Below, piece by piece: positions 1 to 64,000 of a stretch of DNA of 64,000 bases. The position numbers and the translations under genes are program-made. The DNA lies in NCBI RefSeq assembly GCF_020463795.1, contig NZ_CP080025.1, positions 2,725,501 through 2,789,500 on the forward strand, written 5' to 3'. Source of the DNA: Echinicola marina (GTDB lineage: Bacteria > Bacteroidota > Bacteroidia > Cytophagales > Cyclobacteriaceae). The notes beneath the pieces are model-generated. The model had not been told where the DNA came from and ran no database searches. It was given only the letters and a program-made list of their open reading frames with translations. Within the stretch, counting starts at the first letter, position 1, and every line of letters begins with the position of its first letter.

Positions 1-437
1 TTATCATTGTCCTTGAAGGTAAGCTCTTCTGGCATGGGATTGATGGTCAATTCCAAGGTCAGGTTGTCTTCAATAGGAGAATGCTGAATGCTGTCGTATT
101 TTAATATTTCAAATACAGGAAGTGAATAGGACTTTACTGGATCCAAAGAGAAATAGGAAAGATAGTATATAGCACTGTCCTGTGTAACACTATCAGGGGT
201 ATAGGAGGTAAATGTTTGTTTCTCCAAGAAAGCAAAATCCTGGTAGTTAAAAGTAGAATCTGGAAAAACAATATTCATTTCCGAAGGGTATTCCGCCTTA
301 AGAACATAGCCTACTCTTTCCCCTAATTTGGCAGAATCTTGGAGGAAATAGCCATCCAGCTTCAGCTTTTGGGCCTGAAGATTAGAAGAGAATATTACTA
401 ATAAAATGCTAATGAAGAATCCTTTGAACTTACCCAC
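1..437 (-). CDS. Exported protein of unknown function, N-terminal part only
   Basis: Partial gene that runs off the left edge; about 145 codons are visible. I read the start as GTG at 435-437, which overlaps the stop of the upstream DUF58 gene by 8 bases, so the two are translationally coupled. The protein begins with a signal peptide (residues 1-22, hydrophobic core ending in LQAQ), followed by a stretch rich in aromatic residues and beta-prone sequence. In Bacteroidota, a gene in this place after DUF58 often encodes a BatD-like exported protein of the aerotolerance (Bat) cluster, and that is my best guess from context. No domain signature is seen in the visible part. Confidence 0.7.
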   Translation of the reverse strand, partial: MGKFKGFFISILLVIFSSNLQAQKLKLDGYFLQDSAKLGERVGYVLKAEYPSEMNIVFPDSTFNYQDFAFLEKQTFTSYTPDSVTQDSAIYYLSYFSLDPVKSYSLPVFEILKYDSIQHSPIEDNLTLELTINPMPEELTFKDND

Positions 438-1308
438 GCTTCATGGTTTTATTCCTGTACCTAAACAATTCGATCAATGGAAGGACAATGTCTTCCTGGG
501 TATCAATGGGGAGATAGTTAATCTGATTTTTTTTGCATAATTCTTTTAGAGAGTTTCTATCTGTGGTAAATGTATCGGAAATCTTTTTGGAAAAACTACC
601 AAAAGCCGTGTTGACCCAAGTGGTTTTGCCTTCTTCCTTATCAAAAACCGGGATGATTCCCAAGGAAGGTAAAGCTGATTCACGGGGATCAGTTACCTGA
701 ATGGCCACCACATCATGTTTTTCCCCGAGGGCTTTGAATGATCTTTCATAATTCTCATCGATGAAATCTGAGATCACGATGATGATGCTTCTTTTCTTGA
801 TCAGGTTAAGGGAAAAAGTGAACATCTCATTGAGATTGGTTTTGATGGATTTGTTTTCATGCTTGAAAATACCTCTAATCACTTTTACTCCCTGCTTTGG
901 ACCTTTTCCAGGAAGAATAACTTTTTCCTTTTGATCTGAAAAAGACACCAAGGCTACTTGGCTGCCCTCATGAATGGCTGCTAGGGTCAGTACTCCAGCG
1001 ATTTCTTTTCCCAAGTCGATTTTTTTCCTTCTCTCATCACCAATATCCTGAGATCCGCTGATGTCCAAAAGAAAATAGACAGATTGATCCTTGTCTTCCT
1101 TAAAAGTTTTGACAAAGGTGCCGTGTCCTTTTGCGGATACTTTCCATTCAATGGTACGGACATCATCACCGTATTGGTAAGGCCTCAAGTCATCGAATTC
1201 AAGGCCCGCACCTTTGAAAATGGACTGATAATCACCTTGCAGGTGGTTATTTGCCACCTTTCTGATCATGATTTCGTATTTCCTAAGTTTTTTCAGCAGT
1301 TGCTTCAT
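430..1308 (-). CDS. DUF58 domain protein (vWA-like, Bat cluster)
   Basis: 292 residues. It has the DUF58 hallmark around residues 38-55 (EFDDLRPYQYGDDVRTIEW) and then a vWA-type metal-site motif DISGS at 82-86, in the order expected for this family. DUF58 proteins usually work with a MoxR AAA+ ATPase and the membrane vWA proteins BatA/BatB; their exact role (stress tolerance, chaperone-like work at the envelope) is not settled. The downstream gene overlaps it. No moxR lies upstream: the next gene is divergent, so MoxR must be elsewhere. It is predicted cytoplasmic, with no signal peptide or membrane segment. Family call firm, function uncertain. Confidence 0.9.
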   Translation of the reverse strand: MKQLLKKLRKYEIMIRKVANNHLQGDYQSIFKGAGLEFDDLRPYQYGDDVRTIEWKVSAKGHGTFVKTFKEDKDQSVYFLLDISGSQDIGDERRKKIDLGKEIAGVLTLAAIHEGSQVALVSFSDQKEKVILPGKGPKQGVKVIRGIFKHENKSIKTNLNEMFTFSLNLIKKRSIIIVISDFIDENYERSFKALGEKHDVVAIQVTDPRESALPSLGIIPVFDKEEGKTTWVNTAFGSFSKKISDTFTTDRNSLKELCKKNQINYLPIDTQEDIVLPLIELFRYRNKTMKRG

Positions 1309-1404
1309 GGGCTAATTCTTTCCGAGGGCCTAAATTTAATGGACTAGATTGAATAATAAAACGAGTAATGGATAACATATTATCTAAATTTCAACGGAAT
1401 TGGC

Positions 1405-1412
1405 TAATTTTG
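1405..1412 (+). promoter_or_regulatory. Bacteroidota -7 element before the DUF4296 gene
   Basis: TAATTTTG matches TAnnTTTG exactly and ends 4 bases before the GTG start at 1417. The transcript would start at or next to the start codon, so the message may be leaderless. No convincing -33 TTTG is seen at the usual distance. Confidence 0.5.
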
Positions 1413-1416
1413 CATT

Positions 1417-1752
1417 GTGAAAAAAATAATAATCTTCATTATTGCCCTTTCGGGACTGCTGTCTTGCGCTAAAGAGGGGCAGCCTGATGAGTTGTTGTCC
1501 GAAGATAAAATGGTGGAAATCATGGTAGATATCCACTTGGCTGAAGGAATGGCCAGCTCTTTGCCTGTCTCCTATGATTCTTCCAAAAAACTATATCCAT
1601 TATTTGAAAGCCGTGTTTTTGAAAATCATCAAGTAGCAGACACAGTATACATGGAAAGTTTGGAATATTATCTGAGAGATACCGAAAAGATGGAGGAGCT
1701 TTATGGTCGGGTGATTGATTCACTTAATGTGAAAGAAAAAGAAGGAAAATAA
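1417..1752 (+). CDS. DUF4296 lipoprotein
   Basis: 111 residues with a GTG start. It carries a lipoprotein signal: a short basic N-terminus, a hydrophobic core and lipobox LLSC with the cysteine at residue 17. The rest matches DUF4296: a conserved EDKMVEIMVDIHLAEG segment (about 30-45), then a helical region with YYLRDTEKMEELYGRVIDSL near the end. DUF4296 proteins are small lipoproteins of unknown function confined to Bacteroidota. The stop is 3 bases before mutS2, so the two are probably co-transcribed, which may be no more than operon packing. The start is fixed by the lipobox position and the -7 element just upstream. Confidence 0.85.
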   Translation: MKKIIIFIIALSGLLSCAKEGQPDELLSEDKMVEIMVDIHLAEGMASSLPVSYDSSKKLYPLFESRVFENHQVADTVYMESLEYYLRDTEKMEELYGRVIDSLNVKEKEGK

Positions 1753-1755
1753 AGT

Positions 1756-4146
1756 ATGCTATATCCGGATAATCTTGAGTCCAAGATTAATTTTGATAAA
1801 ATAAAAGAGTGGATCAAGGAAGAATGTACCAGTAAATTGGGTACTGATATTGTTCAGAAAGTGTCTTTTTCAAAAGATATCAATTTGCTGAACAAACTGT
1901 TGGACCAAACAGAAGAGTTTCGCCAGATTTTATTGTCCGGTGAAATGTTCCCTTCATCCAACTTTCTGAATATCTATCCTTATTTGGATAAGGCCAAGAT
2001 CGAAGGGACTTTTTTGTATGAGGATGATTTTCATGAAATCCGTCTTTCCTTGCTTACGCTCAAGGGCTGTGTAGATTTCTTTACGAAATTTCAAGAAGAG
2101 TATCCCCAGCTTTTTCAGCTATTGGGATTGGTGAATCTTGATAATACCTTGCTGAGGTCTATAGAGAAGGTGTTGGATGATAAAGGTAAAATCAAAAACA
2201 ATGCAACACGCGAACTGAGTTTGATCAGGGCGCAAATCCTTTATGAGGAAAACCGACTCAGAAAGGTTTTGGATAGGATCTTTCGTGAAGCAAAGGCCAA
2301 GGGATTGACACCTGATGATGCATCGATAACCATACGAGGCGGCAGAATGGTGATGCCTGTTCTGGCAGAAAATAAAAGAAAGATCAAGGGATTTGTACAT
2401 GATGAATCTGCAACTGGACAGACCGTATTCTTAGAGCCTGCCGAGGTTTTGGATATCAATAATGAGCTCAAGGAGCTGGAATATATGGAGCGCAGAGAGG
2501 TGCAGAAAATCCTCACAGAGCTTACCAATACTTTAAGGCCGTATATTCCTGAGCTTAAGAGTGCTTTCCGCTTTTTGGGAATGGTAGATTTTATCCGAGC
2601 CAAGGCCAAGCTTGCCCTGAAGATGAATGCCAGTAAACCCAGTCTTCAAAAGGAAAAAGTCATAGAATGGTACAATGCCCGTCACCCTGTTTTGGAACAT
2701 GCCCTTAAGCAGCAAGATCGAAAGATTGTTCCCCTGAACATTCATTTGGATCATAATAGCCGTCTTTTGGTGATTTCTGGCCCCAATGCTGGAGGAAAGT
2801 CTGTTACCCTCAAAACCGTGGCTTTGGTGCAGTATATGTTGCAATGTGGGCTGTTGGTGCCCATGGATCCTCATTCCAAGTGTACAGTGTTCCAAAATTT
2901 CTTCATTGATATTGGGGATGAACAAAATATAGAAAATGACCTGAGTACCTATAGCTCACATTTGATGAGCATGAAGTACTTTACCCAGTTTGCCGATAAG
3001 AAGTCCATCTTTTTTATTGATGAATTTGGTACAGGTACGGAGCCCCAGTTTGGCGGGGCCATTGCCGAATCGATTTTATTGGCCTTGAATAAATCAGGAG
3101 CCTATGGGGTAGTGACCACGCACTATGGAAACCTGAAGCAGATAGCTGCCAAAAATCAAGGAATGACCAATGGAGCTATGCGCTTTGACGTGGACAAACT
3201 GGAGCCACTTTACCAGCTAGAAATAGGCAAGCCAGGTAGTTCCTTTGCGTTGGAGATAGCCACCAAAATTGGGATTTCAAAGGAAATTATCGGTTATGCC
3301 AAAGAGCAGATTGGTGATGAAAGGGTAAGGTATGATAAGCTCTTGAATAAGTTGGAGTCAGAAAAATCCAAGTATGAAAGGGTTTTGGATGAAGTGCAAC
3401 GAAAGGAGAGGTTGCTTACCAAAAGGCTAAAAGAATATAATGAGCTTAAGGAAACCATTGAAGGTAACCAAAAGCAATTGATCCAACAGGCCAAGCTGGA
3501 AGCCAAAGCCATATTGGATGGTGCGAACAGTAAGATAGAGGAAACTATTCGATCCATTAAAGAAAATAAGGCTGAGAAAGCGGCCACCCAAAAGGCGAGA
3601 AAGGAGCTGGAAAGTTTAAAAACTGAGATTAAGCCGGATAAATCCATCAAGCCTAAGCTTCCACAGGAAATCAAAGTTATTGCTGGGGAAATCAAAGCTG
3701 GTGACCATGTCCGCTTGAAAGACAATGGAGCTATTGCCGAGGTGATTTCCGTGCGGAATAAGGATGTTGAAATCAGCATCGGTGATTTGAAATCCAATGT
3801 GAAGCTGAACAGGTTAGAGAAGATTTCCAATACTACCCTTAAGAAGGAGAAAAAGGCTATCGTTTCAAGAATGAGCTATGATACTACCTCCAAAATGAGG
3901 GATTTCTCTCCAAATTTGGATTTAAGAGGTAAGCGAGGAGAGGAGGTTTTGTCCATTGTCCAGAATTTTGTGGATGAAGGCCATATGTTAGGTGTCAAGG
4001 ATCTGCGCATTGTGCACGGCAAGGGAGACGGTATCCTTAGGGATATAACACGTAACCTACTTCGATCAATGCCTGCTGTAGGGAAGTTTGAAGATGAACA
4101 TGCTGATCGCGGAGGTGCTGGGGTTACCTTGGTGACTTTAAGATAA
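1756..4146 (+). CDS. mutS2: Endonuclease MutS2
   Basis: 796 residues, usual for MutS2 (about 780-800). There is no mismatch-recognition domain I. Core and lever helices (about 1-320) lead to the ATPase with Walker A GPNAGGKS at 342-349 and a Walker B containing FFIDEFGTGTEP near 415-430. A charged coiled coil follows (about 500-630). The C-terminal Smr nuclease domain starts at LDLRGKRGEE (721-730) and contains the HGKGDG motif (754-759). MutS2 acts on branched DNA and limits recombination; in Gram-positive bacteria it also rescues collided ribosomes, and which role applies here cannot be told. It starts 3 bases after the DUF4296 gene. Confidence 0.97.
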   Translation: MLYPDNLESKINFDKIKEWIKEECTSKLGTDIVQKVSFSKDINLLNKLLDQTEEFRQILLSGEMFPSSNFLNIYPYLDKAKIEGTFLYEDDFHEIRLSLLTLKGCVDFFTKFQEEYPQLFQLLGLVNLDNTLLRSIEKVLDDKGKIKNNATRELSLIRAQILYEENRLRKVLDRIFREAKAKGLTPDDASITIRGGRMVMPVLAENKRKIKGFVHDESATGQTVFLEPAEVLDINNELKELEYMERREVQKILTELTNTLRPYIPELKSAFRFLGMVDFIRAKAKLALKMNASKPSLQKEKVIEWYNARHPVLEHALKQQDRKIVPLNIHLDHNSRLLVISGPNAGGKSVTLKTVALVQYMLQCGLLVPMDPHSKCTVFQNFFIDIGDEQNIENDLSTYSSHLMSMKYFTQFADKKSIFFIDEFGTGTEPQFGGAIAESILLALNKSGAYGVVTTHYGNLKQIAAKNQGMTNGAMRFDVDKLEPLYQLEIGKPGSSFALEIATKIGISKEIIGYAKEQIGDERVRYDKLLNKLESEKSKYERVLDEVQRKERLLTKRLKEYNELKETIEGNQKQLIQQAKLEAKAILDGANSKIEETIRSIKENKAEKAATQKARKELESLKTEIKPDKSIKPKLPQEIKVIAGEIKAGDHVRLKDNGAIAEVISVRNKDVEISIGDLKSNVKLNRLEKISNTTLKKEKKAIVSRMSYDTTSKMRDFSPNLDLRGKRGEEVLSIVQNFVDEGHMLGVKDLRIVHGKGDGILRDITRNLLRSMPAVGKFEDEHADRGGAGVTLVTLR

Positions 4147-4151
4147 AATGC

Positions 4152-4589
4152 TTAGGCCGGTGGAAGTTTGTAGGCTTGCCTTACCAATAGCTTCCACTGG
4201 TCATTATCATATCTCCAAACCATCATGACGCCGATTTTGACCTTTCCTGGGACTCCGCCATCATTGGTTTCAGCCACCAAGATATGCCTTGCAACGCCAA
4301 TATTATCCACCACTTCATAATTTTGATTTTGTAGGTCAATACTCACAAAATCAGAAGCACCGCTTAATAAGCTTTCGATAAATTTATCTTGGTTTTCGAT
4401 TTTTCCACTGGAGTGGCCATAGGACAGTTTCTTGTCCGTCAGTTTTTTAAGTGCAGTCTTATCCGGGTGGATCATGGCCTCAGTTAACTTTTGAACAGCA
4501 TTGACCAGGTCAATGGAGTTTTCTGATTGTGCTTGACTAAAATGGCAGATAGCCCATAAGAAAGAGAAAATTAGAGCTATGCTTTTCAT
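4152..4589 (-). CDS. Exported SnoaL/NTF2-like (DUF4440-type) protein
   Basis: 145 residues. A signal peptide occupies about 1-21 (ends FSQAQ). The mature part has the layout of a DUF4440/NTF2-fold protein: a helix with MIHPDKTALKKLTDKKLSYGHSSG, a central section on FIESLLSG, and a final strand-rich part ending in W+Y...W+LLVRQAYKL. Such proteins form small cone-shaped pockets used as enzymes or binding modules, often in the periplasm. No catalytic residue can be assigned. It converges on mutS2 with a 5-base gap and sits 8 bases after the next lipoprotein gene, so the two minus-strand genes may share a transcript. Confidence 0.8.
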   Translation of the reverse strand: MKSIALIFSFLWAICHFSQAQSENSIDLVNAVQKLTEAMIHPDKTALKKLTDKKLSYGHSSGKIENQDKFIESLLSGASDFVSIDLQNQNYEVVDNIGVARHILVAETNDGGVPGKVKIGVMMVWRYDNDQWKLLVRQAYKLPPA

Positions 4590-4597
4590 GATCAGGA

Positions 4598-5071
4598 TTA
4601 TTTAGCCTTCAATTCAAACTTATAAGATCCTGCTAGTGCATTTACCCGTCCATTGGCTGGGGTAGGTACGGTGAATTCCAAAACTAAATTGCTCCCTGCT
4701 CCTGAGAAGGAAATTTCTTCCCCAGCTGCAGGTTGGGAGCCTGTGAGGGTGATTTTATCGAAATTACTTCCAGAAAAGGACCAGTTTCCACTTCCATCAT
4801 AAAGATTGTTGGCATTGCTGGTGGTATAGGCTTTTGTACTCCCATTTGATGAAAAAGTGATTTCAAAATCTGCCCAGTCAGCAGTTTCATTTGTTCCGTT
4901 ATGGGTGACAGCTCCACCAGTTACTACCCATGTTTGGCTACCTTCACCAGTCAGCTTTTCGGTGGCTATTTGTTCAGGAGTTTTGGATGGAGTTGGATCG
5001 TCTTTACTACCGCAAGAAAAAAGAGTGACCAAAGAAAAAATTAACAAGTAAGATGCGAATAGTTTTTTCAT
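4598..5071 (-). CDS. Hypothetical lipoprotein, beta-rich
   Basis: 157 residues with a clear lipobox (LFSC, cysteine at residue 20) followed by GSKDDPTPS, a flexible acidic linker common in exported Bacteroidota lipoproteins. The mature part is low in charge and rich in G, S, T, N and aromatic residues (WVVTGG, FEITFSSNGSTKAY, GNWSFSGSNFDKITLTG). This suggests a small beta-barrel or sandwich of the lipocalin-like/DUF type found in gliding Bacteroidota. I do not recognise a named family. It probably sits in the outer membrane. It is likely co-transcribed with the downstream NTF2-like gene. Confidence 0.75.
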   Translation of the reverse strand: MKKLFASYLLIFSLVTLFSCGSKDDPTPSKTPEQIATEKLTGEGSQTWVVTGGAVTHNGTNETADWADFEITFSSNGSTKAYTTSNANNLYDGSGNWSFSGSNFDKITLTGSQPAAGEEISFSGAGSNLVLEFTVPTPANGRVNALAGSYKFELKAK

Positions 5072-5119
5072 AGTTTATCAAATGGATTTTCAGGTAAATA
5101 TAAGGATATTCAATTGAAA

Positions 5120-5755
5120 TCAAAGGGACTTTTGAAGCTTGTAATCTTCAATGTGTAAGGTTTGATTGCAAAAGGAATATTCCTTTGGCTCATTAGAACC
5201 TATAAAAATAGTTCTGTCTTTTCCGTATTTTTCCACGAGACTGAGGTACCATTCTACTCCTTTTTTATCGAGGTTGGAGGTTGGTTCGTCCAGGATCAGC
5301 AAGGGAACCTTAGAAAAGAAACAAAGTCCCAATTTAAGCCGCTGTTTCATGCCGGAAGAAAAATAGGATATTTGCTTGTTCTTTGCTTCGGTCAGGTACA
5401 TGGCTTCCATCATGTTCAAGATATCCATTCCTTCAAGCGTATTTTTAAATTCAAAATGGAATTGAAGCAGTTCAAAAAGCGTAAATTCTTCGGGAAGTTC
5501 CATATAAGGAGCACTAATGGCCAATTGTTGATACAGATCCGTATCTTGGATAGGTGCATTTTGGAAAAAGTATTCTGCACTTCCTTCGGTAAAAGGAGTG
5601 GTTCCGGCAAGGCACTTCAATAAAGTGGACTTACCGGAACCATTGCTGCCAGTTATGGCGATTTTTGTGTTGGGATTTACATGTAGATCCAGGTTTCTAA
5701 ATATCCAGTCGTATTGGAATCGCTTTGCAGCATTCTTTAGCCTGACTTCTAGCAT
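5120..5755 (-). CDS. ABC transporter ATP-binding protein
   Basis: 211 residues, one nucleotide-binding domain. Walker A GSNGSGKST is at 36-44, the signature motif appears as SSGMK at 133-137 (normally LSGGQ), and Walker B LLILDEP at 152-158 is followed by TSNLD. The short length and the SSGMKQRL signature resemble CcmA-type (heme/cytochrome c maturation) and ABC-2-type ATPases. No permease gene is adjacent. It lies 3 bases after lpxA at the end of the lipid A gene run, so it may be co-expressed with it, but its substrate cannot be inferred. The partner membrane protein must be encoded elsewhere. Confidence 0.9.
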   Translation of the reverse strand: MLEVRLKNAAKRFQYDWIFRNLDLHVNPNTKIAITGSNGSGKSTLLKCLAGTTPFTEGSAEYFFQNAPIQDTDLYQQLAISAPYMELPEEFTLFELLQFHFEFKNTLEGMDILNMMEAMYLTEAKNKQISYFSSGMKQRLKLGLCFFSKVPLLILDEPTSNLDKKGVEWYLSLVEKYGKDRTIFIGSNEPKEYSFCNQTLHIEDYKLQKSL

Positions 5756-5758
5756 TTG

Positions 5759-6538
5759 TTAGTTGATATATCCTTTCATCACTCCTCTTTCAGAGGATCT
5801 GATAAAGTTTACAATCTCATCTCGTTCTTTGGTAGCAGGAAGGTTGATTTCTATTTCTTCCAATGCCCGACTATTATTGAGGCTATTAAGGAACAGGTAC
5901 CTGTATACTTCCTGAATATGGCTAATGGATTCATTGGTGAATCCTCTTCTCCTAAGTCCAAGAGAGTTTACTCCGGCATAACTCAAAGGTTCTCTTGCTG
6001 CCTTGGTGAACGGCGGTACATCCTTTCTTACCAATGAACCACCAGATATCATGGAGTGCATTCCGATTTTGACAAATTGGTGAATGGCACTGCTGCCCCC
6101 AATAATGGCCCAGTCATCTATGGAAACATGGCCGGCTACCTGAACGGTATTGGCAATGATCACATTGTCACCAACGCTGCAATCATGCGCAATGTGAACG
6201 TAGGCCATCAATAGACAGTTGCTGCCTATTTTGGTTACCCGCTTATCAATGGTCCCACGGCTTATGGTAACACATTCTCTTATGGTCGTGTTATTTCCTA
6301 TCTCGACAGTAGACTCCTCTCCTTGGAATTTAAGGTCTTGCGGCACACCTGCAATGACCGCTCCAGGGAATATTTTGCAGTTTTTACCGATTTTTGCTCC
6401 CGGATATATGGTGACATTGGAACCGATCCAAGTACCATCTCCGATTTCTACATTTTCATGAATAACCGAAAAAGGGTCAATGCTTACATTTTCACCGACT
6501 TTGGCATTTTCATGTACTTGTGATAGCTTACTTATCAT
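5759..6538 (-). CDS. lpxA: UDP-N-acetylglucosamine acyltransferase LpxA
   Basis: 259 residues, typical length. It catalyses the first step of lipid A synthesis: transfer of a hydroxyacyl chain from ACP to UDP-GlcNAc, in the cytoplasm. The first two thirds are left-handed beta-helix hexapeptide repeats (IGDGTWIGSNVTIYPG and similar). The sequence HIAHDC (115-120) holds the catalytic histidine, His118, equivalent to E. coli His125. A helical C-terminal domain follows from about 190. It overlaps the lpxC/fabZ stop by 4 bases, so translation is coupled. Together with lpxD and lpxC/fabZ it makes a near-complete early lipid A set. Confidence 0.97.
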   Translation of the reverse strand: MISKLSQVHENAKVGENVSIDPFSVIHENVEIGDGTWIGSNVTIYPGAKIGKNCKIFPGAVIAGVPQDLKFQGEESTVEIGNNTTIRECVTISRGTIDKRVTKIGSNCLLMAYVHIAHDCSVGDNVIIANTVQVAGHVSIDDWAIIGGSSAIHQFVKIGMHSMISGGSLVRKDVPPFTKAAREPLSYAGVNSLGLRRRGFTNESISHIQEVYRYLFLNSLNNSRALEEIEINLPATKERDEIVNFIRSSERGVMKGYIN

Positions 6539-7929
6539 GCGTCTTTTCTTACAATACTAGCAGTCATTACGGCTTCACAGACCAATGTGTTTCCCACATA
6601 GGCTTCACCTTTCATTTTTGCAATCCCTCTTCTGATAGGGGACAATAGTTCACACTTGAATACCAAAGTATCTCCTGGTAAGACCATTTTACGGAACTTG
6701 CAGCTTTCTATTCCCAAGAAATAAGTCCAATAATTTTCAGGGTCATCCACTGTGCTTAACACAAGAATGCCGCCAGTCTGTGCCATGGCTTCTACTTGTA
6801 ATACTCCTGGCATGACAGGATTGTTTGGGAAATGCCCCATAAAAAACGGTTCGTTGATGGTAACGTTCTTAACACCAGCAACTACCGTGTCATCAAGATA
6901 AATGATTTTATCCAAAAGTTGAAAAGGGTATCTATGTGGAAGGATATTCCCAATCTGGTTAATATCCATCACAGGTGGCAGTTTTGGGTCATAATGAGGA
7001 ATATGACTTGGTCCTGCTTTTTCCATGGCCCTTTTTAGCTTTTTGGCAAAAGCAACATTGGCTGCATGTCCAGGCCTTGCTGCAAGTATTTGGGCCTTTA
7101 ATGGCCTTCCTACCAAGGCAAGGTCACCTACCACATCAAGTAATTTATGTCTGGCAGGTTCGTTTTTATAACGCAGCTCTACATTATTGAGAATTCCTTC
7201 TTGCCTTACTTCTACCTTAGGCTTGTTGAACATTTTAGCCAAGCCATCCAATTCCTCGTCGGTGACAATACGGTCTACGACTACTATGGCATTGTTCAGG
7301 TCTCCCCCTTGGATAAGGTTTTGCTTGTATAGCATCTCCAGTTCGTGAAGGAAACAGAAGGTCCTACAAGAAGCTATTTCGGATTTAAATTGGCTAATGT
7401 CGGTAATGGAAGCGTGCTGACTGCCCAATACAGGTGAATTATAGTCCACCATGACAGTGACACGGTAATCATCCAATGGCAATGCGGCCATCTCTACTTC
7501 ACGGGCAGAATCCCTGTAATGGATACTTTCAGGGACTTCAAAGAAGCGTCTCAGGGCATTTTGTTCTTGTAGACCGGCATCTTCCAAAATGCTAATAAAC
7601 TGAATGGAACTTCCATCCATAATTGGAGGCTCAGGTCCGTCCAGTTGGATGAGTACATTGTCAATTTCGAGGCCTACCAAAGCAGCGAGTACGTGTTCTA
7701 CAGTAAAGACCCTGGCGCCACTCTGTTCTATGGTAGTTCCTCTGGATACGTCTACTACATTGTCTACATCCGCATCGATGATGGGAGAGCCTTCAAGGTC
7801 AATTCGCTGGAACTTGTATCCGTGGTTGGGAGGAGCAGGTACAAATGTCATATTGGCCATTACACCAGTGTGTAGGCCAACTCCAGAAACTGTAACCTGT
7901 TTTCCTATGGTATGCTGTTTAACTTTCAT
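6535..7929 (-). CDS. lpxC/fabZ: Bifunctional UDP-3-O-acyl-GlcNAc deacetylase / 3-hydroxyacyl-ACP dehydratase (LpxC-FabZ)
   Basis: 464 residues: LpxC (about 1-305) fused to FabZ (about 318-464), a fusion known from Bacteroidota. LpxC removes acetate from the LpxA product, the committed step of lipid A synthesis. Its zinc ligands are visible as His79 (TVEHV), His261 and Asp265 (HKLLD), and the general-acid histidine as His288 (RPGHAAN). FabZ dehydrates hydroxyacyl-ACP in fatty acid synthesis; its catalytic pair is His366 (GHFPNNP) and Glu380 (QVEAMAQ). Fusing the two balances hydroxyacyl-ACP use between lipid A and fatty acids. lpxD lies 42 bases upstream and lpxA overlaps its end. Confidence 0.98.
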
Positions 7930-7971
7930 TAATGATGTTTTTGGGGCATCCTTTTGTATTCGCCCACAAAT

Positions 7972-8994
7972 TTATTGTTTTTTTTCCAGATCTTTAATTT
8001 TATTCTGTAGACTTGGTAAATTTTTAAAAATAGAATATGATTTCAGGAATTCCTTCATCTCAAATCCTATATAACCGAAAAATGTCTGTCCGGGTTTATT
8101 GATAGATTTCGAGATCCCCGTTTTGGCGCCGATGGTGGTGTTGTCAGCGATTTTCAAGTGGCCAATTATGCCCACTTGGCCTGCTATGATACAGCTTTTT
8201 CCGATTTCAGTTGATCCGGAAATACCTGCTTGGGCTGCAATTACAGTGTTTTCACCAATGATTACATTATGAGCTATTTGCACTAGATTGTCAATTTTAA
8301 CTCCCTTCTTGATGATCGTAGATCCCATCGTGGCACAGTCAATGGTACTATTGGCCCCAATGCTGACATTGTCTTCAATGAGCACATTGCCCAATTGAGG
8401 GATGTTTTTGTAGGTTTTGTCTTCCTGTGGAGCAAAACCAAAACCATCGGCACCAATGACCACATTAGGGTGGAATTCACAATTGTTACCGATAATAGTG
8501 TCATTATAGATCTTGACTCCTGCATGAATGATACAATTATCACCAATGCTCACTTTATCTCCAATATAGGTTTGTGGATGAATGGTGACATTGTTGCCGA
8601 TTTTACAGTCTTTACCAATATAACTGAAAGCCCCTCTATAGCCGCCCTCGCCAATTTTGCTAGAGCTATCCATATAAGAAGGTTCTTCCACGCCTGTTTT
8701 GGCACGCTTGGTAAACTGAGCATAAGCCTCTAGCAATTGGGTAAAACCTGAATAAGGATCCTTTACTTTTATAAGTGTGGTGTTAATGGGCTTTGCAGGG
8801 GAAAAATCTTTGGAGACAATTACAGCTGTAGAATGGGTGCTATAAATGTACGGTTCGTATTTCATATTGGACAAAAAGCTTATTCCCCCTTCAGCTCCAT
8901 CTTGAATTTTGTCCAGTCTACTTACTTTCTTGGTGCCATCACCTTCGATTTCTCCGTTTAAAAGCTCTGCAATCTGACTAACGGTAAATTCCAT
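7972..8994 (-). CDS. lpxD: UDP-3-O-acyl-glucosamine N-acyltransferase LpxD
   Basis: 340 residues. It adds the second hydroxyacyl chain to UDP-3-O-acyl-glucosamine, the third lipid A step. The N-terminal uridine-binding domain (about 1-100) includes [17 protein letters not shown] long run of hexapeptide repeats (about 105-290) forms the beta helix, and the [11 protein letters not shown] segment carries the catalytic histidine (equivalent to E. coli His239). The C-terminus is a short helix rich in lysine. It lies 15 bases after the HD-domain gene and upstream of lpxC/fabZ, an order common in this phylum. Confidence 0.97.
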
Positions 8995-9009
8995 GAGTTT
9001 AAAATTATG

Positions 9010-10239
9010 TTATCGCAAAGTTAAATCTTTAGCCCGACAAGCATAATACTTTTTGACAATTTTGCTCATGGCTTTAATATTGGGTAGGTCAGCTGCCTGA
9101 GCGACATCTATGACTTCTCCTTTTTTTGTCAAAATTAGAATGCTTTCTTTGGCCACATAGGCATTGTTGGATATGGATCCATAGGAAAAAAAATAGGGTA
9201 GTTCCTCTTCTGAGATGTTGAGGTTCTGAATCATTTTTTTCTCCATCTCCACGAGCTCGTCCTTTTCCAGGGGGGTATTGCTGAGCTTGATCTTAAAAAG
9301 ATTTCTGGTCAAAAACATGTCCGCAATATTGCTCAACACACGGTCCTTGTTTTTCTGCCATAGTTTAACGGCTCCCCAAATATCAAAATCATCCATGCTG
9401 GCAAATATTTCTTGAATATCTGTGGATTTCTGGAAATCCTTGAGGGTAAAATTGTTTTGCAGGAAGTAGCTAAGTGCTTCAGTGCCTGGAAGTATTGTGC
9501 CGGATTGCTGAAGGTCTTTTGCTCTTTTTATCAGGTTAATCAGCATTTTTTCAGCACTAACTGTGGTTTTATGCAGATAAACCTGCCAATACATCAGCCT
9601 TCTGGCACTCAGGAAGTTCTCTATGCTGTAAAGCCCTTTTTCTTCCACTACAATCTGATCATCCTTGATGTTCATCATTTTGATGATCCTGTCCGCACCT
9701 ATGGTACCTTCAGAGACCCCCGTAAAAAAACAGTCCCGCTGTAAATAATCCAGTCGGTCAATGTCAAGTTGGCTGGAAACTAATTGATGAAAGAACTTTC
9801 TTTCATAATTATTCTTAAATATTCTTAACGCAAGGTCAAGCTGGCCGTTTAATTGTTTGTTTAGGGATTCCATGAGCAGTAGCGACAATGACTCATGGGG
9901 AATGCCCTTTAGTAAAGTGTATTCGAGGGCATGTGAAAAAGGTCCATGTCCGATGTCATGCAATAAGATAGCAATTAATGATGCTTCATATTCTTGGTCA
10001 CTGATTTCATGTCCTTTATTGCGAAGGTTGTCCAAGGTGATACTCATCAGGTGCATGGCTCCCAAGGCATGGTGAAATCTGGTATGCAGTGCTCCAGGAT
10101 ATACAAAGTCTGTGAGCCCCAGTTGTTTGATTCTCCTTAGTCTTTGGAAATAAGGATGGTCAATAATAGTGAAAATCAACTCGCTGGGAATGGTGATAAA
10201 ACCGTAAACAGGATCGTTAAGAATTTTATGGCTTTTCAA
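9010..10239 (-). CDS. HD-domain phosphohydrolase (dGTPase/SAMHD1-like)
   Basis: 409 residues from a TTG start at 10237-10239. The open frame extends further upstream, but the conserved family N-terminus (SHKILNDPVYGFITIP) begins right at this TTG, and a perfect -7 element lies 26 bases upstream, so I reject the longer form. Metal-binding HD residues are visible: RFHHALGAMHL, then LLHDIGHGPFSHALEY, then a later Asp in QLDIDRLDYLQRD. These proteins hydrolyse nucleotides or related phosphates; the exact substrate is unknown. It heads the lipid A run (15 bases before lpxD), an association seen across Bacteroidota, which suggests shared expression rather than shared chemistry. Confidence 0.9.
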   Translation of the reverse strand: MKSHKILNDPVYGFITIPSELIFTIIDHPYFQRLRRIKQLGLTDFVYPGALHTRFHHALGAMHLMSITLDNLRNKGHEISDQEYEASLIAILLHDIGHGPFSHALEYTLLKGIPHESLSLLLMESLNKQLNGQLDLALRIFKNNYERKFFHQLVSSQLDIDRLDYLQRDCFFTGVSEGTIGADRIIKMMNIKDDQIVVEEKGLYSIENFLSARRLMYWQVYLHKTTVSAEKMLINLIKRAKDLQQSGTILPGTEALSYFLQNNFTLKDFQKSTDIQEIFASMDDFDIWGAVKLWQKNKDRVLSNIADMFLTRNLFKIKLSNTPLEKDELVEMEKKMIQNLNISEEELPYFFSYGSISNNAYVAKESILILTKKGEVIDVAQAADLPNIKAMSKIVKKYYACRAKDLTLR

Positions 10240-10265
10240 TTGCCTAAGAATTAGTTGATAGAAAT

Positions 10266-10273
10266 CAAAAGTA
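10266..10273 (-). promoter_or_regulatory. -7 element for the HD hydrolase / lpxD-lpxC-lpxA run
   Basis: On the minus strand this reads TACTTTTG, a perfect TAnnTTTG match, 26 bases before the TTG start of the HD gene. It is the only good promoter seen ahead of the five-gene lipid A run. Confidence 0.5.
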
Positions 10274-10305
10274 GTTATAAATTTATAAGAAATAAACCGG
10301 AAAAG

Positions 10306-11868
10306 ATGCAAAAATTTAAAATTCTCTGGGCAGATGATGAGATTGACTTGCTTAAACCTCATATCATGTTTTTGGAGCAAAAAGGATACGAAATCACTAC
10401 CGTTAACAGTGGCAATGATGCCGTTGAAATGGTGGAAAACTCCAATTATGATGTGATATTTTTAGATGAAATGATGCCTGGGATGACTGGTTTGGAGACT
10501 TTGCAGCAGGTGAAAATATTGAAGCCTCAGACCCCAGTAGTGATGATCACCAAAAGTGAAGAGGAGCATATCATGGACGATGCGATTGGGGGCAAGATTG
10601 CGGATTACCTGATCAAGCCCATTAACCCAAGCCAGATTTTATTGTCGGTAAAAAAGATTCTTCAAAACAAGCAGTTGATCAGTGAGAAGACGAATATGTC
10701 CTATCAGCAGGATTTTTCGCGGATCAGTATGGCTTATAATGACGCCATTGATCATGAAGAATGGGCGGAGATTTACAAAAAACTGACCTATTGGGAGCTG
10801 GAAATCGATAAGACAGAGAATAAAAGCATGCAGGAAGTTTTGGATACACAAAAATCCGAAGCCAATGCGAATTTTGCCAGGTTTATCAAGGATAATTATT
10901 TGGATTGGCTCAATGATGCCGATGCCGATAAGCCGATCTTGTCCCATCGGGTAATGAAAGAAAAAGTCTTTCCACATCTTCAGGATGGCCAGAAACCATT
11001 GTTTTTTGTTGTGATTGATAATTTGAGATTAGATCAGTGGGAGATTATCGAGCCATTGTTAAGTGATTATTTTAATGTAAAGTCAGAGGATACCTATTAT
11101 AGTATTTTACCTACCACTACTGCTTATGCCAGAAATGCCTTGTTCAGCGGCATGATGCCTTTGGATATGGCCCGGTTCCATCCAGACCTTTGGGAAGGAG
11201 AAGATACTGATGAAGGAAAGAATAACCATGAAAAGGAATTTTTGGAAGTTAATTTGAAGAAAAATAGGTTGCAATCGAAATTCAGCTACCATAAGATTTT
11301 GCAGGCTAATCAAGGTAAATCCGTTTTGGAGCAGTTTCAGAATCTGATGAACAATGATTTGAATGTTTTGGTCTATAATTTTGTGGATATGATGTCACAT
11401 GCCAGAACTGATATGAAAATGATTCGAGAACTAGCTCCCGATGAGTCCGCCTATAGGTCCATCACAGAAAGCTGGTTTCTGCACAGTACCTTGTTTGAGT
11501 TATTTAAGAGGGTAAGTGAGGCAGGCTGCGACGTGATTGTGACCACTGATCATGGTACTAAGCGAGTAAACAGACCATATAAAATTATTGGAGACAGAAA
11601 GGTGACCACTAATTTAAGGTATAAGCAGGGGAAGAATCTTAATTTCGAATCCGGGAAGGTTTTTGAGATCAGCAGGCCTGAGGAAGCCAAATTGCCGAGA
11701 TTTAATGTTTCCACGAGCTATGTTTTTGCAGTAGAAGATTATTTCTTTGCATATCCGAACAATTACAATTATTATGTAAATTACTACAAAGATACATTCC
11801 AACATGGAGGGGTTTCTTTGGAGGAGGTAATTGTACCAATCATGCACCTTTCACCAAAGCAGTATTAA
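10306..11868 (+). CDS. porX: PorX: response regulator with PglZ domain (T9SS regulator)
   Basis: 520 residues from the ATG at 10306. A longer frame from 10255 would add 17 residues that do not fit the receiver fold. The receiver domain (1-120) has the acidic pair Asp10/Asp11 and phospho-acceptor Asp54 in FLDEMMPG. The rest is a PglZ alkaline-phosphatase-fold domain with FFVVIDNLRLDQW near 228-240 and the metal motif TTDHGTKRVNRPYK near 410-425. PorX with the sensor kinase PorY controls type IX secretion and gliding genes in Bacteroidota; its PglZ domain is a zinc phosphodiesterase active on cyclic oligonucleotides. porY is not in this window. It is followed closely by tsaE and ald. Confidence 0.95.
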   Translation: MQKFKILWADDEIDLLKPHIMFLEQKGYEITTVNSGNDAVEMVENSNYDVIFLDEMMPGMTGLETLQQVKILKPQTPVVMITKSEEEHIMDDAIGGKIADYLIKPINPSQILLSVKKILQNKQLISEKTNMSYQQDFSRISMAYNDAIDHEEWAEIYKKLTYWELEIDKTENKSMQEVLDTQKSEANANFARFIKDNYLDWLNDADADKPILSHRVMKEKVFPHLQDGQKPLFFVVIDNLRLDQWEIIEPLLSDYFNVKSEDTYYSILPTTTAYARNALFSGMMPLDMARFHPDLWEGEDTDEGKNNHEKEFLEVNLKKNRLQSKFSYHKILQANQGKSVLEQFQNLMNNDLNVLVYNFVDMMSHARTDMKMIRELAPDESAYRSITESWFLHSTLFELFKRVSEAGCDVIVTTDHGTKRVNRPYKIIGDRKVTTNLRYKQGKNLNFESGKVFEISRPEEAKLPRFNVSTSYVFAVEDYFFAYPNNYNYYVNYYKDTFQHGGVSLEEVIVPIMHLSPKQY

Positions 11869-11876
11869 AGAAAGCA

Positions 11877-12311
11877 TTGAAAAAGATTATATGTGAAGAT
11901 AAAAGCCAGCTGCCACAAGTAGCTGAAAATATCATTGAAACCTGCAAAGATCTACCTGTTTGGGTATTTATGGGGGATATGGGAGCTGGAAAGACCACTT
12001 TGATAAAGGCCATCGCAAGAGCGTTTGGTGTAGGTGATTTAGTGAGCAGCCCCTCTTTTTCCATAGTCAATGAGTATGAAAACCAGCAGGATGAAATATT
12101 TTATCATTTTGATTTTTATAGGGTGGAGGAGCAGGAAGAAGTGTTGGAGATAGGAATCGATGAGTATTTCTATAGTGGTAGGCATTGTTGGCTGGAGTGG
12201 GCCGAAAAAATTCCAGATTATCTCCCGGAGGAATTTTATTTGATTTCTATTGAAGTCACCGGCAATGAAACAAGGGAGATGAGCATTAAAAAGATACACG
12301 ATGGGAGCTAA
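11877..12311 (+). CDS. tsaE: tRNA threonylcarbamoyladenosine biosynthesis ATPase TsaE
   Basis: 144 residues with a TTG start, 8 bases after porX. The P-loop GDMGAGKTT is at 33-41, followed by the family segments SSPSFSIVNEY and HFDFYRV, and LEWAEKIPDYLP near the end. TsaE binds the TsaB-TsaD complex and powers turnover in making t6A at position 37 of ANN-decoding tRNAs. Length and motif order are normal for the family. The neighbourhood (porX, ald) is common in Bacteroidota and does not reflect a shared pathway. Confidence 0.95.
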   Translation: MKKIICEDKSQLPQVAENIIETCKDLPVWVFMGDMGAGKTTLIKAIARAFGVGDLVSSPSFSIVNEYENQQDEIFYHFDFYRVEEQEEVLEIGIDEYFYSGRHCWLEWAEKIPDYLPEEFYLISIEVTGNETREMSIKKIHDGS

Positions 12312-12312
12312 A

Positions 12313-13518
12313 ATGGCAGAGATAAGCAAAGAGGCAGGAATTTATCCCAAAGAAGCCTTGGCCAGGGTCAAAAGCTCTGATCATTCGATTTTGATAGGAT
12401 TGCCAAAGGAGAACGAGGTGGATGAAAAAAGAATGGTCCTTACGCCTGAGGCTGTGGCGTTGTTGGTGAATAATAACCAAAGGGTCATGGTGGAATCAGG
12501 GGCAGGAACCCCTTCCAAGTTTTCTGATAAGGAATATGCCGATGCAGGTGCAAAGGTAGTTTATTCATCCAAAGAGGCTTTTGAAGCAGAGGTGGTGCTG
12601 AAAGTTGAGCCACCCACATTGGAAGAGATTTCTTATATGAAACCGGGCAGTTGTTTGATTTCTGCATTACAGTTGGGGAAGCAAAAGGCCGAGTATATTC
12701 ATTCGCTAAACAAGAAAAAGATCACTGCAGTTTCATTTGAAAATTTGGAAGACAAAGTCGGAGGAATGCCCGTGGTACGGGCGATGAGTGAGATAGCAGG
12801 TAGTACGGTAATGCTAATTGCTTCGGAATATTTGAGCAGTGTAAAAAAAGGAGGAAAAGGATTGATATTAGGAGGTATCACAGGCGTGCCTCCTACCCAG
12901 GTGGTTATCGTAGGAGCGGGTACTGTCGCAGAGTATGCTGCAAGGACCGGGCTTGGATTAGGTGCCAGTATCAAAATTTTTGACAATCATTTGTATAAGC
13001 TGAGGCGGATAAAGCAGCTTTTGGGCCAGCAGGTATATACTTCCACGATAGATAACTTTACTTTGGGCGAAGCGCTAAAGGAAGCTGATGTGGTGATAGG
13101 AGCCTTAAGAGCTGAAAAAGGTAGAGCCAAGGTGGTGGTTTCAGAGGAGATGGTCGCAGCAATGATGCCCGGAAGTGTATTGATAGATGTTAGTATAGAT
13201 CAGGGGGGCTGTATAGAGACTTCTAGGATGACCACCCATGAAAAGCCTGCATATAACTTATACGATATTATTCATTACTGTGTACCCAATATTGCATCAC
13301 GGGTTTCCAGGACAGCTTCGGTTTCACTCAGTAATATTTTCACTCCCATTCTTTTGCAAATGGCCGATTTGGGAGGCGCCGAAGAAATGATTTTTAATTA
13401 TAAATGGTTTATGAAAGGGGTTTATACCTACAGGGGAAGTCTTACAAATGCTCACTTGGCTAGAAAGTTCCAAATGAACCATAAGGAACTCCAACTGTTA
13501 CTGGCGGCCAGGTATTAG
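12313..13518 (+). CDS. ald: Alanine dehydrogenase
   Basis: 401 residues from the ATG at 12313, which has GGGAG spaced 5 bases upstream; an ATG at 12301, inside the end of tsaE, would add four residues. The N-terminal AlaDH/PNT domain starts with IGLPKENEVDEKRMVLTPEAV. The Rossmann domain has VIVGAGTVAEYAARTGLGLGA (about 200-220). The segment VLIDVSIDQGGCIETSR and the final TYRGSLTN part are also typical. It interconverts alanine and pyruvate with NAD. Bacteroidota versions are longer at the N-terminus than the classic 370-residue enzyme. The 3' end overlaps the convergent response-regulator gene by 4 bases. Confidence 0.93.
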   Translation: MAEISKEAGIYPKEALARVKSSDHSILIGLPKENEVDEKRMVLTPEAVALLVNNNQRVMVESGAGTPSKFSDKEYADAGAKVVYSSKEAFEAEVVLKVEPPTLEEISYMKPGSCLISALQLGKQKAEYIHSLNKKKITAVSFENLEDKVGGMPVVRAMSEIAGSTVMLIASEYLSSVKKGGKGLILGGITGVPPTQVVIVGAGTVAEYAARTGLGLGASIKIFDNHLYKLRRIKQLLGQQVYTSTIDNFTLGEALKEADVVIGALRAEKGRAKVVVSEEMVAAMMPGSVLIDVSIDQGGCIETSRMTTHEKPAYNLYDIIHYCVPNIASRVSRTASVSLSNIFTPILLQMADLGGAEEMIFNYKWFMKGVYTYRGSLTNAHLARKFQMNHKELQLLLAARY

Positions 13519-13988
13519 GAAAGTAATTTTTGGCGCAATAGGAATTCCAATTGTTCATTGGCTTTGATAAGGTCATCGGTAAGTTTCTTGTTTTCCTTTC
13601 GCAAAGAGAAAACTTCGTAGGCGTTTTTGATGACCGTTTTCATATAGTCCTCTTCCCAGGGCTTGGTAAGGTAATGATAAACTTGTCCCTTATTGATCGC
13701 ATCAATTACGGCTTGAATATCAGTGTAACCTGTTAGTAGTATTCTGATGGGCTCGGGATAATCTGGGATAATGGACTCCAGGAATTCCACACCAGTTTCT
13801 TCCGGCATTCTTTGATCTGTGATGATAAGATCGATTTCCTTGGATTTTAAAATATCTCTTCCTTCATCAGCAGAAATGGCCAGATAAACTTTGTATTCAC
13901 GTCTAAAAGTAGCTTTAAATGCTTGAAGATTGTTTTCTTCATCATCTACATAAAGAATTCTTATTTTTTCTTTTGTCGAATCAGTCAT
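13515..13988 (-). CDS. Stand-alone response regulator (receiver domain)
   Basis: 157 residues: one receiver domain (about 9-128) plus a short coiled-coil tail. The acidic pair is at Asp15/Asp16 (YVDDEENN), the phospho-acceptor is Asp58 in ITDQRMPEETG, the Thr is in LLTGYTD and the Lys in YLTKPW. There is no output domain, so it must act by protein contact or phosphotransfer. Its receiver is strikingly similar to that of the receiver-kinase at 19317-20399 (DDEENNLQAFKATFRR versus DDEDNNLHSFKASLRR, both with DQRMP, both with VIDAINKG). It is divergent from that operon and likely part of the same circuit. Confidence 0.9.
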   Translation of the reverse strand: MTDSTKEKIRILYVDDEENNLQAFKATFRREYKVYLAISADEGRDILKSKEIDLIITDQRMPEETGVEFLESIIPDYPEPIRILLTGYTDIQAVIDAINKGQVYHYLTKPWEEDYMKTVIKNAYEVFSLRKENKKLTDDLIKANEQLEFLLRQKLLS

Positions 13989-14073
13989 GTGCTAATCGTT
14001 GAATTCAATGCTTACCTTGGTGAGATATGCGGATGTTTAAATATAACTAAAATCTCTTTCTCGTACTATATTA

Positions 14074-14081
14074 CAAATATA
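14074..14081 (-). promoter_or_regulatory. -7 element for the stand-alone response regulator
   Basis: Minus-strand TATATTTG, a perfect TAnnTTTG match, about 85 bases ahead of the ATG at 13988. The leader would be AT-rich with no visible structure. Confidence 0.35.
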
Positions 14082-14199
14082 TATCTAAAACTGTCATCTG
14101 TACTCAATTTAAGTAAATCTATTTAGAATTTTTAGTCCAATTTCGCATGATTTTTTTAGTTTTTTCATTTAATTACAAGGTCAATCATATAACTTTACT

Positions 14200-14207
14200 T
14201 ACGTTTG
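14200..14207 (+). promoter_or_regulatory. -7 element for the moeY-like / kinase operon
   Basis: TACGTTTG matches TAnnTTTG exactly, ending 26 bases before the ATG at 14234. Being the only good promoter ahead of four closely packed genes, it probably drives the whole operon to 20399. Confidence 0.5.
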
Positions 14208-14233
14208 TCATCAAAAATATCACCAAGGCATAA

Positions 14234-16504
14234 ATGGATTTGAATTATATAAAAGGGACGAATCCCAGTTGGGAGGCGATTATATTACCTGCGGCGCCAA
14301 TAAAAAAAGAGGAAATCCAACTTTTAGATGAACTGAAAAAAGATTCTACGGTAGAGAAATTTGATCAATTGGATGGGCAAATGGCTGAATTGATTAAAAT
14401 TAAGCATCCTAAGGATAACTTAAAAGACGGAGAGCTGGCGGTGATGGTAAAGGACTTTTTTAAACATCAGCCTAGAGAAGAGTATGGTTGTTGGGTGTAT
14501 TATCATTGGAGAAGGCAGTTGATAAGGACCTTGGATGAAGCAGATTTTATACAAGTAAGAACATCTAGGAACCAATATAAAATCACTAAAGAGGAACAGG
14601 ATTTACTGTCCACCAAAAAAATTGGGGTGATAGGATTGTCTGTTGGGCAAAGTGTTGCGTTAAGTTTGGCAATGGAGAGGAGCTTTGGGGAGTTGAGAAT
14701 CGCGGATTTTGACACCTTGGAGTTGAGTAATATGAACAGGATCCGGACGGGGATATACAATTTAGGATTGAAAAAGGCCTGGATGGTTTCCCGGGAAATA
14801 GCAGAGATTGATCCATTTCTGAAAGTGACAATTTTTGAGGAAGGAATTAATGATAGGAATATAGATGAATTTTTTGAAAAAGATGGTGCCTTAGATTTGT
14901 TAGTTGAGGAATGCGATAGCCTTGATGTAAAAATATTGGCCAGGGAAAAGGCCAGAGAAAAAGGAGTGCCTGTAGTAATGGATACCTCGGATAGGGGAAT
15001 GGTAGATGTAGAACGGTTTGATTTGGAGCCCAAGCGTCCTTTGTTACATGGTTTAGCAGGAAACTTGAAGTCTGAAGAGTTGAATAGCTTGTCGAATGAG
15101 GAGAAAGTGCCTTTTATAGGGAAAATGATCGGAATGGAAACGCTGTCTACAAGAATGAAAGCTTCATTTATGGAGGTGGGAACTTCTATCGGTACTTGGC
15201 CCCAGTTGGCCAGTTCTGTGATACACGGAGGGGCAGTCTGTGCAGATATAGTACGAAAGATATTTTTGGATCAATTCAGGGATTCCGGTAGGTATTATTT
15301 TGATTTTGATGAGGTATTGTATCATGGGCAAGATCAGCAAAGCAAAACTAGCGAGGTGCATGCCCCAAAAAGTGAGAAAAAACAGTTTATCCCTCAAGGT
15401 GAACTGAAATCTCCAAAAGTCCTGAGCAAATCGACTGTTTTGGAATTGGTCAAGAAAGCGAACCTGGCGCCTTCTGGTGGGAATTGCCAGCCATGGAAGT
15501 GGGTGTTTGATAAAGAAGGTGTGCTTCACCTTTTTTACGACAAGGGATTAAGTGAGTCTCTGTTGGATTATCATGGGACGGGGACCTTGATGGCATTGGG
15601 GGCGGCCTTAGAAAACTTGGTTTGGACAGGACATAATATGGGGCTAGGTGTCAAGATTAATTTTAATGAGTTAGAATTTGAAGATGACTATATCGCAAAA
15701 GTTACTTTTAGTGAAAATATAGCAGATGGAGAAGATACGCAATATGATTATTTATATCCATATATAGAAAAGAGGGTGACTAACCGTAAACTCGAGCAAG
15801 GAAAAGAAATAGCATCTTCCATATTAGAAGAACTTAGGAATATAGCTATTGACTCGGGCAATGGCATGGAGATGCTGACAGATCGTGGTCAGTTTGGTGA
15901 ACTGATTGAAGTTTTGGGAGTGATGGATAAGATTAGGGTGATGAATCCGAGGGGCTATGCCGATTTTGTAAGGGAAATAAGGTGGACAGAGAAAGAAACT
16001 ATTGAAACCAGGGACGGGATTGATATAGAAACACTTGAGCTTAAAAATACGGGAGTTGCGGCTCTTACCCTATTAAGGGATCATGAGGCTATCTCATTTT
16101 TGAAGAAAAATCAACTTGGTGACGGTCTGAAGGAAATGTCCAAGGACACCATTAATGCTTCCTCCGCTATCTGCTTGTTGACTGCAAAGGATTTTTCTCC
16201 TTATTCATATCTTAGGGGAGGAAAGGCCTTACAAAGAGTGTGGACACATATAAATAAAGAAGATGTGGCGTTTCAACCTATTTCTGCTTCATTATTTTTC
16301 TTTCACAGATTACAAAGGGAAGGGTTAAAGTACTTTTCTACAGAGGAAGGAGAAATCATCAAAGATGCACAAAGAAGGTTGAGGACTTTATTTAATTTAT
16401 CCCCTGATACAAATGAAGTGTTTTTGTTTAGGCTCACTACAGCTTCTGATGTTTCGATAAGGTCTTTAAGGAGAGATGTGTTGGATACAATAGCGTTTCT
16501 ATAA
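14234..16504 (+). CDS. ThiF (E1-like) - nitroreductase fusion, Rv1355c/MoeY family
   Basis: 756 residues in two parts. The E1-like domain (about 129-345) has the nucleotide loop GVIGLSVGQSVA (131-142), the NR pair of the adenylation site (N168, R169) and the lysine at NLGLKK. The nitroreductase-like flavin domain (about 400-750) starts with LVKKANLAPSGGNCQPW (405-421). The same fusion is known from Mycobacterium Rv1355c, annotated MoeY, a molybdopterin label that is not proven. E1-like plus FMN-oxidase chemistry also occurs in azole-forming peptide pathways. It is the first gene of an operon with an acyltransferase and two kinases, which suggests it makes or modifies a signal. No zinc CxxC pair is seen. 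Confidence 0.85.
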   Translation: MDLNYIKGTNPSWEAIILPAAPIKKEEIQLLDELKKDSTVEKFDQLDGQMAELIKIKHPKDNLKDGELAVMVKDFFKHQPREEYGCWVYYHWRRQLIRTLDEADFIQVRTSRNQYKITKEEQDLLSTKKIGVIGLSVGQSVALSLAMERSFGELRIADFDTLELSNMNRIRTGIYNLGLKKAWMVSREIAEIDPFLKVTIFEEGINDRNIDEFFEKDGALDLLVEECDSLDVKILAREKAREKGVPVVMDTSDRGMVDVERFDLEPKRPLLHGLAGNLKSEELNSLSNEEKVPFIGKMIGMETLSTRMKASFMEVGTSIGTWPQLASSVIHGGAVCADIVRKIFLDQFRDSGRYYFDFDEVLYHGQDQQSKTSEVHAPKSEKKQFIPQGELKSPKVLSKSTVLELVKKANLAPSGGNCQPWKWVFDKEGVLHLFYDKGLSESLLDYHGTGTLMALGAALENLVWTGHNMGLGVKINFNELEFEDDYIAKVTFSENIADGEDTQYDYLYPYIEKRVTNRKLEQGKEIASSILEELRNIAIDSGNGMEMLTDRGQFGELIEVLGVMDKIRVMNPRGYADFVREIRWTEKETIETRDGIDIETLELKNTGVAALTLLRDHEAISFLKKNQLGDGLKEMSKDTINASSAICLLTAKDFSPYSYLRGGKALQRVWTHINKEDVAFQPISASLFFFHRLQREGLKYFSTEEGEIIKDAQRRLRTLFNLSPDTNEVFLFRLTTASDVSIRSLRRDVLDTIAFL

Positions 16505-16505
16505 G

Positions 16506-17189
16506 ATGTTTATATTTAAAGCGTTCAGAGCAATTGATAATGAGGAGTTATGCCTTGAATTTTTGGAAGGACACTGGAATGTACTCAAAGAATATGGGGT
16601 GACGAAAGTCACTTCTGCTAGGAGAGATTGGATCAGTAACCCTCATGTTTATGTCATCGTGGTTATAGATGCTGAAGAGAAAAGAGTAGTGAGTGGAATG
16701 AGGCTTCACCTTGCCCATGAAGATTATCCGCTGCCTATGGAAACGGCCATTGCAGAGGTGGATAAAAGTATACATTGTGTGGTTGCGAATTATAGGGAGA
16801 ATATTACCGGTGAAATTGGTGGTTTGTGGAATTCAAGGTCGATTGCTGGCTATGGTATTGGTATTAAGTTTTTGATCCGTTGTGGAATAGTGTTGGCAGA
16901 ACAGCTTAAAATGGGGACATTGTTGGCTTTATGTGCAGAGCATACCTTAGGGTCCTGCTTGGATAAGGGATTTGAAATTGAAATGGGCGTAGGGAATTCT
17001 GGCAAGTTTAACTATCCGAAAATTGATTTGGTGGCTACTGCTGCTGTTATTAAAGATTTGGTCAATTTGCCATTGGCATTAGCGGAGGAAAGGGAAGAGA
17101 TTTTTAAACTGCGAAAGTCCTTGAATTGCGAGTCTGTGTATTCCACTTCCCGTGGGGAAATGCACATTAAGTACGAACTGGAATTATAA
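16506..17189 (+). CDS. GNAT-fold acyltransferase, autoinducer-synthase-like
   Basis: 227 residues, starting 1 base after the previous stop. The N-terminal half has SARRDWISNPHVYVIVVID and VVSGMRLHLAHEDYPLPMETAI. The central GEIGGLWNSRSIAGYGIG is followed by a long helix and a strand ending in LGSCLDKGFEIE. This layout (a glutamate before GLW, a Gly-rich turn, then an IRC..LAEQLKMG helix) resembles the N-acyl amino acid synthase / LuxI / PEP-CTERM acyltransferase group of GNAT-fold enzymes, which move acyl groups from ACP or CoA to an amine. No substrate can be named. Tight packing between the MoeY-like gene and a sensor kinase suggests joint function. Family placement is moderate. Confidence 0.65.
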   Translation: MFIFKAFRAIDNEELCLEFLEGHWNVLKEYGVTKVTSARRDWISNPHVYVIVVIDAEEKRVVSGMRLHLAHEDYPLPMETAIAEVDKSIHCVVANYRENITGEIGGLWNSRSIAGYGIGIKFLIRCGIVLAEQLKMGTLLALCAEHTLGSCLDKGFEIEMGVGNSGKFNYPKIDLVATAAVIKDLVNLPLALAEEREEIFKLRKSLNCESVYSTSRGEMHIKYELEL

Positions 17190-17200
17190 ATATATCAATT

Positions 17201-19327
17201 ATGGCAGGTGTTTTTGGGTTTGTAATGACCCTTTTGCTCAGTATAATGAACCTTGATCAAGATATAAACTTGATCAATTCAGAGAATGCCAAAATAAATA
17301 AAATTTATTATCAAGAGTTTTCTGAGCAAGATAACCCTGGAATTGATCAACTGGTTGGGAACACGCAGTTTAACCGAAGGGAGGGCTTTGCCCCTAATTT
17401 TGGTGTAAACAATGATGTGGTGTGGATTAAATTCTATGTTAAGAATCAGGGCGCTGGAATGGACCAATTTTTAGTTATAGATAATCCTTCTTTGGACGAA
17501 ATAGAGTATTATTTGTTTGAATCAGGGGATTTGGTCGATAAGGGTATAAAGGGAAGGGGATTTAGAGAGAAGAATAATGACCAATCTTCATCAGGTTATA
17601 TTCTTCCTTTACAGTTGGAAAGGGATTTAGAATATACGATCTACCTCAAAGTAAAGAGTTTTGAGAAGAAAGTGCTGCCGATGAAAATAATGCCGGAAAT
17701 TGAAGTTTTAAAAGAAGTAAAGAGGGAGGATGTGTATTTTGGCGTTTTTTCTGGGATTTTTATTGGCCTGCTATTTTATAATTTATTCCTTTATTTTTCA
17801 TTAAGGGATAGGGCTTATCTTTTGTATGTGTTTCATACTGTATTTGTGTGGTTGGCTCAATCATCCATAATGGGATATACCCAAGAGATACTATGGCCTG
17901 AATGGGATTGGATTCATTCCAGGGCAAATATGTTTTTTTCATCAGCTGTAAGTATTGTAGGGATACTTTTTCTCAAAGAGTTTCTTAATACAAAAAAGTT
18001 TGTACCCAGGCTAGACCGTGGTTTGAGGGTGTTTTTCCTGATATATCCTCTTATAGTGCTTTTGGCTATCCTAGGGCATCAAACATTGAGTTATAATGTG
18101 CTGATTTTTACCCAGTCTATAATTGTTTGGTATATTATGCTGATAGGTATTCAGGTCAATAGAGAAGGTTACAGACCCGCAAGGTATTATTTGTTGGCAT
18201 GGTCATTCTTTATGTTGGGGATTTTTCTTTTTGTAATCCGAGATATGGGGCTGATCCCATACAATATGTTTTCTGCTTATGTTATGCCTGTAGGTTCAGT
18301 ATTGGAAGTGATTTTACTTTCTTTGGCATTGGCAGATAAAATCAACGTGCTTAAAGTTGAAAAAGAAGAGGAACAGCAGAAAACCCTTAATGCTATAAAA
18401 GAAAATGAAAGGTTAATCAGAGAACAGAATGTTATTTTGGAGGAAAAGGTTAAATTGAGGACTGAGGAGTTAGAAAAAACGCTGAATAATCTTCAAAATA
18501 CACAAACCCAATTGGTCAATCAGGAAAAAATGGCTTCATTGGGACAGTTGACTGCAGGAATTGCACATGAGATCAATAATCCGATCAATTTTGTCAGTTC
18601 TAATGTATCTCCATTGAAAAGGGATATCAAGGACATCCTTGAGATTGTGGATGCTTACAGGGAAAAAGGTAGTTCAGAGTTTTCCAAGAAAACCCTTGAG
18701 GAATTGCAAGAACTTGAGGAAGATCTTGAATATGATTATTTAATAGAGGAAATAGGTTTATTGTTAAAGGGGATGGAAGATGGAGCAAAGAGAACCGTTG
18801 AAATTGTCAAAGGCTTAAGGTTGTTCTCTAGGGTAGATGAACAAGATGTGAAGAAGGTGGATTTGCATGATGGTATCAACAGTACTTTGGTGTTATTGAA
18901 CAGTACCATGGGGAAAATCGAAGTGAAAAAAGAATATGGCAATATACCCATGGTAGAATGTTTGGCTGGTAAGATCAACCAGGTATTCATGAATATAATA
19001 AGCAATGCGATTCAGGCTTTGGGAGAGCAAGGGAGTGAAAACCCCTCTCCTGAGATTTTAATAAAAACAATGTCCCAAAATGGGGAGGTGATTTTGGAAA
19101 TAGGAGACAATGGTCCTGGTATGCCGGAACATGTTCGAGAGAGAATTTTTGAACCCTTTTTTACAACTAAGGCAGTAGGGAAAGGTACCGGTTTGGGCTT
19201 GTCTATTGTTTATAAGATAATCGAAAACCACCAAGGTAGATTAGATGTGCATACGTCTCCTGGGGAAGGAACTAAGTTTGTGATCAAGTTACCTGTATAT
19301 CAAAAACAACCTAACAATGAGCAGTAA
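17201..19327 (+). CDS. 7TMR-DISM sensor histidine kinase
   Basis: 708 residues. A signal-anchor stretch (about 1-17) precedes an extracytoplasmic 7TMR-DISMED2-like sensor domain (about 30-165, with [11 protein letters not shown] and [17 protein letters not shown]). Next come seven predicted membrane helices (about 177-385), a coiled coil (385-440), and the dimerisation/phosphoacceptor domain with His456 in [10 protein letters not shown]. The HATPase has N ([11 protein letters not shown]), G1 ([10 protein letters not shown]) and G2 ([11 protein letters not shown]) boxes. DISMED2 domains resemble carbohydrate-binding sandwiches and are thought to bind small ligands. The gene starts 11 bases after the acyltransferase and overlaps the next by 11 bases, so it probably passes phosphate to that gene's receiver. 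Confidence 0.95.
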
Positions 19328-20399
19328 AATTCATGTTTTATATTTGGATGATGAGGATAATAATTTACACTCTTTTAAAGCCAGCTTAAGAAGAGATTTT
19401 AAAATTTTTACAGCGCTGAATGCAGAAGAAGGTTTAGAACTGGCGCAGAATAATGAAGTTCATGTTGTTATTGCTGACCAGAGAATGCCAGGGATGACTG
19501 GGGTGGAATTTTTTGAGAAATTGGTAAAAATTAAGCCAGACCCAATACGGATTTTACTGACAGGCTACTCAGATATAGCCAGCGTAATAGATGCCATTAA
19601 TAAAGGAGAGGTATATAGGTTTATCGACAAACCGTGGAATATTGAACAAATTAAAAATGCCATCAAAACTGCCGCAGATATCTACTTCACCAGGAAGGAA
19701 CTCAAGGAGAAGAATCAGCGATTGAAGAAAATGCATTCAGAGATGAACCAGTTTGTGTATAGTTTGTCCCACGAACTTAGAGGGCCTCTGATGAGCATTT
19801 CGGGTGTTTCCAAATTGGCTAAAATGGAATGCGCTGATCAACGTATATTAGAGTATTTTGAAATGATCGATTCGGCTACTTTTAAGTTGGACGATTTTAT
19901 TTACAAAATGCTCGACTTTTACCGTTCCACTAAAATCGACAATGTAATAACATCTATAGATTTCAATGAATTGTTGGAACAGCAGTGCGAAGCTTATAAC
20001 AATAAATGGGATCTCAGTGATATCCAACTGGAAATAAATATACAACAAGAGGAGGAGTTTGAATCAGATGAGGCAAAACTTCGGGTGATCTTCAATAATC
20101 TTTTTAGCAATGCCTTTAAATTCCAGCAGGAGGGTAATCCTGATAAATTTATTAAGGTGGACGTGCAGGTTCAAGATGGAAAGGCTATCATAGAGGTGGC
20201 TGATAATGGCATCGGTATAGATGAGAAGTACCAAAGTGAAGTATTTGAATTATTTCACAGGGCTACACAGAAAAATGTGGGAGCAGGGATAGGTTTATAT
20301 ATGGTAAAGGAGTCTGTAGAACAGCTGAAGGGGGATATAGAATTGAATTCTGCGGTAGGAGGAGGGACTTCCTTCAAAATCACCATTCCTTCTTTATAG
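19317..20399 (+). CDS. Receiver - histidine kinase hybrid
   Basis: 360 residues. The N-terminal receiver (about 5-125) has the acidic pair Asp11/Asp12, phospho-acceptor Asp54 in IADQRMPG, LLTGYSD and FIDKPW. A linker helix (about 125-145) leads to a HisKA domain with His152 in SLSHELRGPL and an HATPase with NNLFSNAFKF and ADNGIGIDEKY. It is soluble. With the receiver first, the upstream membrane kinase can phosphorylate it, and it may then phosphorylate a further regulator such as the lone receiver at 13515-13988. It is the last gene of the operon and is followed by a strong bidirectional terminator. Confidence 0.93.
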   Translation: MSSKIHVLYLDDEDNNLHSFKASLRRDFKIFTALNAEEGLELAQNNEVHVVIADQRMPGMTGVEFFEKLVKIKPDPIRILLTGYSDIASVIDAINKGEVYRFIDKPWNIEQIKNAIKTAADIYFTRKELKEKNQRLKKMHSEMNQFVYSLSHELRGPLMSISGVSKLAKMECADQRILEYFEMIDSATFKLDDFIYKMLDFYRSTKIDNVITSIDFNELLEQQCEAYNNKWDLSDIQLEINIQQEEEFESDEAKLRVIFNNLFSNAFKFQQEGNPDKFIKVDVQVQDGKAIIEVADNGIGIDEKYQSEVFELFHRATQKNVGAGIGLYMVKESVEQLKGDIELNSAVGGGTSFKITIPSL

Positions 20400-20422
20400 C
20401 AAAAGGAAAAAAGAAGGATAGT

Positions 20423-20458
20423 AAAAAAGGAGCTCACCATATGGTGAACTCCTTTTTT
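20423..20458. terminator. Bidirectional terminator
   Basis: A 16-bp inverted repeat with one mismatch (AAAAAAGGAGCTCACC / GGTGAACTCCTTTTTT) and a 4-base loop lies between the convergent ends of the receiver-kinase gene and the SIMPL gene. It has U-rich tails in both directions. Confidence 0.9.
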
Positions 20459-20461
20459 ACA

Positions 20462-21178
20462 TTATTCAGAGAAATAGAACATGACCAGCACTTCGTCAGT
20501 GAGCTTCTGTTCTTCTGGAGAGAATGTCGGCGGTGCCGAATCAGCTCCCCTCATCTGTACTTTCATATATTCCATTTGTACAGGCCTAGGCGGAAAGCTT
20601 TGTTGTCCGCTGTAGTCTATTTTGAAAACTTTTATGTTTTTCAGGTCCATGGTGGCTGCAATTAATTCAGCTTTTTGCTTTGCGTCTTTTAAGGCATTCG
20701 TCAAAAGTTCATTTTCATATTTTTTTTGCATTTCCTCTGAAACCGAAAAAGAAACCTGAAACATTATTTCTTCACTTTTGTTCAGCCTATCCACCAAAGA
20801 TACCAGGTCTTTCTCTGGGTCATCAAGCTCAATTTTTATGTTCTGGGAAGCAACATATCCACTGTCTTTTGAAGTCCCTTGGCGATAAATCCTATTTTGA
20901 TTTATTCTATATTGGCTGGTTGTGAAATTGAAGTCAGAAAGTTGACCTGAATTGACCAGTTTTTCTATTTCGTTTGTTTTTTTATTCAAGGCAGCAGCTG
21001 CTTCGGAGGCATCCATGGCTATTTTTTCAATATTGATGGAAATGATTGCCTGATCGGGTTTGATGCTGATTTCACTTTTTCCGCTTACCTGAATGGTGTT
21101 GGAATTACTGATGTTTTGTGCTTGGCTAGCATAAAATCCAGTCAGTAAAACGGTAAATATTAGAAGTACTTTTTTCAT
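20462..21178 (-). CDS. SIMPL domain (DUF541) periplasmic protein
   Basis: 238 residues with a signal peptide (1-20, ends FYASQAQ). The mature part begins with the DUF541/SIMPL pattern IQVSGKSEISIKPDQAIISINIEK, then a helix (AAAALNKKTNEIEKLV), the RINQNRIYRQG segment and a long helix ALKDAKQKAELIAATMDL. SIMPL proteins (BP26/OMP28-like) form periplasmic rings. E. coli YggE is linked to oxidative-stress tolerance, but no enzyme activity is established. The gene stands alone, with its terminator shared with the convergent kinase operon. Confidence 0.92.
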   Translation of the reverse strand: MKKVLLIFTVLLTGFYASQAQNISNSNTIQVSGKSEISIKPDQAIISINIEKIAMDASEAAAALNKKTNEIEKLVNSGQLSDFNFTTSQYRINQNRIYRQGTSKDSGYVASQNIKIELDDPEKDLVSLVDRLNKSEEIMFQVSFSVSEEMQKKYENELLTNALKDAKQKAELIAATMDLKNIKVFKIDYSGQQSFPPRPVQMEYMKVQMRGADSAPPTFSPEEQKLTDEVLVMFYFSE

Positions 21179-21266
21179 GATATTTAAAAATGGTTATGTT
21201 AACTATACGGCAAAACATAGGCCATAATAACAGGGAGGGTGAAAAAAAAGTATCAAATTCTTTTTT

Positions 21267-21274
21267 TTACTTTG
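21267..21274 (+). promoter_or_regulatory. Probable -7 element for pyrophosphatase
   Basis: TTACTTTG, one base off TAnnTTTG, lies in a T-rich stretch. If used, transcription would begin near 21280, so the start codon must lie downstream, which supports the internal start chosen for ppa. Confidence 0.35.
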
Positions 21275-21342
21275 TTAACAAGCCAAATGGCAGTAATTTG
21301 CCGGCCGTTTCAGTCATTATGAATGTAAAAAATGTTTTTAAT

Positions 21343-21882
21343 ATGATTAATCCATGGCATGATGTTCAAATAGGAGAAGAAGCTCCAGAATACGTAATGG
21401 GCGTCATTGAAATCCCAAAAGGAAGTAAAGGAAAGTACGAATTGGAAAAAAAGACCGGGATGTTGATGCTGGATAGGGTGTTGTTTTCAGCTGTTCATTA
21501 TCCTGCTAATTATGGTTTTATTCCACAGACTTTTTGTGAGGATCATGATCCATTGGATATCTTGATCATTTCTCAGATTGATATTCCATCCATGACTTTG
21601 GTGAAGGCCAAAGTGATCGGTGTAATGAGAATGGTAGATGGTGGTGAGGCTGATGACAAGATCATTGCCGTAGCTGCAGATGACCAATCAGTGAATTATA
21701 TCAATGATATCGATGAGTTACCGCCGTACTTGATGAAAGAAACCCACCGTTTCTTTGAAGATTATAAGAAGTTGGAAAACAAGGAGGTGAAAGTAGAGGA
21801 TTTCCTTGGTAAGGAAGATGCGATGAGGATTATCCAAGAGAGTATAGATCTTTATGATAAGAACTTCAGAAATAAAAAATAG
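21343..21882 (+). CDS. ppa: Inorganic pyrophosphatase (family I)
   Basis: 179 residues from the ATG at 21343 (INPWHDVQIG), which gives the usual length; the ATG at 21319 would add eight residues and is possible. The frame is open back to 21190, but that part has no family similarity. It hydrolyses pyrophosphate to drive biosynthesis. Signature residues are all present: EIPKGSKGKYE, HYPANYGFIPQT, and the metal-binding DHDPLDILI with DGGEADDKIIAV. It is cytoplasmic. A strong terminator follows directly. Confidence 0.95.
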   Translation: MINPWHDVQIGEEAPEYVMGVIEIPKGSKGKYELEKKTGMLMLDRVLFSAVHYPANYGFIPQTFCEDHDPLDILIISQIDIPSMTLVKAKVIGVMRMVDGGEADDKIIAVAADDQSVNYINDIDELPPYLMKETHRFFEDYKKLENKEVKVEDFLGKEDAMRIIQESIDLYDKNFRNKK

Positions 21883-21914
21883 AAAAAGAGGCTGTTGGAA
21901 GACAGCCTCTTTTT
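21883..21914 (+). terminator. Terminator after ppa
   Basis: Perfect 13-bp stem AAAAAGAGGCTGT / ACAGCCTCTTTTT with a 6-base loop, starting immediately after the ppa stop codon, followed by a T-rich tail. Confidence 0.92.
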
Positions 21915-22015
21915 ATTTACATCCATAGGAGAGTACTGATAAACCAAACTTAGCGTAGTAAATGGCACATCAACGCTAATTTTTTTGTAATTTGCGGTTT
22001 GCAAAGAGAGCGTTT

Positions 22016-23161
22016 ATGTCGAAATTTGATCATATAAGACCTTATTATGATACTGAAGTCAACCAGGCTATTTTAAGCGTGGTGGATGATCCCATGATGA
22101 AGGCTATCATGGAGTTTACCTTTCCGGATATGGAAGAGGCAGAGTGGAAGAGTCAGCTGAGAAAGACCCATTCGATTAGGGATTTTCAGATAAACTTTAT
22201 ATATCCTGCCATTAAAATGGTGTTGAAGAAAAGTTCGGAAGGACTTAGCTATAGTGGGTTTGAGGGGTTGGATCAGCATACTGCCTATCTATTTATATCA
22301 AATCACAGGGATATTATTCTGGATACTTCATTGTTGAATTATACCCTTTATAATAATGGCTTAATGATGACTTCATCGGCTATCGGTGATAACCTGGTGA
22401 AGAAACCTTTTTTAATGGCCCTTTCTAGGCTTACCAGAAACTTTATGGTTCAAAGGGGATTGCCTGCCCGGGAGTTGCTGGAAAGTTCTAAATTGATGTC
22501 ACAATATATTCAGGAATTGTTGATGCATGAGAACCGTTCTGTATGGATTGCCCAGCGGGAAGGGAGGACCAAAGACGGTAATGATGCTACCCATAAAGGA
22601 GTGCTGAAGATGATTTCCATGGCCCGTGGAGAGGAGTCAGAAATGAATTATTTTAAAAAGCTACATATTGTGCCGGTATCAATTTCTTATGAATATGATC
22701 CTACTGACCTGTTGAAAATGCCGGAGTTGATGGCAAAGTCTAGGGCAGAAGTATATGTGAAAGGAAAAAATGAAGACTTTGTCACTGTGCTGAATGGTAT
22801 TATAGGCCAAAAGAAGCGTATTCATATTCATGTTGGTGATCCATTGGATGAGGAAATCGACCAAATAATGACAGAGGTTGAATCAGCCAATAAGCAGTTT
22901 CAGGCCTTGTGTAATGTGATAGATCAAAAAATCATCTCTAACTTTAAATTATGGCCTACCAATTTTATAGCCCATGATATCTTGCATAATAGCGAGCAAT
23001 ATAGAGATGAATATTCTATAGAAGAAAAGGAAGCCTTTGAAGAGCGATTTAAGAAAGGGGTAGACCAAAGTGACGAGGTGGCGATGAAGAACTTCTTGGC
23101 CATGTATGCCAATCCAGTGACTAATCAAGAAGTGTTAAAAGTAAGTGATAGGGAGGTTTGA
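22016..23161 (+). CDS. Phospholipid/glycerol acyltransferase
   Basis: 381 residues from the ATG at 22016; an upstream in-frame ATG at 21992 would add eight residues, but the sequence just ahead of 22016 looks like promoter and leader. PlsC-type fold: the acyltransferase block reads LFISNHRDIILDTSLLN, then a GLPARELLESSK stretch and the substrate block WIAQREGRTKDGND. The His and Asp of the usual HX4D motif are here five residues apart (H-R-D-I-I-L-D), which I believe is normal for this Bacteroidota subfamily. It probably acylates a lysophospholipid or related glycerol phosphate at the inner membrane. The exact substrate is unknown. Confidence 0.85.
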   Translation: MSKFDHIRPYYDTEVNQAILSVVDDPMMKAIMEFTFPDMEEAEWKSQLRKTHSIRDFQINFIYPAIKMVLKKSSEGLSYSGFEGLDQHTAYLFISNHRDIILDTSLLNYTLYNNGLMMTSSAIGDNLVKKPFLMALSRLTRNFMVQRGLPARELLESSKLMSQYIQELLMHENRSVWIAQREGRTKDGNDATHKGVLKMISMARGEESEMNYFKKLHIVPVSISYEYDPTDLLKMPELMAKSRAEVYVKGKNEDFVTVLNGIIGQKKRIHIHVGDPLDEEIDQIMTEVESANKQFQALCNVIDQKIISNFKLWPTNFIAHDILHNSEQYRDEYSIEEKEAFEERFKKGVDQSDEVAMKNFLAMYANPVTNQEVLKVSDREV

Positions 23162-23172
23162 AAAATCTCCCT
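23150..23172 (+). terminator. Weak hairpin at the acyltransferase 3' end
   Basis: A 6-bp stem AGGGAG / CTCCCT with the acyltransferase stop codon in the loop, followed by TTATTTTT. It sits in the 10-base gap between convergent genes and could end the plus-strand transcript. Confidence 0.5.
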
Positions 23173-26135
23173 TATTTTTCCTCAGAGGCATTCCAGTAGG
23201 GCAGTCGGCTACATGAACTGACTTCAAGGGTATGGAAATTGAATTCTTCGGTGACTTTACCTTCGAGCAGATAAATCCCCCTGCCTGTCAAAGGAGATTT
23301 TTTTACAATTGGTGGAAAATGTACAGTGTCTATCCAGTAACCTTCTCTGTCTAGAAATGTTCCGAAGTTCATGGTTTCTCCTTTGATCGTACGTGTGTAT
23401 TTTATGGCTACCAAATAGCCCAGTACTTGTATATGTTTACCTGCATAGGATGCTATATTCTTGGCTTTGATGCTGGGTGGGTGATTTTCTTTGAGTAGAA
23501 AGAAAGGGTCCTCCAGAGGGAATTCAAGAATTTCCAATTGATCCAGAATGTCTTGTCTGGTGTCATTGGCTTCTAGTTTTGGGATTTTGATTTCTTTAAA
23601 AACCAGCTGTTTGAATAAGTGCTGATGGACACTACCGTTTTTTTGCTTATTCAGTAAAAAATGAGCTTCCCAAAGCAGTGCTTGCTTGCTTTTGTCCACA
23701 AACCGGAAAGCATCTATTCTGATCAAAATAAGCAGTTGTTCCAGATTGATGGGAATCCTTGAAATAAAGTCTTTTAGGTCAATGAAATCACCTTCCAGCT
23801 TTCGGTTTTTCAGGATATTATGGCAGACTTCTTTTTGAAGGTATTTCAGGTGGATGAAGCCCAAATAGACAGTGTTCCCCTTAATACGGGTAAGTTGATC
23901 GCTTTCATTGATATGGGGGAGTTGCACATTTGCTCCTGTGGACATTAATTCGCGGATATAAAATTCAGTTTTATAGAATCCTCCAAAATTATTGATAACG
24001 CCCACCATAAATTCCTTGGGAAAATGAGCTTTTAGGTAAAGGCTTTGGTAGCTTTCTACGGCAAAGGAGGCGGAATGTCCCTTGGCAAAAGAATATCCGG
24101 CAAAGCTTTCTACTTGGTGCCAAATCTCGCTGGTGACAATGCGCTCACGTCCCTTTTCAAGTGATTTTTTGAAAAAGCTGTCTTTTACGCGTTGAAATTC
24201 TTCTTTTGACCTGAATTTTCCACTCATTCCCCTACGGAGGACATCGGCTTCATCAAAGGAGAGCCCCGCAAAATGGTGGGCAACTTTGATGACGTCTTCT
24301 TGGTAAACCATAATGCCATAGGTTTCTGGCATAAGTTCATAAAGTATGGGATGGGACCGGGACTTTCTCAGGCTGGGGTTTCTGTGTCTAAGTATATATT
24401 CTCTCATCATGCCTGACCGGGCCACACCGGGTCTGATAATGGAGCTGGCAGCGACCAATCCAAGGTATTCATCCACTTCTAGTTTGGCCAGTAGCATGCG
24501 CATGGCGGGGGATTCTACATAAAAGGCACCTATTGTATGTCCCTTTCTCAGTAGGTCTTTGATTTTTTTATCCTGTTTGAAAGTGGTCATTTGGTGAATA
24601 TCCACCACGATGCCTTGATTTTCCTGAATGATATCCAGGCTGTCCCGGATATGTCCCAGTCCCCTTTGACTTAATATGTCGAATTTGGCAAATCCTATTT
24701 CCTCTGCAATATGCATGTCAAAATGGGTGATGGGAAAACCTTTTGGAGGGAGATCAGTCGCCGTATAGTAATGTATGGGATGTTCGGAGATGAGTATGCC
24801 ACCCGCATGAATGCTCAAATGGTTGGGCATGCCGTGGATCAATTGGCTGTATTTTAATACCAGCTTGCCAATGCTGTCTGGAAAGTAATTTACAGGTTTG
24901 GCCATATAATTGATGAGAGCCTCTATATCTGTTTTGGGTAGTCCGAAAACTTTACCCAATTCTCGAATGGCAGAATTGACCTGAAAGGTATTGTGTGTGG
25001 CCAATAGGCTTACATGTTCACGTCTTTTAGTGTTGTACTTTTCGAAAATGTATTGAATGATTTGGTCCCTGTCCTTCCAAGAAAAGTCAATGTCAAAATC
25101 TGGGGGTGAAGATCTGTGCAGGTTGATGAACCTTTCAAAATAGAGGTCTAACTCAATAGGGTCCACATCAGTGATAAAAAGGCAATAGGCCACTATACTA
25201 TTTGCGCCACTTCCTCTGCCAACATAGTAAAATCCCCTCTTTCGAGCATAGGAAACGATGTCGTAGTTGATCAGGAAATAGGAGACAAATTCCTTTTTTT
25301 TAATGATGTTCAATTCTTTCTCAATCCGTTCTGTTTGGTCTTGGGACAGGTTAAGTCCATAGCGGAGTCTAGCGCCTTTATAGCTTTCTTCCCTCAGGGT
25401 TTGAAAGTCCTTTTCCTCATTTCCGAAAATTCTTTGTTTGTTTTTTACGGCTTGGTAATCATGGAAGAAGTCGCAGGAATTCAGGAGTTTTTGGGTGTTT
25501 TGGAGTAGCCAGTATTGTGCGTCGCATCGTTCTGCAAGCTCTCCAATGCTGTAAAACTGATCTGAAATATCCCCTTGTTCTTTCTCGGGAAGTTTGCTGA
25601 GCAATATGTTGAGGTCTATGCAGCGTAATAGTCGGTGGATATTAAAAGAACGTTGGGAATAAAAAGTTACGGGCTGGAGGAGTACCCATTGATCTTTATG
25701 TTTGGCCCAAGGGGATCGGAGTGCTTTTTTGATTTGATTAGGGTGGATTCCTAGGTATTCATTTTTATCAAGGTTTTGTATTGTACAAGGGAATGGGTAA
25801 ATGATGGCCGCATTTTGCCATTGGGGAGCCCTGTCTGGGAAGGGAGTCTTTTTTCTTTTGTACAAAGAAAGGTGATGGTTCATCTCATAAAATCCATGGT
25901 GATTTTTGGCTAAGCCAATATATTTTTGCTCGATGCCGTTTCTGAAATCAATCCCTATTACAGGTTTTATGCCTGCTTGGGAGGCTGTCTTGAGAAAGTC
26001 ATAAACCCCAGCGGTACAATTGATGTCTGTCAGTGCCATGGTCTTGGCCCCCTTAGTCTTGGCTTGGTCAACTAACTCTTTTACGGACATGGTGCCGTAT
26101 TTGAAACTAAAATAGGAATGGCAATTAATGAACAT
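23172..26135 (-). CDS. Short DnaE-type DNA polymerase III alpha subunit (second polymerase)
   Basis: 987 residues, shorter than a replicative DnaE (about 1150-1200). The N-terminal PHP domain begins FINCHSYFSFKYGTMS and contains ALTDINCTAG. The polymerase active site has the aspartates D346, D348 and D350 in PPDFDIDF. Finger and thumb regions follow, with SIHAGGILISEHP and RRGMSGKFRSKEEF, and the C-terminal OB domain (about 890-980) has GKHIQVLGYLVAIKYTRTIKGE. This fits the DnaE2-like translesion polymerases of Bacteroidota, often encoded beside ImuA/ImuB-type genes; none is adjacent here. It probably serves damage-induced synthesis. Whether the PHP nuclease is active cannot be judged by eye. 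Confidence 0.9.
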   Translation of the reverse strand: MFINCHSYFSFKYGTMSVKELVDQAKTKGAKTMALTDINCTAGVYDFLKTASQAGIKPVIGIDFRNGIEQKYIGLAKNHHGFYEMNHHLSLYKRKKTPFPDRAPQWQNAAIIYPFPCTIQNLDKNEYLGIHPNQIKKALRSPWAKHKDQWVLLQPVTFYSQRSFNIHRLLRCIDLNILLSKLPEKEQGDISDQFYSIGELAERCDAQYWLLQNTQKLLNSCDFFHDYQAVKNKQRIFGNEEKDFQTLREESYKGARLRYGLNLSQDQTERIEKELNIIKKKEFVSYFLINYDIVSYARKRGFYYVGRGSGANSIVAYCLFITDVDPIELDLYFERFINLHRSSPPDFDIDFSWKDRDQIIQYIFEKYNTKRREHVSLLATHNTFQVNSAIRELGKVFGLPKTDIEALINYMAKPVNYFPDSIGKLVLKYSQLIHGMPNHLSIHAGGILISEHPIHYYTATDLPPKGFPITHFDMHIAEEIGFAKFDILSQRGLGHIRDSLDIIQENQGIVVDIHQMTTFKQDKKIKDLLRKGHTIGAFYVESPAMRMLLAKLEVDEYLGLVAASSIIRPGVARSGMMREYILRHRNPSLRKSRSHPILYELMPETYGIMVYQEDVIKVAHHFAGLSFDEADVLRRGMSGKFRSKEEFQRVKDSFFKKSLEKGRERIVTSEIWHQVESFAGYSFAKGHSASFAVESYQSLYLKAHFPKEFMVGVINNFGGFYKTEFYIRELMSTGANVQLPHINESDQLTRIKGNTVYLGFIHLKYLQKEVCHNILKNRKLEGDFIDLKDFISRIPINLEQLLILIRIDAFRFVDKSKQALLWEAHFLLNKQKNGSVHQHLFKQLVFKEIKIPKLEANDTRQDILDQLEILEFPLEDPFFLLKENHPPSIKAKNIASYAGKHIQVLGYLVAIKYTRTIKGETMNFGTFLDREGYWIDTVHFPPIVKKSPLTGRGIYLLEGKVTEEFNFHTLEVSSCSRLPYWNASEEK

Positions 26136-26276
26136 GGCTGAAAGAGATTGCCTGTAGTTATTTGTAAATATAGTTGTTTATTTTGTAAACTTATTGATGT
26201 TTGTTTTAGGAACATTAGTTTACTTGGAATCTTTCTGTTTTAAGTAGGTCTTGTACCATTTGGTGGCTTTTTATGT

Positions 26277-26284
26277 TATCTTTG
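26277..26284 (+). promoter_or_regulatory. -7 element for the DUF983 gene
   Basis: TATCTTTG, a perfect TAnnTTTG match, ends 22 bases before the ATG at 26307. Confidence 0.5.
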
Positions 26285-26306
26285 TGCAGGAAAAAAATAA
26301 TTATTC

Positions 26307-26681
26307 ATGAAAAGTGCAGGCGCAGCTATTCTAGAGGGGAAGTGCCCTAAGTGTCGAAAAGGCAATATATTCCCAGTTTCTATTGTAAGTTTTAAGAAGT
26401 TGTCAGCAGTAAATCATAATTGTCCGAATTGTGGTGCTGTACTGGAACCTGAGCCTGATTTTTATTATGGAGCCATGTATGTGAGTTATGCCCTTTCGGT
26501 GGCTTTGGTGATCAATGTGATGATCATTTTGAATTTTGTTTTTGGAGATCCAGATGTTTGGGTTTATATCGTTTCAGTGGCTGGTGCTAATTTATTACTG
26601 TTGCCGATTATGTTGCGCTATTCAAAGGTATTGTATTTATATGCCGCTGGAAAATTGAAATATGATCCTAATTCCAAGTGA
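26307..26681 (+). CDS. DUF983 membrane protein
   Basis: 124 residues. Two CxxC pairs, CPKCRKGNIF (about 14-17) and CPNC (about 38-41), form a rubredoxin-like zinc knuckle at the N-terminus. EPEPDFYYGAMYVSYALSVALV then opens the first of two membrane helices (about 52-75 and 85-107). This matches DUF983, a small membrane family with a zinc ribbon whose function is unknown. It stands alone between a polymerase gene on the other strand and a 476-base gap. Confidence 0.9.
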   Translation: MKSAGAAILEGKCPKCRKGNIFPVSIVSFKKLSAVNHNCPNCGAVLEPEPDFYYGAMYVSYALSVALVINVMIILNFVFGDPDVWVYIVSVAGANLLLLPIMLRYSKVLYLYAAGKLKYDPNSK

Positions 26682-27157
26682 GTACTTTTTTGTTTCTAAG
26701 GTGTCAGCTCAGGTTTTATCTTAGTAAAGATGTGCTAATGCATCCGGTTAAATATTGACGTTGGCTTGGGTCAGATAGCTGACGAACATGATCAGTGTAA
26801 TCGGGGGAATCACTTCAAAATGCCAAATATTTTATTGATGATGAATTCAGCGTTATTTTTTTTGATTTTCTGAATATTAAGGAACTCTATATTTGTGCTT
26901 TCATCCAAATTACACAACCAAACCAAATAGAATGGGCAGGGTTCAGTAAAAAAAAGAAGAATCTCTTAAGAGCTTCCTAAGGCTATCTTGTTAAGGGATG
27001 AAGTCGAAATAGGCGTATTGGTATCTAGCTGGCCAGGTTGAGTATGTTTCAAGATTGAAAATTAAAGGGTAAATTTATAAGAATAAGCCTTTTTGGGAGG
27101 ATTTTTGCTTAATCCAAATTGTATTGTTTTTTATCTTTTGGTTAAAACGAAAAATGA
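26682..27157. other. Intergenic region, 476 bases
   Basis: No coding frame of note on either strand. It holds short palindromes (GTCAG-ATAG-CTGAC near 26778-26791 and CTCTTAAGAG near 26964) and a TATCTTTTG close to 27132, one base longer than the -7 consensus, that could be the promoter for the App1-type gene. Nothing else is recognisable. Confidence 0.5.
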
Positions 27158-28204
27158 ATGGTTTTAAGAATTCTAACATTTCCTCTACGGTATGCTATTT
27201 CAAAGGTGAAAAAGGCCTTTGGTAAGCTGGAAGAAATAAGGATAGAACCACTTTATGCTTTTGGGAATGAGGATCGGATTTTTGTTAAAGCGCGGGTTTT
27301 GGAAGCATATAAGCAAAGTAAGCCATCGGCAAGAAAGAATAGCTTGCAAAATATTTTGGGGGCCTTGAGGAGGTATGCAGGCAGTAGTGTGCCTGATGCT
27401 AAGGTAGTGGTGAGTTTTATGGAAGCGCATAAGGAAGTGGTCAGTGATGAAGAGGGAATTGTAGCATGTGAGTTTGAGTGTTCAGATCATTTTTCCATAG
27501 AAAAACATAAGGTGGGATTCCGCTTGATGGAGGAAGAAGGTTTGGTGCCAGAAAAGAAACATTCTTATATAGCGGTTTGTCAATATTTAAAAGATCATCC
27601 GCTTGGGGTAATTTCTGATATTGATGATACTATATTGATTTCCCATGCCACAGATATAGGGAAAAAACTTTGGCTTTCTGTATCCAAGAATGCTTATACC
27701 CGAAGGCCTTTTCCTGGGGTCAGTGAGTTCTATAGGGCTCTCACCCAGCACGGCAAGAATCCGGTATTTTATGTTTCCAGCAGTGATTGGAATTTATATG
27801 ATTTGATAAAAGATTTTTTGCGCTATAGAAATATCCCTTCAGGCCCCATGTTACTTCAGGATTTGCATCTTAATTTAAGGAATATATGGCGTTCAGGAGG
27901 GGGAGACCATGCCCATAAATTGGAGAAGATAGAGATGCTGCTTGATTTATATTCAGGGATGAAGTTTTTTTTGATTGGAGATAGTGGTCAGCATGATCCA
28001 GAATTGTATGCAGAAATTATTAAGGCTTATCCGGGTAGGATCAAGTCCGTTTATATTAGGGAGGTCAGTGATGAAGAGCATCTTCGTCGTGAAGATTTGA
28101 TCCATGATATTGGTCGATATGACCATGCTCCTGAATTGGTATTTGTGAAATCAACCCAAGAAGCCATGAGGCATGCAAGGGAAAAACTATATATAGCTCC
28201 ATAA
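27158..28204 (+). CDS. App1-type phosphatidate phosphatase (DUF2183)
   Basis: 348 residues. The C-terminal catalytic domain carries the DxDDT motif SDIDDTILIS and continues with the family segments RRPFPGVSEFYRAL, PVFYVSSSDWNLYD and FLIGDSGQHDPELY. The N-terminal half has a beta-rich domain with RIFVKARVLEAY. In yeast, App1 dephosphorylates phosphatidic acid. A lipid kinase gene follows 5 bases downstream, so the pair may interconvert phosphatidate and diacylglycerol. No signal peptide is clear. The family is firm, and the substrate is inferred from the family and the neighbour. Confidence 0.88.
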   Translation: MVLRILTFPLRYAISKVKKAFGKLEEIRIEPLYAFGNEDRIFVKARVLEAYKQSKPSARKNSLQNILGALRRYAGSSVPDAKVVVSFMEAHKEVVSDEEGIVACEFECSDHFSIEKHKVGFRLMEEEGLVPEKKHSYIAVCQYLKDHPLGVISDIDDTILISHATDIGKKLWLSVSKNAYTRRPFPGVSEFYRALTQHGKNPVFYVSSSDWNLYDLIKDFLRYRNIPSGPMLLQDLHLNLRNIWRSGGGDHAHKLEKIEMLLDLYSGMKFFLIGDSGQHDPELYAEIIKAYPGRIKSVYIREVSDEEHLRREDLIHDIGRYDHAPELVFVKSTQEAMRHAREKLYIAP

Positions 28205-28209
28205 GGTAT

Positions 28210-29085
28210 ATGAACAGACGTTATTTATTTGTCCTTAATCCTATTTCGGGTGAGGGGGATGATAGGAAAGAAGTAATAGCACTATTGTCTCAACAGTTGC
28301 ATGGTATTGATTTGGAAGTTTGGGAAACCACCGGTAATCGGGGCGATGCCCAGAAGATCAAGGGGATGTTGTCTGAGGGGAATTGGGATGGACTGCTGGT
28401 AGGGGGAGGCGATGGTACCGTCAAAATGGTGGTTGAAGCAGCTATAGGGAATGATCTGCCTTTTGGTATTATTCCTTTGGGGTCAGCAAATGGCTTGGCC
28501 ACTTGTTTTGGGATTCACAGTATTTCAGATGCCTGTCATGCCATACTTAAGGGAAGAACTAGAGCTGTTGATCTGTGGAAGATCAATGATGAGGTGTTTG
28601 TTCACCTTAGTGATTTTGGTTTCAACGCGGGATTGGTGAAGCGATCAAGGGATGAAAGTTCAAGGGGGATGATGACTTATTTTAAAAGCTCATTTGCACA
28701 GTTTGCTGAATTGAAACCTTATCATTTTACATTGAAATTTGAAGATGAGATAGTGGAGGTTGAAGCCAAAATGTTGGTAATTGCTAATGGGGGTAAATAT
28801 GGAACCGGGGCCTTGATCAATCCTCAAGGCAAAGTGGATGATGGCTTATTTGAAATTGTGGTCCTTAATCCAGAGGGGTTTGAGGAAATTTTACGCCTGT
28901 CCATAGATATGTTTAAGGGCACACTGGCAGATTCAGAGGTGGTTAAAATATGGTCTGCGGATAAAGTGGAGATCAGTAATCCAGATGGGGCGGATTTTCA
29001 GATTGATGGAGAGGTGATGCCCAAAACAGCGGCAATAAAAGTTTATCCAGTAGAAGAAAAGATAAACTTTTATTGCTTAGAGTAA
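28210..29085 (+). CDS. Diacylglycerol kinase family lipid kinase
   Basis: 291 residues. The N-terminal catalytic domain has NPISGEGD (about 11-18) and the nucleotide-binding GGGDGTVKMVVEA, followed by PLGSANGLA. The C-terminal beta domain includes GGKYGTGALINPQGKVDDGLFEIVVL and ends with DFQIDGEVMP. This is the DgkB/YegS/BmrU fold, which uses ATP to phosphorylate diacylglycerol or similar lipids at the inner membrane. Length is normal. It lies 5 bases after the App1-type phosphatase gene. Confidence 0.93.
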   Translation: MNRRYLFVLNPISGEGDDRKEVIALLSQQLHGIDLEVWETTGNRGDAQKIKGMLSEGNWDGLLVGGGDGTVKMVVEAAIGNDLPFGIIPLGSANGLATCFGIHSISDACHAILKGRTRAVDLWKINDEVFVHLSDFGFNAGLVKRSRDESSRGMMTYFKSSFAQFAELKPYHFTLKFEDEIVEVEAKMLVIANGGKYGTGALINPQGKVDDGLFEIVVLNPEGFEEILRLSIDMFKGTLADSEVVKIWSADKVEISNPDGADFQIDGEVMPKTAAIKVYPVEEKINFYCLE

Positions 29086-29091
29086 ATAACC

Positions 29092-29544
29092 CTATTTCAA
29101 ATTTTTCCTCATTGCCATGGCTATACCGAGGTGCATACCTTCATGGATACCATCAAAATTGATTGCTTCAGTAATGTTTTTAAGTGTTATGCCAAAGCTG
29201 GTGGGGTATTCTTGGAAGGTTTTGAAAGAGCCAATTATCAGGTCGTTTTTTAGCGTTTCCAAAGAAGATAATGCTATTATTTTCAAATGCTCCAATTCTT
29301 TTTCTGTAAGCGGAGATTCAGGCTTAGTGCCTTTTCGGAATTTTTCTACTAGTTCTTCGTCGATCAATAGTGGCAGTCCAGAAAGCTTATAACATAGGAT
29401 TTGCTGGGTGACAATACTGTGCCCGAAATTCCAGGCAATATTGTTATTGAATCCTTCAGGAATGGTGTTGATCTGTTCAAGGCTCAAGCCATTTAGTAGG
29501 GTGATGAAGTTTTCGCGGGTTTTGAGAATGTGTCTAATATTCAT
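29092..29544 (-). CDS. DinB family protein
   Basis: 150 residues from the ATG at 29542-29544; the frame is open further upstream but without family similarity. DinB four-helix layout: an N-terminal helix with RENFITLLNGLSLEQINTIPEGFNNNIAWNFGH, where the histidine of NFGH is the first metal ligand, and a C-terminal NFDGIHEGMHLGIAMAM supplying the other two (HEGMH). DinB/YfiT proteins bind a metal and many act as thiol-dependent transferases; a specific role cannot be assigned. It converges with the lipid kinase gene (6-base gap). Confidence 0.85.
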   Translation of the reverse strand: MNIRHILKTRENFITLLNGLSLEQINTIPEGFNNNIAWNFGHSIVTQQILCYKLSGLPLLIDEELVEKFRKGTKPESPLTEKELEHLKIIALSSLETLKNDLIIGSFKTFQEYPTSFGITLKNITEAINFDGIHEGMHLGIAMAMRKNLK

Positions 29545-29621
29545 AGCGTTTAGAGGAGTTTTTGGTTGGTCTGGCTTCTTATAGGGGGGATTAGTGTGTA
29601 AATGTACATTATAAAGAGGGA

Positions 29622-29650
29622 TAAAAAAAACCGGCCATTTAGACCGGTTT
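29622..29650 (-). terminator. Terminator after the Gfo/Idh/MocA gene
   Basis: On the minus strand, stem AAACCGGTC / GGCCGGTTT (9 bp with one G-U pair, 5-base loop) followed by a run of eight T. It lies 14 bases past the stop at 29664. Confidence 0.88.
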
Positions 29651-29663
29651 GTTAGTGTTGTTT

Positions 29664-31127
29664 TTATACGCCAAGGCTCCAATCACCTCTGTATTGTCTT
29701 TTTACAAATTGATTGGCTTCGTCGAAGTTGGTTACCTTCATATTTGGTCCGTCCCACACCAATTTGATGCCTCTTCCTGGGTAATCAAATCCATCGTCAT
29801 CTTTTCGAGGCTTTCTGATGTCATAACTTCTAATCGCCAAATTACCCATCAATACTGATTCGGTCAATGGACCAGCAATGGAGAATGGAGAGCTGAGCTC
29901 ATTGAATTCCTTGCTTCCATGCCCAGCCACACATGCTCTTACCCATTGTGCATAGTGGCCGTTGTCTCCGTTTTCCACTCTAGGAATGGTTACAGGAACT
30001 TTGTCTCCGTCTTCTCTAGAGGTAGGAAGTAGTTTAGGGTTAATACCATAGGTAGAGCACATCATTTTTCCTTTGGTGCCTTCTATGATTACGCCGTTAC
30101 CACCGTCGCCCATTTGCTCATTTGGACCAAGTTCTTCTGGTCTGGCCGGTTGGATACCACCATCCATCCAATGGAATTCAAGGTCTTCTTTTCCTGCGGA
30201 TTTAAATTTCAGTGTAACATGAGAAGAAGGAGGGCAGCCATCAGGGAAATAGCCCCTATTGAACTCTCCTACATATACGGAGCCTACACTGCATTCTGCT
30301 TCAGAAGGATAACCAAGCCCCAAAACTCTGAAGGGAGGTTCCATAATGTGGCAGGCCATGTCACCGAGTGCTCCTGTGCCATAGTCCCACCAACCTCTCC
30401 AGTTGAATGGTACCAAATTATCCACATATTCTTTGTAAGGGGCTGTACCTAACCAAAGGTCCCAGTCCAGTTCAGAGGGAGGAGTGATTCCTTTTTCTGG
30501 CCATTTGATACCTTGTGGCCAAACTGGTCTGTCTGTCCAGCACCAAACTTTGGTAGCCTCACCGATCATACCCGCATTGTACCATTCCATCATTCTACGC
30601 ACACCATCTCCTGAAGAGCCCTGGTTGCCCATTTGGGTGACTACCTTGTACTTTTCGGCTGCTTGGGTAAGCATTCGTGCTTCATAAATATCATGTGTCA
30701 AAGGCTTTTGAACATACACGTGCTTGCCTAACTGCATGGCGGCCATAGCCTGAACGGCGTGGTTATGGTCGGGGGTAGAAACTGTTACAGCATCGATATG
30801 TTTGTGTTCTTTTTCCAACATCTCTCTAAAGTCCTTATAGTATTTGGCTTTAGGGAATCTTTTTCTGGAAGTAGCTGCCCTTCTGTCGTCTACATCACAT
30901 AAGTAACCGATTTCTGCTTGACCACTTTTGTGCATTTCATTGATGTCGCTTTGTCCCTTTCCTCCAGCGCCTATGCCTGCTATGACAATTTTATCACTAG
31001 GTGCGGTGAAGCCAGGGCCACCAAGTACATGTCTTGGCACGAGGTAAAATCCTGCGGCAGCTGTGGCAGCCCCTTTTAAAAAATCCCTTCGGGAATTGTT
31101 GGGATTAGAAGGTTCTTGTTTTTTCAT
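29664..31127 (-). CDS. Tat-exported Gfo/Idh/MocA family oxidoreductase
   Basis: 487 residues. The Tat signal SRRDFLKGAATAAAG is at about 12-26. The NAD(P)-binding fold has VIAGIGAGGKGQSDI and the conserved VQKPLTHDIYEA (the family's EKP-like motif, here QKP). The C-terminal domain has W+GWWDYGTGALGDMACHIMEPPF. Such secreted Gfo/Idh/MocA proteins are common in polysaccharide-degrading Bacteroidota and act on sugars or inositols, with tightly held NAD. A GH20 hexosaminidase gene is divergent from it, but no other sugar-utilisation gene lies next to it. Confidence 0.9.
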   Translation of the reverse strand: MKKQEPSNPNNSRRDFLKGAATAAAGFYLVPRHVLGGPGFTAPSDKIVIAGIGAGGKGQSDINEMHKSGQAEIGYLCDVDDRRAATSRKRFPKAKYYKDFREMLEKEHKHIDAVTVSTPDHNHAVQAMAAMQLGKHVYVQKPLTHDIYEARMLTQAAEKYKVVTQMGNQGSSGDGVRRMMEWYNAGMIGEATKVWCWTDRPVWPQGIKWPEKGITPPSELDWDLWLGTAPYKEYVDNLVPFNWRGWWDYGTGALGDMACHIMEPPFRVLGLGYPSEAECSVGSVYVGEFNRGYFPDGCPPSSHVTLKFKSAGKEDLEFHWMDGGIQPARPEELGPNEQMGDGGNGVIIEGTKGKMMCSTYGINPKLLPTSREDGDKVPVTIPRVENGDNGHYAQWVRACVAGHGSKEFNELSSPFSIAGPLTESVLMGNLAIRSYDIRKPRKDDDGFDYPGRGIKLVWDGPNMKVTNFDEANQFVKRQYRGDWSLGV

Positions 31128-31433
31128 GAGTATTAAACTTGTATTGGGAATATTGAGTATTTTTCAAAATGAAGCATAATTTAGGGAAATCTTTTTTTTC
31201 TTCCATGTGAAAAAAAGATTTTAAGCCTTAATGGCTTTAATTGGGGATAAGCGGTTAAGGTGGTTTTTTAGTCATTTTAAATGAATTGCAATACTAATTG
31301 ATTGCTAAATCGTTAAAATGTCCTTTAGTTTATTAAATTGTTAATTTATAATTTAATGTAACCTGTATTAAGTTTTGATTAAAAATTGATTAAGTTTAAA
31401 TCATTAACGAGATAAAATTTAAAATATTTCAAT
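31128..31433. other. Divergent intergenic region, 306 bases
   Basis: Very AT-rich, between two divergent start codons (Gfo/Idh/MocA and hexosaminidase). It must hold both promoters, but no perfect TAnnTTTG is seen for either gene. TCAAAATGA near 31166 is one base off on the minus strand. Confidence 0.5.
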
Positions 31434-32972
31434 ATGATAAAAAGTGAATTCTTAAAGCTGTCCATTCTTCTTTTGATAGGAGGGCTATTGGCTTGTGATC
31501 CTGATCCGAAACTTTCGGATAAAGCACTTATTCCTTTACCTGAAAAAGTACAAGCACAAGACGGTGTTTTTACTATTGATGAAAATACTAAGATATATAT
31601 CGACCGGTCGGAGCTGGAAGATGTTGCTCAATTCTTTTCCAAGTTTATTAACCATTCGACAGGTTTTAATATACAAGTAGTGACCGAAAAACCGGAGGGG
31701 GATTATATTGCTTTGGGTTTGGGATTGGATGTGCCAAAAGAGGGGTATGAACTCGATGTGAGGCCTGATGGGATCAGTATAAAAGGTGCCACGCCAGAGG
31801 GAATTTTCAGGGGCTTTCAGACTTTGAGGCAATTGATGCCTTCGGCCATAGAAAAGGTAGGGGGATTTGAAGGAGGGGCCTGGAAGGTGCCTGGGGTTAA
31901 GATAGAAGATGCTCCAGAATATGGTTATAGAGGTAGTATGTTGGATGTAGCGCGTCACTTTTTTGGGGTGGAGGATGTCAAAAGGTATATTGATTTGATG
32001 TCATTGTATAAAATGAATTATTTGCACCTACATCTCGCAGATGACCAAGGGTGGAGGATTGAGATCAAGTCTTGGCCAATGCTTACAGAAATCGGTGGTA
32101 GTACTGCAGTAGGCGGTGGCGAAGGAGGTTTTTATACCCAAGAAGACTATATGGAAATCGTAGAATATGCTCAAGAGCGATTTATTACGATCGTACCTGA
32201 GATAGATATGCCTGGACATACGAATGCAGCACTGGCCTCTTATCCTGAGCTTAATTGTAATGGAGAAGCACCAGAATTGTATACAGGCACTGAGGTTGGT
32301 TTTAGTACGCTTTGTACTGATAAGGAGATTACTTATCAATTTATTGATGATGTGGTTAAGGAATTAGTGGGGCTTACTCCCGGTCCATATATCCATATTG
32401 GGGGAGATGAATCTCACGTGACACCTTTGGAAGATTATATTCCATTTATAGAGCAGGTGCAGGATATTGTAAATTCTTATGATAAAAAGGTGATAGGCTG
32501 GGATGAAATTGCTCATGCCGCTTTGAGGCCTAGTGCCACGGCGCAGTATTGGGCAAAAGCAGAAAATGCGAAAATGGCTGTAGATCAAGGTGCGAAAGTT
32601 TTGATATCTCCAGCTACAAGGGCCTATTTGGATATGCAATATGATTCTACGACCCAACTGGGATTGCATTGGGCGGCTTATATAGAATTGGATAGTGCGT
32701 ATCTGTGGGATCCAGCTACCTTGGAAGAGGGAATTGATAAAGGCGATATTTTGGGCGTGGAGGCTCCTTTGTGGACTGAAACCATCTCAACAATGGAAGA
32801 ATTGGAGTATATGGTTTTTCCAAGGTTGATAGGTATAGCAGAGATTGCTTGGACCAAGCCAGCTTTAAGGGACTGGGATGATTATAAATCCAGGCTTATT
32901 AAGCATGAGGAAAGAATGAAAGCATTAGAGGTGAATTATTATTCTTCACCCTTATTAAAACAAGAAGAGTAG
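31434..32972 (+). CDS. Beta-N-acetylhexosaminidase, GH20 lipoprotein
   Basis: 512 residues with a lipobox (LLAC, cysteine at residue 21). The GH20b domain (about 30-150) precedes the catalytic barrel starting YRGSMLDVARHFF. The catalytic pair is Asp325/Glu326 in HIGGDESH. The family segments HLADDQGWRIEIKSWP, EIDMPGHTNAAL and WDEIAHAA are also present. It removes terminal GlcNAc or GalNAc from glycans such as chitin fragments or glycoproteins, by substrate-assisted catalysis. It is probably anchored in the outer membrane. The length is on the short side, without a C-terminal binding module. It stands alone and has a strong shared terminator. Confidence 0.95.
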   Translation: MIKSEFLKLSILLLIGGLLACDPDPKLSDKALIPLPEKVQAQDGVFTIDENTKIYIDRSELEDVAQFFSKFINHSTGFNIQVVTEKPEGDYIALGLGLDVPKEGYELDVRPDGISIKGATPEGIFRGFQTLRQLMPSAIEKVGGFEGGAWKVPGVKIEDAPEYGYRGSMLDVARHFFGVEDVKRYIDLMSLYKMNYLHLHLADDQGWRIEIKSWPMLTEIGGSTAVGGGEGGFYTQEDYMEIVEYAQERFITIVPEIDMPGHTNAALASYPELNCNGEAPELYTGTEVGFSTLCTDKEITYQFIDDVVKELVGLTPGPYIHIGGDESHVTPLEDYIPFIEQVQDIVNSYDKKVIGWDEIAHAALRPSATAQYWAKAENAKMAVDQGAKVLISPATRAYLDMQYDSTTQLGLHWAAYIELDSAYLWDPATLEEGIDKGDILGVEAPLWTETISTMEELEYMVFPRLIGIAEIAWTKPALRDWDDYKSRLIKHEERMKALEVNYYSSPLLKQEE

Positions 32973-32979
32973 AAATGAT

Positions 32980-33021
32980 AAAAAGCAAGGGTCGAACCAT
33001 TTGGATCGGCCCTTGCTTTTT
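32980..33021. terminator. Bidirectional terminator
   Basis: A 16-bp stem AAAAAGCAAGGGTCGA / TCGGCCCTTGCTTTTT with one G-U pair and a 10-base loop lies between convergent hexosaminidase and serpin genes. Its right arm overlaps the serpin stop codon by two bases. Confidence 0.92.
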
Positions 33022-34264
33022 ATAAAATACTTGGGTCGGAGAGTTTTCCCATAAATAAAATGGCTCCACTGTGTTTTTCCTGAATGAAAAAGATAAAAGG
33101 TCTGTCCATGGAGATGATAAGGGGAGTAGGATTAGCAGCAGTGAGTTCAATTTCTACAACTGTAGCAGCAGCAGCTTCAGTACCTTTTTCATCTACATCA
33201 ATCAAAGCATCATGTATAACCCTGCTAATTTTTAATGGGTCAGTATGACTGTCGAATAATTCGGTGAAGTTTCTGTTGTCAAAATAAAATGGAGTGACCA
33301 GTCCCATTGCCTCTAGATCATCTCTCAAGTTGTTGATTTTTTGCCTCATTTTGAATTTGGGCATTTTTATGATAGCGGCACTTGGATGAAGGTTTTCTTT
33401 CCAATGGTCGATTTGCGAAAGGGAAAGTTCATTTTCTATAGCAGCTAAGTTGGGTCCGTCTGGTAAAATAATGCCCATGGAATATTGACCAGTACTATAG
33501 GGTATCTCCAAATAGGTAAGGTTATCTGATTTGAAGTAATTGATGTCAGCAGGGTCGGAAAGACTCATCATATCTACCTGATGGCTTTCGCTAGGGCTGG
33601 TATGGAAAGGTGCTTTGGAAGTTAGGTTTTGGTCGAATTGATATTTCCAGTCTCCATAAAAATAAATGGCATTGACGAGGTACATAACTGCGTCAGGACG
33701 GACTTGGTCAATCATATCCTTGATGAGGTTATTGGTGTTTTTTTCTATCCATTGATTGATGATCTCAGCAGAATTTGGATCTTTCATATCCAAGGTACTT
33801 AAGGCGGCGAGGTATTGCTTTTGCATGGTTTGCTGAAAGGCAGCTTTTACGCTCAGTCCTTCCCTGTACCAAATTCCATTGGCGATATTCAAGGTGACTT
33901 TAGAATCTACCTCTTTTAGAAATTGAGTGAGTTCATGATTGGCATTATTTGCTTCCTCTAGGCTAGTGTTTTCAAAGCCAAGTAGTTCCTTGTATTCTTC
34001 CAGTACTTCTCCTTTATTACCATTCATGGTCATGGATAGGGCTTGCTGTATACTGAATGGGCTGAAAAACAAATTAGGGTTTCCGGATTTTTTGAGTTGT
34101 AAATAAAGGTCAATAGCGAAATTGCTGCTGCTGTTGGCAAGGTCTTTTTCATAGTCTTTGAGTACTCTGAGTTTAGGGGCCAAGGGAGCGTTTTCTGGAT
34201 CTCCGTTCATACAGGAAGTAAGTGCCAGAAAAATGACAAAAATAGAGAAGTAATATTTTTTCAT
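33020..34264 (-). CDS. Serpin family lipoprotein protease inhibitor
   Basis: 414 residues with a lipobox (LTSC, cysteine at residue 18). The serpin fold is complete: NLFFSPFSIQQALSMTMNG, LVNAIYFYGDWKYQFD, and the C-terminal signature DRPFIFFIQEKHSGAILFMGKL. The reactive-loop hinge GTEAAAAT (361-368) keeps the small residues needed for insertion into the beta sheet, so it should be inhibitory. Counting from the hinge as in alpha-1-antitrypsin puts P1-P1' at Thr375-Ala376, suggesting an elastase-like target; this is inference. It is probably exposed at the cell surface or in the periplasm, where it would protect against foreign or own proteases. Confidence 0.94.
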   Translation of the reverse strand: MKKYYFSIFVIFLALTSCMNGDPENAPLAPKLRVLKDYEKDLANSSSNFAIDLYLQLKKSGNPNLFFSPFSIQQALSMTMNGNKGEVLEEYKELLGFENTSLEEANNANHELTQFLKEVDSKVTLNIANGIWYREGLSVKAAFQQTMQKQYLAALSTLDMKDPNSAEIINQWIEKNTNNLIKDMIDQVRPDAVMYLVNAIYFYGDWKYQFDQNLTSKAPFHTSPSESHQVDMMSLSDPADINYFKSDNLTYLEIPYSTGQYSMGIILPDGPNLAAIENELSLSQIDHWKENLHPSAAIIKMPKFKMRQKINNLRDDLEAMGLVTPFYFDNRNFTELFDSHTDPLKISRVIHDALIDVDEKGTEAAAATVVEIELTAANPTPLIISMDRPFIFFIQEKHSGAILFMGKLSDPSIL

Positions 34265-34285
34265 GGTTTTAGCGCTATTTAGATA

Positions 34286-34302
34286 GTGTCTAGACGAGAC
34301 AC
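34286..34302. repeat. Inverted repeat upstream of serpin
   Basis: GTGTCT-AGACG-AGACAC, a perfect 6-bp inverted repeat 22 bases ahead of the serpin start, in the only space where its promoter or leader can lie. It could be an operator or a leader hairpin. Confidence 0.35.
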
Positions 34303-34318
34303 GATGAAAAAATGCTAC

Positions 34319-34356
34319 AAAAAAAAATCCTTCACATTTAAAATATGAAGGATTTT
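34319..34356 (-). terminator. Terminator after metZ
   Basis: Minus strand: stem AAAATCCTTCA / TGAAGGATTTT (11 bp, loop of 11) followed by a run of T, 22 bases past the metZ stop. Confidence 0.9.
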
Positions 34357-34377
34357 GTTCAAAAATCGAAATTTTAT

Positions 34378-35553
34378 TTATCTGGATTTTTCCAGGGCTC
34401 TTTCTACGTCAGCGATGATGTCATCATGATGTTCCAGTCCCGTGGAAAGTCTGATCAAGCCAGGCAAGATGCCTACTCTTTCTCTTTCTTCTTCTGTTAA
34501 TTTACTGTGTGTGGTGGAGGCAGGGTGCGTGATGATACTTCTGCTATCGCCCAAGTTAGCAGTGACAGTGATCATCTGCAATTCGTCTATAAACCTTTGT
34601 GCCCTCTCGATTCCCCCCTTTAATGTCAAGGTGATGATGCCACCTCCTTGCTTCATTTGTTTTTTGGCTAAGTCATACTGAGGGTGGCTCTTAAGGAATG
34701 GGTATTTTACAAATTCCAAGTCTTTGTTGTCCTGGAAATATTCGGCTACGGTAAGGGCATTGGAGCAGTGTCTATCCATTCTTACCGCCAAAGTCTCCAT
34801 GCTTCTGGAAAGTATCCAAGCATTAAATGGTGAAAGACTGGGGCCGGTATGTCTGGTGAAAAACTGTACCTCTTGGATCAATTCCTTTTTGCCTAAGATC
34901 AATCCTCCCAATACTCTTCCTTGTCCATCTATGTATTTGGTGGCGCTATGGGCAACAATGTCAGCCCCCCATTTGGCTGGTTGTTGTAGGTATGGAGTAG
35001 CAAAGCAATTGTCCACAACCAGGATCAGATTATGCGCCTTTGCGAAAGCACTTACCCATTCCAGATCGATGATTTCCAAGCCGGGATTGGAAGGGGTTTC
35101 TATGAATAACATTTTAGTATTGGGCTGAACCAGTTTTTCCCAGTTTTGAATGTCGGAAATGTCACCATAGGTAGATGTAATGCCCCATTTTGGAAAAACC
35201 CTTGTGAGCAACTGATGGGTGGATCCGAATAGTGAGCGGGAAGCAAGTATATGGTCTCCTTGTTGTAAGATAGAGGCCATACTGCCAAACATAGCAGCCA
35301 TACCTGATGCTGTAGCTATGCCATCTTCTGTACCTTCTGCTGCACAAACTTTTTCTATGAGGTCAGAGCTGTTAGGGTTGGCATATCGAGAATAGATGTT
35401 TCCAGGTATCTCATCTGCAAACATCTGACGGGCTTCTTCAGCACTATCAAAAGTAAAGCTAGAAGTCAGGTAAATAGGGGCAGAGTGTTCTCTTTGGTTG
35501 GATTTAGAAGAAGCGATTCTTATAGCTTCGGTTTCAAAATGCTTATTGGACAT
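34378..35553 (-). CDS. metZ: O-succinylhomoserine sulfhydrylase
   Basis: 391 residues from the ATG at 35551-35553; the frame is open 13 codons further. Cys/Met-metabolism PLP enzyme: the cofactor lysine lies in HSATKYIDGQGRVLGG, a wording typical of MetZ; SGMAAMFGSM, VDNCFATPYLQQP and the RLSTGLEHHDDII end are also present. It joins sulfide to O-succinyl- (or O-acetyl-) homoserine to make homocysteine for methionine. A SAM-I riboswitch directly upstream supports a methionine role over a degradative gamma-lyase. It stands alone with its own terminator. Confidence 0.93.
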   Translation of the reverse strand: MSNKHFETEAIRIASSKSNQREHSAPIYLTSSFTFDSAEEARQMFADEIPGNIYSRYANPNSSDLIEKVCAAEGTEDGIATASGMAAMFGSMASILQQGDHILASRSLFGSTHQLLTRVFPKWGITSTYGDISDIQNWEKLVQPNTKMLFIETPSNPGLEIIDLEWVSAFAKAHNLILVVDNCFATPYLQQPAKWGADIVAHSATKYIDGQGRVLGGLILGKKELIQEVQFFTRHTGPSLSPFNAWILSRSMETLAVRMDRHCSNALTVAEYFQDNKDLEFVKYPFLKSHPQYDLAKKQMKQGGGIITLTLKGGIERAQRFIDELQMITVTANLGDSRSIITHPASTTHSKLTEEERERVGILPGLIRLSTGLEHHDDIIADVERALEKSR

Positions 35554-35688
35554 GATGGGATTTTTCAGGTTAGTAAAATTAATTAATGTCACAATTCGTA
35601 CTTTTCCTTATACCGGACATGGCATATTTTATGTAAATACGATGGGGAATAGAGAAAAAGAATTGTGTACGTAAATGGATCATAATGT

Positions 35689-35799
35689 CTAATTTATAGT
35701 TCCCTTTAATTTTGGGCAGGTTTTGGCACCTTTTCGTTGTGGCGAATGGTTGCCAGAGGGTCAATGAGCCTGATCTCTCGCCTCTTCTTTATAAATCAG
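35689..35799 (-). promoter_or_regulatory. SAM-I (S-box) riboswitch
   Basis: On the minus strand the core matches the S-box consensus: GAGGCGAGAGATCAGGCTC, then GACCCTCTGGCAACC, then AAGGTGCCAAAACCTGCCC. The closing stem P1 pairs CTGATTTATA (35799-35790) with TATAAATTAG (35698-35689), ten pairs with one G-U. GGCGA and TCGCC form P2. Binding of S-adenosylmethionine would lower metZ expression. No clear terminator follows the aptamer, so control may act on translation or through the pairing further down the leader. Confidence 0.93.
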
Positions 35800-35814
35800 T
35801 TGCCTGAAGTGATA

Positions 35815-35846
35815 CAAAGTAACATTAGCCTCGTTGAAATTCCAAA
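35815..35846 (-). promoter_or_regulatory. Promoter of the metZ riboswitch transcript
   Basis: On the minus strand, TTTG (35846-35843), a 20-base spacer, then TTACTTTG (35822-35815), one base off the TAnnTTTG -7 element. Transcription would start about 10 bases ahead of the riboswitch. Confidence 0.5.
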
Positions 35847-35884
35847 CAATTTATATTTTGCGATCTAAAATTTCTTGTTGGGTA

Positions 35885-36562
35885 CTATTGAGGTATATAG
35901 TTTTTTAGGACCGAGTACCATAGGTCATAGCCTTTATCGTTATAATGCAGCATGTCTTCGATGAAGATTTCGGGCATTGGTTTTCCGTTTTCATTAAGTG
36001 TAATGTCCCATATATTGATAAAAGACACTTTGTCCGTCTTTTTACAATAGATTTCCATTAACCTGTTGAGGGCTTCATATTGCTCTTTTAATTCCCATCT
36101 GGACGGACTGGGTTTTGGGCTGATGAAATGTATTTCTGCCTCTGGTAAACTTTTATGGATCTTTGTGACCAGTTTTTTCATGGTGTTAAGGATGGTGACG
36201 GGGTTTTTGCCGCTGGCAATATCGTTATCACCTTCATAGATAAATATATTCTGTGGTTGATACCTGATGATAAGTTGGTTGGCATAGAATAATAGCTCAT
36301 GGGCTTGGGAGCCGCCAAATCCGGTATTGACTATAGTCTGATCAGGGAAATACTCTTGAATATCTGTCCATTTTCTAATACTGGAGCTTCCGGTAAAAAG
36401 GTATATTGGTTCTGCTGAATTTGGAATAGGGGTATTTTGAACGATTGACTCAACTTCTTCTTTGAATTTTTCGGGGGAATTTTGGGCTTGAAGTTGTAGG
36501 CTAAGCAATATGGTCAACAGGAAAAGGAGAGTTTTTGGGCTTGAATAGAATGGATTTGTCAT
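35885..36562 (-). CDS. Exported SGNH/GDSL hydrolase
   Basis: 225 residues with a signal peptide (about 1-26, ends LQLQAQ). The SGNH blocks are visible: FTGSSSIRKW with the nucleophile serine (GSSS), NTGFGGSQ (block II glycine), EGDNDIASGK (block III, N of GDND) and a C-terminal MLHYNDKGYDLW supplying the catalytic histidine. Such secreted enzymes remove acyl groups, often acetyl groups from polysaccharides, or cleave lipids. The substrate is not known. The gene has no close partner on the same strand. Confidence 0.9.
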   Translation of the reverse strand: MTNPFYSSPKTLLFLLTILLSLQLQAQNSPEKFKEEVESIVQNTPIPNSAEPIYLFTGSSSIRKWTDIQEYFPDQTIVNTGFGGSQAHELLFYANQLIIRYQPQNIFIYEGDNDIASGKNPVTILNTMKKLVTKIHKSLPEAEIHFISPKPSPSRWELKEQYEALNRLMEIYCKKTDKVSFINIWDITLNENGKPMPEIFIEDMLHYNDKGYDLWYSVLKNYIPQ

Positions 36563-36890
36563 GATAAAGCGTTTGGTTTTTTTAGAAAGTTATCAATAAT
36601 GGATGAAAATTAGCTGTCCTGTGATCGGAAAATATGAATAAATCCCAAATTCGAACATTTTTCCGTACAGTAGCGGAGGTTGTACGCTGTTGTGTTTTTT
36701 GTCTTTGGGTGATTTCAAGATTGATTTTATAAGTTTTGAAACAAGAAAAGGGGGATTGGTGGCATTTAGGGTAGGATTGGTCACATTAATTATATATCCC
36801 TAGAAATCAAAAGTATCTTGAACGCAGAATTGCCCACTTTTTGATGATTAGAAGAGAAGTCAGGTATGGTAGTAAAGTTTAATAAAGATA
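36563..36890. other. Divergent intergenic region, 328 bases
   Basis: Between the SGNH hydrolase and DUF4407 start codons. No coding frame, repeat or perfect -7 element is recognised on either strand. Confidence 0.5.
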
Positions 36891-38051
36891 ATGGAGAAAC
36901 TTAAGGATTTTCTGTGGTTTTGTAGCGGAGGCAATATGGCCTTATTAAGGAAATGTCCAACTGAATCCAATAAATATATTGGAATTGGAGGGGCTGTGTT
37001 TTTTACAGGTTTGCTTGCGGCTCTTTCCGGCGGTTATGCTTTGTTTACTGTGTTTGAAGTGTGGTATTGGACAGTTCTTTTTGGTTTGGTTTGGGGCTTG
37101 ATGATTTTCAATTTAGACAGGTTCATTGTTTCTGGTATGAGGAAGCGGGAAAGCTTCTGGTCAGAATTGAGAGTGGCGTTTCCAAGATTGATTTTGGCGG
37201 TGTTATTGGCTATAGTTATTTCTAAGCCGTTAGAATTGAAGATTTTTGAAAAGGAAATCAATAAAAAGCTGGAGGCTAATAAGCTTAAGGATCTGGCCAG
37301 TTCTAGGGAAAATTTGATGGTTGTTTTTCCAGAAGTGGAAAGGCTGGAAAAAGAAAATGATTTGCTGAAGCAGGAAATACAGGAAAAAGCGGCTTTTCGT
37401 GATCAGAAACAAAAGGAATATGATTCGGAGCGTTTTGGGGAAAAGACGACAGGTACAACGGGGATTGTTGGCTTGGGGGTAAATGCTGAGAAGAAAGAGC
37501 GACAGCTGGATGCTGCTGAAGATGCTTTGATTCAGGTTCGTGAAAGAAATTGGGCGAAAATTGATAAAAATGAAGTCCAAATCAATCAAATACTGGAAGA
37601 TAAAGAACAGGTTTTTTTGCAGCAAAAGTCAATGATCGATCAATATGACGGCATGGCGGCGAGAATGGATGCACTTGCAACACTTACCGCAGAGAGTAAG
37701 GCGATAGCTGCAGCTAATTTATTTATAGTTCTTTTGTTTGTGGCCATTGAAACTGCACCGGTTGTTGTTAAGTTGATCTCGAATAAGGGGCCTTATGATT
37801 TATTGTTGGATAAATCGGAAAGTGCTGTGGCTGTTTATGTTCATGAGCAGAAATTTAAGCTGCAGGAGGCAAGTGATATGCGCTTGAAGTATTTTTCTGA
37901 AACCAGTGCGTTAGAGAATAAACTAAAAATCCAGGACAAGAATCACCGTTCTGTTTTGATTTCAAAAACAGAACGGGATTGGCTGGAAGAAAAATTGGGA
38001 AAAAAACCTTCAAAGGAAGATGGTGTGGAAGTCGGTGAGGGGCTAGTATGA
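36891..38051 (+). CDS. DUF4407 membrane protein
   Basis: 386 residues. It opens with the DUF4407 pattern FLWFCSGGNMALLRKCPTESNKYIGIG. Membrane helices are predicted at about 27-50, 57-78 and 100-117, then a long charged coiled coil (about 120-265, with EVERLEKENDLLKQEIQEK), and a last membrane helix near 277-300 (AIAAANLFIVLLFVAIETAP). A cytoplasmic tail ends the protein. Function is unknown. The layout (helix bundle, long coiled coil, helix) suggests a scaffold or envelope-spanning role. Its stop abuts the convergent DUF5995 gene with no gap. Confidence 0.88.
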   Translation: MEKLKDFLWFCSGGNMALLRKCPTESNKYIGIGGAVFFTGLLAALSGGYALFTVFEVWYWTVLFGLVWGLMIFNLDRFIVSGMRKRESFWSELRVAFPRLILAVLLAIVISKPLELKIFEKEINKKLEANKLKDLASSRENLMVVFPEVERLEKENDLLKQEIQEKAAFRDQKQKEYDSERFGEKTTGTTGIVGLGVNAEKKERQLDAAEDALIQVRERNWAKIDKNEVQINQILEDKEQVFLQQKSMIDQYDGMAARMDALATLTAESKAIAAANLFIVLLFVAIETAPVVVKLISNKGPYDLLLDKSESAVAVYVHEQKFKLQEASDMRLKYFSETSALENKLKIQDKNHRSVLISKTERDWLEEKLGKKPSKEDGVEVGEGLV

Positions 38052-38843
38052 TCAGGCTGTTTCCAGTTTGTTAAAAGAAAGTTGGAGAGGCATGTTTTCC
38101 TTTGAAATTACTTCTAGTTGGTCCATTACCCTGGGGACTGATTTCCATTCGGTCCAGCTGATGAATTTTGTGATCACACTTAATCTTCTGCCAGGCTTGG
38201 CGATTTTGTTTCCGATTTTCAGTATGGACAAGTCCCTATTGTTTAAGGCTTGGTCAAGGTTTGCTGCAATAGCGTATTCATTGGCAAACTTCCATGCCCC
38301 ATCTCTGGCGATCTGAATGCTGAAATTGAGTAATACCTCATCTTTTCCATTGGCGAATTTGATCAAGAAACCAAAAATGGGTGATACTTTGGATAAGTTG
38401 GATTTTACTCCGTCTACCAGTTCGGATAATATGATGTTGATTTTATCAAAGTCATTTTTGATATCCAGAAGGTTTCCATTTTTCATTGTTTCGACGGCTG
38501 CTATTCCCAAATCAAGATTGATGTGGGCGTTAATTCCCAATAATAAATGTTGAAGGATGGTGGTGCCGGATTTTTCGGCTGTTTCAAAGGCACAAAACCA
38601 GCTTTTGCTAGGTTGTTTTGCTTCTAAATACAGGTTATAAGCATCAAAGAAACGTTGGGCGAATATTATATCCAGCTTTTCCATTCTTGCGTTGTCTTCG
38701 AATTCCTTGTTGATGATTCCTTCCTTGATTCGGATGGTTACTCTTCTGTAAAGAATAGCAAAAAAGCCAATTCTGCTGGCAGTCTGCTGGCAATCAAAGA
38801 CGATCTTGTCCATTTTGCTGATCACTTCATCTATTGTTTCCAT
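38052..38843 (-). CDS. DUF5995 family protein
   Basis: 263 residues, no signal peptide, mostly helical. The segments ILYRRVTIRIKEGI, RMEKLDIIFAQRFFDAYNLY, and LQHLLLGINAHINLDLGIAA followed by NDFDKINIIL match DUF5995, whose hallmark is the GxNAHIxxDL motif (about 121-130). Conserved H and D residues in that motif could bind a metal or form an active site, but no function has been shown. It directly abuts the DUF4407 gene end to end on the opposite strand. The upstream 700 bases contain no further gene on its strand. Confidence 0.82.
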   Translation of the reverse strand: METIDEVISKMDKIVFDCQQTASRIGFFAILYRRVTIRIKEGIINKEFEDNARMEKLDIIFAQRFFDAYNLYLEAKQPSKSWFCAFETAEKSGTTILQHLLLGINAHINLDLGIAAVETMKNGNLLDIKNDFDKINIILSELVDGVKSNLSKVSPIFGFLIKFANGKDEVLLNFSIQIARDGAWKFANEYAIAANLDQALNNRDLSILKIGNKIAKPGRRLSVITKFISWTEWKSVPRVMDQLEVISKENMPLQLSFNKLETA

Positions 38844-39113
38844 AGTAAAAAGTTAATTGAGAGAATTGTGAATGTTTATAATACCAATATAATTCTATTG
38901 TCCTTTGAAGATTTAAAGAATCTGGAAAAATATCAAGAAAAGGTGTTTGGGTGATAATATGGTTTTAATTAATGGTAGGGATATTTGCATAAACCGTTTT
39001 AGTATTTCTTTATGGTTAAATACAAGGTGTTAATTGTGTTTTGATGTGAAGGAGATGAAAATTGGAGTGGAAAATATTTTTGCGGTTTTATTGCGGTTAG
39101 AGATATTTTCATT

Positions 39114-39197
39114 ATGTTTAAAGAAGTTTTGGTGTTAAAAACGAGGAATAAAGTCCTTTTTTCCAAAATATATGCGGCTGTTAGTCAGTTAAAATAA
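39114..39197 (+). CDS. Possible 27-residue microprotein
   Basis: ATG at 39114 to TAA at 39195-39197, encoding a basic peptide starting MFKEVLVLKTRNKV and ending AAVSQLK. Its stop is 8 bases before a strong terminator that no other plus-strand gene can claim, which suggests a transcript ends here. There is no clear ribosome site or perfect -7 element, so the transcript could equally be a non-coding RNA. Very uncertain. Confidence 0.25.
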   Translation: MFKEVLVLKTRNKVLFSKIYAAVSQLK

Positions 39198-39205
39198 ACC
39201 CATTC

Positions 39206-39237
39206 GAGGAATCCATGAGGCGATTCCTCTTTTTTTT
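39206..39237 (+). terminator. Orphan terminator
   Basis: Stem GAGGAATC / GATTCCTC (8 bp, 8-base loop) followed by eight T. The nearest annotated plus-strand gene ends at 38051, with a whole minus-strand gene in between, so it probably ends an unannotated transcript. Confidence 0.85.
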
Positions 39238-39489
39238 GCCTAAATTTTACACTTGTTTTTGTGTGTTTTGTGTAAAATAATGGAAAACAGGTTGTTTTTT
39301 GAACTTGTTTTTGGGTTTTTGTCAAATCCATGTCTTTTTACAGCTTGGCTTGAGCCTGTTTTTAGTGAAAATATGTCTTTGTGGTCAGGATGGGCTGTTT
39401 TTTAGGCTAGATTTAGCAGGGAAGTGAAGATAAATGCGAATTTCGGTTCAATATTACGCCAGTGTTTTCAAATGGTTAAGTTTGGATAG

Positions 39490-39518
39490 AAAAAAAGCTG
39501 CACATTGAGGTGCAGCTT
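39490..39518 (-). terminator. Terminator after the second Gfo/Idh/MocA gene
   Basis: Minus strand: stem AAGCTGCAC / GTGCAGCTT (9 bp, 6-base loop) followed by a T run, 26 bases past the stop at 39545. Confidence 0.9.
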
Positions 39519-39544
39519 AAAATTTTATGCGAATCTTTTACGGC

Positions 39545-40756
39545 TTATCCATAATTGTATTCTGGTTTCCAGCTTTCGATAGTATTGTTATATGTTGAGT
39601 GGTTGGCCAAGTGGATACATGTTGCAGTGGTTGCTCCGCTGATCACATTAGAAGCAGGTGTTTCTTTGTTCATGATGGAATTATGAAAATCTTTCAAAGC
39701 ATAAATAGTCCCATCTTTGGTTTTTTCGTCCAAAATAGGGATACCTTTTCCTTCTTTCCAGGTGAGTTTGGTAGCTCCAGATACCCCGTCAACTATTTGC
39801 AATTCCTCCATACGTTCTTTTTCTGGGTAAAAATACCCTTCATTCATTAAAAGGTCCACAGTGCCTTTGGTCCCTTTGATGCTGAATGAATATCCTTCAC
39901 GAGCATTGCTGCAGGTGGCACCAAAATTCCCAATCATTCCAGCTTTTTCATAACGAAGGATCAGTTGGACATTATCAAAGGTTTCCCTTCCATCGTCATA
40001 ATTATCAATTCCACCTGCGCCCATTATGGTGTCTGGATGGGTCTCAAAAGCCCAGTTGATAAAGTCTATTTGATGGGAAAGCAATTCTGCAGGTAATCCT
40101 CCGGAATATTCTTTGTACATTCTCCAGTTTATGGCTCTTTCTAAAGAAGGATCTGGTACTGGTCTTTTCCAGTTCCAGTTTCTGTCCCATCTAGAGTCGA
40201 TTTGGGTGATTTTCCCAAGATAACCGGACTGGATCATATCTTTTACCTTATAGTAGAGAGGAGTGTACCGGTATTGGTGGCCGACTTGAAGCGTTAGTTT
40301 TGGATTGTTAGCTACTAACTTGACTAACTTTTGTGCTTCAGGGATGTTGTAGGTCATGGTTTTTTCCAAATAAACATTTTTTCCCGCCTCTAAAGCAGCT
40401 TTTGCGGGAGCATAATGCATGTTTAATGGAGTGGCAATAATGACGGCTTCTATTTCCTTTAGTTCAAGAAGTTTTTCGTAATCTTTAAAGGCTTGGAATT
40501 TGATGTCGGGGAAACTTTCTCTTGCCTGTTTTAATCTGAAGTCCAAATTATCACAAATAGCGACCATCTCAAATTGATCAGGCATTCTCTTCATTACGTG
40601 CATAATACCTTTGCCTCTGTCGCCACAACCTATAATTCCTATTTTTATTGGACCGGTATTTAATCCGGAAGACTGGTAAGCAGCTACTAATTGTTGAGGA
40701 AGTACTGCTCCTCCTAAAATAATGCCCCCAGTTTTCACGAAATCCCTTCTGTTCAT
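39545..40756 (-). CDS. Tat-exported Gfo/Idh/MocA family oxidoreductase
   Basis: 403 residues from the ATG at 40754-40756, chosen because the Tat motif NRRDFVKTGG then sits at the N-terminus; an upstream TTG would add 14 residues. NAD(P) loop: KIGIIGCGDRGKGIMHV. The family EKP-type motif is YLEKTMTYNIPEA, and HQYRYTPLYYKVKDMI and the SGGLPAELLSHQIDFINWAF segment follow. It is similar in design to the protein at 29664-31127 but shorter, and the two may act on related sugars or inositols outside the cytoplasm. No sugar operon is adjacent. Confidence 0.9.
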   Translation of the reverse strand: MNRRDFVKTGGIILGGAVLPQQLVAAYQSSGLNTGPIKIGIIGCGDRGKGIMHVMKRMPDQFEMVAICDNLDFRLKQARESFPDIKFQAFKDYEKLLELKEIEAVIIATPLNMHYAPAKAALEAGKNVYLEKTMTYNIPEAQKLVKLVANNPKLTLQVGHQYRYTPLYYKVKDMIQSGYLGKITQIDSRWDRNWNWKRPVPDPSLERAINWRMYKEYSGGLPAELLSHQIDFINWAFETHPDTIMGAGGIDNYDDGRETFDNVQLILRYEKAGMIGNFGATCSNAREGYSFSIKGTKGTVDLLMNEGYFYPEKERMEELQIVDGVSGATKLTWKEGKGIPILDEKTKDGTIYALKDFHNSIMNKETPASNVISGATTATCIHLANHSTYNNTIESWKPEYNYG

Positions 40757-41055
40757 TTGATGATATGTTAAGTTGTTGGAATTTTTTTCTGTTTTCAAAT
40801 TCTTTAAATATATAAGAATATGATTTTAAAAAAAAGCGGTAATATTTGAATGGAAATTTTTTGCTTTTACTTAATCTCAGAAGATAGCTATTGGAAGTTT
40901 AAAAGTTTTATTAATATTCGCGGTGTCTAAAGGGTGGTTTGGAATGAGATAATGATTGTTTGGTCGGAATTTTCTTAATTTATTTTGGACTTTATTCTTA
41001 AAATGAATTCTGGATTAGTTAGTTTTATTTATATCAATGAAAATGATTTAACAGC

Positions 41056-41640
41056 ATGTATATTTTTGGAGCTTCGGGACATGGGAAGGTGGTGATATCT
41101 GCATTGGAAAGTAGAGGGATTCATATCAGCGGTGTTTTTGATGATAATGAAGCATTGAAGACCTGTCTCCATTATCCCGTAAAAGTTTATAATGAAATAG
41201 AAGATCATCATGACAATAGTTTTATCATTGCTATCGGTGATAATGTAGTTAGAGAAAAAGTGTATGAACGCTTGGGAAGAGGAGCTTGGTATGGTGTGGT
41301 AATTCACGAAAAGGCAGTGGTCAATGATTATATACGATATGAGGAAGGGACGGTGGTCATGGCATCAGCTACCGTACAGCCAGGTACACAGCTAGGCAAG
41401 CATGTGATCATTAATACATCCGCTGTGGTCGATCATGATTGTCTGATTGGTGATTTTGTTCATATTGCGCCTAGGGCAACCTTGTGTGGAGGTGTACAAG
41501 TGGGCAAAGGGAGTTTGGTGGGGGCAGGAAGTACGGTGTTACCGGGAATTCAAATTGGGGAAAATTGTACAATAGGTGCAGGAGCAACGGTGCTAAGGAA
41601 TGTAAATGATGGGGAAACTGTTTATGGAGTAGTAAAGTAA
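41056..41640 (+). CDS. NeuD/PglD-type acetyltransferase
   Basis: 194 residues. The N-terminal Rossmann-like domain starts YIFGASGHGKVV, typical of NeuD/PglD sugar O- or N-acyltransferases. A left-handed beta helix follows (about 95-190): VVMASATVQPGTQLGKHVIINTSAVVDHDC, where the histidine of VDHD is the catalytic base in PglD, and then GAGATVLRNV. These enzymes acetylate amino- or nonulosonic-sugar precursors. No other surface-sugar gene is adjacent; instead it lies 5 bases before a Crp/Fnr regulator, with which it is likely co-transcribed. The reason for that pairing is not clear. Confidence 0.9.
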   Translation: MYIFGASGHGKVVISALESRGIHISGVFDDNEALKTCLHYPVKVYNEIEDHHDNSFIIAIGDNVVREKVYERLGRGAWYGVVIHEKAVVNDYIRYEEGTVVMASATVQPGTQLGKHVIINTSAVVDHDCLIGDFVHIAPRATLCGGVQVGKGSLVGAGSTVLPGIQIGENCTIGAGATVLRNVNDGETVYGVVK

Positions 41641-41645
41641 TAAAA

Positions 41646-42311
41646 ATGGATGTTTTAGAGATTAAAGATAAGCTGACAGGCATTTCCGATCGGGCATTAT
41701 TGGAAAAAATTGCTTCTGAGGGGAGTTTGATGAGAATTCATGCTGGGGAGACTATCATGGAACCAGGACAATTTATCAAGTCAGTTCCTATAGTCATAGA
41801 TGGAGCCATTAAGGTGTTGAGAGTGGATACGGAAGGCAAAGAGCTCTTCTTATATTATTTATATCCAGGCCAGACATGTGCATTGTCATTGACTTGCTGT
41901 GATGTGGCTAAGCCCAGTGAAATTAGGGCGGTGGCAGAAGAAGATACTACGATCATTAATATTCCTGTTAGATTGCATGAAAAGTGGAGCGAGGAATTCA
42001 GGCAATGGAAGGATTTTGTTACACAAACCTATCAAAATAGATTTCAGGAGATGTTGAAGGCTTTGGATGCGGTGGCTTTTTTGAAAATGGATCAGCGGCT
42101 GGCATTGTATATTCAGGCCAAAAGGGAAAAAACAGGTAGTAATGAACTGCAGATTACTCATCAGGAAATAGCCAATGAGTTAGGGACTTCGCGGGAGGTT
42201 ATCTCTAGATTGCTGAAGCAATTGGAAAAAAAGAAGTGGATAGAATTGGGTAGGAATATCATATATATTCGTGATGATTTTGATGAATTGATTAAGAAAA
42301 GTGAAGTTTAG
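41646..42311 (+). CDS. Crp/Fnr family regulator with cysteine cluster
   Basis: 221 residues. A cNMP-type sensor domain (about 15-130) is joined by a dimer helix to a winged helix-turn-helix whose recognition helix is TSREVISRLLKQLEK. The sensor domain has three cysteines close together, C78, C84 and C85 (YPGQTCALSLTCCDVA). This cysteine-rich variant recurs in Bacteroidota near sulfur genes, I believe, and might sense sulfane sulfur or redox state rather than a nucleotide. Downstream sulfur genes carry Crp-like palindromes at activator spacing (43285-43299, 44184-44198), which makes this protein the likely activator. No such site is seen before its own operon. Confidence 0.92.
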   Translation: MDVLEIKDKLTGISDRALLEKIASEGSLMRIHAGETIMEPGQFIKSVPIVIDGAIKVLRVDTEGKELFLYYLYPGQTCALSLTCCDVAKPSEIRAVAEEDTTIINIPVRLHEKWSEEFRQWKDFVTQTYQNRFQEMLKALDAVAFLKMDQRLALYIQAKREKTGSNELQITHQEIANELGTSREVISRLLKQLEKKKWIELGRNIIYIRDDFDELIKKSEV

Positions 42312-42328
42312 GTAGCTCTACTAATATG

Positions 42329-43147
42329 TTATTTTCTTGATTGAGATTTAAGGACCAATAAAGGGACTGTTGTGTGCAGGGCCAATTCGGCCGAGTGACT
42401 CTTGTTAAATAAATAATCAAAAAAGGTTCGGTGCTGGGTAAACATGGATAATAAGGTTTGAGGGTGTTTTTCTGCATACTTTTGTAAGCCTTCATTGACT
42501 TCCTTGGCAGCGATTTCCTCGTAGCTGATGGTAAGCTCTGGAAAACGGTCCTTTAGATAAGCAGACAATTCGAAAAAGGTGATTTCCTGTGGTATTTCCG
42601 CTTTATCCTTAATATGAATAATTTTGTAGGGAAGTTTATATCCTTTGGTAAGGGTGATAAGTTGCCCCAAGAAGGAGATGTCTTCCCTGTTTAGCTCCAT
42701 GGCCATAGAGATGGTGTTCATGTTTTTGAATTGCGCTTCTGGGGGGATGCAGAGTACAGGTTTGGGGCAGTGTTTGATTACTTCGGTAGTTGTGGTGCCC
42801 AGAAAAGCTTGGGAGATTTTGCTTTCTCCACTTGTACCTACGATGACCAAGTCATATTGTTGTTTTTTTGCTTCTGAACAAATGGCACTGGAAGCAGTTT
42901 CCTGAGTGATCAGGTAGGAGATTTTCAGACCTTCTTTTTTGGCTTCTTTTTTCAGCTTTTCCATTTCCTTTTTAGCCTGATTTTCTATGGCCACAATATA
43001 TTCGGCCAGTTGAGCGGCAAAGTCAAATACAGGAGTGTACGCAAATAATAAACCAAGCTTCCCATGATGAGCTTTGGCGAGTTCTTTTGCGAACTGAAAA
43101 GCATTTTGGGCATTTTCAGAGAAATCAGTAGCTAATAGTATTTTCAT
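42329..43147 (-). CDS. Tandem universal stress protein
   Basis: 272 residues from the ATG at 43145-43147, where the family start MKILLATDFSENA lies; five upstream codons are discarded. Two Usp domains are fused: the first (1-148) has the ATP-type GTSGESKISQAFLGTTTTEVIKHC pattern, and the second (about 150-272) is degenerate and ends with AELALHTTVPLLVL. Usp proteins bind ATP or act in stress survival and redox adaptation. It lies divergently from tauE and convergently with the Crp/Fnr gene, and may belong to the same response, although the palindrome near 43290 is not positioned to act on its promoter. Confidence 0.93.
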   Translation of the reverse strand: MKILLATDFSENAQNAFQFAKELAKAHHGKLGLLFAYTPVFDFAAQLAEYIVAIENQAKKEMEKLKKEAKKEGLKISYLITQETASSAICSEAKKQQYDLVIVGTSGESKISQAFLGTTTTEVIKHCPKPVLCIPPEAQFKNMNTISMAMELNREDISFLGQLITLTKGYKLPYKIIHIKDKAEIPQEITFFELSAYLKDRFPELTISYEEIAAKEVNEGLQKYAEKHPQTLLSMFTQHRTFFDYLFNKSHSAELALHTTVPLLVLKSQSRK

Positions 43148-43284
43148 GATTGTCAATGCCAATTTATTTTATTAATATAATTACTTTGGGGCATTTTCCC
43201 AATAGAATTTGGTTATTGGTACATGGTATTTGATGAAATATAAGATGATATAAATCAGGTAAATAGAGGTAAGGCTATCCTAAG

Positions 43285-43299
43285 TGTAACAAATGTCAC
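43285..43299. promoter_or_regulatory. Crp/Fnr-like operator before tauE
   Basis: TGTAA-CAAATG-TCAC, close to the Crp consensus TGTGA-N6-TCACA. It ends exactly 22 bases before the tauE -7 element, placing its centre near -40 from the expected start, as for class II activation. The spacing is identical to the operator at 44184-44198. Confidence 0.7.
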
Positions 43300-43321
43300 C
43301 GCAAGTGGTTGGTTGATGCTT

Positions 43322-43329
43322 TAGTTTTG
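43322..43329 (+). promoter_or_regulatory. -7 element of tauE
   Basis: TAGTTTTG, a perfect TAnnTTTG, 29 bases before the ATG at 43359. Identical to the element before the persulfide dioxygenase gene. Confidence 0.65.
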
Positions 43330-43358
43330 TATAAAATTTAAATAAAGAAGATTAATAA

Positions 43359-44162
43359 ATGGATTTATATACACTACTAGGATTTTTAGCAGCAACCCTA
43401 ATTGGTATTAGTTTAGGACTAATAGGTGGGGGAGGCTCAATTTTAACTGTTCCGATTTTGGTTTACCTAATGGGAATGTCACCGGTTTTGGCGACTGCTT
43501 ATTCGCTTTTTGTAGTAGGCAGTACTTCATTGGTGGGGTCTTTCTCTTATATGAAAAGGGGCAGCATCTCTTATAAGACAGCTTGGGTTTTTGCGTTGCC
43601 TTCTTTTGCAGCGGTGTTTCTGACAAGAAGGTATATTGTGCATTCCCTTCCAGAGGTGTTGTTTACCTTTCAGGGGATCTCATTGTCCCGCGATGTCGCT
43701 ATTATGGTGTTCTTTGCGGTGATCATGGTGGCAGCAGCCTATTCTATGATTAAAAATGGGAAAAAGCTGGTTCCAGAGATCGATGATAAAACTCTCAATT
43801 ATCCACTGATAGCATTACAGGGACTCTTTGAAGGGACTGTTACGGGTATAGTGGGTGCAGGAGGTGGATTTTTGATCATCCCGGCATTGGTCTTATTGGC
43901 AAAACTACCGATGAAAAAGGCGGTTGGGACATCATTATTGATCATATCTGCGAAATCTCTATTAGGCTTTACAGGAGATTTGAGCACACAAACCATTGAT
44001 TGGAAGTTTTTGTTAATATTTACTGGACTTTCGATAATAGGGATATTTGTGGGAAGTATGCTTTCCAAAAAAATCAATGATAGCTCACTGAAGAAGGGCT
44101 TTGGATGGTTTGTCCTGATAATGGGGATCTACATTTTGATCAAGGAGATATTTGGAATTTGA
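43359..44162 (+). CDS. TauE/SafE family sulfite/anion exporter
   Basis: 267 residues with about eight membrane helices. The family's two repeat signatures are visible: GISLGLIGGGGSILTVPILVYLMGM (near 17-41) and GIVGAGGGFLIIPALVLLAKLPMKKAVGTSL (near 165-195). TauE/SafE proteins export or import small sulfur or carboxylate anions (sulfite, sulfoacetate and others); the direction and substrate here are not known. Next to persulfide dioxygenase and YeeE/YedE genes, and with a shared Crp-like operator and -7 element, it most likely removes sulfite made by persulfide oxidation. Confidence 0.92.
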   Translation: MDLYTLLGFLAATLIGISLGLIGGGGSILTVPILVYLMGMSPVLATAYSLFVVGSTSLVGSFSYMKRGSISYKTAWVFALPSFAAVFLTRRYIVHSLPEVLFTFQGISLSRDVAIMVFFAVIMVAAAYSMIKNGKKLVPEIDDKTLNYPLIALQGLFEGTVTGIVGAGGGFLIIPALVLLAKLPMKKAVGTSLLIISAKSLLGFTGDLSTQTIDWKFLLIFTGLSIIGIFVGSMLSKKINDSSLKKGFGWFVLIMGIYILIKEIFGI

Positions 44163-44183
44163 TCCTATAAATCTCCCATCGAA

Positions 44184-44198
44184 TGTGATAGAAGTCAC
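44184..44198. promoter_or_regulatory. Crp/Fnr-like operator before the persulfide dioxygenase gene
   Basis: TGTGA-TAGAAG-TCAC, nine of ten half-site bases of the Crp consensus. It ends 22 bases before TAGTTTTG, the same spacing as at tauE. Confidence 0.72.
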
Positions 44199-44220
44199 TT
44201 ATTCTGATGATTCAAAAGCT

Positions 44221-44228
44221 TAGTTTTG
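44221..44228 (+). promoter_or_regulatory. -7 element of the persulfide dioxygenase operon
   Basis: TAGTTTTG, a perfect TAnnTTTG. Transcription would start near 44231, giving a leader of about 95 bases before the ATG at 44325. Confidence 0.65.
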
Positions 44229-44324
44229 TATTAAGTTATTCAGCAATTAGAACCTTAATAAATGCTGGATATTAAAACAGAAATTTAAATGACCGCATCT
44301 TTTAAAATTAGAAAAAGAACAAAA

Positions 44325-45746
44325 ATGAAAATAGAACAAATTTATACAGGATGTCTGGCCCAAGGTGCCTATTATGTGGAATCAAATGGCGAAGCAGTCA
44401 TTATTGACCCACTGAGAGAGGTGGACCCTTATATTGAAAAGGCCAAGAGAAATAATGCTGACATCAAATATGTTTTTGAAACGCATTTCCATGCAGACTT
44501 TGTTTCAGGCCATAAGGATTTGGCCAAAAAGACAGGCGCTCAGATTGTCTTCGGACCAACGGAAGCGCATCTGGGGTTTGATGCCAAGATTGCTCGGGAT
44601 GGAGAAGAGTTCAAGGTGGGAGATGTTACCATTAGGGCAATACATACCCCTGGGCATACAATGGAAAGTACTTGTTATTTGCTGATCAATGAGGAAGGCA
44701 AAGAAGAAGCGATTTTCACAGGAGATACCTTATTTATAGGTGATGTGGGAAGGCCAGATTTGGCACAGAAGGTTTCAGAAGATTTGACCCAAGAAAAGCA
44801 AGCGGGTCATCTATATGATTCGTTGAGAAATAAAATTATGGTCTTGCCAGATGATATTATTGTATATCCTGCGCATGGAGCAGGAAGTGCCTGTGGGAAA
44901 AACATGAGTAAGGAGACATCAGATACATTAGGCAATCAAAAGAAAACCAATTATGCTTTGCAAGAGATGAGCAAAGAGGAGTTTATCGATAAGTTGATCA
45001 CAGGACTCACTCCTCCGCCTGCTTATTTCCCTCAAAATGTAATGATGAATATCGAGGGATATGACAGTATTGATGAAGTATTGGAAAGAGGAGAAAGGGC
45101 CTTAAATCCTGAAGAGTTTGAACAGGTAGCAAATGAAACAGGTGCTATATTATTAGATACCCGTGCTCCACAGGTGTTTGCTGAAGGTTTTATTCCCAAT
45201 TCAATTAATATTGGTATAGATGGGAGTTTTGCTGTGTGGGTAGGGACCATGATCCCAGATGTGAAGCAGGAGATACTGGTGATCGCCGATGAAGGCCGTG
45301 AAGAAGAGGTCATTACCCGTTTGGCAAGGGTTGGCTATGATCATGCTATTGGTTTCTTGAAAGGTGGTTTTGAAAATTGGAAAAAATCCGGAAAAGAAGT
45401 AGACCATATTACATCAATCCCTGTGTCGGAATTGGTGAAAATCAAGGAGTCTGGCCAGGAAGTAAAAATCTTGGATGTAAGGAAGACCAGTGAATATGAA
45501 AGTGAGCATGTTATTGGGGCAGAAAACAATCCATTGGACTATATCAATGAGCATATGGATACCATAGATAAAGACCAGAAGTACTATGTGCATTGTGCAG
45601 GTGGTTACCGTTCAATGATCTTTGCTTCTATTTTGAAAGCGCGAGGTTATGATCAGTTGGTAGATATTGATGGAGGTTTTAAGGCCATTAAGGAATCAGG
45701 AGAGTTTGAATTGACTGCATATGTTTGTCCAAGTACAAAATTGTAA
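44325..45746 (+). CDS. Persulfide dioxygenase-like MBL protein with two rhodanese domains
   Basis: 473 residues from the ATG at 44325 (KIEQIYTGCLAQGAYYVES); an upstream ATG at 44289 adds 12 basic residues without family similarity. The metallo-beta-lactamase domain (1-240) has THFHADFVSGH (His54, His56, Asp58), HTPGHTMES and FTGDTLFIGDVGR, matching the ETHE1-type mononuclear iron enzymes that oxidise glutathione persulfide to sulfite. The first rhodanese domain (about 265-360) has no catalytic cysteine (IADEGREEE). The second (about 370-465) has one in VHCAGGYRS. It probably handles sulfane sulfur in the cytoplasm, with TauE exporting the sulfite. Confidence 0.92.
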   Translation: MKIEQIYTGCLAQGAYYVESNGEAVIIDPLREVDPYIEKAKRNNADIKYVFETHFHADFVSGHKDLAKKTGAQIVFGPTEAHLGFDAKIARDGEEFKVGDVTIRAIHTPGHTMESTCYLLINEEGKEEAIFTGDTLFIGDVGRPDLAQKVSEDLTQEKQAGHLYDSLRNKIMVLPDDIIVYPAHGAGSACGKNMSKETSDTLGNQKKTNYALQEMSKEEFIDKLITGLTPPPAYFPQNVMMNIEGYDSIDEVLERGERALNPEEFEQVANETGAILLDTRAPQVFAEGFIPNSINIGIDGSFAVWVGTMIPDVKQEILVIADEGREEEVITRLARVGYDHAIGFLKGGFENWKKSGKEVDHITSIPVSELVKIKESGQEVKILDVRKTSEYESEHVIGAENNPLDYINEHMDTIDKDQKYYVHCAGGYRSMIFASILKARGYDQLVDIDGGFKAIKESGEFELTAYVCPSTKL

Positions 45747-45775
45747 TTGGATATATTTAAATAGGTTGAAAAGTA

Positions 45776-45800
45776 CAAAAGAGGGGGCAACCCTCTTTTG
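45776..45800 (+). terminator. Hairpin between persulfide dioxygenase and YeeE/YedE genes
   Basis: Perfect 10-bp stem CAAAAGAGGG / CCCTCTTTTG with a 5-base loop, and only a short T-rich tail. It may be a partial terminator or an RNA-end stabiliser that lowers expression of the two downstream transporter genes. Confidence 0.65.
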
Positions 45801-45816
45801 ATTAATTTAAATAATT

Positions 45817-46398
45817 ATGGGAAATATAATCGATTGGATAAGCCAGCCATGGCCTTGGTACATTGCTGGGCCTTTATTGGGACTTACTGTTCCTGCGTTA
45901 CTCTTGCTGGGAAATAAATCTTTTGGGATATCATCTTCATTAAGGCACGTTTGTGCAGCTTGTGTTCCTGCTAAAATTCCTTTTTTCTCTTATAACTGGA
46001 AAAAAGAGGCTTGGAATTTATATTTCGTTGCAGGGGTGTTTTTGGGAGGTGTGATTGCTGGACTGTTTTTTTCAAACCCAGATTCAGTGGTGGTCGCAGA
46101 GAGTACACAGGCTGATTTAGCTGCTTTGGGCATTACCCAATATTCCAGCTTACTGCCATCAGAAATATTTTCTTGGGAGAATGTCTTTAGTATGAAAGGT
46201 CTTGTGTTTTTTGTGTTTGGTGGTTTTTTGGTAGGGTTTGGAACCAGGTATGCTGGTGGATGTACCTCAGGACATGCTATTATGGGAATTAGTAATTTAC
46301 AATGGCCATCAGTGGTAGCTACTATCTTCTTTATGTTGGGAGGATTTGCCATGACCCATTTGTTTTTGCCGAGTTTGATGAAGTTGGCTGGATTTTAA
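45817..46398 (+). CDS. YeeE/YedE family transporter, first half
   Basis: 193 residues with about five membrane helices. Key cysteine motifs of the sulfur-transport fold are present: HVCAACVPAKIPF near 45-57 and GGCTSGHAIMG near 147-157, the latter being the thiosulfate-relay motif in the one-piece transporter TsuA/YeeE. YeeE/YedE proteins import thiosulfate or related sulfur species. The next gene encodes the other half; together they have 356 residues, the length of one-piece YeeE. It lies in the sulfur group behind the persulfide dioxygenase gene. Confidence 0.9.
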   Translation: MGNIIDWISQPWPWYIAGPLLGLTVPALLLLGNKSFGISSSLRHVCAACVPAKIPFFSYNWKKEAWNLYFVAGVFLGGVIAGLFFSNPDSVVVAESTQADLAALGITQYSSLLPSEIFSWENVFSMKGLVFFVFGGFLVGFGTRYAGGCTSGHAIMGISNLQWPSVVATIFFMLGGFAMTHLFLPSLMKLAGF

Positions 46399-46411
46399 AG
46401 AATAGAGATTT

Positions 46412-46903
46412 ATGAAAACAACAATAGAAAGAGAAATCGATTCACCAATAGAGTGTGAAGCACCTAACTTACAGAAGTCCCAAGAAACGGGGATAGCCCT
46501 GCTGAAATACATGGTGGTAGGTGTCTTGTTTGGGATAATTTTAGTGAAATCGGAGGTGGTTTCTTGGTTTAGAATTCAAGAAATGTTCAGGTTGCAATCC
46601 TTCTTTATGTATGGCGTGATCGGTTCGGCAGTTGTGGTAGGAATGATTTCTATCCTGCTGATCAAGAAGTTTAATATAAAGACCATTTCAGGAGATAAGG
46701 TTGAAATTAAAGATAAGGAATTTCGAAAAGGGCAGATCATAGGAGGATTTATATTCGGGTTGGGCTGGGCTTTGACCGGAGCATGTCCAGGACCTTTGTT
46801 TGCCCAGATAGGTACAGGCTTTACTGTGATTGTAATTACCTTGGTCAGTGCCTTGGCAGGAACCTGGGTGTATGGGAAGTTTGCAGATAAGCTCCCCAAT
46901 TAA
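46412..46903 (+). CDS. YeeE/YedE family transporter, second half
   Basis: 163 residues. The N-terminal segment (about 1-30) is polar and includes SPIECEAPNLQK. It is followed by four membrane helices and the motif GLGWALTGACPGPLFAQIG (near 115-133), with the conserved cysteine of the second repeat. It complements the gene 13 bases upstream to form a full YeeE/YedE channel. Split versions are common in proteobacteria and Bacteroidota and are often tied to sulfide or thiosulfate handling. A strong terminator follows. Confidence 0.9.
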   Translation: MKTTIEREIDSPIECEAPNLQKSQETGIALLKYMVVGVLFGIILVKSEVVSWFRIQEMFRLQSFFMYGVIGSAVVVGMISILLIKKFNIKTISGDKVEIKDKEFRKGQIIGGFIFGLGWALTGACPGPLFAQIGTGFTVIVITLVSALAGTWVYGKFADKLPN

Positions 46904-46924
46904 TTGATGAAAAATGAAGCAAGG

Positions 46925-46959
46925 AAAAATGGATATACTAGTTGTATCCATTTTTTTTT
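46925..46959 (+). terminator. Terminator of the sulfur operon
   Basis: Stem AAAAATGGATA / TATCCATTTTT (11 bp, 9-base loop) within a tail of nine T, 21 bases after the second YeeE/YedE stop. Confidence 0.9.
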
Positions 46960-46978
46960 CGTTTAAACCTTATCAGTT

Positions 46979-47059
46979 TTATTTGAAGACTTTTTTGTAA
47001 ATAATCCTGATTAAAAGGATGGCTAATATTACGGTGGTTCCAGCGATTACAAATTCCAT
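46979..47059 (-). CDS. Possible 26-residue single-pass membrane peptide
   Basis: ATG at 47057-47059 to TAA at 46979-46981. The peptide reads MEFVIAGTTVILAILL, continues with IRIIYKK and ends VFK: one predicted membrane helix with a short acidic start and a basic end, the typical make-up of small membrane-complex subunits. No family is recognised, and no promoter or ribosome site is clear. It is offered because such a clean layout is unlikely in random AT-rich sequence, but it remains weak. Confidence 0.35.
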   Translation of the reverse strand: MEFVIAGTTVILAILLIRIIYKKVFK

Positions 47060-47224
47060 ATTTTGCTCATTATTTGATTGGTAATTTAAGGATTTATCCT
47101 CGGAAATTGATTTATTTCAAAAATCTCTATCTATGCAAACGGTTGATATGATTTTTAAGAATCAAGAGGCTTTAGTTATACTAAAAAGTCCATTACTTTG
47201 TGTAATAATACGATAGTAATACCT

Positions 47225-48409
47225 ATGAATTTATTAAGGAAGAGGCGGATAGCCTTGAGTAGTCTTTTTTTTCTTGCGGGCTTAAGTTTTGCTTCTTGGG
47301 CTTCTAGGATTCCTGATTTTCAGCAGATTTTTGATTTGAGTGAGGGACAGTTGGGGACATTACTGCTTGGTATGCCTTTGGGTTCATTGCTGGCTTTGCC
47401 TTTGGCTGGATGGGCGGTGGATAAATACGGAAGTAGAACTGTGATCATATGGGGAAGTATTGTTTATGCTATGTCCTTGTTGAGTTTAGGATTCATGAAT
47501 TCCGTTTTTCAGCTAGGAGCGGCCGTGATTGTTTTTGGTATGTTGGGAAATATTATGAATATCTCATTGAATACCCAGGCTTTGATAGTGGAGGATAATT
47601 ATGCCAGAAGTATTTTGGCTTCCTTTCATGGATTATGGAGTCTTGCCGGCTTTGCGGGTGCAGGAATAGGAGCCTTGATGATAAAACTGGATATGCCTCC
47701 TCAGGAACATTACTGGATTGTGGCTGGAATTATGATGGCCATCTTAATTTCCAGTTATAATTTATTGTATAAAGAAGAAAAAAATACAGGAGCAGGAGGA
47801 TTAGTGCTCAAAAAGCCAGACTCGATTTTGCTCCGCGTAGGTCTTGTAGGTTTTTTTGGGATGATGTGTGAGGGCTGTATGTTTGACTGGAGCGGTGTTT
47901 ATTTGAAAAAAGTAGTAATGGCATCTCCTAGTATTGTTCCTTTGGGATATGTGGCTTTTATGGGGGCGATGGCTTCTGGAAGATTTTTTTCTGATGCGTT
48001 GGCCAATAAATGGGGGAAAATCGTCATGTTGAGGATAAGTGGGGTGCTGATAGGGATGGGCTTGGTTTTAGCAGTGGTGTTCCCACAAGTCAGTACCGCA
48101 ATTGTAGGATTTCTGTTGGTGGGGTTTGGGACTGCATCAGTCATTCCACTATCCTACAGTATTGCAGGAAGGTCTAAGATGTATTCTCCAAGTATAGCTT
48201 TGGCTTTGGTATCTACGATTTCCTTTTTTGGGTTTTTATTAGGCCCGCCGCTAATCGGTTTTGTTGCGGAGCTGTTCGACTTGAAGGTGTCTTTCGCTTT
48301 AATTGCTTTGATGGGAACTTGCATCACCTTATTGGTGAGTATTAAAACCCAAATTTTTGATTCGCATAAATCACCAAGAAAAATCAAAACATCGGGTTCA
48401 TTGACCTGA
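47225..48409 (+). CDS. MFS transporter
   Basis: 394 residues from the ATG at 47225 (NLLRKRRIALSSLFFLAG); the frame is open nine codons further, but those would lie in the promoter. Twelve membrane helices fit. The loop 2-3 motif appears as GWAVDKYGSRTVIIWGS (near 68-84), and the second half opens with RVGLVGFFGMMCEGCMFDWSGVYL. The pattern resembles YbjJ-like or fucose/sugar MFS proteins of Bacteroidota. The substrate is unknown, and the gene stands alone between the sulfur group and metG. Confidence 0.9.
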   Translation: MNLLRKRRIALSSLFFLAGLSFASWASRIPDFQQIFDLSEGQLGTLLLGMPLGSLLALPLAGWAVDKYGSRTVIIWGSIVYAMSLLSLGFMNSVFQLGAAVIVFGMLGNIMNISLNTQALIVEDNYARSILASFHGLWSLAGFAGAGIGALMIKLDMPPQEHYWIVAGIMMAILISSYNLLYKEEKNTGAGGLVLKKPDSILLRVGLVGFFGMMCEGCMFDWSGVYLKKVVMASPSIVPLGYVAFMGAMASGRFFSDALANKWGKIVMLRISGVLIGMGLVLAVVFPQVSTAIVGFLLVGFGTASVIPLSYSIAGRSKMYSPSIALALVSTISFFGFLLGPPLIGFVAELFDLKVSFALIALMGTCITLLVSIKTQIFDSHKSPRKIKTSGSLT

Positions 48410-48412
48410 GTG

Positions 48413-48470
48413 TATCAGTGTCGATTGTCCTAGGTTCGTATGAACCAAAGTATCTGAAATCGGACTGATA
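48413..48470 (+). other. Nested inverted repeats between the MFS gene and metG
   Basis: Outer stem TATCAGT (48413-48419) with ACTGATA (48464-48470), middle stem CGATT (48422-48426) with AATCG (48458-48462), and inner hairpin GGTTC-GTAT-GAACC (48433-48446). It begins 4 bases after the MFS stop and ends before the metG -7 element. It has no T tail, so it is not a standard terminator. Confidence 0.4.
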
Positions 48471-48497
48471 TTATCCGCTTAAAAATTCAAATTTCCC

Positions 48498-48505
48498 TAT
48501 CTTTG
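48498..48505 (+). promoter_or_regulatory. -7 element of metG
   Basis: TATCTTTG, a perfect TAnnTTTG, ends 6 bases before the metG ATG at 48512, so the message would have almost no leader. Confidence 0.55.
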
Positions 48506-48511
48506 CAGCCT

Positions 48512-50572
48512 ATGAGCAAAAAAGATTATAAAAGATATACCATAACATCCGCATTGCCTTATGCTAATGGTCCATTACATATTGGACATTTGGCAGGATG
48601 TTATATTCCATCAGATATTTATGTTCGTTATCTCCGTTCTATGGGCAAAGATGTGGCTTATATATGTGGTTCGGATGAACATGGGGTAGCCATTACGATT
48701 AAAGCAAAAAAAGAGGGAGTTTCTCCTCAGGATATTGTGGATAGGTACCATGGGATCATGAAGGCTAGTTTTGAGGAGTTTGGGATCAGTTTTGATCATT
48801 ATTCCAGGACCAGCGCACCTATTCACCATGAAACAGCTTCTGAGTTTTTTACGGATTTATATGAAAAGGGCGAATTCTTGGAGCAGTCCACTGAACAGTA
48901 TTATGATGAAGAAGCCGGACAATTTTTGGCTGACCGTTATATAGAAGGGACCTGTCCCAAGTGTGGTTATGAAAATGCCTATGGTGACCAGTGTGAAAAA
49001 TGTGGCACTTCATTGAACCCGACAGACCTGATCAATCCGAAATCAAAATTAAGTGGAAACAGTCCTGTACTGAAAGAAACGAAACATTGGTTTTTGGATC
49101 TGGCCAAGTATACCGATTTTTTGAAAAACTGGATCTTGGTTGATCATAAGGAGGATTGGAAAAATAATGTATTGGGCCAATGCCGCTCTTGGCTGGAAAC
49201 CGGTGACGGTTTGCAAGCCAGGTCAATGACCAGAGATATGGATTGGGGGATTCCGGTGCCAATAGAAGGTGCAGAGGGGAAGGTGTTGTATGTATGGTTT
49301 GACGCTCCCATTGGTTATATTTCTTCCACTAAGGAGTGGGCAGCTGAGAAAGGTATTGATTGGGAACCTTATTGGAAGGATAGAGATACCAAATTGGTGC
49401 ATTTTATAGGTAAGGACAATATTGTGTTTCACTGTATCATATTTCCTGCTATTCTCAAAACCCATGGTGAATATGTCTTGCCAGATAATGTGCCGGCCAA
49501 TGAGTTCTTGAACTTGGAGGGAGACAAGATATCCACTTCTAGAAACTGGGCAGTTTGGTTACATGAGTATTTGAAAGAGTTTCCTGGAAAGCAAGATGTT
49601 TTGCGCTATGTCTTGACAGCCAACGCGCCAGAAACAAAGGATAATGACTTTACTTGGAAAGATTTCCAAAGTAGAAATAACTCGGAGTTAGTGGCCATAT
49701 TCGGGAATTTTGTGAATAGGGCTGTGGTACTTACACATAAATACTTTGATGGAGCAGTGCCTCAAAGGACCGAACTTTCCGAATATGACCAAGAAGTGCT
49801 GGCTGGTTTGGAGGGGTTTCCAGAAAGAATTGCGGCATCTATTGAAAAATACCGCTTTAGGGAGGCTTTGAGTCTGGTGATGGATTTTGCCCGATTAGGG
49901 AATAAATATTTGGCAGATACAGAGCCTTGGAAAACCATTAAACAGGACAAGGAGAGAACTGGTACTATTCTAAATATAGCATTGAATATCGCTAGTAACT
50001 TGGCCATAGTTTCTCAACCATTTTTGCCATTTACAGCTGAAAAATTAAACAGTATATTAGGGATAAAAGATTTGAATTGGTTGGATGCAGGTTCAGGGAA
50101 TCTTCTGAAAGGTGGAGAGGAAATAGGTAAAGCAGAATTGCTTTTTGAGAAAATAGAGGATGAAATCGTTGAGGCACAAGTTCAAAAGTTAATGGAAGCA
50201 AAAAAGCAAAATGAGGCGGCGAATGCCACTGTACCTTCTGTGAAGGATACGATTGTTTTTGATGATTTCTTAAAACAAGACCTGAGAGTCGTCACTATCC
50301 TGGAAGCTGAAAAAATTAAAAAATCCAAAAAGTTACTTAAATTAACTGTAGATGCTGGAATAGGGAAGCGGACCGTGTTGAGTGGCATTGCAGAGCATTT
50401 TACTCCTGAAGAATTGATAGGCAAGCAGGTGACCATGTTGATCAATCTAGCGCCTCGTAAAATGATGGGAGTTGATTCAGAAGGAATGATTTTAATGGCT
50501 GAAGATAAAGATGGTGCTTTGAAATTAATGGTTCCACACGATTCAACTGCTCCAGGATCTCCGATCAGTTGA
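48512..50572 (+). CDS. metG: Methionyl-tRNA synthetase
   Basis: 686 residues. Class I synthetase: the HIGH motif in NGPLHIGHL near residue 17-25, a zinc knuckle [17 protein letters not shown], and the KMSKS motif in the form KISTSRN. The C-terminal Trbp111-like tRNA-binding OB domain (about 575-686) contains [17 protein letters not shown] and [15 protein letters not shown]. The ATG at 48512 is preferred to an upstream TTG that would lie inside the -7 element. It charges tRNA-Met for initiation and elongation. A strong terminator follows. Confidence 0.98.
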
Positions 50573-50596
50573 TGAAGATTAATGGAATTGTTAGAG

Positions 50597-50626
50597 AAAC
50601 CGCAAAATGATTTTTGCGGTTTTTTT
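50597..50626 (+). terminator. Terminator of metG
   Basis: Perfect 11-bp stem AAACCGCAAAA / TTTTGCGGTTT with a 4-base loop and a T tail, 24 bases after the metG stop. Confidence 0.92.
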
Positions 50627-50677
50627 ATTTTAGATGTCAATTAGAAGTGTTTGAAGTACAAAAAAAATGGCATTTTT

Positions 50678-50711
50678 ATGAAAAAATACCCTAGATGGGG
50701 TATTTTTTCAT
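50678..50711. other. Second strong hairpin downstream of metG
   Basis: Perfect 14-bp inverted repeat ATGAAAAAATACCC / GGGTATTTTTTCAT with a 6-base loop, 52 bases past the metG terminator and 51 bases before the next gene. It may be a back-up terminator, or an operator or leader hairpin of the small gene that follows. Confidence 0.6.
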
Positions 50712-50762
50712 AATGTCTGATAGCTTAATTTTACTTTATATATCTTCTAAACGTTAACAATA

Positions 50763-50987
50763 ATGGTATTCTTTTATCTAACGAATTTTTTGCCCGGTGA
50801 CGAAGGACATGAAGTACATGTTCAAGGTTGCCCTGAAATGCCCAGTATGGATAGTTTGACCTATCTAGGTCCATTTAATAATTGTCATGAGGCCTTAAGA
50901 AGTGCCGAAAGAAAGTTCAGCGAGGTGAGTGTTTGTCCGCATTGCTGTAGTTTACAAAGTAAGACCATCTTTTCCTCGGACGATTGA
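50763..50987 (+). CDS. Small cysteine/histidine-rich conserved protein
   Basis: 74 residues, no signal peptide. It has His16, His19 and Cys23 (HEVHVQGC), Cys41-His42 (NNCHEAL) and CPHCC at 58-62, enough to build a small metal site. The layout (VH..GC, then YLGPF, a helix with C.EAL, and a final C.HC) is the pattern of a widespread family of short hypothetical proteins. I know of no function. It is preceded by a strong hairpin (50678-50711) and stands alone. Confidence 0.7.
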   Translation: MVFFYLTNFLPGDEGHEVHVQGCPEMPSMDSLTYLGPFNNCHEALRSAERKFSEVSVCPHCCSLQSKTIFSSDD

Positions 50988-51064
50988 TGCGTTACTTGAT
51001 CTGAGCTTCTACAATTATCTTAGTTTACCTTTGTTTTGAATTCAAGTTGGCTTCTGAAACTGGT

Positions 51065-51880
51065 TTAATGAATTTCAAAGAACCTCATTTTTCTAAGGTG
51101 GACAGGAAAGGAAATACTCAGTAGGTAGAGTTCATCCATCAAGAGACTTTTGATTTTCCAGTCTGTAAAGCCTCTACCTACTTCATAAGGAATAAATTGG
51201 ATTCCGTCCAGGCAGTTGATCATTTGAAGATCTTTTACCTTACCCAATGAAGTTGCCTTTAGAAGGGATTCTTTGCGGGTCCATAATTTAAAAAATTCAT
51301 GTCGGGGAGAATAAGCTCTTTCGATAAAATTAGCTTCAGGTTGAGTGAACCATTCATGTATTAAAGGAAAGAAATCAAATTTTTTGTCCACGTATTCAAT
51401 GTCCACACCTACCTCTTCATTGCAGAATCCAAAAATGACCCAGTTTTGGGCATAAGAAATATTGAAATTGAATTCATTGACGTCTTTTATATAAGGTTTA
51501 TCATTCATCCCCAGCTCAATTTCAATATCCATAGGAGCGCAGTCCAAGTATTTGGATGTAAGGAATTTGAGAAAGCCTTTTCCCAATATGTAATGCACCT
51601 TTTCACTTTCCTTTTTGAACTTATTCATCATTTGGGTCTCCTGTGGACTAAGGAATTTAAGGAAATTCTTAATCTTCGACTTTATTTTGTCTATAGGAAG
51701 TCTCCAAACATCGACATGATCATCGATGATGAAATCTGATTTATCAGTCCAATTGGGAAGTAAAACTGTACTACAACGGATCTTACTGATAAATAATTGA
51801 CTATTCATCATAGTTTTTAGTTTTCTTCCAAGTTGTGCTAATTCAGCATTGTGATATGCAGAAATTACTTGATGTTCCAC
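51065..51880 (-). CDS. 4'-phosphopantetheinyl transferase (Sfp-type)
   Basis: 271 residues. Sfp-superfamily motifs: NISYAQNWVIFGF, VGVDIEYV (the magnesium-binding GVD..E), WFTQPEANFI and the key FFKLWTRKESLLKATSLG, whose W.RKE.LLKA core is diagnostic. It transfers phosphopantetheine from CoA to a carrier protein serine, activating ACP-type domains. An ATG at 51806-51808 would give a shorter protein and is possible. No polyketide or peptide synthetase gene is near, so its target could be fatty acid ACP or a carrier encoded elsewhere. Confidence 0.92.
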   Translation of the reverse strand: MEHQVISAYHNAELAQLGRKLKTMMNSQLFISKIRCSTVLLPNWTDKSDFIIDDHVDVWRLPIDKIKSKIKNFLKFLSPQETQMMNKFKKESEKVHYILGKGFLKFLTSKYLDCAPMDIEIELGMNDKPYIKDVNEFNFNISYAQNWVIFGFCNEEVGVDIEYVDKKFDFFPLIHEWFTQPEANFIERAYSPRHEFFKLWTRKESLLKATSLGKVKDLQMINCLDGIQFIPYEVGRGFTDWKIKSLLMDELYLLSISFPVHLRKMRFFEIH

Positions 51881-52448
51881 TTCATTTAATTGGGATTAGG
51901 GTGTTTCTTTTAAGCCAGTTATTACCAATAAGTAAAGCAAGGTGTGAATGATTGGGTTACATTTGCATGGTTGCTTTGCCTGTTGAATAAATATGGTCCA
52001 CTATGCCAATTTGTTTCTTATAACCAACTGCCTGTTTAAGATATTTATGTATTTATATTGCCCTTGCCAGTTTTTTTAAAGTACTAAAATCGACAATCTT
52101 TATTGTGGATATATATGTATTGATTCTTGGATTCCTTAGATTTATTTATTGAGGTGGTATTAAGTTAACAAAGCAATTTGTCGTTATAGTAAAAATAAAT
52201 AATTTTTATATTATAAAAAATGTATTTTGAAATATAAAAAATGAATTAGATAAAAAAGTAATTGTTTGTTGAAAAAATGGAAATCAATAAGATAAAAATA
52301 ATCAATAGGCTTTCGAATAAGATGTGAATTTTTCCATATTATTTGATTATAGTCCAATAATTACTGTAAAGAATTTGAAATAGATTGAACGAAGCTGTTT
52401 GTAAAAGTAGGAAAGATGGTAGGGATCTTTCCTACTTTTTTACCCTAT
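51881..52448. other. Intergenic region, 568 bases
   Basis: Very AT-rich, especially 52180-52380. No coding frame, perfect -7 element or repeat is recognised except the hairpin at 52403-52441. It contains the upstream region of the phosphopantetheinyl transferase gene. Confidence 0.5.
52403..52441. terminator. Terminator of the S9 peptidase gene
   Basis: Perfect 15-bp stem AAAAGTAGGAAAGAT / ATCTTTCCTACTTTT with a 7-base loop, 8 bases past the minus-strand stop. T-rich tails are present in both directions, longer on the plus strand. Confidence 0.85.
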
Positions 52449-54500
52449 TTAATTTTTAGCCAAGTCAAGTATAAAGGCATATTCCATAGCCGTTTCTTTT
52501 AAGGATTGAAAACGACCTGAGGCACCACCGTGGCCCGCTTCCATATTGGTATAAAGCAGTAGGAGGTTGTTGTCAGTTTTTTCCGTTCTCAATTTAGCTA
52601 CCCATTTGGTAGGCTCCCAGTATTGGACTTGGCTGTCATGAAGCCCTGAGGTGACCAATAGATTAGGATAATCTTTTTTCTCTACGTTATCATAAGGAGA
52701 GTAGGATAGCATATAGTCGTAATAGACCTTTTCTTTTGGATTTCCCCATTCATCAAATTCACCTGTGGTAAGTGGGATGCTCTCATCCAACATGGTGGTA
52801 ATTACATCTACAAAAGGTACAGCCGCGATTACTCCTTTGTACAATGCAGGTTTGATATTTATCACAGCTCCCATTAATAAGCCACCAGCACTCCCTCCCA
52901 TTGCGAATAGCCGGTCTGCTTGTGTGTATTTTTGCTTGATCAGGTATTCAGAACAGGAGATGAAGTCTGTAAATGTATTTTTCTTCTTTAACATTTTTCC
53001 ATCTTCATACCAATGTCTGCCCATCTCCTGGCCACCTCTGATATGTGCAATGGCAAATACAAATCCTCGGTCCAATAAAGAAAGTCTATTGGAGCTGAAC
53101 AGTGCATCTGTGCTGAAACCATAGGAGCCATAGGCGTATTGAAGCAATGGACTGTTACCGTCTTTTTTGAAGCTTGATTTTTTATATACCAAAGAAATAG
53201 GGATCATTGTGCCATCTTCAGCATAGGCCCATAATCTTTCCGATTGGTATTTTTCAGGCTTATAACCTCCTATTATTTCTTGCCTTTTTATTAATTTTTT
53301 TTCTCCTGTCTCCATATTATAATCATAAGTGGAAGAAGGAGTGGTGAGGGAGTTATAGCCGAACCTGAGGACTTTGGTCGAAAACTCAGGGTTATAACTA
53401 GTCCAGACAGAATAGGTAGGCTCATCAAAGTCAATATAATGTGGCACTTTACCATTCCAAGGATTTATCTGGATTCTTGTTAGTCCATTATATCTTTCTT
53501 CTAATACGAGAAAGTCTTCAAAAACCTCGAATCCCTCAAGTAATATATCTTCCCTGTGAACAATGACATCCTTCCAGTTTTCCATTTTAGGGCTTATTAC
53601 TGGGGCTTTTACCAGCTTAAAGTTGGTCGCTTTGGCATGGTTGGTCATGATCAAAAAGTCTTCCCCAAAGTGATCTGCATGGTATTCGAGGTCTCTTTCC
53701 CGCTTTTGGATCAATTGGATTTTGCTATTGGGTTCGTCTGCATTTAAAAACCGGATTTCAGAGGAAACGGTACTTTCACTGCAAATGAATAAATATTGTT
53801 TTGATTTAGACTTGCTGATATGACAAGTGAAGGTTTCGTCTTTTTCTTCAAATATCAATTCGTCTTTATCCTGAGTTGTGCCGATCGTATGTTTGAAAAT
53901 CTGAAATGATCTAAGGGTGTTGGGGTCTTGTTTCGAGTAAAAAATGGTTTGATTGTCATTGGCCCAAGCTAGGTTTCCTGTTATATTGCTTATTTCATCT
54001 GAAAGGATCTTGCCTGAGTTAAGGTCCTTGAATTTTATGGTATAAATTCTTCTTCCAATATTGTCTTGGGCAAAAGCCAAAAGTTGTTGATTGGTGGAAA
54101 TCCCCAAGCTGCTGACATTGAAATATTCATGACCTTCAGCCAAGAGGTTTACGTCCAAGATAATTTCTTCTTCTGCTTTAAGGCTTTCTGGTTTTCTACA
54201 AAAGATGGGGTATTCACCCCCAGCTATATATTTGGTGTAATAGAAAAAACCGTCCTTAAAATAGGGGACGCTCTCATCATCCTCTTTGATACGACCTCTC
54301 ATTTCTTCAAACAATTCTTTTTGAAGATCTTCTGTATGTGCTAGTGATGCTTTTAGGAAATTGTTTTCTTGATTTAGATAATTGATTACCTCTGGATTAT
54401 CCCTGTCATTCATCCAATAGTAGGGATCGATTCTGGTATGATCGTGAAAGTTGATTTTATGAGTTTTTTTTTCGGCTTTTGGAGGGGTTAATATATTCAT
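52449..54500 (-). CDS. S9 family oligopeptidase B-like serine peptidase
   Basis: 683 residues. The N-terminal beta-propeller starts after the family opening HDHTRIDPYYWMNDRDNPEVINYL (split here by position 20-43). The C-terminal alpha/beta hydrolase has the nucleophile Ser537 in GGSAGG, the preceding RGGQEMGRHWYEDGK segment, and the catalytic histidine near the end in EAGHGG. It cleaves short peptides, typically after basic residues in oligopeptidase B. There is no signal peptide, so it is probably cytoplasmic. A perfect -7 element lies 38 bases upstream. The gene stands alone. Confidence 0.95.
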   Translation of the reverse strand: MNILTPPKAEKKTHKINFHDHTRIDPYYWMNDRDNPEVINYLNQENNFLKASLAHTEDLQKELFEEMRGRIKEDDESVPYFKDGFFYYTKYIAGGEYPIFCRKPESLKAEEEIILDVNLLAEGHEYFNVSSLGISTNQQLLAFAQDNIGRRIYTIKFKDLNSGKILSDEISNITGNLAWANDNQTIFYSKQDPNTLRSFQIFKHTIGTTQDKDELIFEEKDETFTCHISKSKSKQYLFICSESTVSSEIRFLNADEPNSKIQLIQKRERDLEYHADHFGEDFLIMTNHAKATNFKLVKAPVISPKMENWKDVIVHREDILLEGFEVFEDFLVLEERYNGLTRIQINPWNGKVPHYIDFDEPTYSVWTSYNPEFSTKVLRFGYNSLTTPSSTYDYNMETGEKKLIKRQEIIGGYKPEKYQSERLWAYAEDGTMIPISLVYKKSSFKKDGNSPLLQYAYGSYGFSTDALFSSNRLSLLDRGFVFAIAHIRGGQEMGRHWYEDGKMLKKKNTFTDFISCSEYLIKQKYTQADRLFAMGGSAGGLLMGAVINIKPALYKGVIAAVPFVDVITTMLDESIPLTTGEFDEWGNPKEKVYYDYMLSYSPYDNVEKKDYPNLLVTSGLHDSQVQYWEPTKWVAKLRTEKTDNNLLLLYTNMEAGHGGASGRFQSLKETAMEYAFILDLAKN

Positions 54501-54538
54501 GTTTTTGATCTAAGTATTTCCCATATTTTATATGGTGA

Positions 54539-54546
54539 CAAATTTA
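54539..54546 (-). promoter_or_regulatory. -7 element of the S9 peptidase gene
   Basis: Minus-strand TAAATTTG, a perfect TAnnTTTG, 38 bases before the ATG at 54500. Confidence 0.45.
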
Positions 54547-54695
54547 ATAAGTACATAGCTGTAAGCCTACAAATAACTTTCTACATCTTTTGTGCTAATT
54601 ATTATTGATAGGAATGTTGCTACATTAATATTTATTTGTATTTTCATTAGTTTTTAATTGAAAATTTTGTTTAAATAATTAATGTGTAATTTGTT

Positions 54696-55112
54696 ATGGG
54701 ACTATTACAGGAGTTTAAAAAGTTTGCCCTAAAAGGGAATGTTATTGACCTGGCGGTGGCTGTAATTATTGGAGGGGCTTTTGGTAAAATTGTTTCTTCA
54801 CTGGTCAATGATGTCATTATGCCGCCTATAGGGTTGGCTATTGGAGGAGTTAACTTCAAAGATTTGATGTATGTTTTGAAAGAGGCTGTTGTTTCTCCTG
54901 ATGGGGTTGAAACAGCGGCTGTAGCCATCAAATATGGGAATTTTATACAAATGGTTATCGATTTTGTGATCATCGCCTTCGTAATTTTTATGGCGATCAG
55001 AACAATGAATAATCTGAAGAAGAAAGAAGAGGCAAAGCCCACACCTCCACCAGCACCTAGCAAAGAAGAAGTGTTGCTGACAGAGATAAGAGATATTTTG
55101 AAAGAGAAATAG
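54696..55112 (+). CDS. mscL: Large-conductance mechanosensitive channel MscL
   Basis: 138 residues, normal length. The N-terminal amphipathic helix and first membrane helix read [40 protein letters not shown] (about 7-46), the family signature, with the gate residues in the [11 protein letters not shown] stretch. A short periplasmic loop follows, then TM2 (about 82-107), and a charged cytoplasmic helix with [18 protein letters not shown]. The homopentamer opens on membrane tension to release solutes after osmotic down-shock. It lies in a divergent position to the S9 peptidase gene. Confidence 0.97.
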
Positions 55113-55129
55113 GCTGTTTAATACTTAGA

Positions 55130-57241
55130 TCATTTATTAAACTGGTACCTTACCTGAAAGGTAATATCGCTTAAGGTATTACCTTTCACTTCTTGAAGGC
55201 CAGAACCGATTGTTTCTCTGTCTGTATAAATCGACCTGCTCCATCTTAACCAGATATTCAGTTTCCTGCTTGCTTTAAATTGACTGAGTAAATAATACCT
55301 CATTCCCTGTCCATAGTAACTGGGAATTGAAAATGCCCATAGAACATTTTTCTCATAAATATACTGTCGGTTATCGTAATCCTCGGTGTCAAATAATGCA
55401 ATTCGCCCACTGTATTTCCACTTTCCAAAAGCGGCATTAAAGTCTTGTGCAATGGCAAAACCGGTGGTTTTTTTCTCATCAAAATCGAACGAACTCCATT
55501 GGATTCTGGTACGCGTTGAATAGTTTTTGCCAATGTTTTGATCTAGGTTTAAAGTGAAATTTCTCTTTTTTCCCGTGGCGATTTGGTATGCAGGCATTTC
55601 GTTCATATTAGCAGTAATATTTCGATCTTTTTGCTCTTCCCTTATTTGAAAATATATGGACAGTTTTTTCCTATTGGAGTAGGTAATACGCTGTAGCCAT
55701 TCATAACCAGAAGAGGCGGAATAACTCCTGTATTTGAGCCAAGGAAATCTGAACTGATCAATATAGCCACTCCATTTCCAGTTTCTTTTGGGTTGATAGT
55801 GGAGTCCCAGATAAATTCCTTTTTCATTGATGGGTCTAGATCCTTCACTGAAAGCATTGCCATAAAAGCTATGGAACTTTCTGCCAAAATCCCTGATATG
55901 AAATACCAAGTCAAGATGTTCGTTTAAGCTACTCATTATTCCTAGAACAAAAGCCTTTCCTGAGCTCTTTGAGATGGCACCTTCACCAAATAAAAAGTGA
56001 TTTTGATGGTTGAAAGAAAAATAGGCGCTGTGGATGTGATTGAATTGTCCCCTAAATTCAAAAGCATTATAAATTTGACTTTGCCTTAAGTAAGGATATT
56101 TAAACTTGGTGGCTAAGGAATTTATTCCAATTTGTAGATTTTTGTTTGTAGAGATGTAGGAGAGGTTGCCTCCCAAATTTTGTTCCCAAGAATTTGCCTT
56201 TTGGGCAATTTCAGTGGGCGTTCTGTGATAACCACTTTCGGGAAGAGATTTGATATATTTACTTCGTTCATTGGTACTGTCAGGCCATTCTAGGGAAGCG
56301 TCTCTGTGTACGTGAGATAGAATGATTGATCCTTCTAGGTTCCCTTTTGCATATGTAGCACTTAGTCCCCTAAAATAGCCACTTTCCATTGCCGAGGTAT
56401 ATGGTTTAATGCCTGTGGAGCTTCTTCTGGTAGTAGTGATGGTTTCTGCGCCCTTACCTACTGAAAATCCTGCACCAAAGATCAGACCCTGCCCAAATTG
56501 GGCCTGATAATCTCCAATGGTAATGGTTTTCCAGTTACCTTTATTATACAAACTGAGGTGGTAACTAAAGAAATTAAATCCATACTGCTGGGTGCGAGGT
56601 TTCCATTGGAAAGATTCCCCGGCATCTTTATCCAAGGTAAATCCGAAACTGAAGTCCTTGCTATGTTGCGTCCTAAACCTTAGGTATTGACTTTCTGGAC
56701 TTCCTAAATAGCGACTTGTTAAGCGTCCGTTTCCCAGCGTATCCGGAGGAGTAAAGCCTTTTCTGGTTTCCAAATTGGTTTTAACCCTATAGATGAAATA
56801 TGCGGTTTTTTCAGTAAACATTCGCTGAGGTAGATTGGTGACCTTTTGCCCAGTATTAGGGTTTATGCTTATAAAGGGCATTAGTTTTTTTATAATTGAA
56901 ACATTAAAATCTGGAATGGACTGTAGTTCATATATGGAGAGGATTTTACCAAATGTATCCCTATGTCTCATAAAGTTATGCACTTGCAATGGGCTTAAGA
57001 TATAGAGTGACTGTAATTCATCTGCGTTACATTGGTTTAGATCCAAAGGGTTTAGATAAATCTGCAACAAGTTTTCGTAGAGCATTTCATAGTTTAAATC
57101 TTCGTCCTGAGTGGCAAAGAGTTCTTCAGCAAATGCTTCCACATCAAAGTCCTCATTGGATTGTGCCTTAGAAAAATTGCTTAGCAGTGTTAGCAGTGTG
57201 GCCAAAAGAATATTGATCAATATCTTCTTAAGAAAGCTCAT
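55130..57241 (-). CDS. Helix-hairpin-helix domain outer-membrane barrel protein
   Basis: 703 residues with a signal peptide (about 1-26). The mature N-terminus holds one or more helix-hairpin-helix units (about 55-125: LNPLDLNQCNADELQSLYILS, then FGKILSIYELQSIPDF), ComEA-like. The rest (about 150-703) is rich in aromatic alternating strands ending in a terminal phenylalanine-type segment (FQVRYQFNK), as in an outer-membrane barrel. Such HhH-barrel proteins are widespread in Bacteroidota, and their role is unknown. The start overlaps the end of the upstream barrel gene by 4 bases, so the two are translated together. Confidence 0.85.
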   Translation of the reverse strand: MSFLKKILINILLATLLTLLSNFSKAQSNEDFDVEAFAEELFATQDEDLNYEMLYENLLQIYLNPLDLNQCNADELQSLYILSPLQVHNFMRHRDTFGKILSIYELQSIPDFNVSIIKKLMPFISINPNTGQKVTNLPQRMFTEKTAYFIYRVKTNLETRKGFTPPDTLGNGRLTSRYLGSPESQYLRFRTQHSKDFSFGFTLDKDAGESFQWKPRTQQYGFNFFSYHLSLYNKGNWKTITIGDYQAQFGQGLIFGAGFSVGKGAETITTTRRSSTGIKPYTSAMESGYFRGLSATYAKGNLEGSIILSHVHRDASLEWPDSTNERSKYIKSLPESGYHRTPTEIAQKANSWEQNLGGNLSYISTNKNLQIGINSLATKFKYPYLRQSQIYNAFEFRGQFNHIHSAYFSFNHQNHFLFGEGAISKSSGKAFVLGIMSSLNEHLDLVFHIRDFGRKFHSFYGNAFSEGSRPINEKGIYLGLHYQPKRNWKWSGYIDQFRFPWLKYRSYSASSGYEWLQRITYSNRKKLSIYFQIREEQKDRNITANMNEMPAYQIATGKKRNFTLNLDQNIGKNYSTRTRIQWSSFDFDEKKTTGFAIAQDFNAAFGKWKYSGRIALFDTEDYDNRQYIYEKNVLWAFSIPSYYGQGMRYYLLSQFKASRKLNIWLRWSRSIYTDRETIGSGLQEVKGNTLSDITFQVRYQFNK

Positions 57242-58065
57242 GGCTTTGGGAAAATATAACTGAAGGAAAAATGATGGGTGAATCCCAATAGGTTGTTTTG
57301 GGCCATGGCGTAATCAATGCTGAAGTTTTTTGGTTTAAAGCCGATCCCAAAATGAAGATTAGAAGGATTTGACTGATAGCCACATCTTGCCCAAAAATAT
57401 TTTGAGAAGCCATATTCCACACCAAATTTTGCAATTGGTTTTAATAATATATCCTTTTCAGCTTCTACGTTGATCCTTAGGTTTTCACTGGCTTGGAAAG
57501 ATATACCTGATTTGATAATAGTGGGCAGGTAATCGTCTGTATCAGGGCTTAGTTTAGCTCTACTGATATTATAAACATGTAAGCCGAAACTTAATTGGGG
57601 TAAAATTTGGCTTAGTCCCCCAAATTCTAGAATTGGCACTCCTCTTTTTCCATAGCCTTCTATATTGGTTTGAAGGTAGTTGATTTTCAGTCCGAAACTG
57701 TTTTTGTCGATTTGATGGGAAAAACCAAGGCCCAATGATTGTTGGTTAAATAACTCAGCCCCATAGCTAGAGAGACTAAGTCCAAAAACACCAAATTGAC
57801 TAGCGAGTGTTGCTCCTGCGGCTAAAGTGGTAAGCTCATTCAATCCTAATCGATGGTCATAGGCACAAAATACGGCATTTTGATTTATTTGGCCCATCGC
57901 ACCTACATTGTTGAAGATACTCCAAGGGGCAATTAAACCAGTGTTAGCATTGGCCATGCCAACACTTCTAGCGCCTTTAGGGTATGTTTCTGAGCCGTTT
58001 TGTGCAAAAGTAACAGTAGCTGCCAGAAACATTGCCCAAAAAAGTGGACAGTGTAGTTTTATCAT
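57238..58065 (-). CDS. PorV/PorQ-like outer-membrane barrel protein
   Basis: 275 residues with a signal peptide (1-21, ends VTFAQ). The mature start GSETYPKGARSVGMANANTG is the FadL/PorV-type opening (small barrel with ARSxGMGxA), followed by IFNNVGAMGQINQN. Strand-rich repeats continue to a terminal FSFSYIFPKP. PorV and PorQ work with the type IX secretion system, but this protein could also be an unrelated barrel of the UPF0164 type. Translation is coupled to the HhH-barrel gene that follows, so the two may form one outer-membrane complex. Confidence 0.75.
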   Translation of the reverse strand: MIKLHCPLFWAMFLAATVTFAQNGSETYPKGARSVGMANANTGLIAPWSIFNNVGAMGQINQNAVFCAYDHRLGLNELTTLAAGATLASQFGVFGLSLSSYGAELFNQQSLGLGFSHQIDKNSFGLKINYLQTNIEGYGKRGVPILEFGGLSQILPQLSFGLHVYNISRAKLSPDTDDYLPTIIKSGISFQASENLRINVEAEKDILLKPIAKFGVEYGFSKYFWARCGYQSNPSNLHFGIGFKPKNFSIDYAMAQNNLLGFTHHFSFSYIFPKP

Positions 58066-58132
58066 ACAGCGAAAAATCAGATGAAAAATATAAAAAATAA
58101 ATGTAAGATAAATCTACCTGAAAATCAATGGT

Positions 58133-59620
58133 TTATAACGGAGCTTTGAAGTTGATAAAAAAGCTGCCTACTCCTTGATTGTTGATAGAGTATTCAAAGC
58201 GGAATACCTGGTCGTAGAAGGTGATCAAGTCAACTCCAAGACCATAGCCAAATAAGTATTTATTGGTTAAGGCACTATTCTCAGGTAGCTTGTTTCTGTC
58301 ATTTACATAACCGTGGTCAAAATTTGTACTTAAATATGCCTTGACGGGAAAAGTTGAAAATTCTTCAATGGGAATTAATTTTGACGTATCGAATATAATA
58401 TCAAACAGCTTATGTCTTAAGCTGTTTTTATGGATCAACAGTTGTTGTCCTTCTATTACATTGATTTCATATCCTCGGATAAAGTTCGGGTCATATCCGA
58501 TCCCTCTCACAAGTGTATAAGGCTGACTTGTACCTATAAAGCTGGAAGCAGAGATTCCAGTGACAAAGTGCATTTTATCATTGAATCTAAAGTACCTGTT
58601 TGCAGTTAGAGAAATCTCTGTTTCGTTTACATCATCACTGCTAAAAAGGCCATATCTACTTAGTCCAATGCTTAATAGTTCTCCATCCGTGGCATAGGCG
58701 ACATTGTCTCTTTTGTCATGGAGAAAGGAATAGGAGGCATAGAAGTATTTTTGTCGTGTGCCTTCATTCAAAAAATAATTGGGGTTTTCTTCTAAAACAT
58801 CTTCATGAACCTTGGTGTTGCTAAATCCCAACGTGAAATAATGAAAATTATAGAAACTGCCACGGTAAGTGTATTGTAAAATGGCATTTATTTTCTTTCT
58901 CAAGACTTCTTCATTTTCATTGGAATAAAATACCTGTTTGTTTTGAGAAGACCTGATGGCTATGGTCTTATTTGTGTTATAACTGAACCTTGCAGCTAGA
59001 CCGTGCAGTTGTTCCCTGTCGATATAGGGGATGCTATAGGTAAGGTCAAATGCTTGGGTGAAGCCAAGCCTACCCATTACTTTGAGCTTTTCATTTCTTC
59101 CACCTACATTATTATGGTTTAATTTTAGCCCATAGATTACCCTTGAGAAATCTCTGTTTTGGTTAATCCACCATTCTGAAAAGTTTCTGTCAGCCAGTTC
59201 AAAGATAATACTTGGGATGATATACCATCTTTCCTTTACTGAAATCAATAATTCCACTTCTTCATCCCCCACAAATAGTGGGGTGATTTCTACGGAAGTG
59301 AATAATTGTAGGTTATAGATTTTTTTTTGGTCAGAAGTAATGATGCTGACAAAGTCTTCCCAGCCATAAGTCTCCCCTTGACTAACATGCATTTCTCGTA
59401 AGATGATGTTCTTTCTGGTTTTTTCATTCCCAATTATGAAAATATTGTTTACGGTGACTTTTTCAGGGATTTCTTGTGTGGGGAGGCTATCTTGAACTGC
59501 TGGAATAGCGTCTTGTGCGAAAGTTTCGGCCCCAATGAACAATATAATAAAGATTGAAAGCATCAGAGCTTTGCAATGATCGATTAGTATGTTCAATATT
59601 AAATCCTTTAAATGTTTCAC
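58133..59620 (-). CDS. BamA/TamA family outer-membrane protein
   Basis: 495 residues. The signal peptide has a long N-region (about 1-36, ends ETFAQD). One POTRA-like domain (about 55-130) opens VTVNNIFIIGNEKTRKNIILREM, followed by a 16-strand barrel of the surface-antigen family with a conserved IRGYE (YDPNFIRGYEIN near 370-382) in the lid loop, and it ends in FINFKAPL. It is much shorter than BamA (about 800) and has fewer POTRA domains, so it is not the main assembly factor. It may insert or export specific substrates. It is the first gene of a minus-strand group of barrel proteins. Confidence 0.87.
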   Translation of the reverse strand: MKHLKDLILNILIDHCKALMLSIFIILFIGAETFAQDAIPAVQDSLPTQEIPEKVTVNNIFIIGNEKTRKNIILREMHVSQGETYGWEDFVSIITSDQKKIYNLQLFTSVEITPLFVGDEEVELLISVKERWYIIPSIIFELADRNFSEWWINQNRDFSRVIYGLKLNHNNVGGRNEKLKVMGRLGFTQAFDLTYSIPYIDREQLHGLAARFSYNTNKTIAIRSSQNKQVFYSNENEEVLRKKINAILQYTYRGSFYNFHYFTLGFSNTKVHEDVLEENPNYFLNEGTRQKYFYASYSFLHDKRDNVAYATDGELLSIGLSRYGLFSSDDVNETEISLTANRYFRFNDKMHFVTGISASSFIGTSQPYTLVRGIGYDPNFIRGYEINVIEGQQLLIHKNSLRHKLFDIIFDTSKLIPIEEFSTFPVKAYLSTNFDHGYVNDRNKLPENSALTNKYLFGYGLGVDLITFYDQVFRFEYSINNQGVGSFFINFKAPL

Positions 59621-59672
59621 TGAGGGAACTTTGTTGTAAGTAATTATATTTAGAAGTAAAATAAATAATACA

Positions 59673-59894
59673 TTGAAAAAGCTCTTAAGAAAGATAGCAG
59701 TTTTTCCAGTACTGTTTTATCAATATCTTATTTCGCCATTATTTCCAAGTGCTTGTAGGTATAACCCCTCGTGTAGTCAATATATGAAAGAGGCCATTAT
59801 GAAGCATGGAATATTTAAAGGTGGCTGGATGGGAATCAAAAGAATCGCACGTTGCCACCCTTGGGGAGGTCACGGTCATGACCCCGTACCTTAA
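59673..59894 (+). CDS. yidD: Membrane protein insertion efficiency factor YidD
   Basis: 73 residues with a TTG start. Signature: [28 protein letters not shown] (about 16-43), containing the conserved CRYxPSCSxY, then [20 protein letters not shown]. An amphipathic N-terminal helix lies at the inner membrane surface near YidC. The annotated stop overlaps the convergent lgt stop by 4 bases. It is not in the usual rnpA-yidD-yidC cluster, which is common in Bacteroidota. Confidence 0.95.
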
Positions 59895-60994
59895 TTTTGT
59901 ATTCTATTATTGCCTACCTTTAGGGCCCTTACCACAAGTATCACCCCAGCTATGACCAATGGAATACTAAGTGATTGCCCCATATTAAGGCTTAAGTTAT
60001 CTTCGAAGTCGACTTGGTTTTCCTTGAAAAACTCCCAGATAAAGCGCATTCCAAATACTGAAATCAGGAATAATCCCAGCAATAGGCCATCAGGTAGACG
60101 TTCTTTGTATTTGTTCCAAAGTGCAAATAAAAGAAGGAAGATGATCAGGTACGAGATGGATTCATAAATCTGTGTGGGGTGTTTAGCCAGACCAAAAGTT
60201 CTTATAGTGGCCAAATAGCTTTGCCCTTGATCTACCAAATCATAGTTTAAGGGAGTGTTTTCTGGTTCAGCCAAATATTTTTTTGAACTATTGAACTTGG
60301 TTAGGACATATTTGATATCATTTTCCAAGGTTTTCTTTAGTTCTTCTTCATTGAAGTTTCCTTTCTGGATGGCAATGTCAATATTCAGTGGTACTATTCC
60401 ATTTCCTTTTAATTCATCACTTCTGTCATCTGGTTTGTACGCATCTACACTTTCTATAGGGACATTCAAGGTCTCCAAAATTTCTTCTACTTGTCTTGCG
60501 TATACGATGCCAGTATCTGTACCGGTTGGTTTTCCGCCAATTTCAGAGTTCATAAGGTTGCCAAACCGGATCATGGCACCTGTCATTGCAACTACTATCA
60601 CAATTCTGTCCACTACCCATAAATAACTTTGAGAGGGCGTCTTTTTCACATACAACCAAAGAGAAAATAAAATAGCAAAAGCAGCACCATGGCTGGCCAA
60701 TCCACCTTCCCAAACCTTGAGGATTTCAATAGGGTTGCTCAGGTATTTTTCTGGTTCATAAAATAGGACATGCCCGAGCCTTGCTCCTATAATGGTGGCC
60801 AAAACCATATAAATGGTTAATTTGTCAACTAATCTTTCATCTTGACCTTCTTTTTTGAAGATATAGATCATGATTTGTTGGGAAATGATAAAGCCTAAGG
60901 CAAATAGAAGGCTATACCAACGGATCCTTTCAAAACCTGGAAAAACTGCTGGATTTGGGCTCCAGACTATATAGTCTAAAATTAAGTTGATCAT
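59891..60994 (-). CDS. lgt: Prolipoprotein diacylglyceryl transferase
   Basis: 367 residues, about 80-100 longer than E. coli Lgt. Seven membrane helices. Catalytic landmarks: [13 protein letters not shown] (His103 region of E. coli Lgt), [18 protein letters not shown] (Arg143 region, the Lgt signature), and [11 protein letters not shown]. The extra length is a soluble insert at about 160-255 between the signature and the HPTQ motif, rich in charged residues. Lgt attaches diacylglycerol to the lipobox cysteine of lipoproteins, many of which are encoded in this window. It is co-directional with nadE, 32 bases downstream of it. Confidence 0.95.
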
Positions 60995-61026
60995 TGGTTT
61001 AGTTAGTTTTTGCTAAGATAATTTTA

Positions 61027-62883
61027 TTATTCATCGATTTGTTCCAATTCCATCAATTCTTCCTTATATCCCCCAGATAAGATAGGGAATCTGCACCATG
61101 TTTTTGGGTCCACATTGAAATCATCCAAGTGAAAGGAGGGGGCTAATCTTTCTCTTTTCCATTGGTTTCTAGACCAAAGTCTGAAAAACTTTTGGATATA
61201 AGTTTTTAATTGAGCAGAATCAATGTCCAACTCATGTTTCAAAATATGATAAATGTCCACTGGTGACCTTCTTTCCAGAATGCCCAATCTTTCAATTTGG
61301 ACGATTACGGAATAAGGCATAAGGTCGTTTTCATCAGTTTGATGCCTTTCTTGTGGCCTGAGTTCTGCAGTTGGCTGAAGTGAATTGACCTTTTCCAGCC
61401 CTTTATAACCAAGAGACTTTTCTGCCCACCTTAGCCATTGAAGTATGAAGTATTTGTCCACTGCTGCAATGGGGGAAATACTGCCACTGGTATCACCGTC
61501 CATGGTGGCATAGCCTACATCACCTTCACTTCTATTGGATGTGGCTAGTAGCAGGGCGTTGTTTAAATTGGCCAACATCCAGATGATCGGGGCGCGGACC
61601 CTGGCTTGGATATTTTGCAGGGTGATATCATCTTTTTCCCATGTAAGTTTTCTGCCGATCGCTTTTTCTATTTTTCCTGTGTAGGAGCTTACTTCAGAGG
61701 ATATTTTCCAGCTGTAAAAGGTGGCACCGATACTTTCTGCTAGGTATTGGGCACTTTGTAAGGTGTCATTTGAGGAGTTCTCAGATCCTTGATAGGCTGT
61801 TGTTAGCAATTTACCTGTGATTTCCCTTACTGGATCATCGGTACTTATAGTATAGTCCAAATGGGCCCTTTGTAAAAAGCCTTCTATTCCAAGTTCAATT
61901 ACACCACGGCTTACCATTTCTGCTACTAATATGGCTATGGAAGAAGAGTCTGCCCCACCGCTAAGTGAAAGCACAAAGCCTTTGCTATAACTCTTTCGCA
62001 TATAGTCGAAGAGAGCCAAGGTCACGGCTTGGGTGAATTCAATATTTTTATCGAATTTGGAGGCTATTATAGCTGCTTTAGGCTTGGCCTTGTTGTCTAA
62101 ATCAAACGCTTTGACTTGGAAAGGTTTAAAGGAAAGTAGTTCGTTTTTGATTAATAGATTGCCATTTTGGGAAAGTAGGATCTCTCCATCAAAAATCATT
62201 CTCCCGGCTTCATTGCCTAATAGGTTGACATAAAGGTAGGTGGCATTTAATTCTATTGAACTTTCCTTGACCAATGTTTCCCTGTGTTCACTCTTGCCCA
62301 TAGCAAAGTGACTGGCACTTGGGTTAAAAATAAGATCCACTTGACGGTCTTTTAGGCGATGGCCAGGCCTTTCTGAACCGCGCCATGCATCTTCACATAT
62401 TTCAAAGCCATAGTGATATCCTTTTTTTTCGAAAGTGATGTCACCAAAAGGAACAGCTGTACCAAAGAAATCAAAATTGATGATTTTTCCTGCTGTCCAT
62501 GGGCTGAACCACCTATACTCGTAATGAACACCGTCGATGGCTAAGAATTGCTTGGCCATAAATCCTTTTACTTTTTTGTCCTCAATGACAGCAGTACAAT
62601 TATAAAGAGTTGTTCCCGCCAGGACGGGAAGTCCTACGCAAACAGTAATTTCATCACAATGGTCCAAAAGTAATCTTAACTGATTGAGGGCTTTTTCAGG
62701 ATACCATTTACTTAAGAAAAGATCTTCACTTCCATAGCCTGAAATGGCCAGTTCAGGAAAACAAAGTAATTCGATTCCCTGGCTTTTTGCTTCTTCTATG
62801 GCATTTAGAATGTTTGATAAGTTGCCTTTCCAGTCCAAAGGAGTCTGGTTAACAGTGGCACCTCCGATTTTCAATACAGACAT
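61027..62883 (-). CDS. nadE: Glutamine-dependent NAD+ synthetase
   Basis: 618 residues from the ATG at 62881-62883 (SVLKIGGATVNQTPLDWKGN); an ATG seven codons upstream is possible. The N-terminal nitrilase-type glutaminase domain has the catalytic Glu in FPELAISGYG and the Cys in FEICEDAW. The C-terminal ammonia-dependent synthetase has the P-loop LSLSGGADSS and SNRSEGDVGYATMDGDTSG. It makes NAD+ from deamido-NAD, using glutamine. The full two-domain form is present. It shares a direction with rnc upstream and lgt downstream. Confidence 0.96.
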   Translation of the reverse strand: MSVLKIGGATVNQTPLDWKGNLSNILNAIEEAKSQGIELLCFPELAISGYGSEDLFLSKWYPEKALNQLRLLLDHCDEITVCVGLPVLAGTTLYNCTAVIEDKKVKGFMAKQFLAIDGVHYEYRWFSPWTAGKIINFDFFGTAVPFGDITFEKKGYHYGFEICEDAWRGSERPGHRLKDRQVDLIFNPSASHFAMGKSEHRETLVKESSIELNATYLYVNLLGNEAGRMIFDGEILLSQNGNLLIKNELLSFKPFQVKAFDLDNKAKPKAAIIASKFDKNIEFTQAVTLALFDYMRKSYSKGFVLSLSGGADSSSIAILVAEMVSRGVIELGIEGFLQRAHLDYTISTDDPVREITGKLLTTAYQGSENSSNDTLQSAQYLAESIGATFYSWKISSEVSSYTGKIEKAIGRKLTWEKDDITLQNIQARVRAPIIWMLANLNNALLLATSNRSEGDVGYATMDGDTSGSISPIAAVDKYFILQWLRWAEKSLGYKGLEKVNSLQPTAELRPQERHQTDENDLMPYSVIVQIERLGILERRSPVDIYHILKHELDIDSAQLKTYIQKFFRLWSRNQWKRERLAPSFHLDDFNVDPKTWCRFPILSGGYKEELMELEQIDE

Positions 62884-62981
62884 AAGTAAATTTGTTCGGG
62901 CCAATAAGTATCCTTTTTACAGAGCTGTTCTATCCAAACAAAAATCAAGGATTCTGATTGGAGAACAAGATACACAAAGGG

Positions 62982-62989
62982 CAAATATA
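62982..62989 (-). promoter_or_regulatory. -7 element of nadE
   Basis: Minus-strand TATATTTG, a perfect TAnnTTTG, 5 bases past the rnc stop and about 100 bases before the nadE ATG. It would give nadE-lgt their own transcript. Confidence 0.45.
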
Positions 62990-62994
62990 GGATT

Positions 62995-63738
62995 CTAAAT
63001 AGCCAGATTTAGTTTTTCGCAGGCATTTTTTGCGGCTTCTTGCTCTGCTTTCTTTTTTGTAGCCCCTTTTCCTTCTGCGAAGGTTTCCTGTTCAATCTTT
63101 AATTCTACCAAAAATTCCTTAAAGCGCTGGCTTCCTGTTACGGATATCAGCGAAAATTCAATTTCCTTGTTTTCTTTTTGTGACCACTCGATGATCTTGC
63201 TTTTAAAATTGGTAGTGGTGGAAATGATATTGTCAATATCGAAATGAGGTGTGATTATTCTGGTAAGGATGAAGCGCTTACAAAAGCCGTATCCTCTGTC
63301 AAGGTAAACAGCTCCGACCAAAGCTTCCAATGTATCTCCATATATGGATTTGTGGGTATAAATTCCTTTTCCAGAAAGGTCAGTGTCTACAATATTGGGG
63401 AGGCCAATCTTTTTGCCGACTTGATTAAGAGATTCTCTATTGACTATCCTCGAACGGGTTTCTGTCAAAAAACCTTCATCCCTGAATGGGAATTTGATAA
63501 ATAGGTGTTCGGCTACTATGGCGCCCAAAATAGCATCTCCCAAAAATTCAAGGCGTTCATTGGAGGCCTTGATTCCCTGCTTTATTTCTGATGCTGCAGA
63601 AGAATGTTTTAGGGCCAGTTTATACAGTGATAAATTTAAAGGCTTGCTGCCCACTATGAGTTTAATAGCAGCAGCAAGCCTTTTATCTTTATTATTGTAA
63701 AGTAGTTCCTGAAATCTGAGTTTACGAAATATCTTCAA
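62995..63738 (-). CDS. rnc: Ribonuclease III
   Basis: 247 residues. The catalytic domain (about 15-165) has the signature ERLEFLGDAILGAIVAEHL (about 62-80), with the metal-binding Glu and Asp, and GDTLEALVGAVYLDRGY. The dsRNA-binding domain (about 170-247) ends in GKGATKKKAEQEAAKNACEKL. It processes rRNA and other double-stranded RNA. It lies 6 bases after fabF in the acpP-fabF-rnc order typical of Bacteroidota. Confidence 0.97.
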   Translation of the reverse strand: MKIFRKLRFQELLYNNKDKRLAAAIKLIVGSKPLNLSLYKLALKHSSAASEIKQGIKASNERLEFLGDAILGAIVAEHLFIKFPFRDEGFLTETRSRIVNRESLNQVGKKIGLPNIVDTDLSGKGIYTHKSIYGDTLEALVGAVYLDRGYGFCKRFILTRIITPHFDIDNIISTTTNFKSKIIEWSQKENKEIEFSLISVTGSQRFKEFLVELKIEQETFAEGKGATKKKAEQEAAKNACEKLNLAI

Positions 63739-63744
63739 GGTAGA

Positions 63745-64000
63745 TTACTCAGTTATTTTTTTGAAAATGATGGAAGCATTGTGTCCACCAAATCCAAAAG
63801 TATTACTCAAGGCTACATTTACTTCTCTTTTTTGAGCTTTGTTAAAAGTCAAGTTCAACTTGGCGTCAAAAGCGTCATCATCAGTGAAGTGGTTGATGGT
63901 AGGAGGAACCAAGTCGTGGTTAATGGCCATAATGGAGGCGATGGCTTCAATCGCGCCAGCTGCTCCCAAAAGGTGGCCGGTCATTGACTTAGTACTGCTT
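63745..64000 (-). CDS. fabF: 3-oxoacyl-ACP synthase II, C-terminal part only
   Basis: The partial gene runs off the right edge; the last 84 codons are visible. The C-terminal FabF signature is clear: [19 protein letters not shown], where KSMTGH holds the catalytic lysine and histidine, and [16 protein letters not shown] near the end. FabF elongates fatty acyl-ACP chains by condensation with malonyl-ACP. It is directly followed by rnc, as in many bacteria. Confidence 0.97.

Follow-up and report, generated by a model that had tools for sequence, protein, structure and literature searches.

A candidate synthase-receptor operon with acyl-oxazolone-type enzymes in Echinicola marina and other Bacteroidota

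The analyzed window, a 64,000-nucleotide stretch of the Echinicola marina genome, contains four forward-strand genes packed with gaps of 1 and 11 bases and then an 11-base overlap (Table 1), as the sequence-only reading had described; the gene content which it had proposed, a ThiF-nitroreductase fusion, an acyltransferase, a 7TMR-DISM histidine kinase and a receiver-kinase, was confirmed by domain searches and structure modeling. A divergent solo receiver gene, absent from that reading, belongs to the unit too: a gene of this class adjoined the operon at 77 of the 78 Cyclobacteriaceae loci surveyed and at the majority of those outside the family. The receiver-kinase was present at 69 of the 73 Cyclobacteriaceae loci having any operon kinase or enzyme. 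The earlier assumption of one promoter is consistent with a conserved promoter-like element, TAACTTTAC in Echinicola with the counterpart TANNTTTAC at 14 of 15 aligned Algoriphagus loci, which we take to resemble a Bacteroidota promoter, but its conservation falls short of proof. The motif TAnnTTTG occurred in the window at the frequency expected by chance. No LuxR-type domain was found in the operon or in the adjacent genes scanned, and a search of viral contigs produced no relative.

Table 1. Features of the operon region (window coordinates)
Feature	Position	Strand	Evidence
Solo receiver (REC), 157 aa, divergent from the operon	13515..13988	-	PF00072, 67 bits
Promoter-like element TAACTTTAC	14190..14198	+	kept in 11/11 Echinicola loci
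ThiF-like cyclase and nitroreductase-fold flavin oxidase fusion, Rv1355c/TrzS family, 756 aa	14234..16504	+	NF005901, 782 bits (cut-off 476)
GNAT-fold N-acyltransferase, probable N-acyl amino acid synthase, 227 aa	16506..17189	+	AlphaFold model (pLDDT 92.5), Foldseek
7TMR-DISM sensor histidine kinase, 708 aa	17201..19327	+	Pfam; sensor model pLDDT 90.9
Switch from exchanged sensor part to constant kinase part	18290..18316	+	residues 364-372 in TM7; pair comparison, DNA profile
REC-HisKA-HATPase receiver-kinase, 360 aa	19317..20399	+	Pfam
Terminator-like hairpin 3' of the operon	20421..20460	.	18-pair stem, 4-base loop

The first protein matched the NCBIfam "Rv1355c family" over its full length, which identified it as a TrzS-family cyclase, and it carries the flavin oxidase domain typical of acyl-oxazolone pathways; at the domain level, ThiF (PF00899) scored 59.7 bits and nitroreductase (PF00881) 20.9 bits, the latter below the cut-off of 23.5. 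The M. tuberculosis member of this family is TrzS, and the family cyclizes and desaturates N-acyl amino acids to oxazolones (PMC12856293). Three M. smegmatis TrzS residues tested by mutation, D217, R540 and Q651 (PMC12856293), correspond to D228, R568 and Q681 of the fusion, which were invariant in 20/20 fusions; the mapping was made via a Mycolicibacterium plasmid homologue and rests on matching spacing. Of the previous designation as a "MoeY-like" fusion, the E1-like (ThiF)/nitroreductase make-up stands, but the experimentally studied relative is TrzS, from acyl-oxazolone biosynthesis (PMC12856293), which makes the enzyme half one of an already known kind. A role in molybdopterin or thiamine synthesis was set aside because the protein matched the TrzS family. 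Only a minority (20/65) of the complete Cyclobacteriaceae loci have the fused form, the other 45 having a ThiF gene without the oxidase domain, and the cyclase slot can instead hold methyltransferases of three families, which is a new observation. In Nitratidesulfovibrio, the FeeM, ThiF and nitroreductase parts are joined in one single protein. The N-terminal part of a Streptomyces ThiF protein gave a sub-threshold match to a Pfam acetyltransferase and no match to the GNAT profile of the operon.

Searches with the 227-residue product of the second gene found nothing in Pfam or NCBIfam at E <= 1 and no PDB entry similar in sequence at E <= 10; the cut-off of the Pfam FeeM family (PF21926) was reached neither by this protein, which gave no match, nor by its 54 relatives, only one of which matched (E 0.0021, 18.3 bits against a cut-off of 27). 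Its AlphaFold model was, on the other hand, predicted to have a fold of the GNAT/FeeM/LuxI type, with BjaI as the best Foldseek match (E 4.8e-7) and a FeeM-like similarity to 2g0b_A (TMq 0.65, TMt 0.77), in agreement with the FeeM/LuxI likeness suggested by the sequence-only reading. The predicted fold would thus provide the amino acid N-acyltransferase that lies next to the cyclase in acyl-oxazolone pathways. A sequence link to a Rhodococcus TrzA-like gene was rejected (only 7.1 bits, hhalign 26%), and the gene downstream of a Mycolicibacterium TrzS-like gene was not a relative.

The third protein combines the DISMED2 (PF07696, 65.7 bits), 7TM (PF07695, 177.6 bits) and kinase domains of a 7TMR-DISM sensor kinase, these and HATPase (PF02518) all scoring over the cut-off and HisKA below it, with a sensor part at residues 1 to ~370 and a kinase part at ~440-708. 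The model of the outer domain was closest to RetS (3jyb, TMt 0.80), and the weaker matches included carbohydrate-binding modules. Comparison of close cross-type pairs (kinase identity >= 80%) placed the switch between exchanged and constant sequence in TM7 in 66/66 cases, and the DNA profile showed that the exchanged stretch was contiguous and flanked by similar DNA. The sensor also diverged fast within a type, its identity in same-type comparisons being 44% vs 83% for the kinase part, and paralogous 7TM proteins in the same genome pairs had no comparable step between sensor and kinase. Small ORFs 5' of the kinase at five loci of g64, considered as alternative signal genes, were likely spurious, having little in common beyond the first residues in 4/5.

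The enzymes and the 7TM kinase were linked at all 67 Cyclobacteriaceae loci having the GNAT gene, and outside the family at 62 of 66 loci (74 of 80 in a second scan); the class survey left out 6 of the 71 non-family GNAT genomes, all belonging to genus g257 (G977, G884, G960, G688, G942, G993). The acyltransferase lay beside the ThiF-nitroreductase protein throughout the loci surveyed, and six loci had kept the sensor without the enzymes. The linkage persisted across the Bacteroidota despite different gene orders and neighbors, which is new; the neighborhood search proposed in the sequence-only reading bore out the linkage for this phylum, but all of the few loci examined outside the Bacteroidota were without this kinase.

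The acyltransferases and the sensors each fell into three types, which corresponded at all 65 complete Cyclobacteriaceae loci. Independent three-way clusterings of the GNAT, 7TM and outer (ECD) sequences were identical at these loci, while those of the kinase and ThiF sequences differed. The types changed approximately 10 times on the best backbone tree, which was built without G038 (no solo receiver), and required 2 changes on the 7TM and ECD trees vs 9 on the kinase tree. The partial correlation of the GNAT was 0.92 with the 7TM part vs -0.02 with the kinase (61 loci, four further loci without the receiver-kinase having been dropped), and the kinase half of the sensor protein did not follow the acyltransferase type. 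The acyltransferase and the sensor part were exchanged jointly while the kinase part stayed, which is also new. The set of 65 excluded G020 and G271, in which the kinase and the ThiF gene, respectively, were split over two ORFs, and the tree, cluster and correlation counts also left out L028-L030, three Cyclobacteriaceae loci with a distant GNAT. Only 4, 5 and 5 pairs were independent, with 4-5 independent switches per type on supported branches, and the sign test could not drop below 0.06. Outside the Cyclobacteriaceae the covariation was weaker (partial r 0.52 vs 0.24 for the kinase), and the enzyme make-up followed no domain tree cleanly at the 103 of 125 loci having both genes (1 dropped without a tailoring enzyme and 21 without the receiver gene), leaving coarse enzyme make-up a weak class-wide predictor of the sensor clade.

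The operon seems to encode both the synthesis of a small amino-acid derivative with a fatty-acyl chain and a membrane receptor for this molecule. The acyltransferase would acylate the amino group of an amino acid, after which the ThiF domain would activate the free carboxylate with ATP and then close the oxazolone ring, and the flavin domain would desaturate it; the neutral product might exit the cell or partition into the envelope, and the adjacent kinase would detect it with its DISMED2/7TM part and signal via the receiver-kinase and the solo receiver. We put at roughly 60% the probability that this is a self-contained small-molecule signaling unit, a synthase-receptor operon with oxazolone-type chemistry resembling the ComQXPA pherotypes: the synthase and receptor are linked and covary in type (65/65 concordant, with few independent switches). 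The idea of a signal-making and sensing operon put forward in the sequence-only reading is strengthened because the acyltransferase and the sensor covary, and the linkage in Bacteroidota and the FeeM/LuxI-type model also favor it, but its enzyme half is of a known kind and the fusion a minority form.

The product may instead be an antimicrobial, a stress compound or an envelope lipid, with the kinase acting as a pathway regulator which switches production on in response to an envelope or environmental cue and is not a receptor of the product. Related N-acyl tyrosines are antimicrobial and oxazolones are induced by antibiotics in proteobacteria (PMC12856293), and both the loci with a sensor and no enzymes and the RetS- and CBM-like outer domain would fit such a regulator. 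We nevertheless regard this as rather unlikely, as it predicts no change of sensor type with the acyltransferase while the kinase part is unchanged. The covariation itself might reflect hitchhiking, in which recombination tracts with their ends in the conserved ThiF and kinase regions swap all intervening sequence, so that the types agree only as neighbors and the sensor ligand is unrelated. Neighboring genes can be swapped jointly without a functional tie, the exchange covers one unbroken stretch between blocks of similar DNA, the independent switches are few and the sensor diverges fast anyway; on the other side, zero mismatches in 65 loci, the survival of the linkage under other gene orders and neighbors and the lack of such a step in same-genome paralogous 7TM proteins make this explanation quite improbable. 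Hardly credible is a role of the ThiF-nitroreductase protein in a molybdopterin or other cofactor or peptide pathway with an incidental acyltransferase: weaker MoeB/ThiF profile matches and the name MoeY would point that way, in contrast to the adjacency of the acyltransferase throughout and the lack of a molybdopterin gene among the neighbors scanned. The Rv1355c family, with TrzS as its M. tuberculosis member (PMC12856293), is also the best match by far.

Extended beyond the Cyclobacteriaceae, the synthase-receptor reading would describe a Bacteroidota-wide family, for which we consider the chances about even: an N-acyl amino acid, its carboxylate capped as an oxazolone by a ThiF cyclase or else by a methyltransferase of one of three families, would be sensed by the adjacent 7TMR-DISM kinase, the exchange of acyltransferase-sensor cassettes at the fixed TM7 point would create interchangeable "dialects", and some lineages would have the receptor without the synthase. 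Should the signaling reading prove right, Bacteroidota would have a small-molecule synthase-receptor system that uses a receptor class of its own. The genetically tied candidate receptor, the natural type variants and the precise chimera boundary make this reading directly testable in culturable bacteria. To our knowledge, no such synthase-receptor system is known from Bacteroidota. The claim that no system of this make-up had been described there agreed with titles and abstract openings of the open-licence literature, none being found among the matches listed, but the enzyme half is known from TrzS (PMC12856293).

Among the acyl-oxazolone pathways, TrzAS (Rv1356c-Rv1355c), OxzAB and TyzACB (PMC12856293, PMC10404671), the operon shares with TrzAS the fusion of ThiF cyclase and flavin oxidase of the same NCBIfam family, the mapped catalytic residues and the adjacent acyltransferase. 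It differs in the additional 7TMR-DISM kinase, receiver-kinase and solo receiver, in the oxidase missing at 45/65 Cyclobacteriaceae loci and in an acyltransferase only remotely similar in sequence, while M. tuberculosis trzAS is said to adjoin c-di-GMP genes instead (PMC12856293). The predicted GNAT-type synthase fold, with BjaI as the best structural match, resembles LuxI, but the operon has a membrane kinase and no LuxR receptor, and a LuxI/LuxR system was rejected on that ground. The DISMED2 and 7TM architecture, with RetS as the nearest match of the outer domain, is that of RetS-type 7TMR-DISM proteins, except that the candidate receptor of Echinicola has a synthase gene beside it, with which its sensor part is exchanged. 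ComP likewise has a variable sensor half and a constant kinase half. ComQXPA of Bacillus also co-encodes the maker and the sensor kinase, in polymorphic types incongruent with the housekeeping tree, and its signal ComX is a modified peptide (PMC4408185), in contrast to the acyltransferase/cyclase chemistry and the 7TMR-DISM receptor of the Echinicola operon, which is without a DNA-binding response regulator. The clusters for stieleriacine and related N-acyl dehydrotyrosines similarly bring acyltransferase, ThiF and nitroreductase genes together, with no sensor kinase named in the part of the source available (PMC12479983); the methyltransferase of these clusters is additional, whereas in the Bacteroidota operons methyltransferases replace ThiF.

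The candidate operon was confirmed at 14234–20399 (+), with the gene positions, the gaps of 1 and 11 bases and the 11-base overlap proposed by the sequence-only reading. In the domain search, gene 1 had a ThiF domain with a nitroreductase-fold domain behind it, and the protein scored 782 bits in NCBIfam NF005901 (Rv1355c family; cut-off 476). The sequence family search produced no match for gene 2. Gene 3 encodes a histidine kinase of the 7TMR-DISM type, whose outer domain is DISMED2, and gene 4 a REC-HisKA-HATPase protein. The domain scan found no DNA-binding output domain within the operon.

Coordinates of the operon and of related loci (features without a locus handle are in the window)
Feature	Position	Strand	Remark
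ThiF-nitroreductase fusion (gene 1)	14234-16504	+	
GNAT-fold acyltransferase, GNAT (gene 2)	16506-17189	+	227 aa
Sensor histidine kinase (gene 3)	17201-19327	+	
Receiver-kinase (gene 4)	19317-20399	+	
Solo receiver gene	13515-13988	-	divergent, upstream of operon
Methyltransferase in ThiF position	L163:6703-7344, L181:891-1955, L152:5967-6737		and six more loci
Distant GNAT loci	L028:9406-11712, L029:9498-11702, L030:7747-10299		FAD-binding oxidase alongside
Enzyme-free loci	L060-L064 (genus g64), L066 (genome G026)		sensor kinase and receiver-kinase, no ThiF/GNAT
Extra receiver-only genes scanned	L131:12163-12588, L132:12726-13136, L135:3389-3790		

The enzyme chemistry of the operon is of a known, TrzAS-like kind. 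According to excerpts of PMC12856293, TrzS, which represents the gene 1 family in M. tuberculosis, uses ATP to close N-acyl tryptophan into a ring in its ThiF domain, its flavin domain performs a desaturation after the cyclisation, and its partner TrzA is the source of the N-acyl amino acid; excerpts of PMC10404671 and PMC12479983 describe, respectively, the related pathways TyzACB and OxzAB and the same three enzymes in N-acyl dehydrotyrosine clusters. Three residues mutation-tested in M. smegmatis TrzS, mapped via a Mycolicibacterium plasmid homologue, have D228, R568 and Q681 as counterparts in gene 1; all three were invariant in 20/20 aligned fusions, and D228 was present in 66/66 ThiF proteins of the Cyclobacteriaceae (hereafter the family). 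The structure model of gene 2 (pLDDT 92.5, input alignment of 54 relatives) had the acyl-homoserine-lactone synthase BjaI as its PDB match with the best E-value and an FeeM chain as the top query-normalised TM-score (0.65) among the 50 matches listed, and was also matched by ordinary GNAT acetyltransferases, so that the predicted fold agrees with the acyltransferase assignment made earlier. By score, gene 2 falls below Pfam FeeM membership; we claim that it would work like FeeM without being a member of that family. FeeM, ThiF and nitroreductase domains occur in one chain in a Nitratidesulfovibrio plasmid protein, indicating that this set is used together elsewhere.

The partner slot was variable. 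An oxidase domain was present in 20 of the 65 complete family loci, while in 62 loci outside the family the slot was occupied by a cyclase plus oxidase (33), a cyclase alone (19) or another enzyme (9), and was empty in one. Six of these nine enzymes were scanned and all proved to be methyltransferases of three families, i.e., four class I (Methyltransf_25/31/11), one ICMT and one Methyltransf_2 with a dimerisation domain; the other three resemble class I methyltransferases in sequence. ICMT enzymes methylate carboxyl groups. The shared logic would be that the carboxylate of an N-acyl amino acid is capped either by ring closure or as a methyl ester, giving a neutral molecule.

Within the family, 28 of 118 genomes yielded GNAT relatives, in 25 cases in one setting together with ThiF and the kinase, with AlaDH and the solo receiver on one side and PPase on the other. 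The remaining three (28–30% identity) had neither ThiF nor a 7TM kinase linked to them. Their surroundings include a FAD-binding oxidase gene (519–529 aa) and a PAS histidine kinase, and they perhaps represent another acyl-product system. To avoid the bias of GNAT-based sampling, AlaDH, found in 282 of 295 genomes, was used as the anchor of a second survey, which included all 78 loci with at least 71% identity among the matches listed (25 from the earlier set) and seven more distant ones. GNAT was present in 67 of the 78 loci, invariably with the kinase (67/67; two ORFs in genome G020), while six contained the kinases without the enzymes and five neither; no operon was found in the seven distant loci, where two stretches were short. 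The 7TM parts of the six enzyme-free loci were closest to type 3 of the three matching acyltransferase and sensor classes, and these loci could be receptors without a synthase. Four family loci (L024, L043, L045, L046) had no receiver-kinase gene after the sensor kinase.

In the class, GNAT was found in 76 of 395 genomes. Sampling of 65 of the 71 GNAT genomes outside the family, plus one locus from another class, gave 66 loci with varying neighbouring genes, 62 of which had GNAT and sensor kinase together, several in families f4 and f5 in the order GNAT-ThiF-kinase. The exceptions were L159 at a contig edge, L194 and L196 without kinase, and L151, which has both ThiF and kinase but whose GNAT match, lying between the two, was omitted by ORF picking. 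When GTDB contigs were scanned with the fusion as query, the sensor kinase accompanied 74 of the best 80 of 564 relatives; the other six were at contig ends (L199, L215, L245), on a short MAG contig (L275), and in Cohnella and Blastocatellia, both outside the phylum. No annotated kinase lay alongside in the viewed Mycolicibacterium, Rhodococcus, Streptomyces and Nitratidesulfovibrio plasmid loci. The suspected enzyme-kinase linkage thus held in Bacteroidota. Frequent there and not seen at the viewed loci outside the phylum, the kinase appears to be a partner that the enzymes have in Bacteroidota. The existence of the operon is confirmed, and it is both widespread and conserved. In a phylum sample of 395 genomes, only 5 had the full fusion above the NF005901 cut-off.

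Several variants were observed in passing. Locus L149 (genome G1004) has a tandem pair of GNAT genes, flanked by the ThiF-nitroreductase gene on one side and the sensor kinase on the other, and many loci outside the family have an extra receiver-only gene (~130–140 aa) after the receiver-kinase. In a Streptomyces sp. NBC_01431 plasmid (L278:5131-8045) the ThiF protein has an N-terminal sub-threshold acetyltransferase match and its gene adjoins a beta-ketoacyl-ACP synthase gene. A GGDEF gene lies close to the Rv1355c-family gene in a Rhodococcus qingshengii plasmid (L280:2820-6968); c-di-GMP genes are mentioned near trzAS of M. tuberculosis in excerpts of PMC12856293.

The sensor outer domain (ECD) was modelled as a RetS-like sandwich (pLDDT 90.9), and since carbohydrate-binding modules were among the weaker structural matches, a glycan may be the ligand. 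After RetS, the Foldseek matches of the sensor model (window 17201-18400) include human Wntless, a lipid-handling membrane protein (E ~1e-4, TM only ~0.3).

Compared by domain, the window and its congener G121, which lacks the oxidase domain, shared 93% identity in the kinase, 93% in the receiver-kinase and 96% in AlaDH, but 41% in GNAT, 34% in 7TM and 18% in ECD; two Algoriphagus genomes (G266 and G242) shared 96% in the kinase, 77% in ThiF, 47% in GNAT, 36% in 7TM and 18% in ECD. DNA identity fell at mid-ThiF (~14950) and recovered at ~18400 in the first pair, and was low from the GNAT start to near the 7TM end in the second, so that the smallest exchanged unit seen was GNAT plus sensor. Independent three-cluster cuts over 65 complete loci gave identical groups (45, 7, 13) for GNAT, 7TM and ECD and different ones for the kinase and ThiF. 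In trees built quickly without a mixture model, the fewest type changes were 10 on the best backbone tree (67 typed loci), 9 for the kinase, 9 for the receiver-kinase (61 loci), 6 for ThiF and 2 each for GNAT, ECD and 7TM, the GNAT value following by construction from the types being defined on GNAT; supported backbone branches alone forced 3, 5 and 6 changes for types 1, 2 and 3 taken singly. Long branches met in the sensor tree that included solo receptors. With backbone distance controlled (61 loci), GNAT correlated with 7TM (r = 0.92), ECD (0.74) and ThiF (0.60) and not with the kinase (-0.02).

All 66 cross-type pairs (non-independent; at least 80% identity in the kinase and 78% in AlaDH) switched at residue 364–372 of the kinase gene, from 19–30% identity before to 79–96% after. 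The sensor evolves fast anyway, as 180 same-type pairs averaged 44% before and 83% after this point; paralogous 7TM proteins of these two genome pairs, compared as five pairs of orthologues, were 79–98% identical overall without an identity step, one pair being at 53–78% in the first three windows. Recombination alone can make adjacent genes travel together, and the three types had only 4, 5 and 5 independent pairs on supported branches, limiting the sign test to a minimum of 0.06; yet the 7TM part followed GNAT in every one of them. Outside the family the GNAT-sensor association is weaker, with a partial r of 0.52 for GNAT-7TM vs. 0.24 for GNAT-kinase (41 loci) and with 13, 14 and 11 changes of enzyme make-up on the GNAT, ECD and 7TM trees and 16 on the kinase and receiver trees.

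The likeliest mechanism, to which we assign a probability of roughly 0.6, is a synthase-receptor signalling unit, with cell-to-cell rather than within-cell signalling as the least certain step. The earlier statement that no described system of this make-up was known in Bacteroidota stands for the sensor coupling, as the listings of the open-licence literature searched gave no account of the dedicated sensor, joint synthase-sensor exchange or interchangeable tailoring enzymes, and falls for the TrzAS-like enzyme chemistry. By analogy, the closest known pattern is ComQXPA, in whose receptor the sensor half varies with the signal. Its polymorphic comQ types are incongruent with the housekeeping tree and its pherotypes respond within groups, according to excerpts of PMC4408185.
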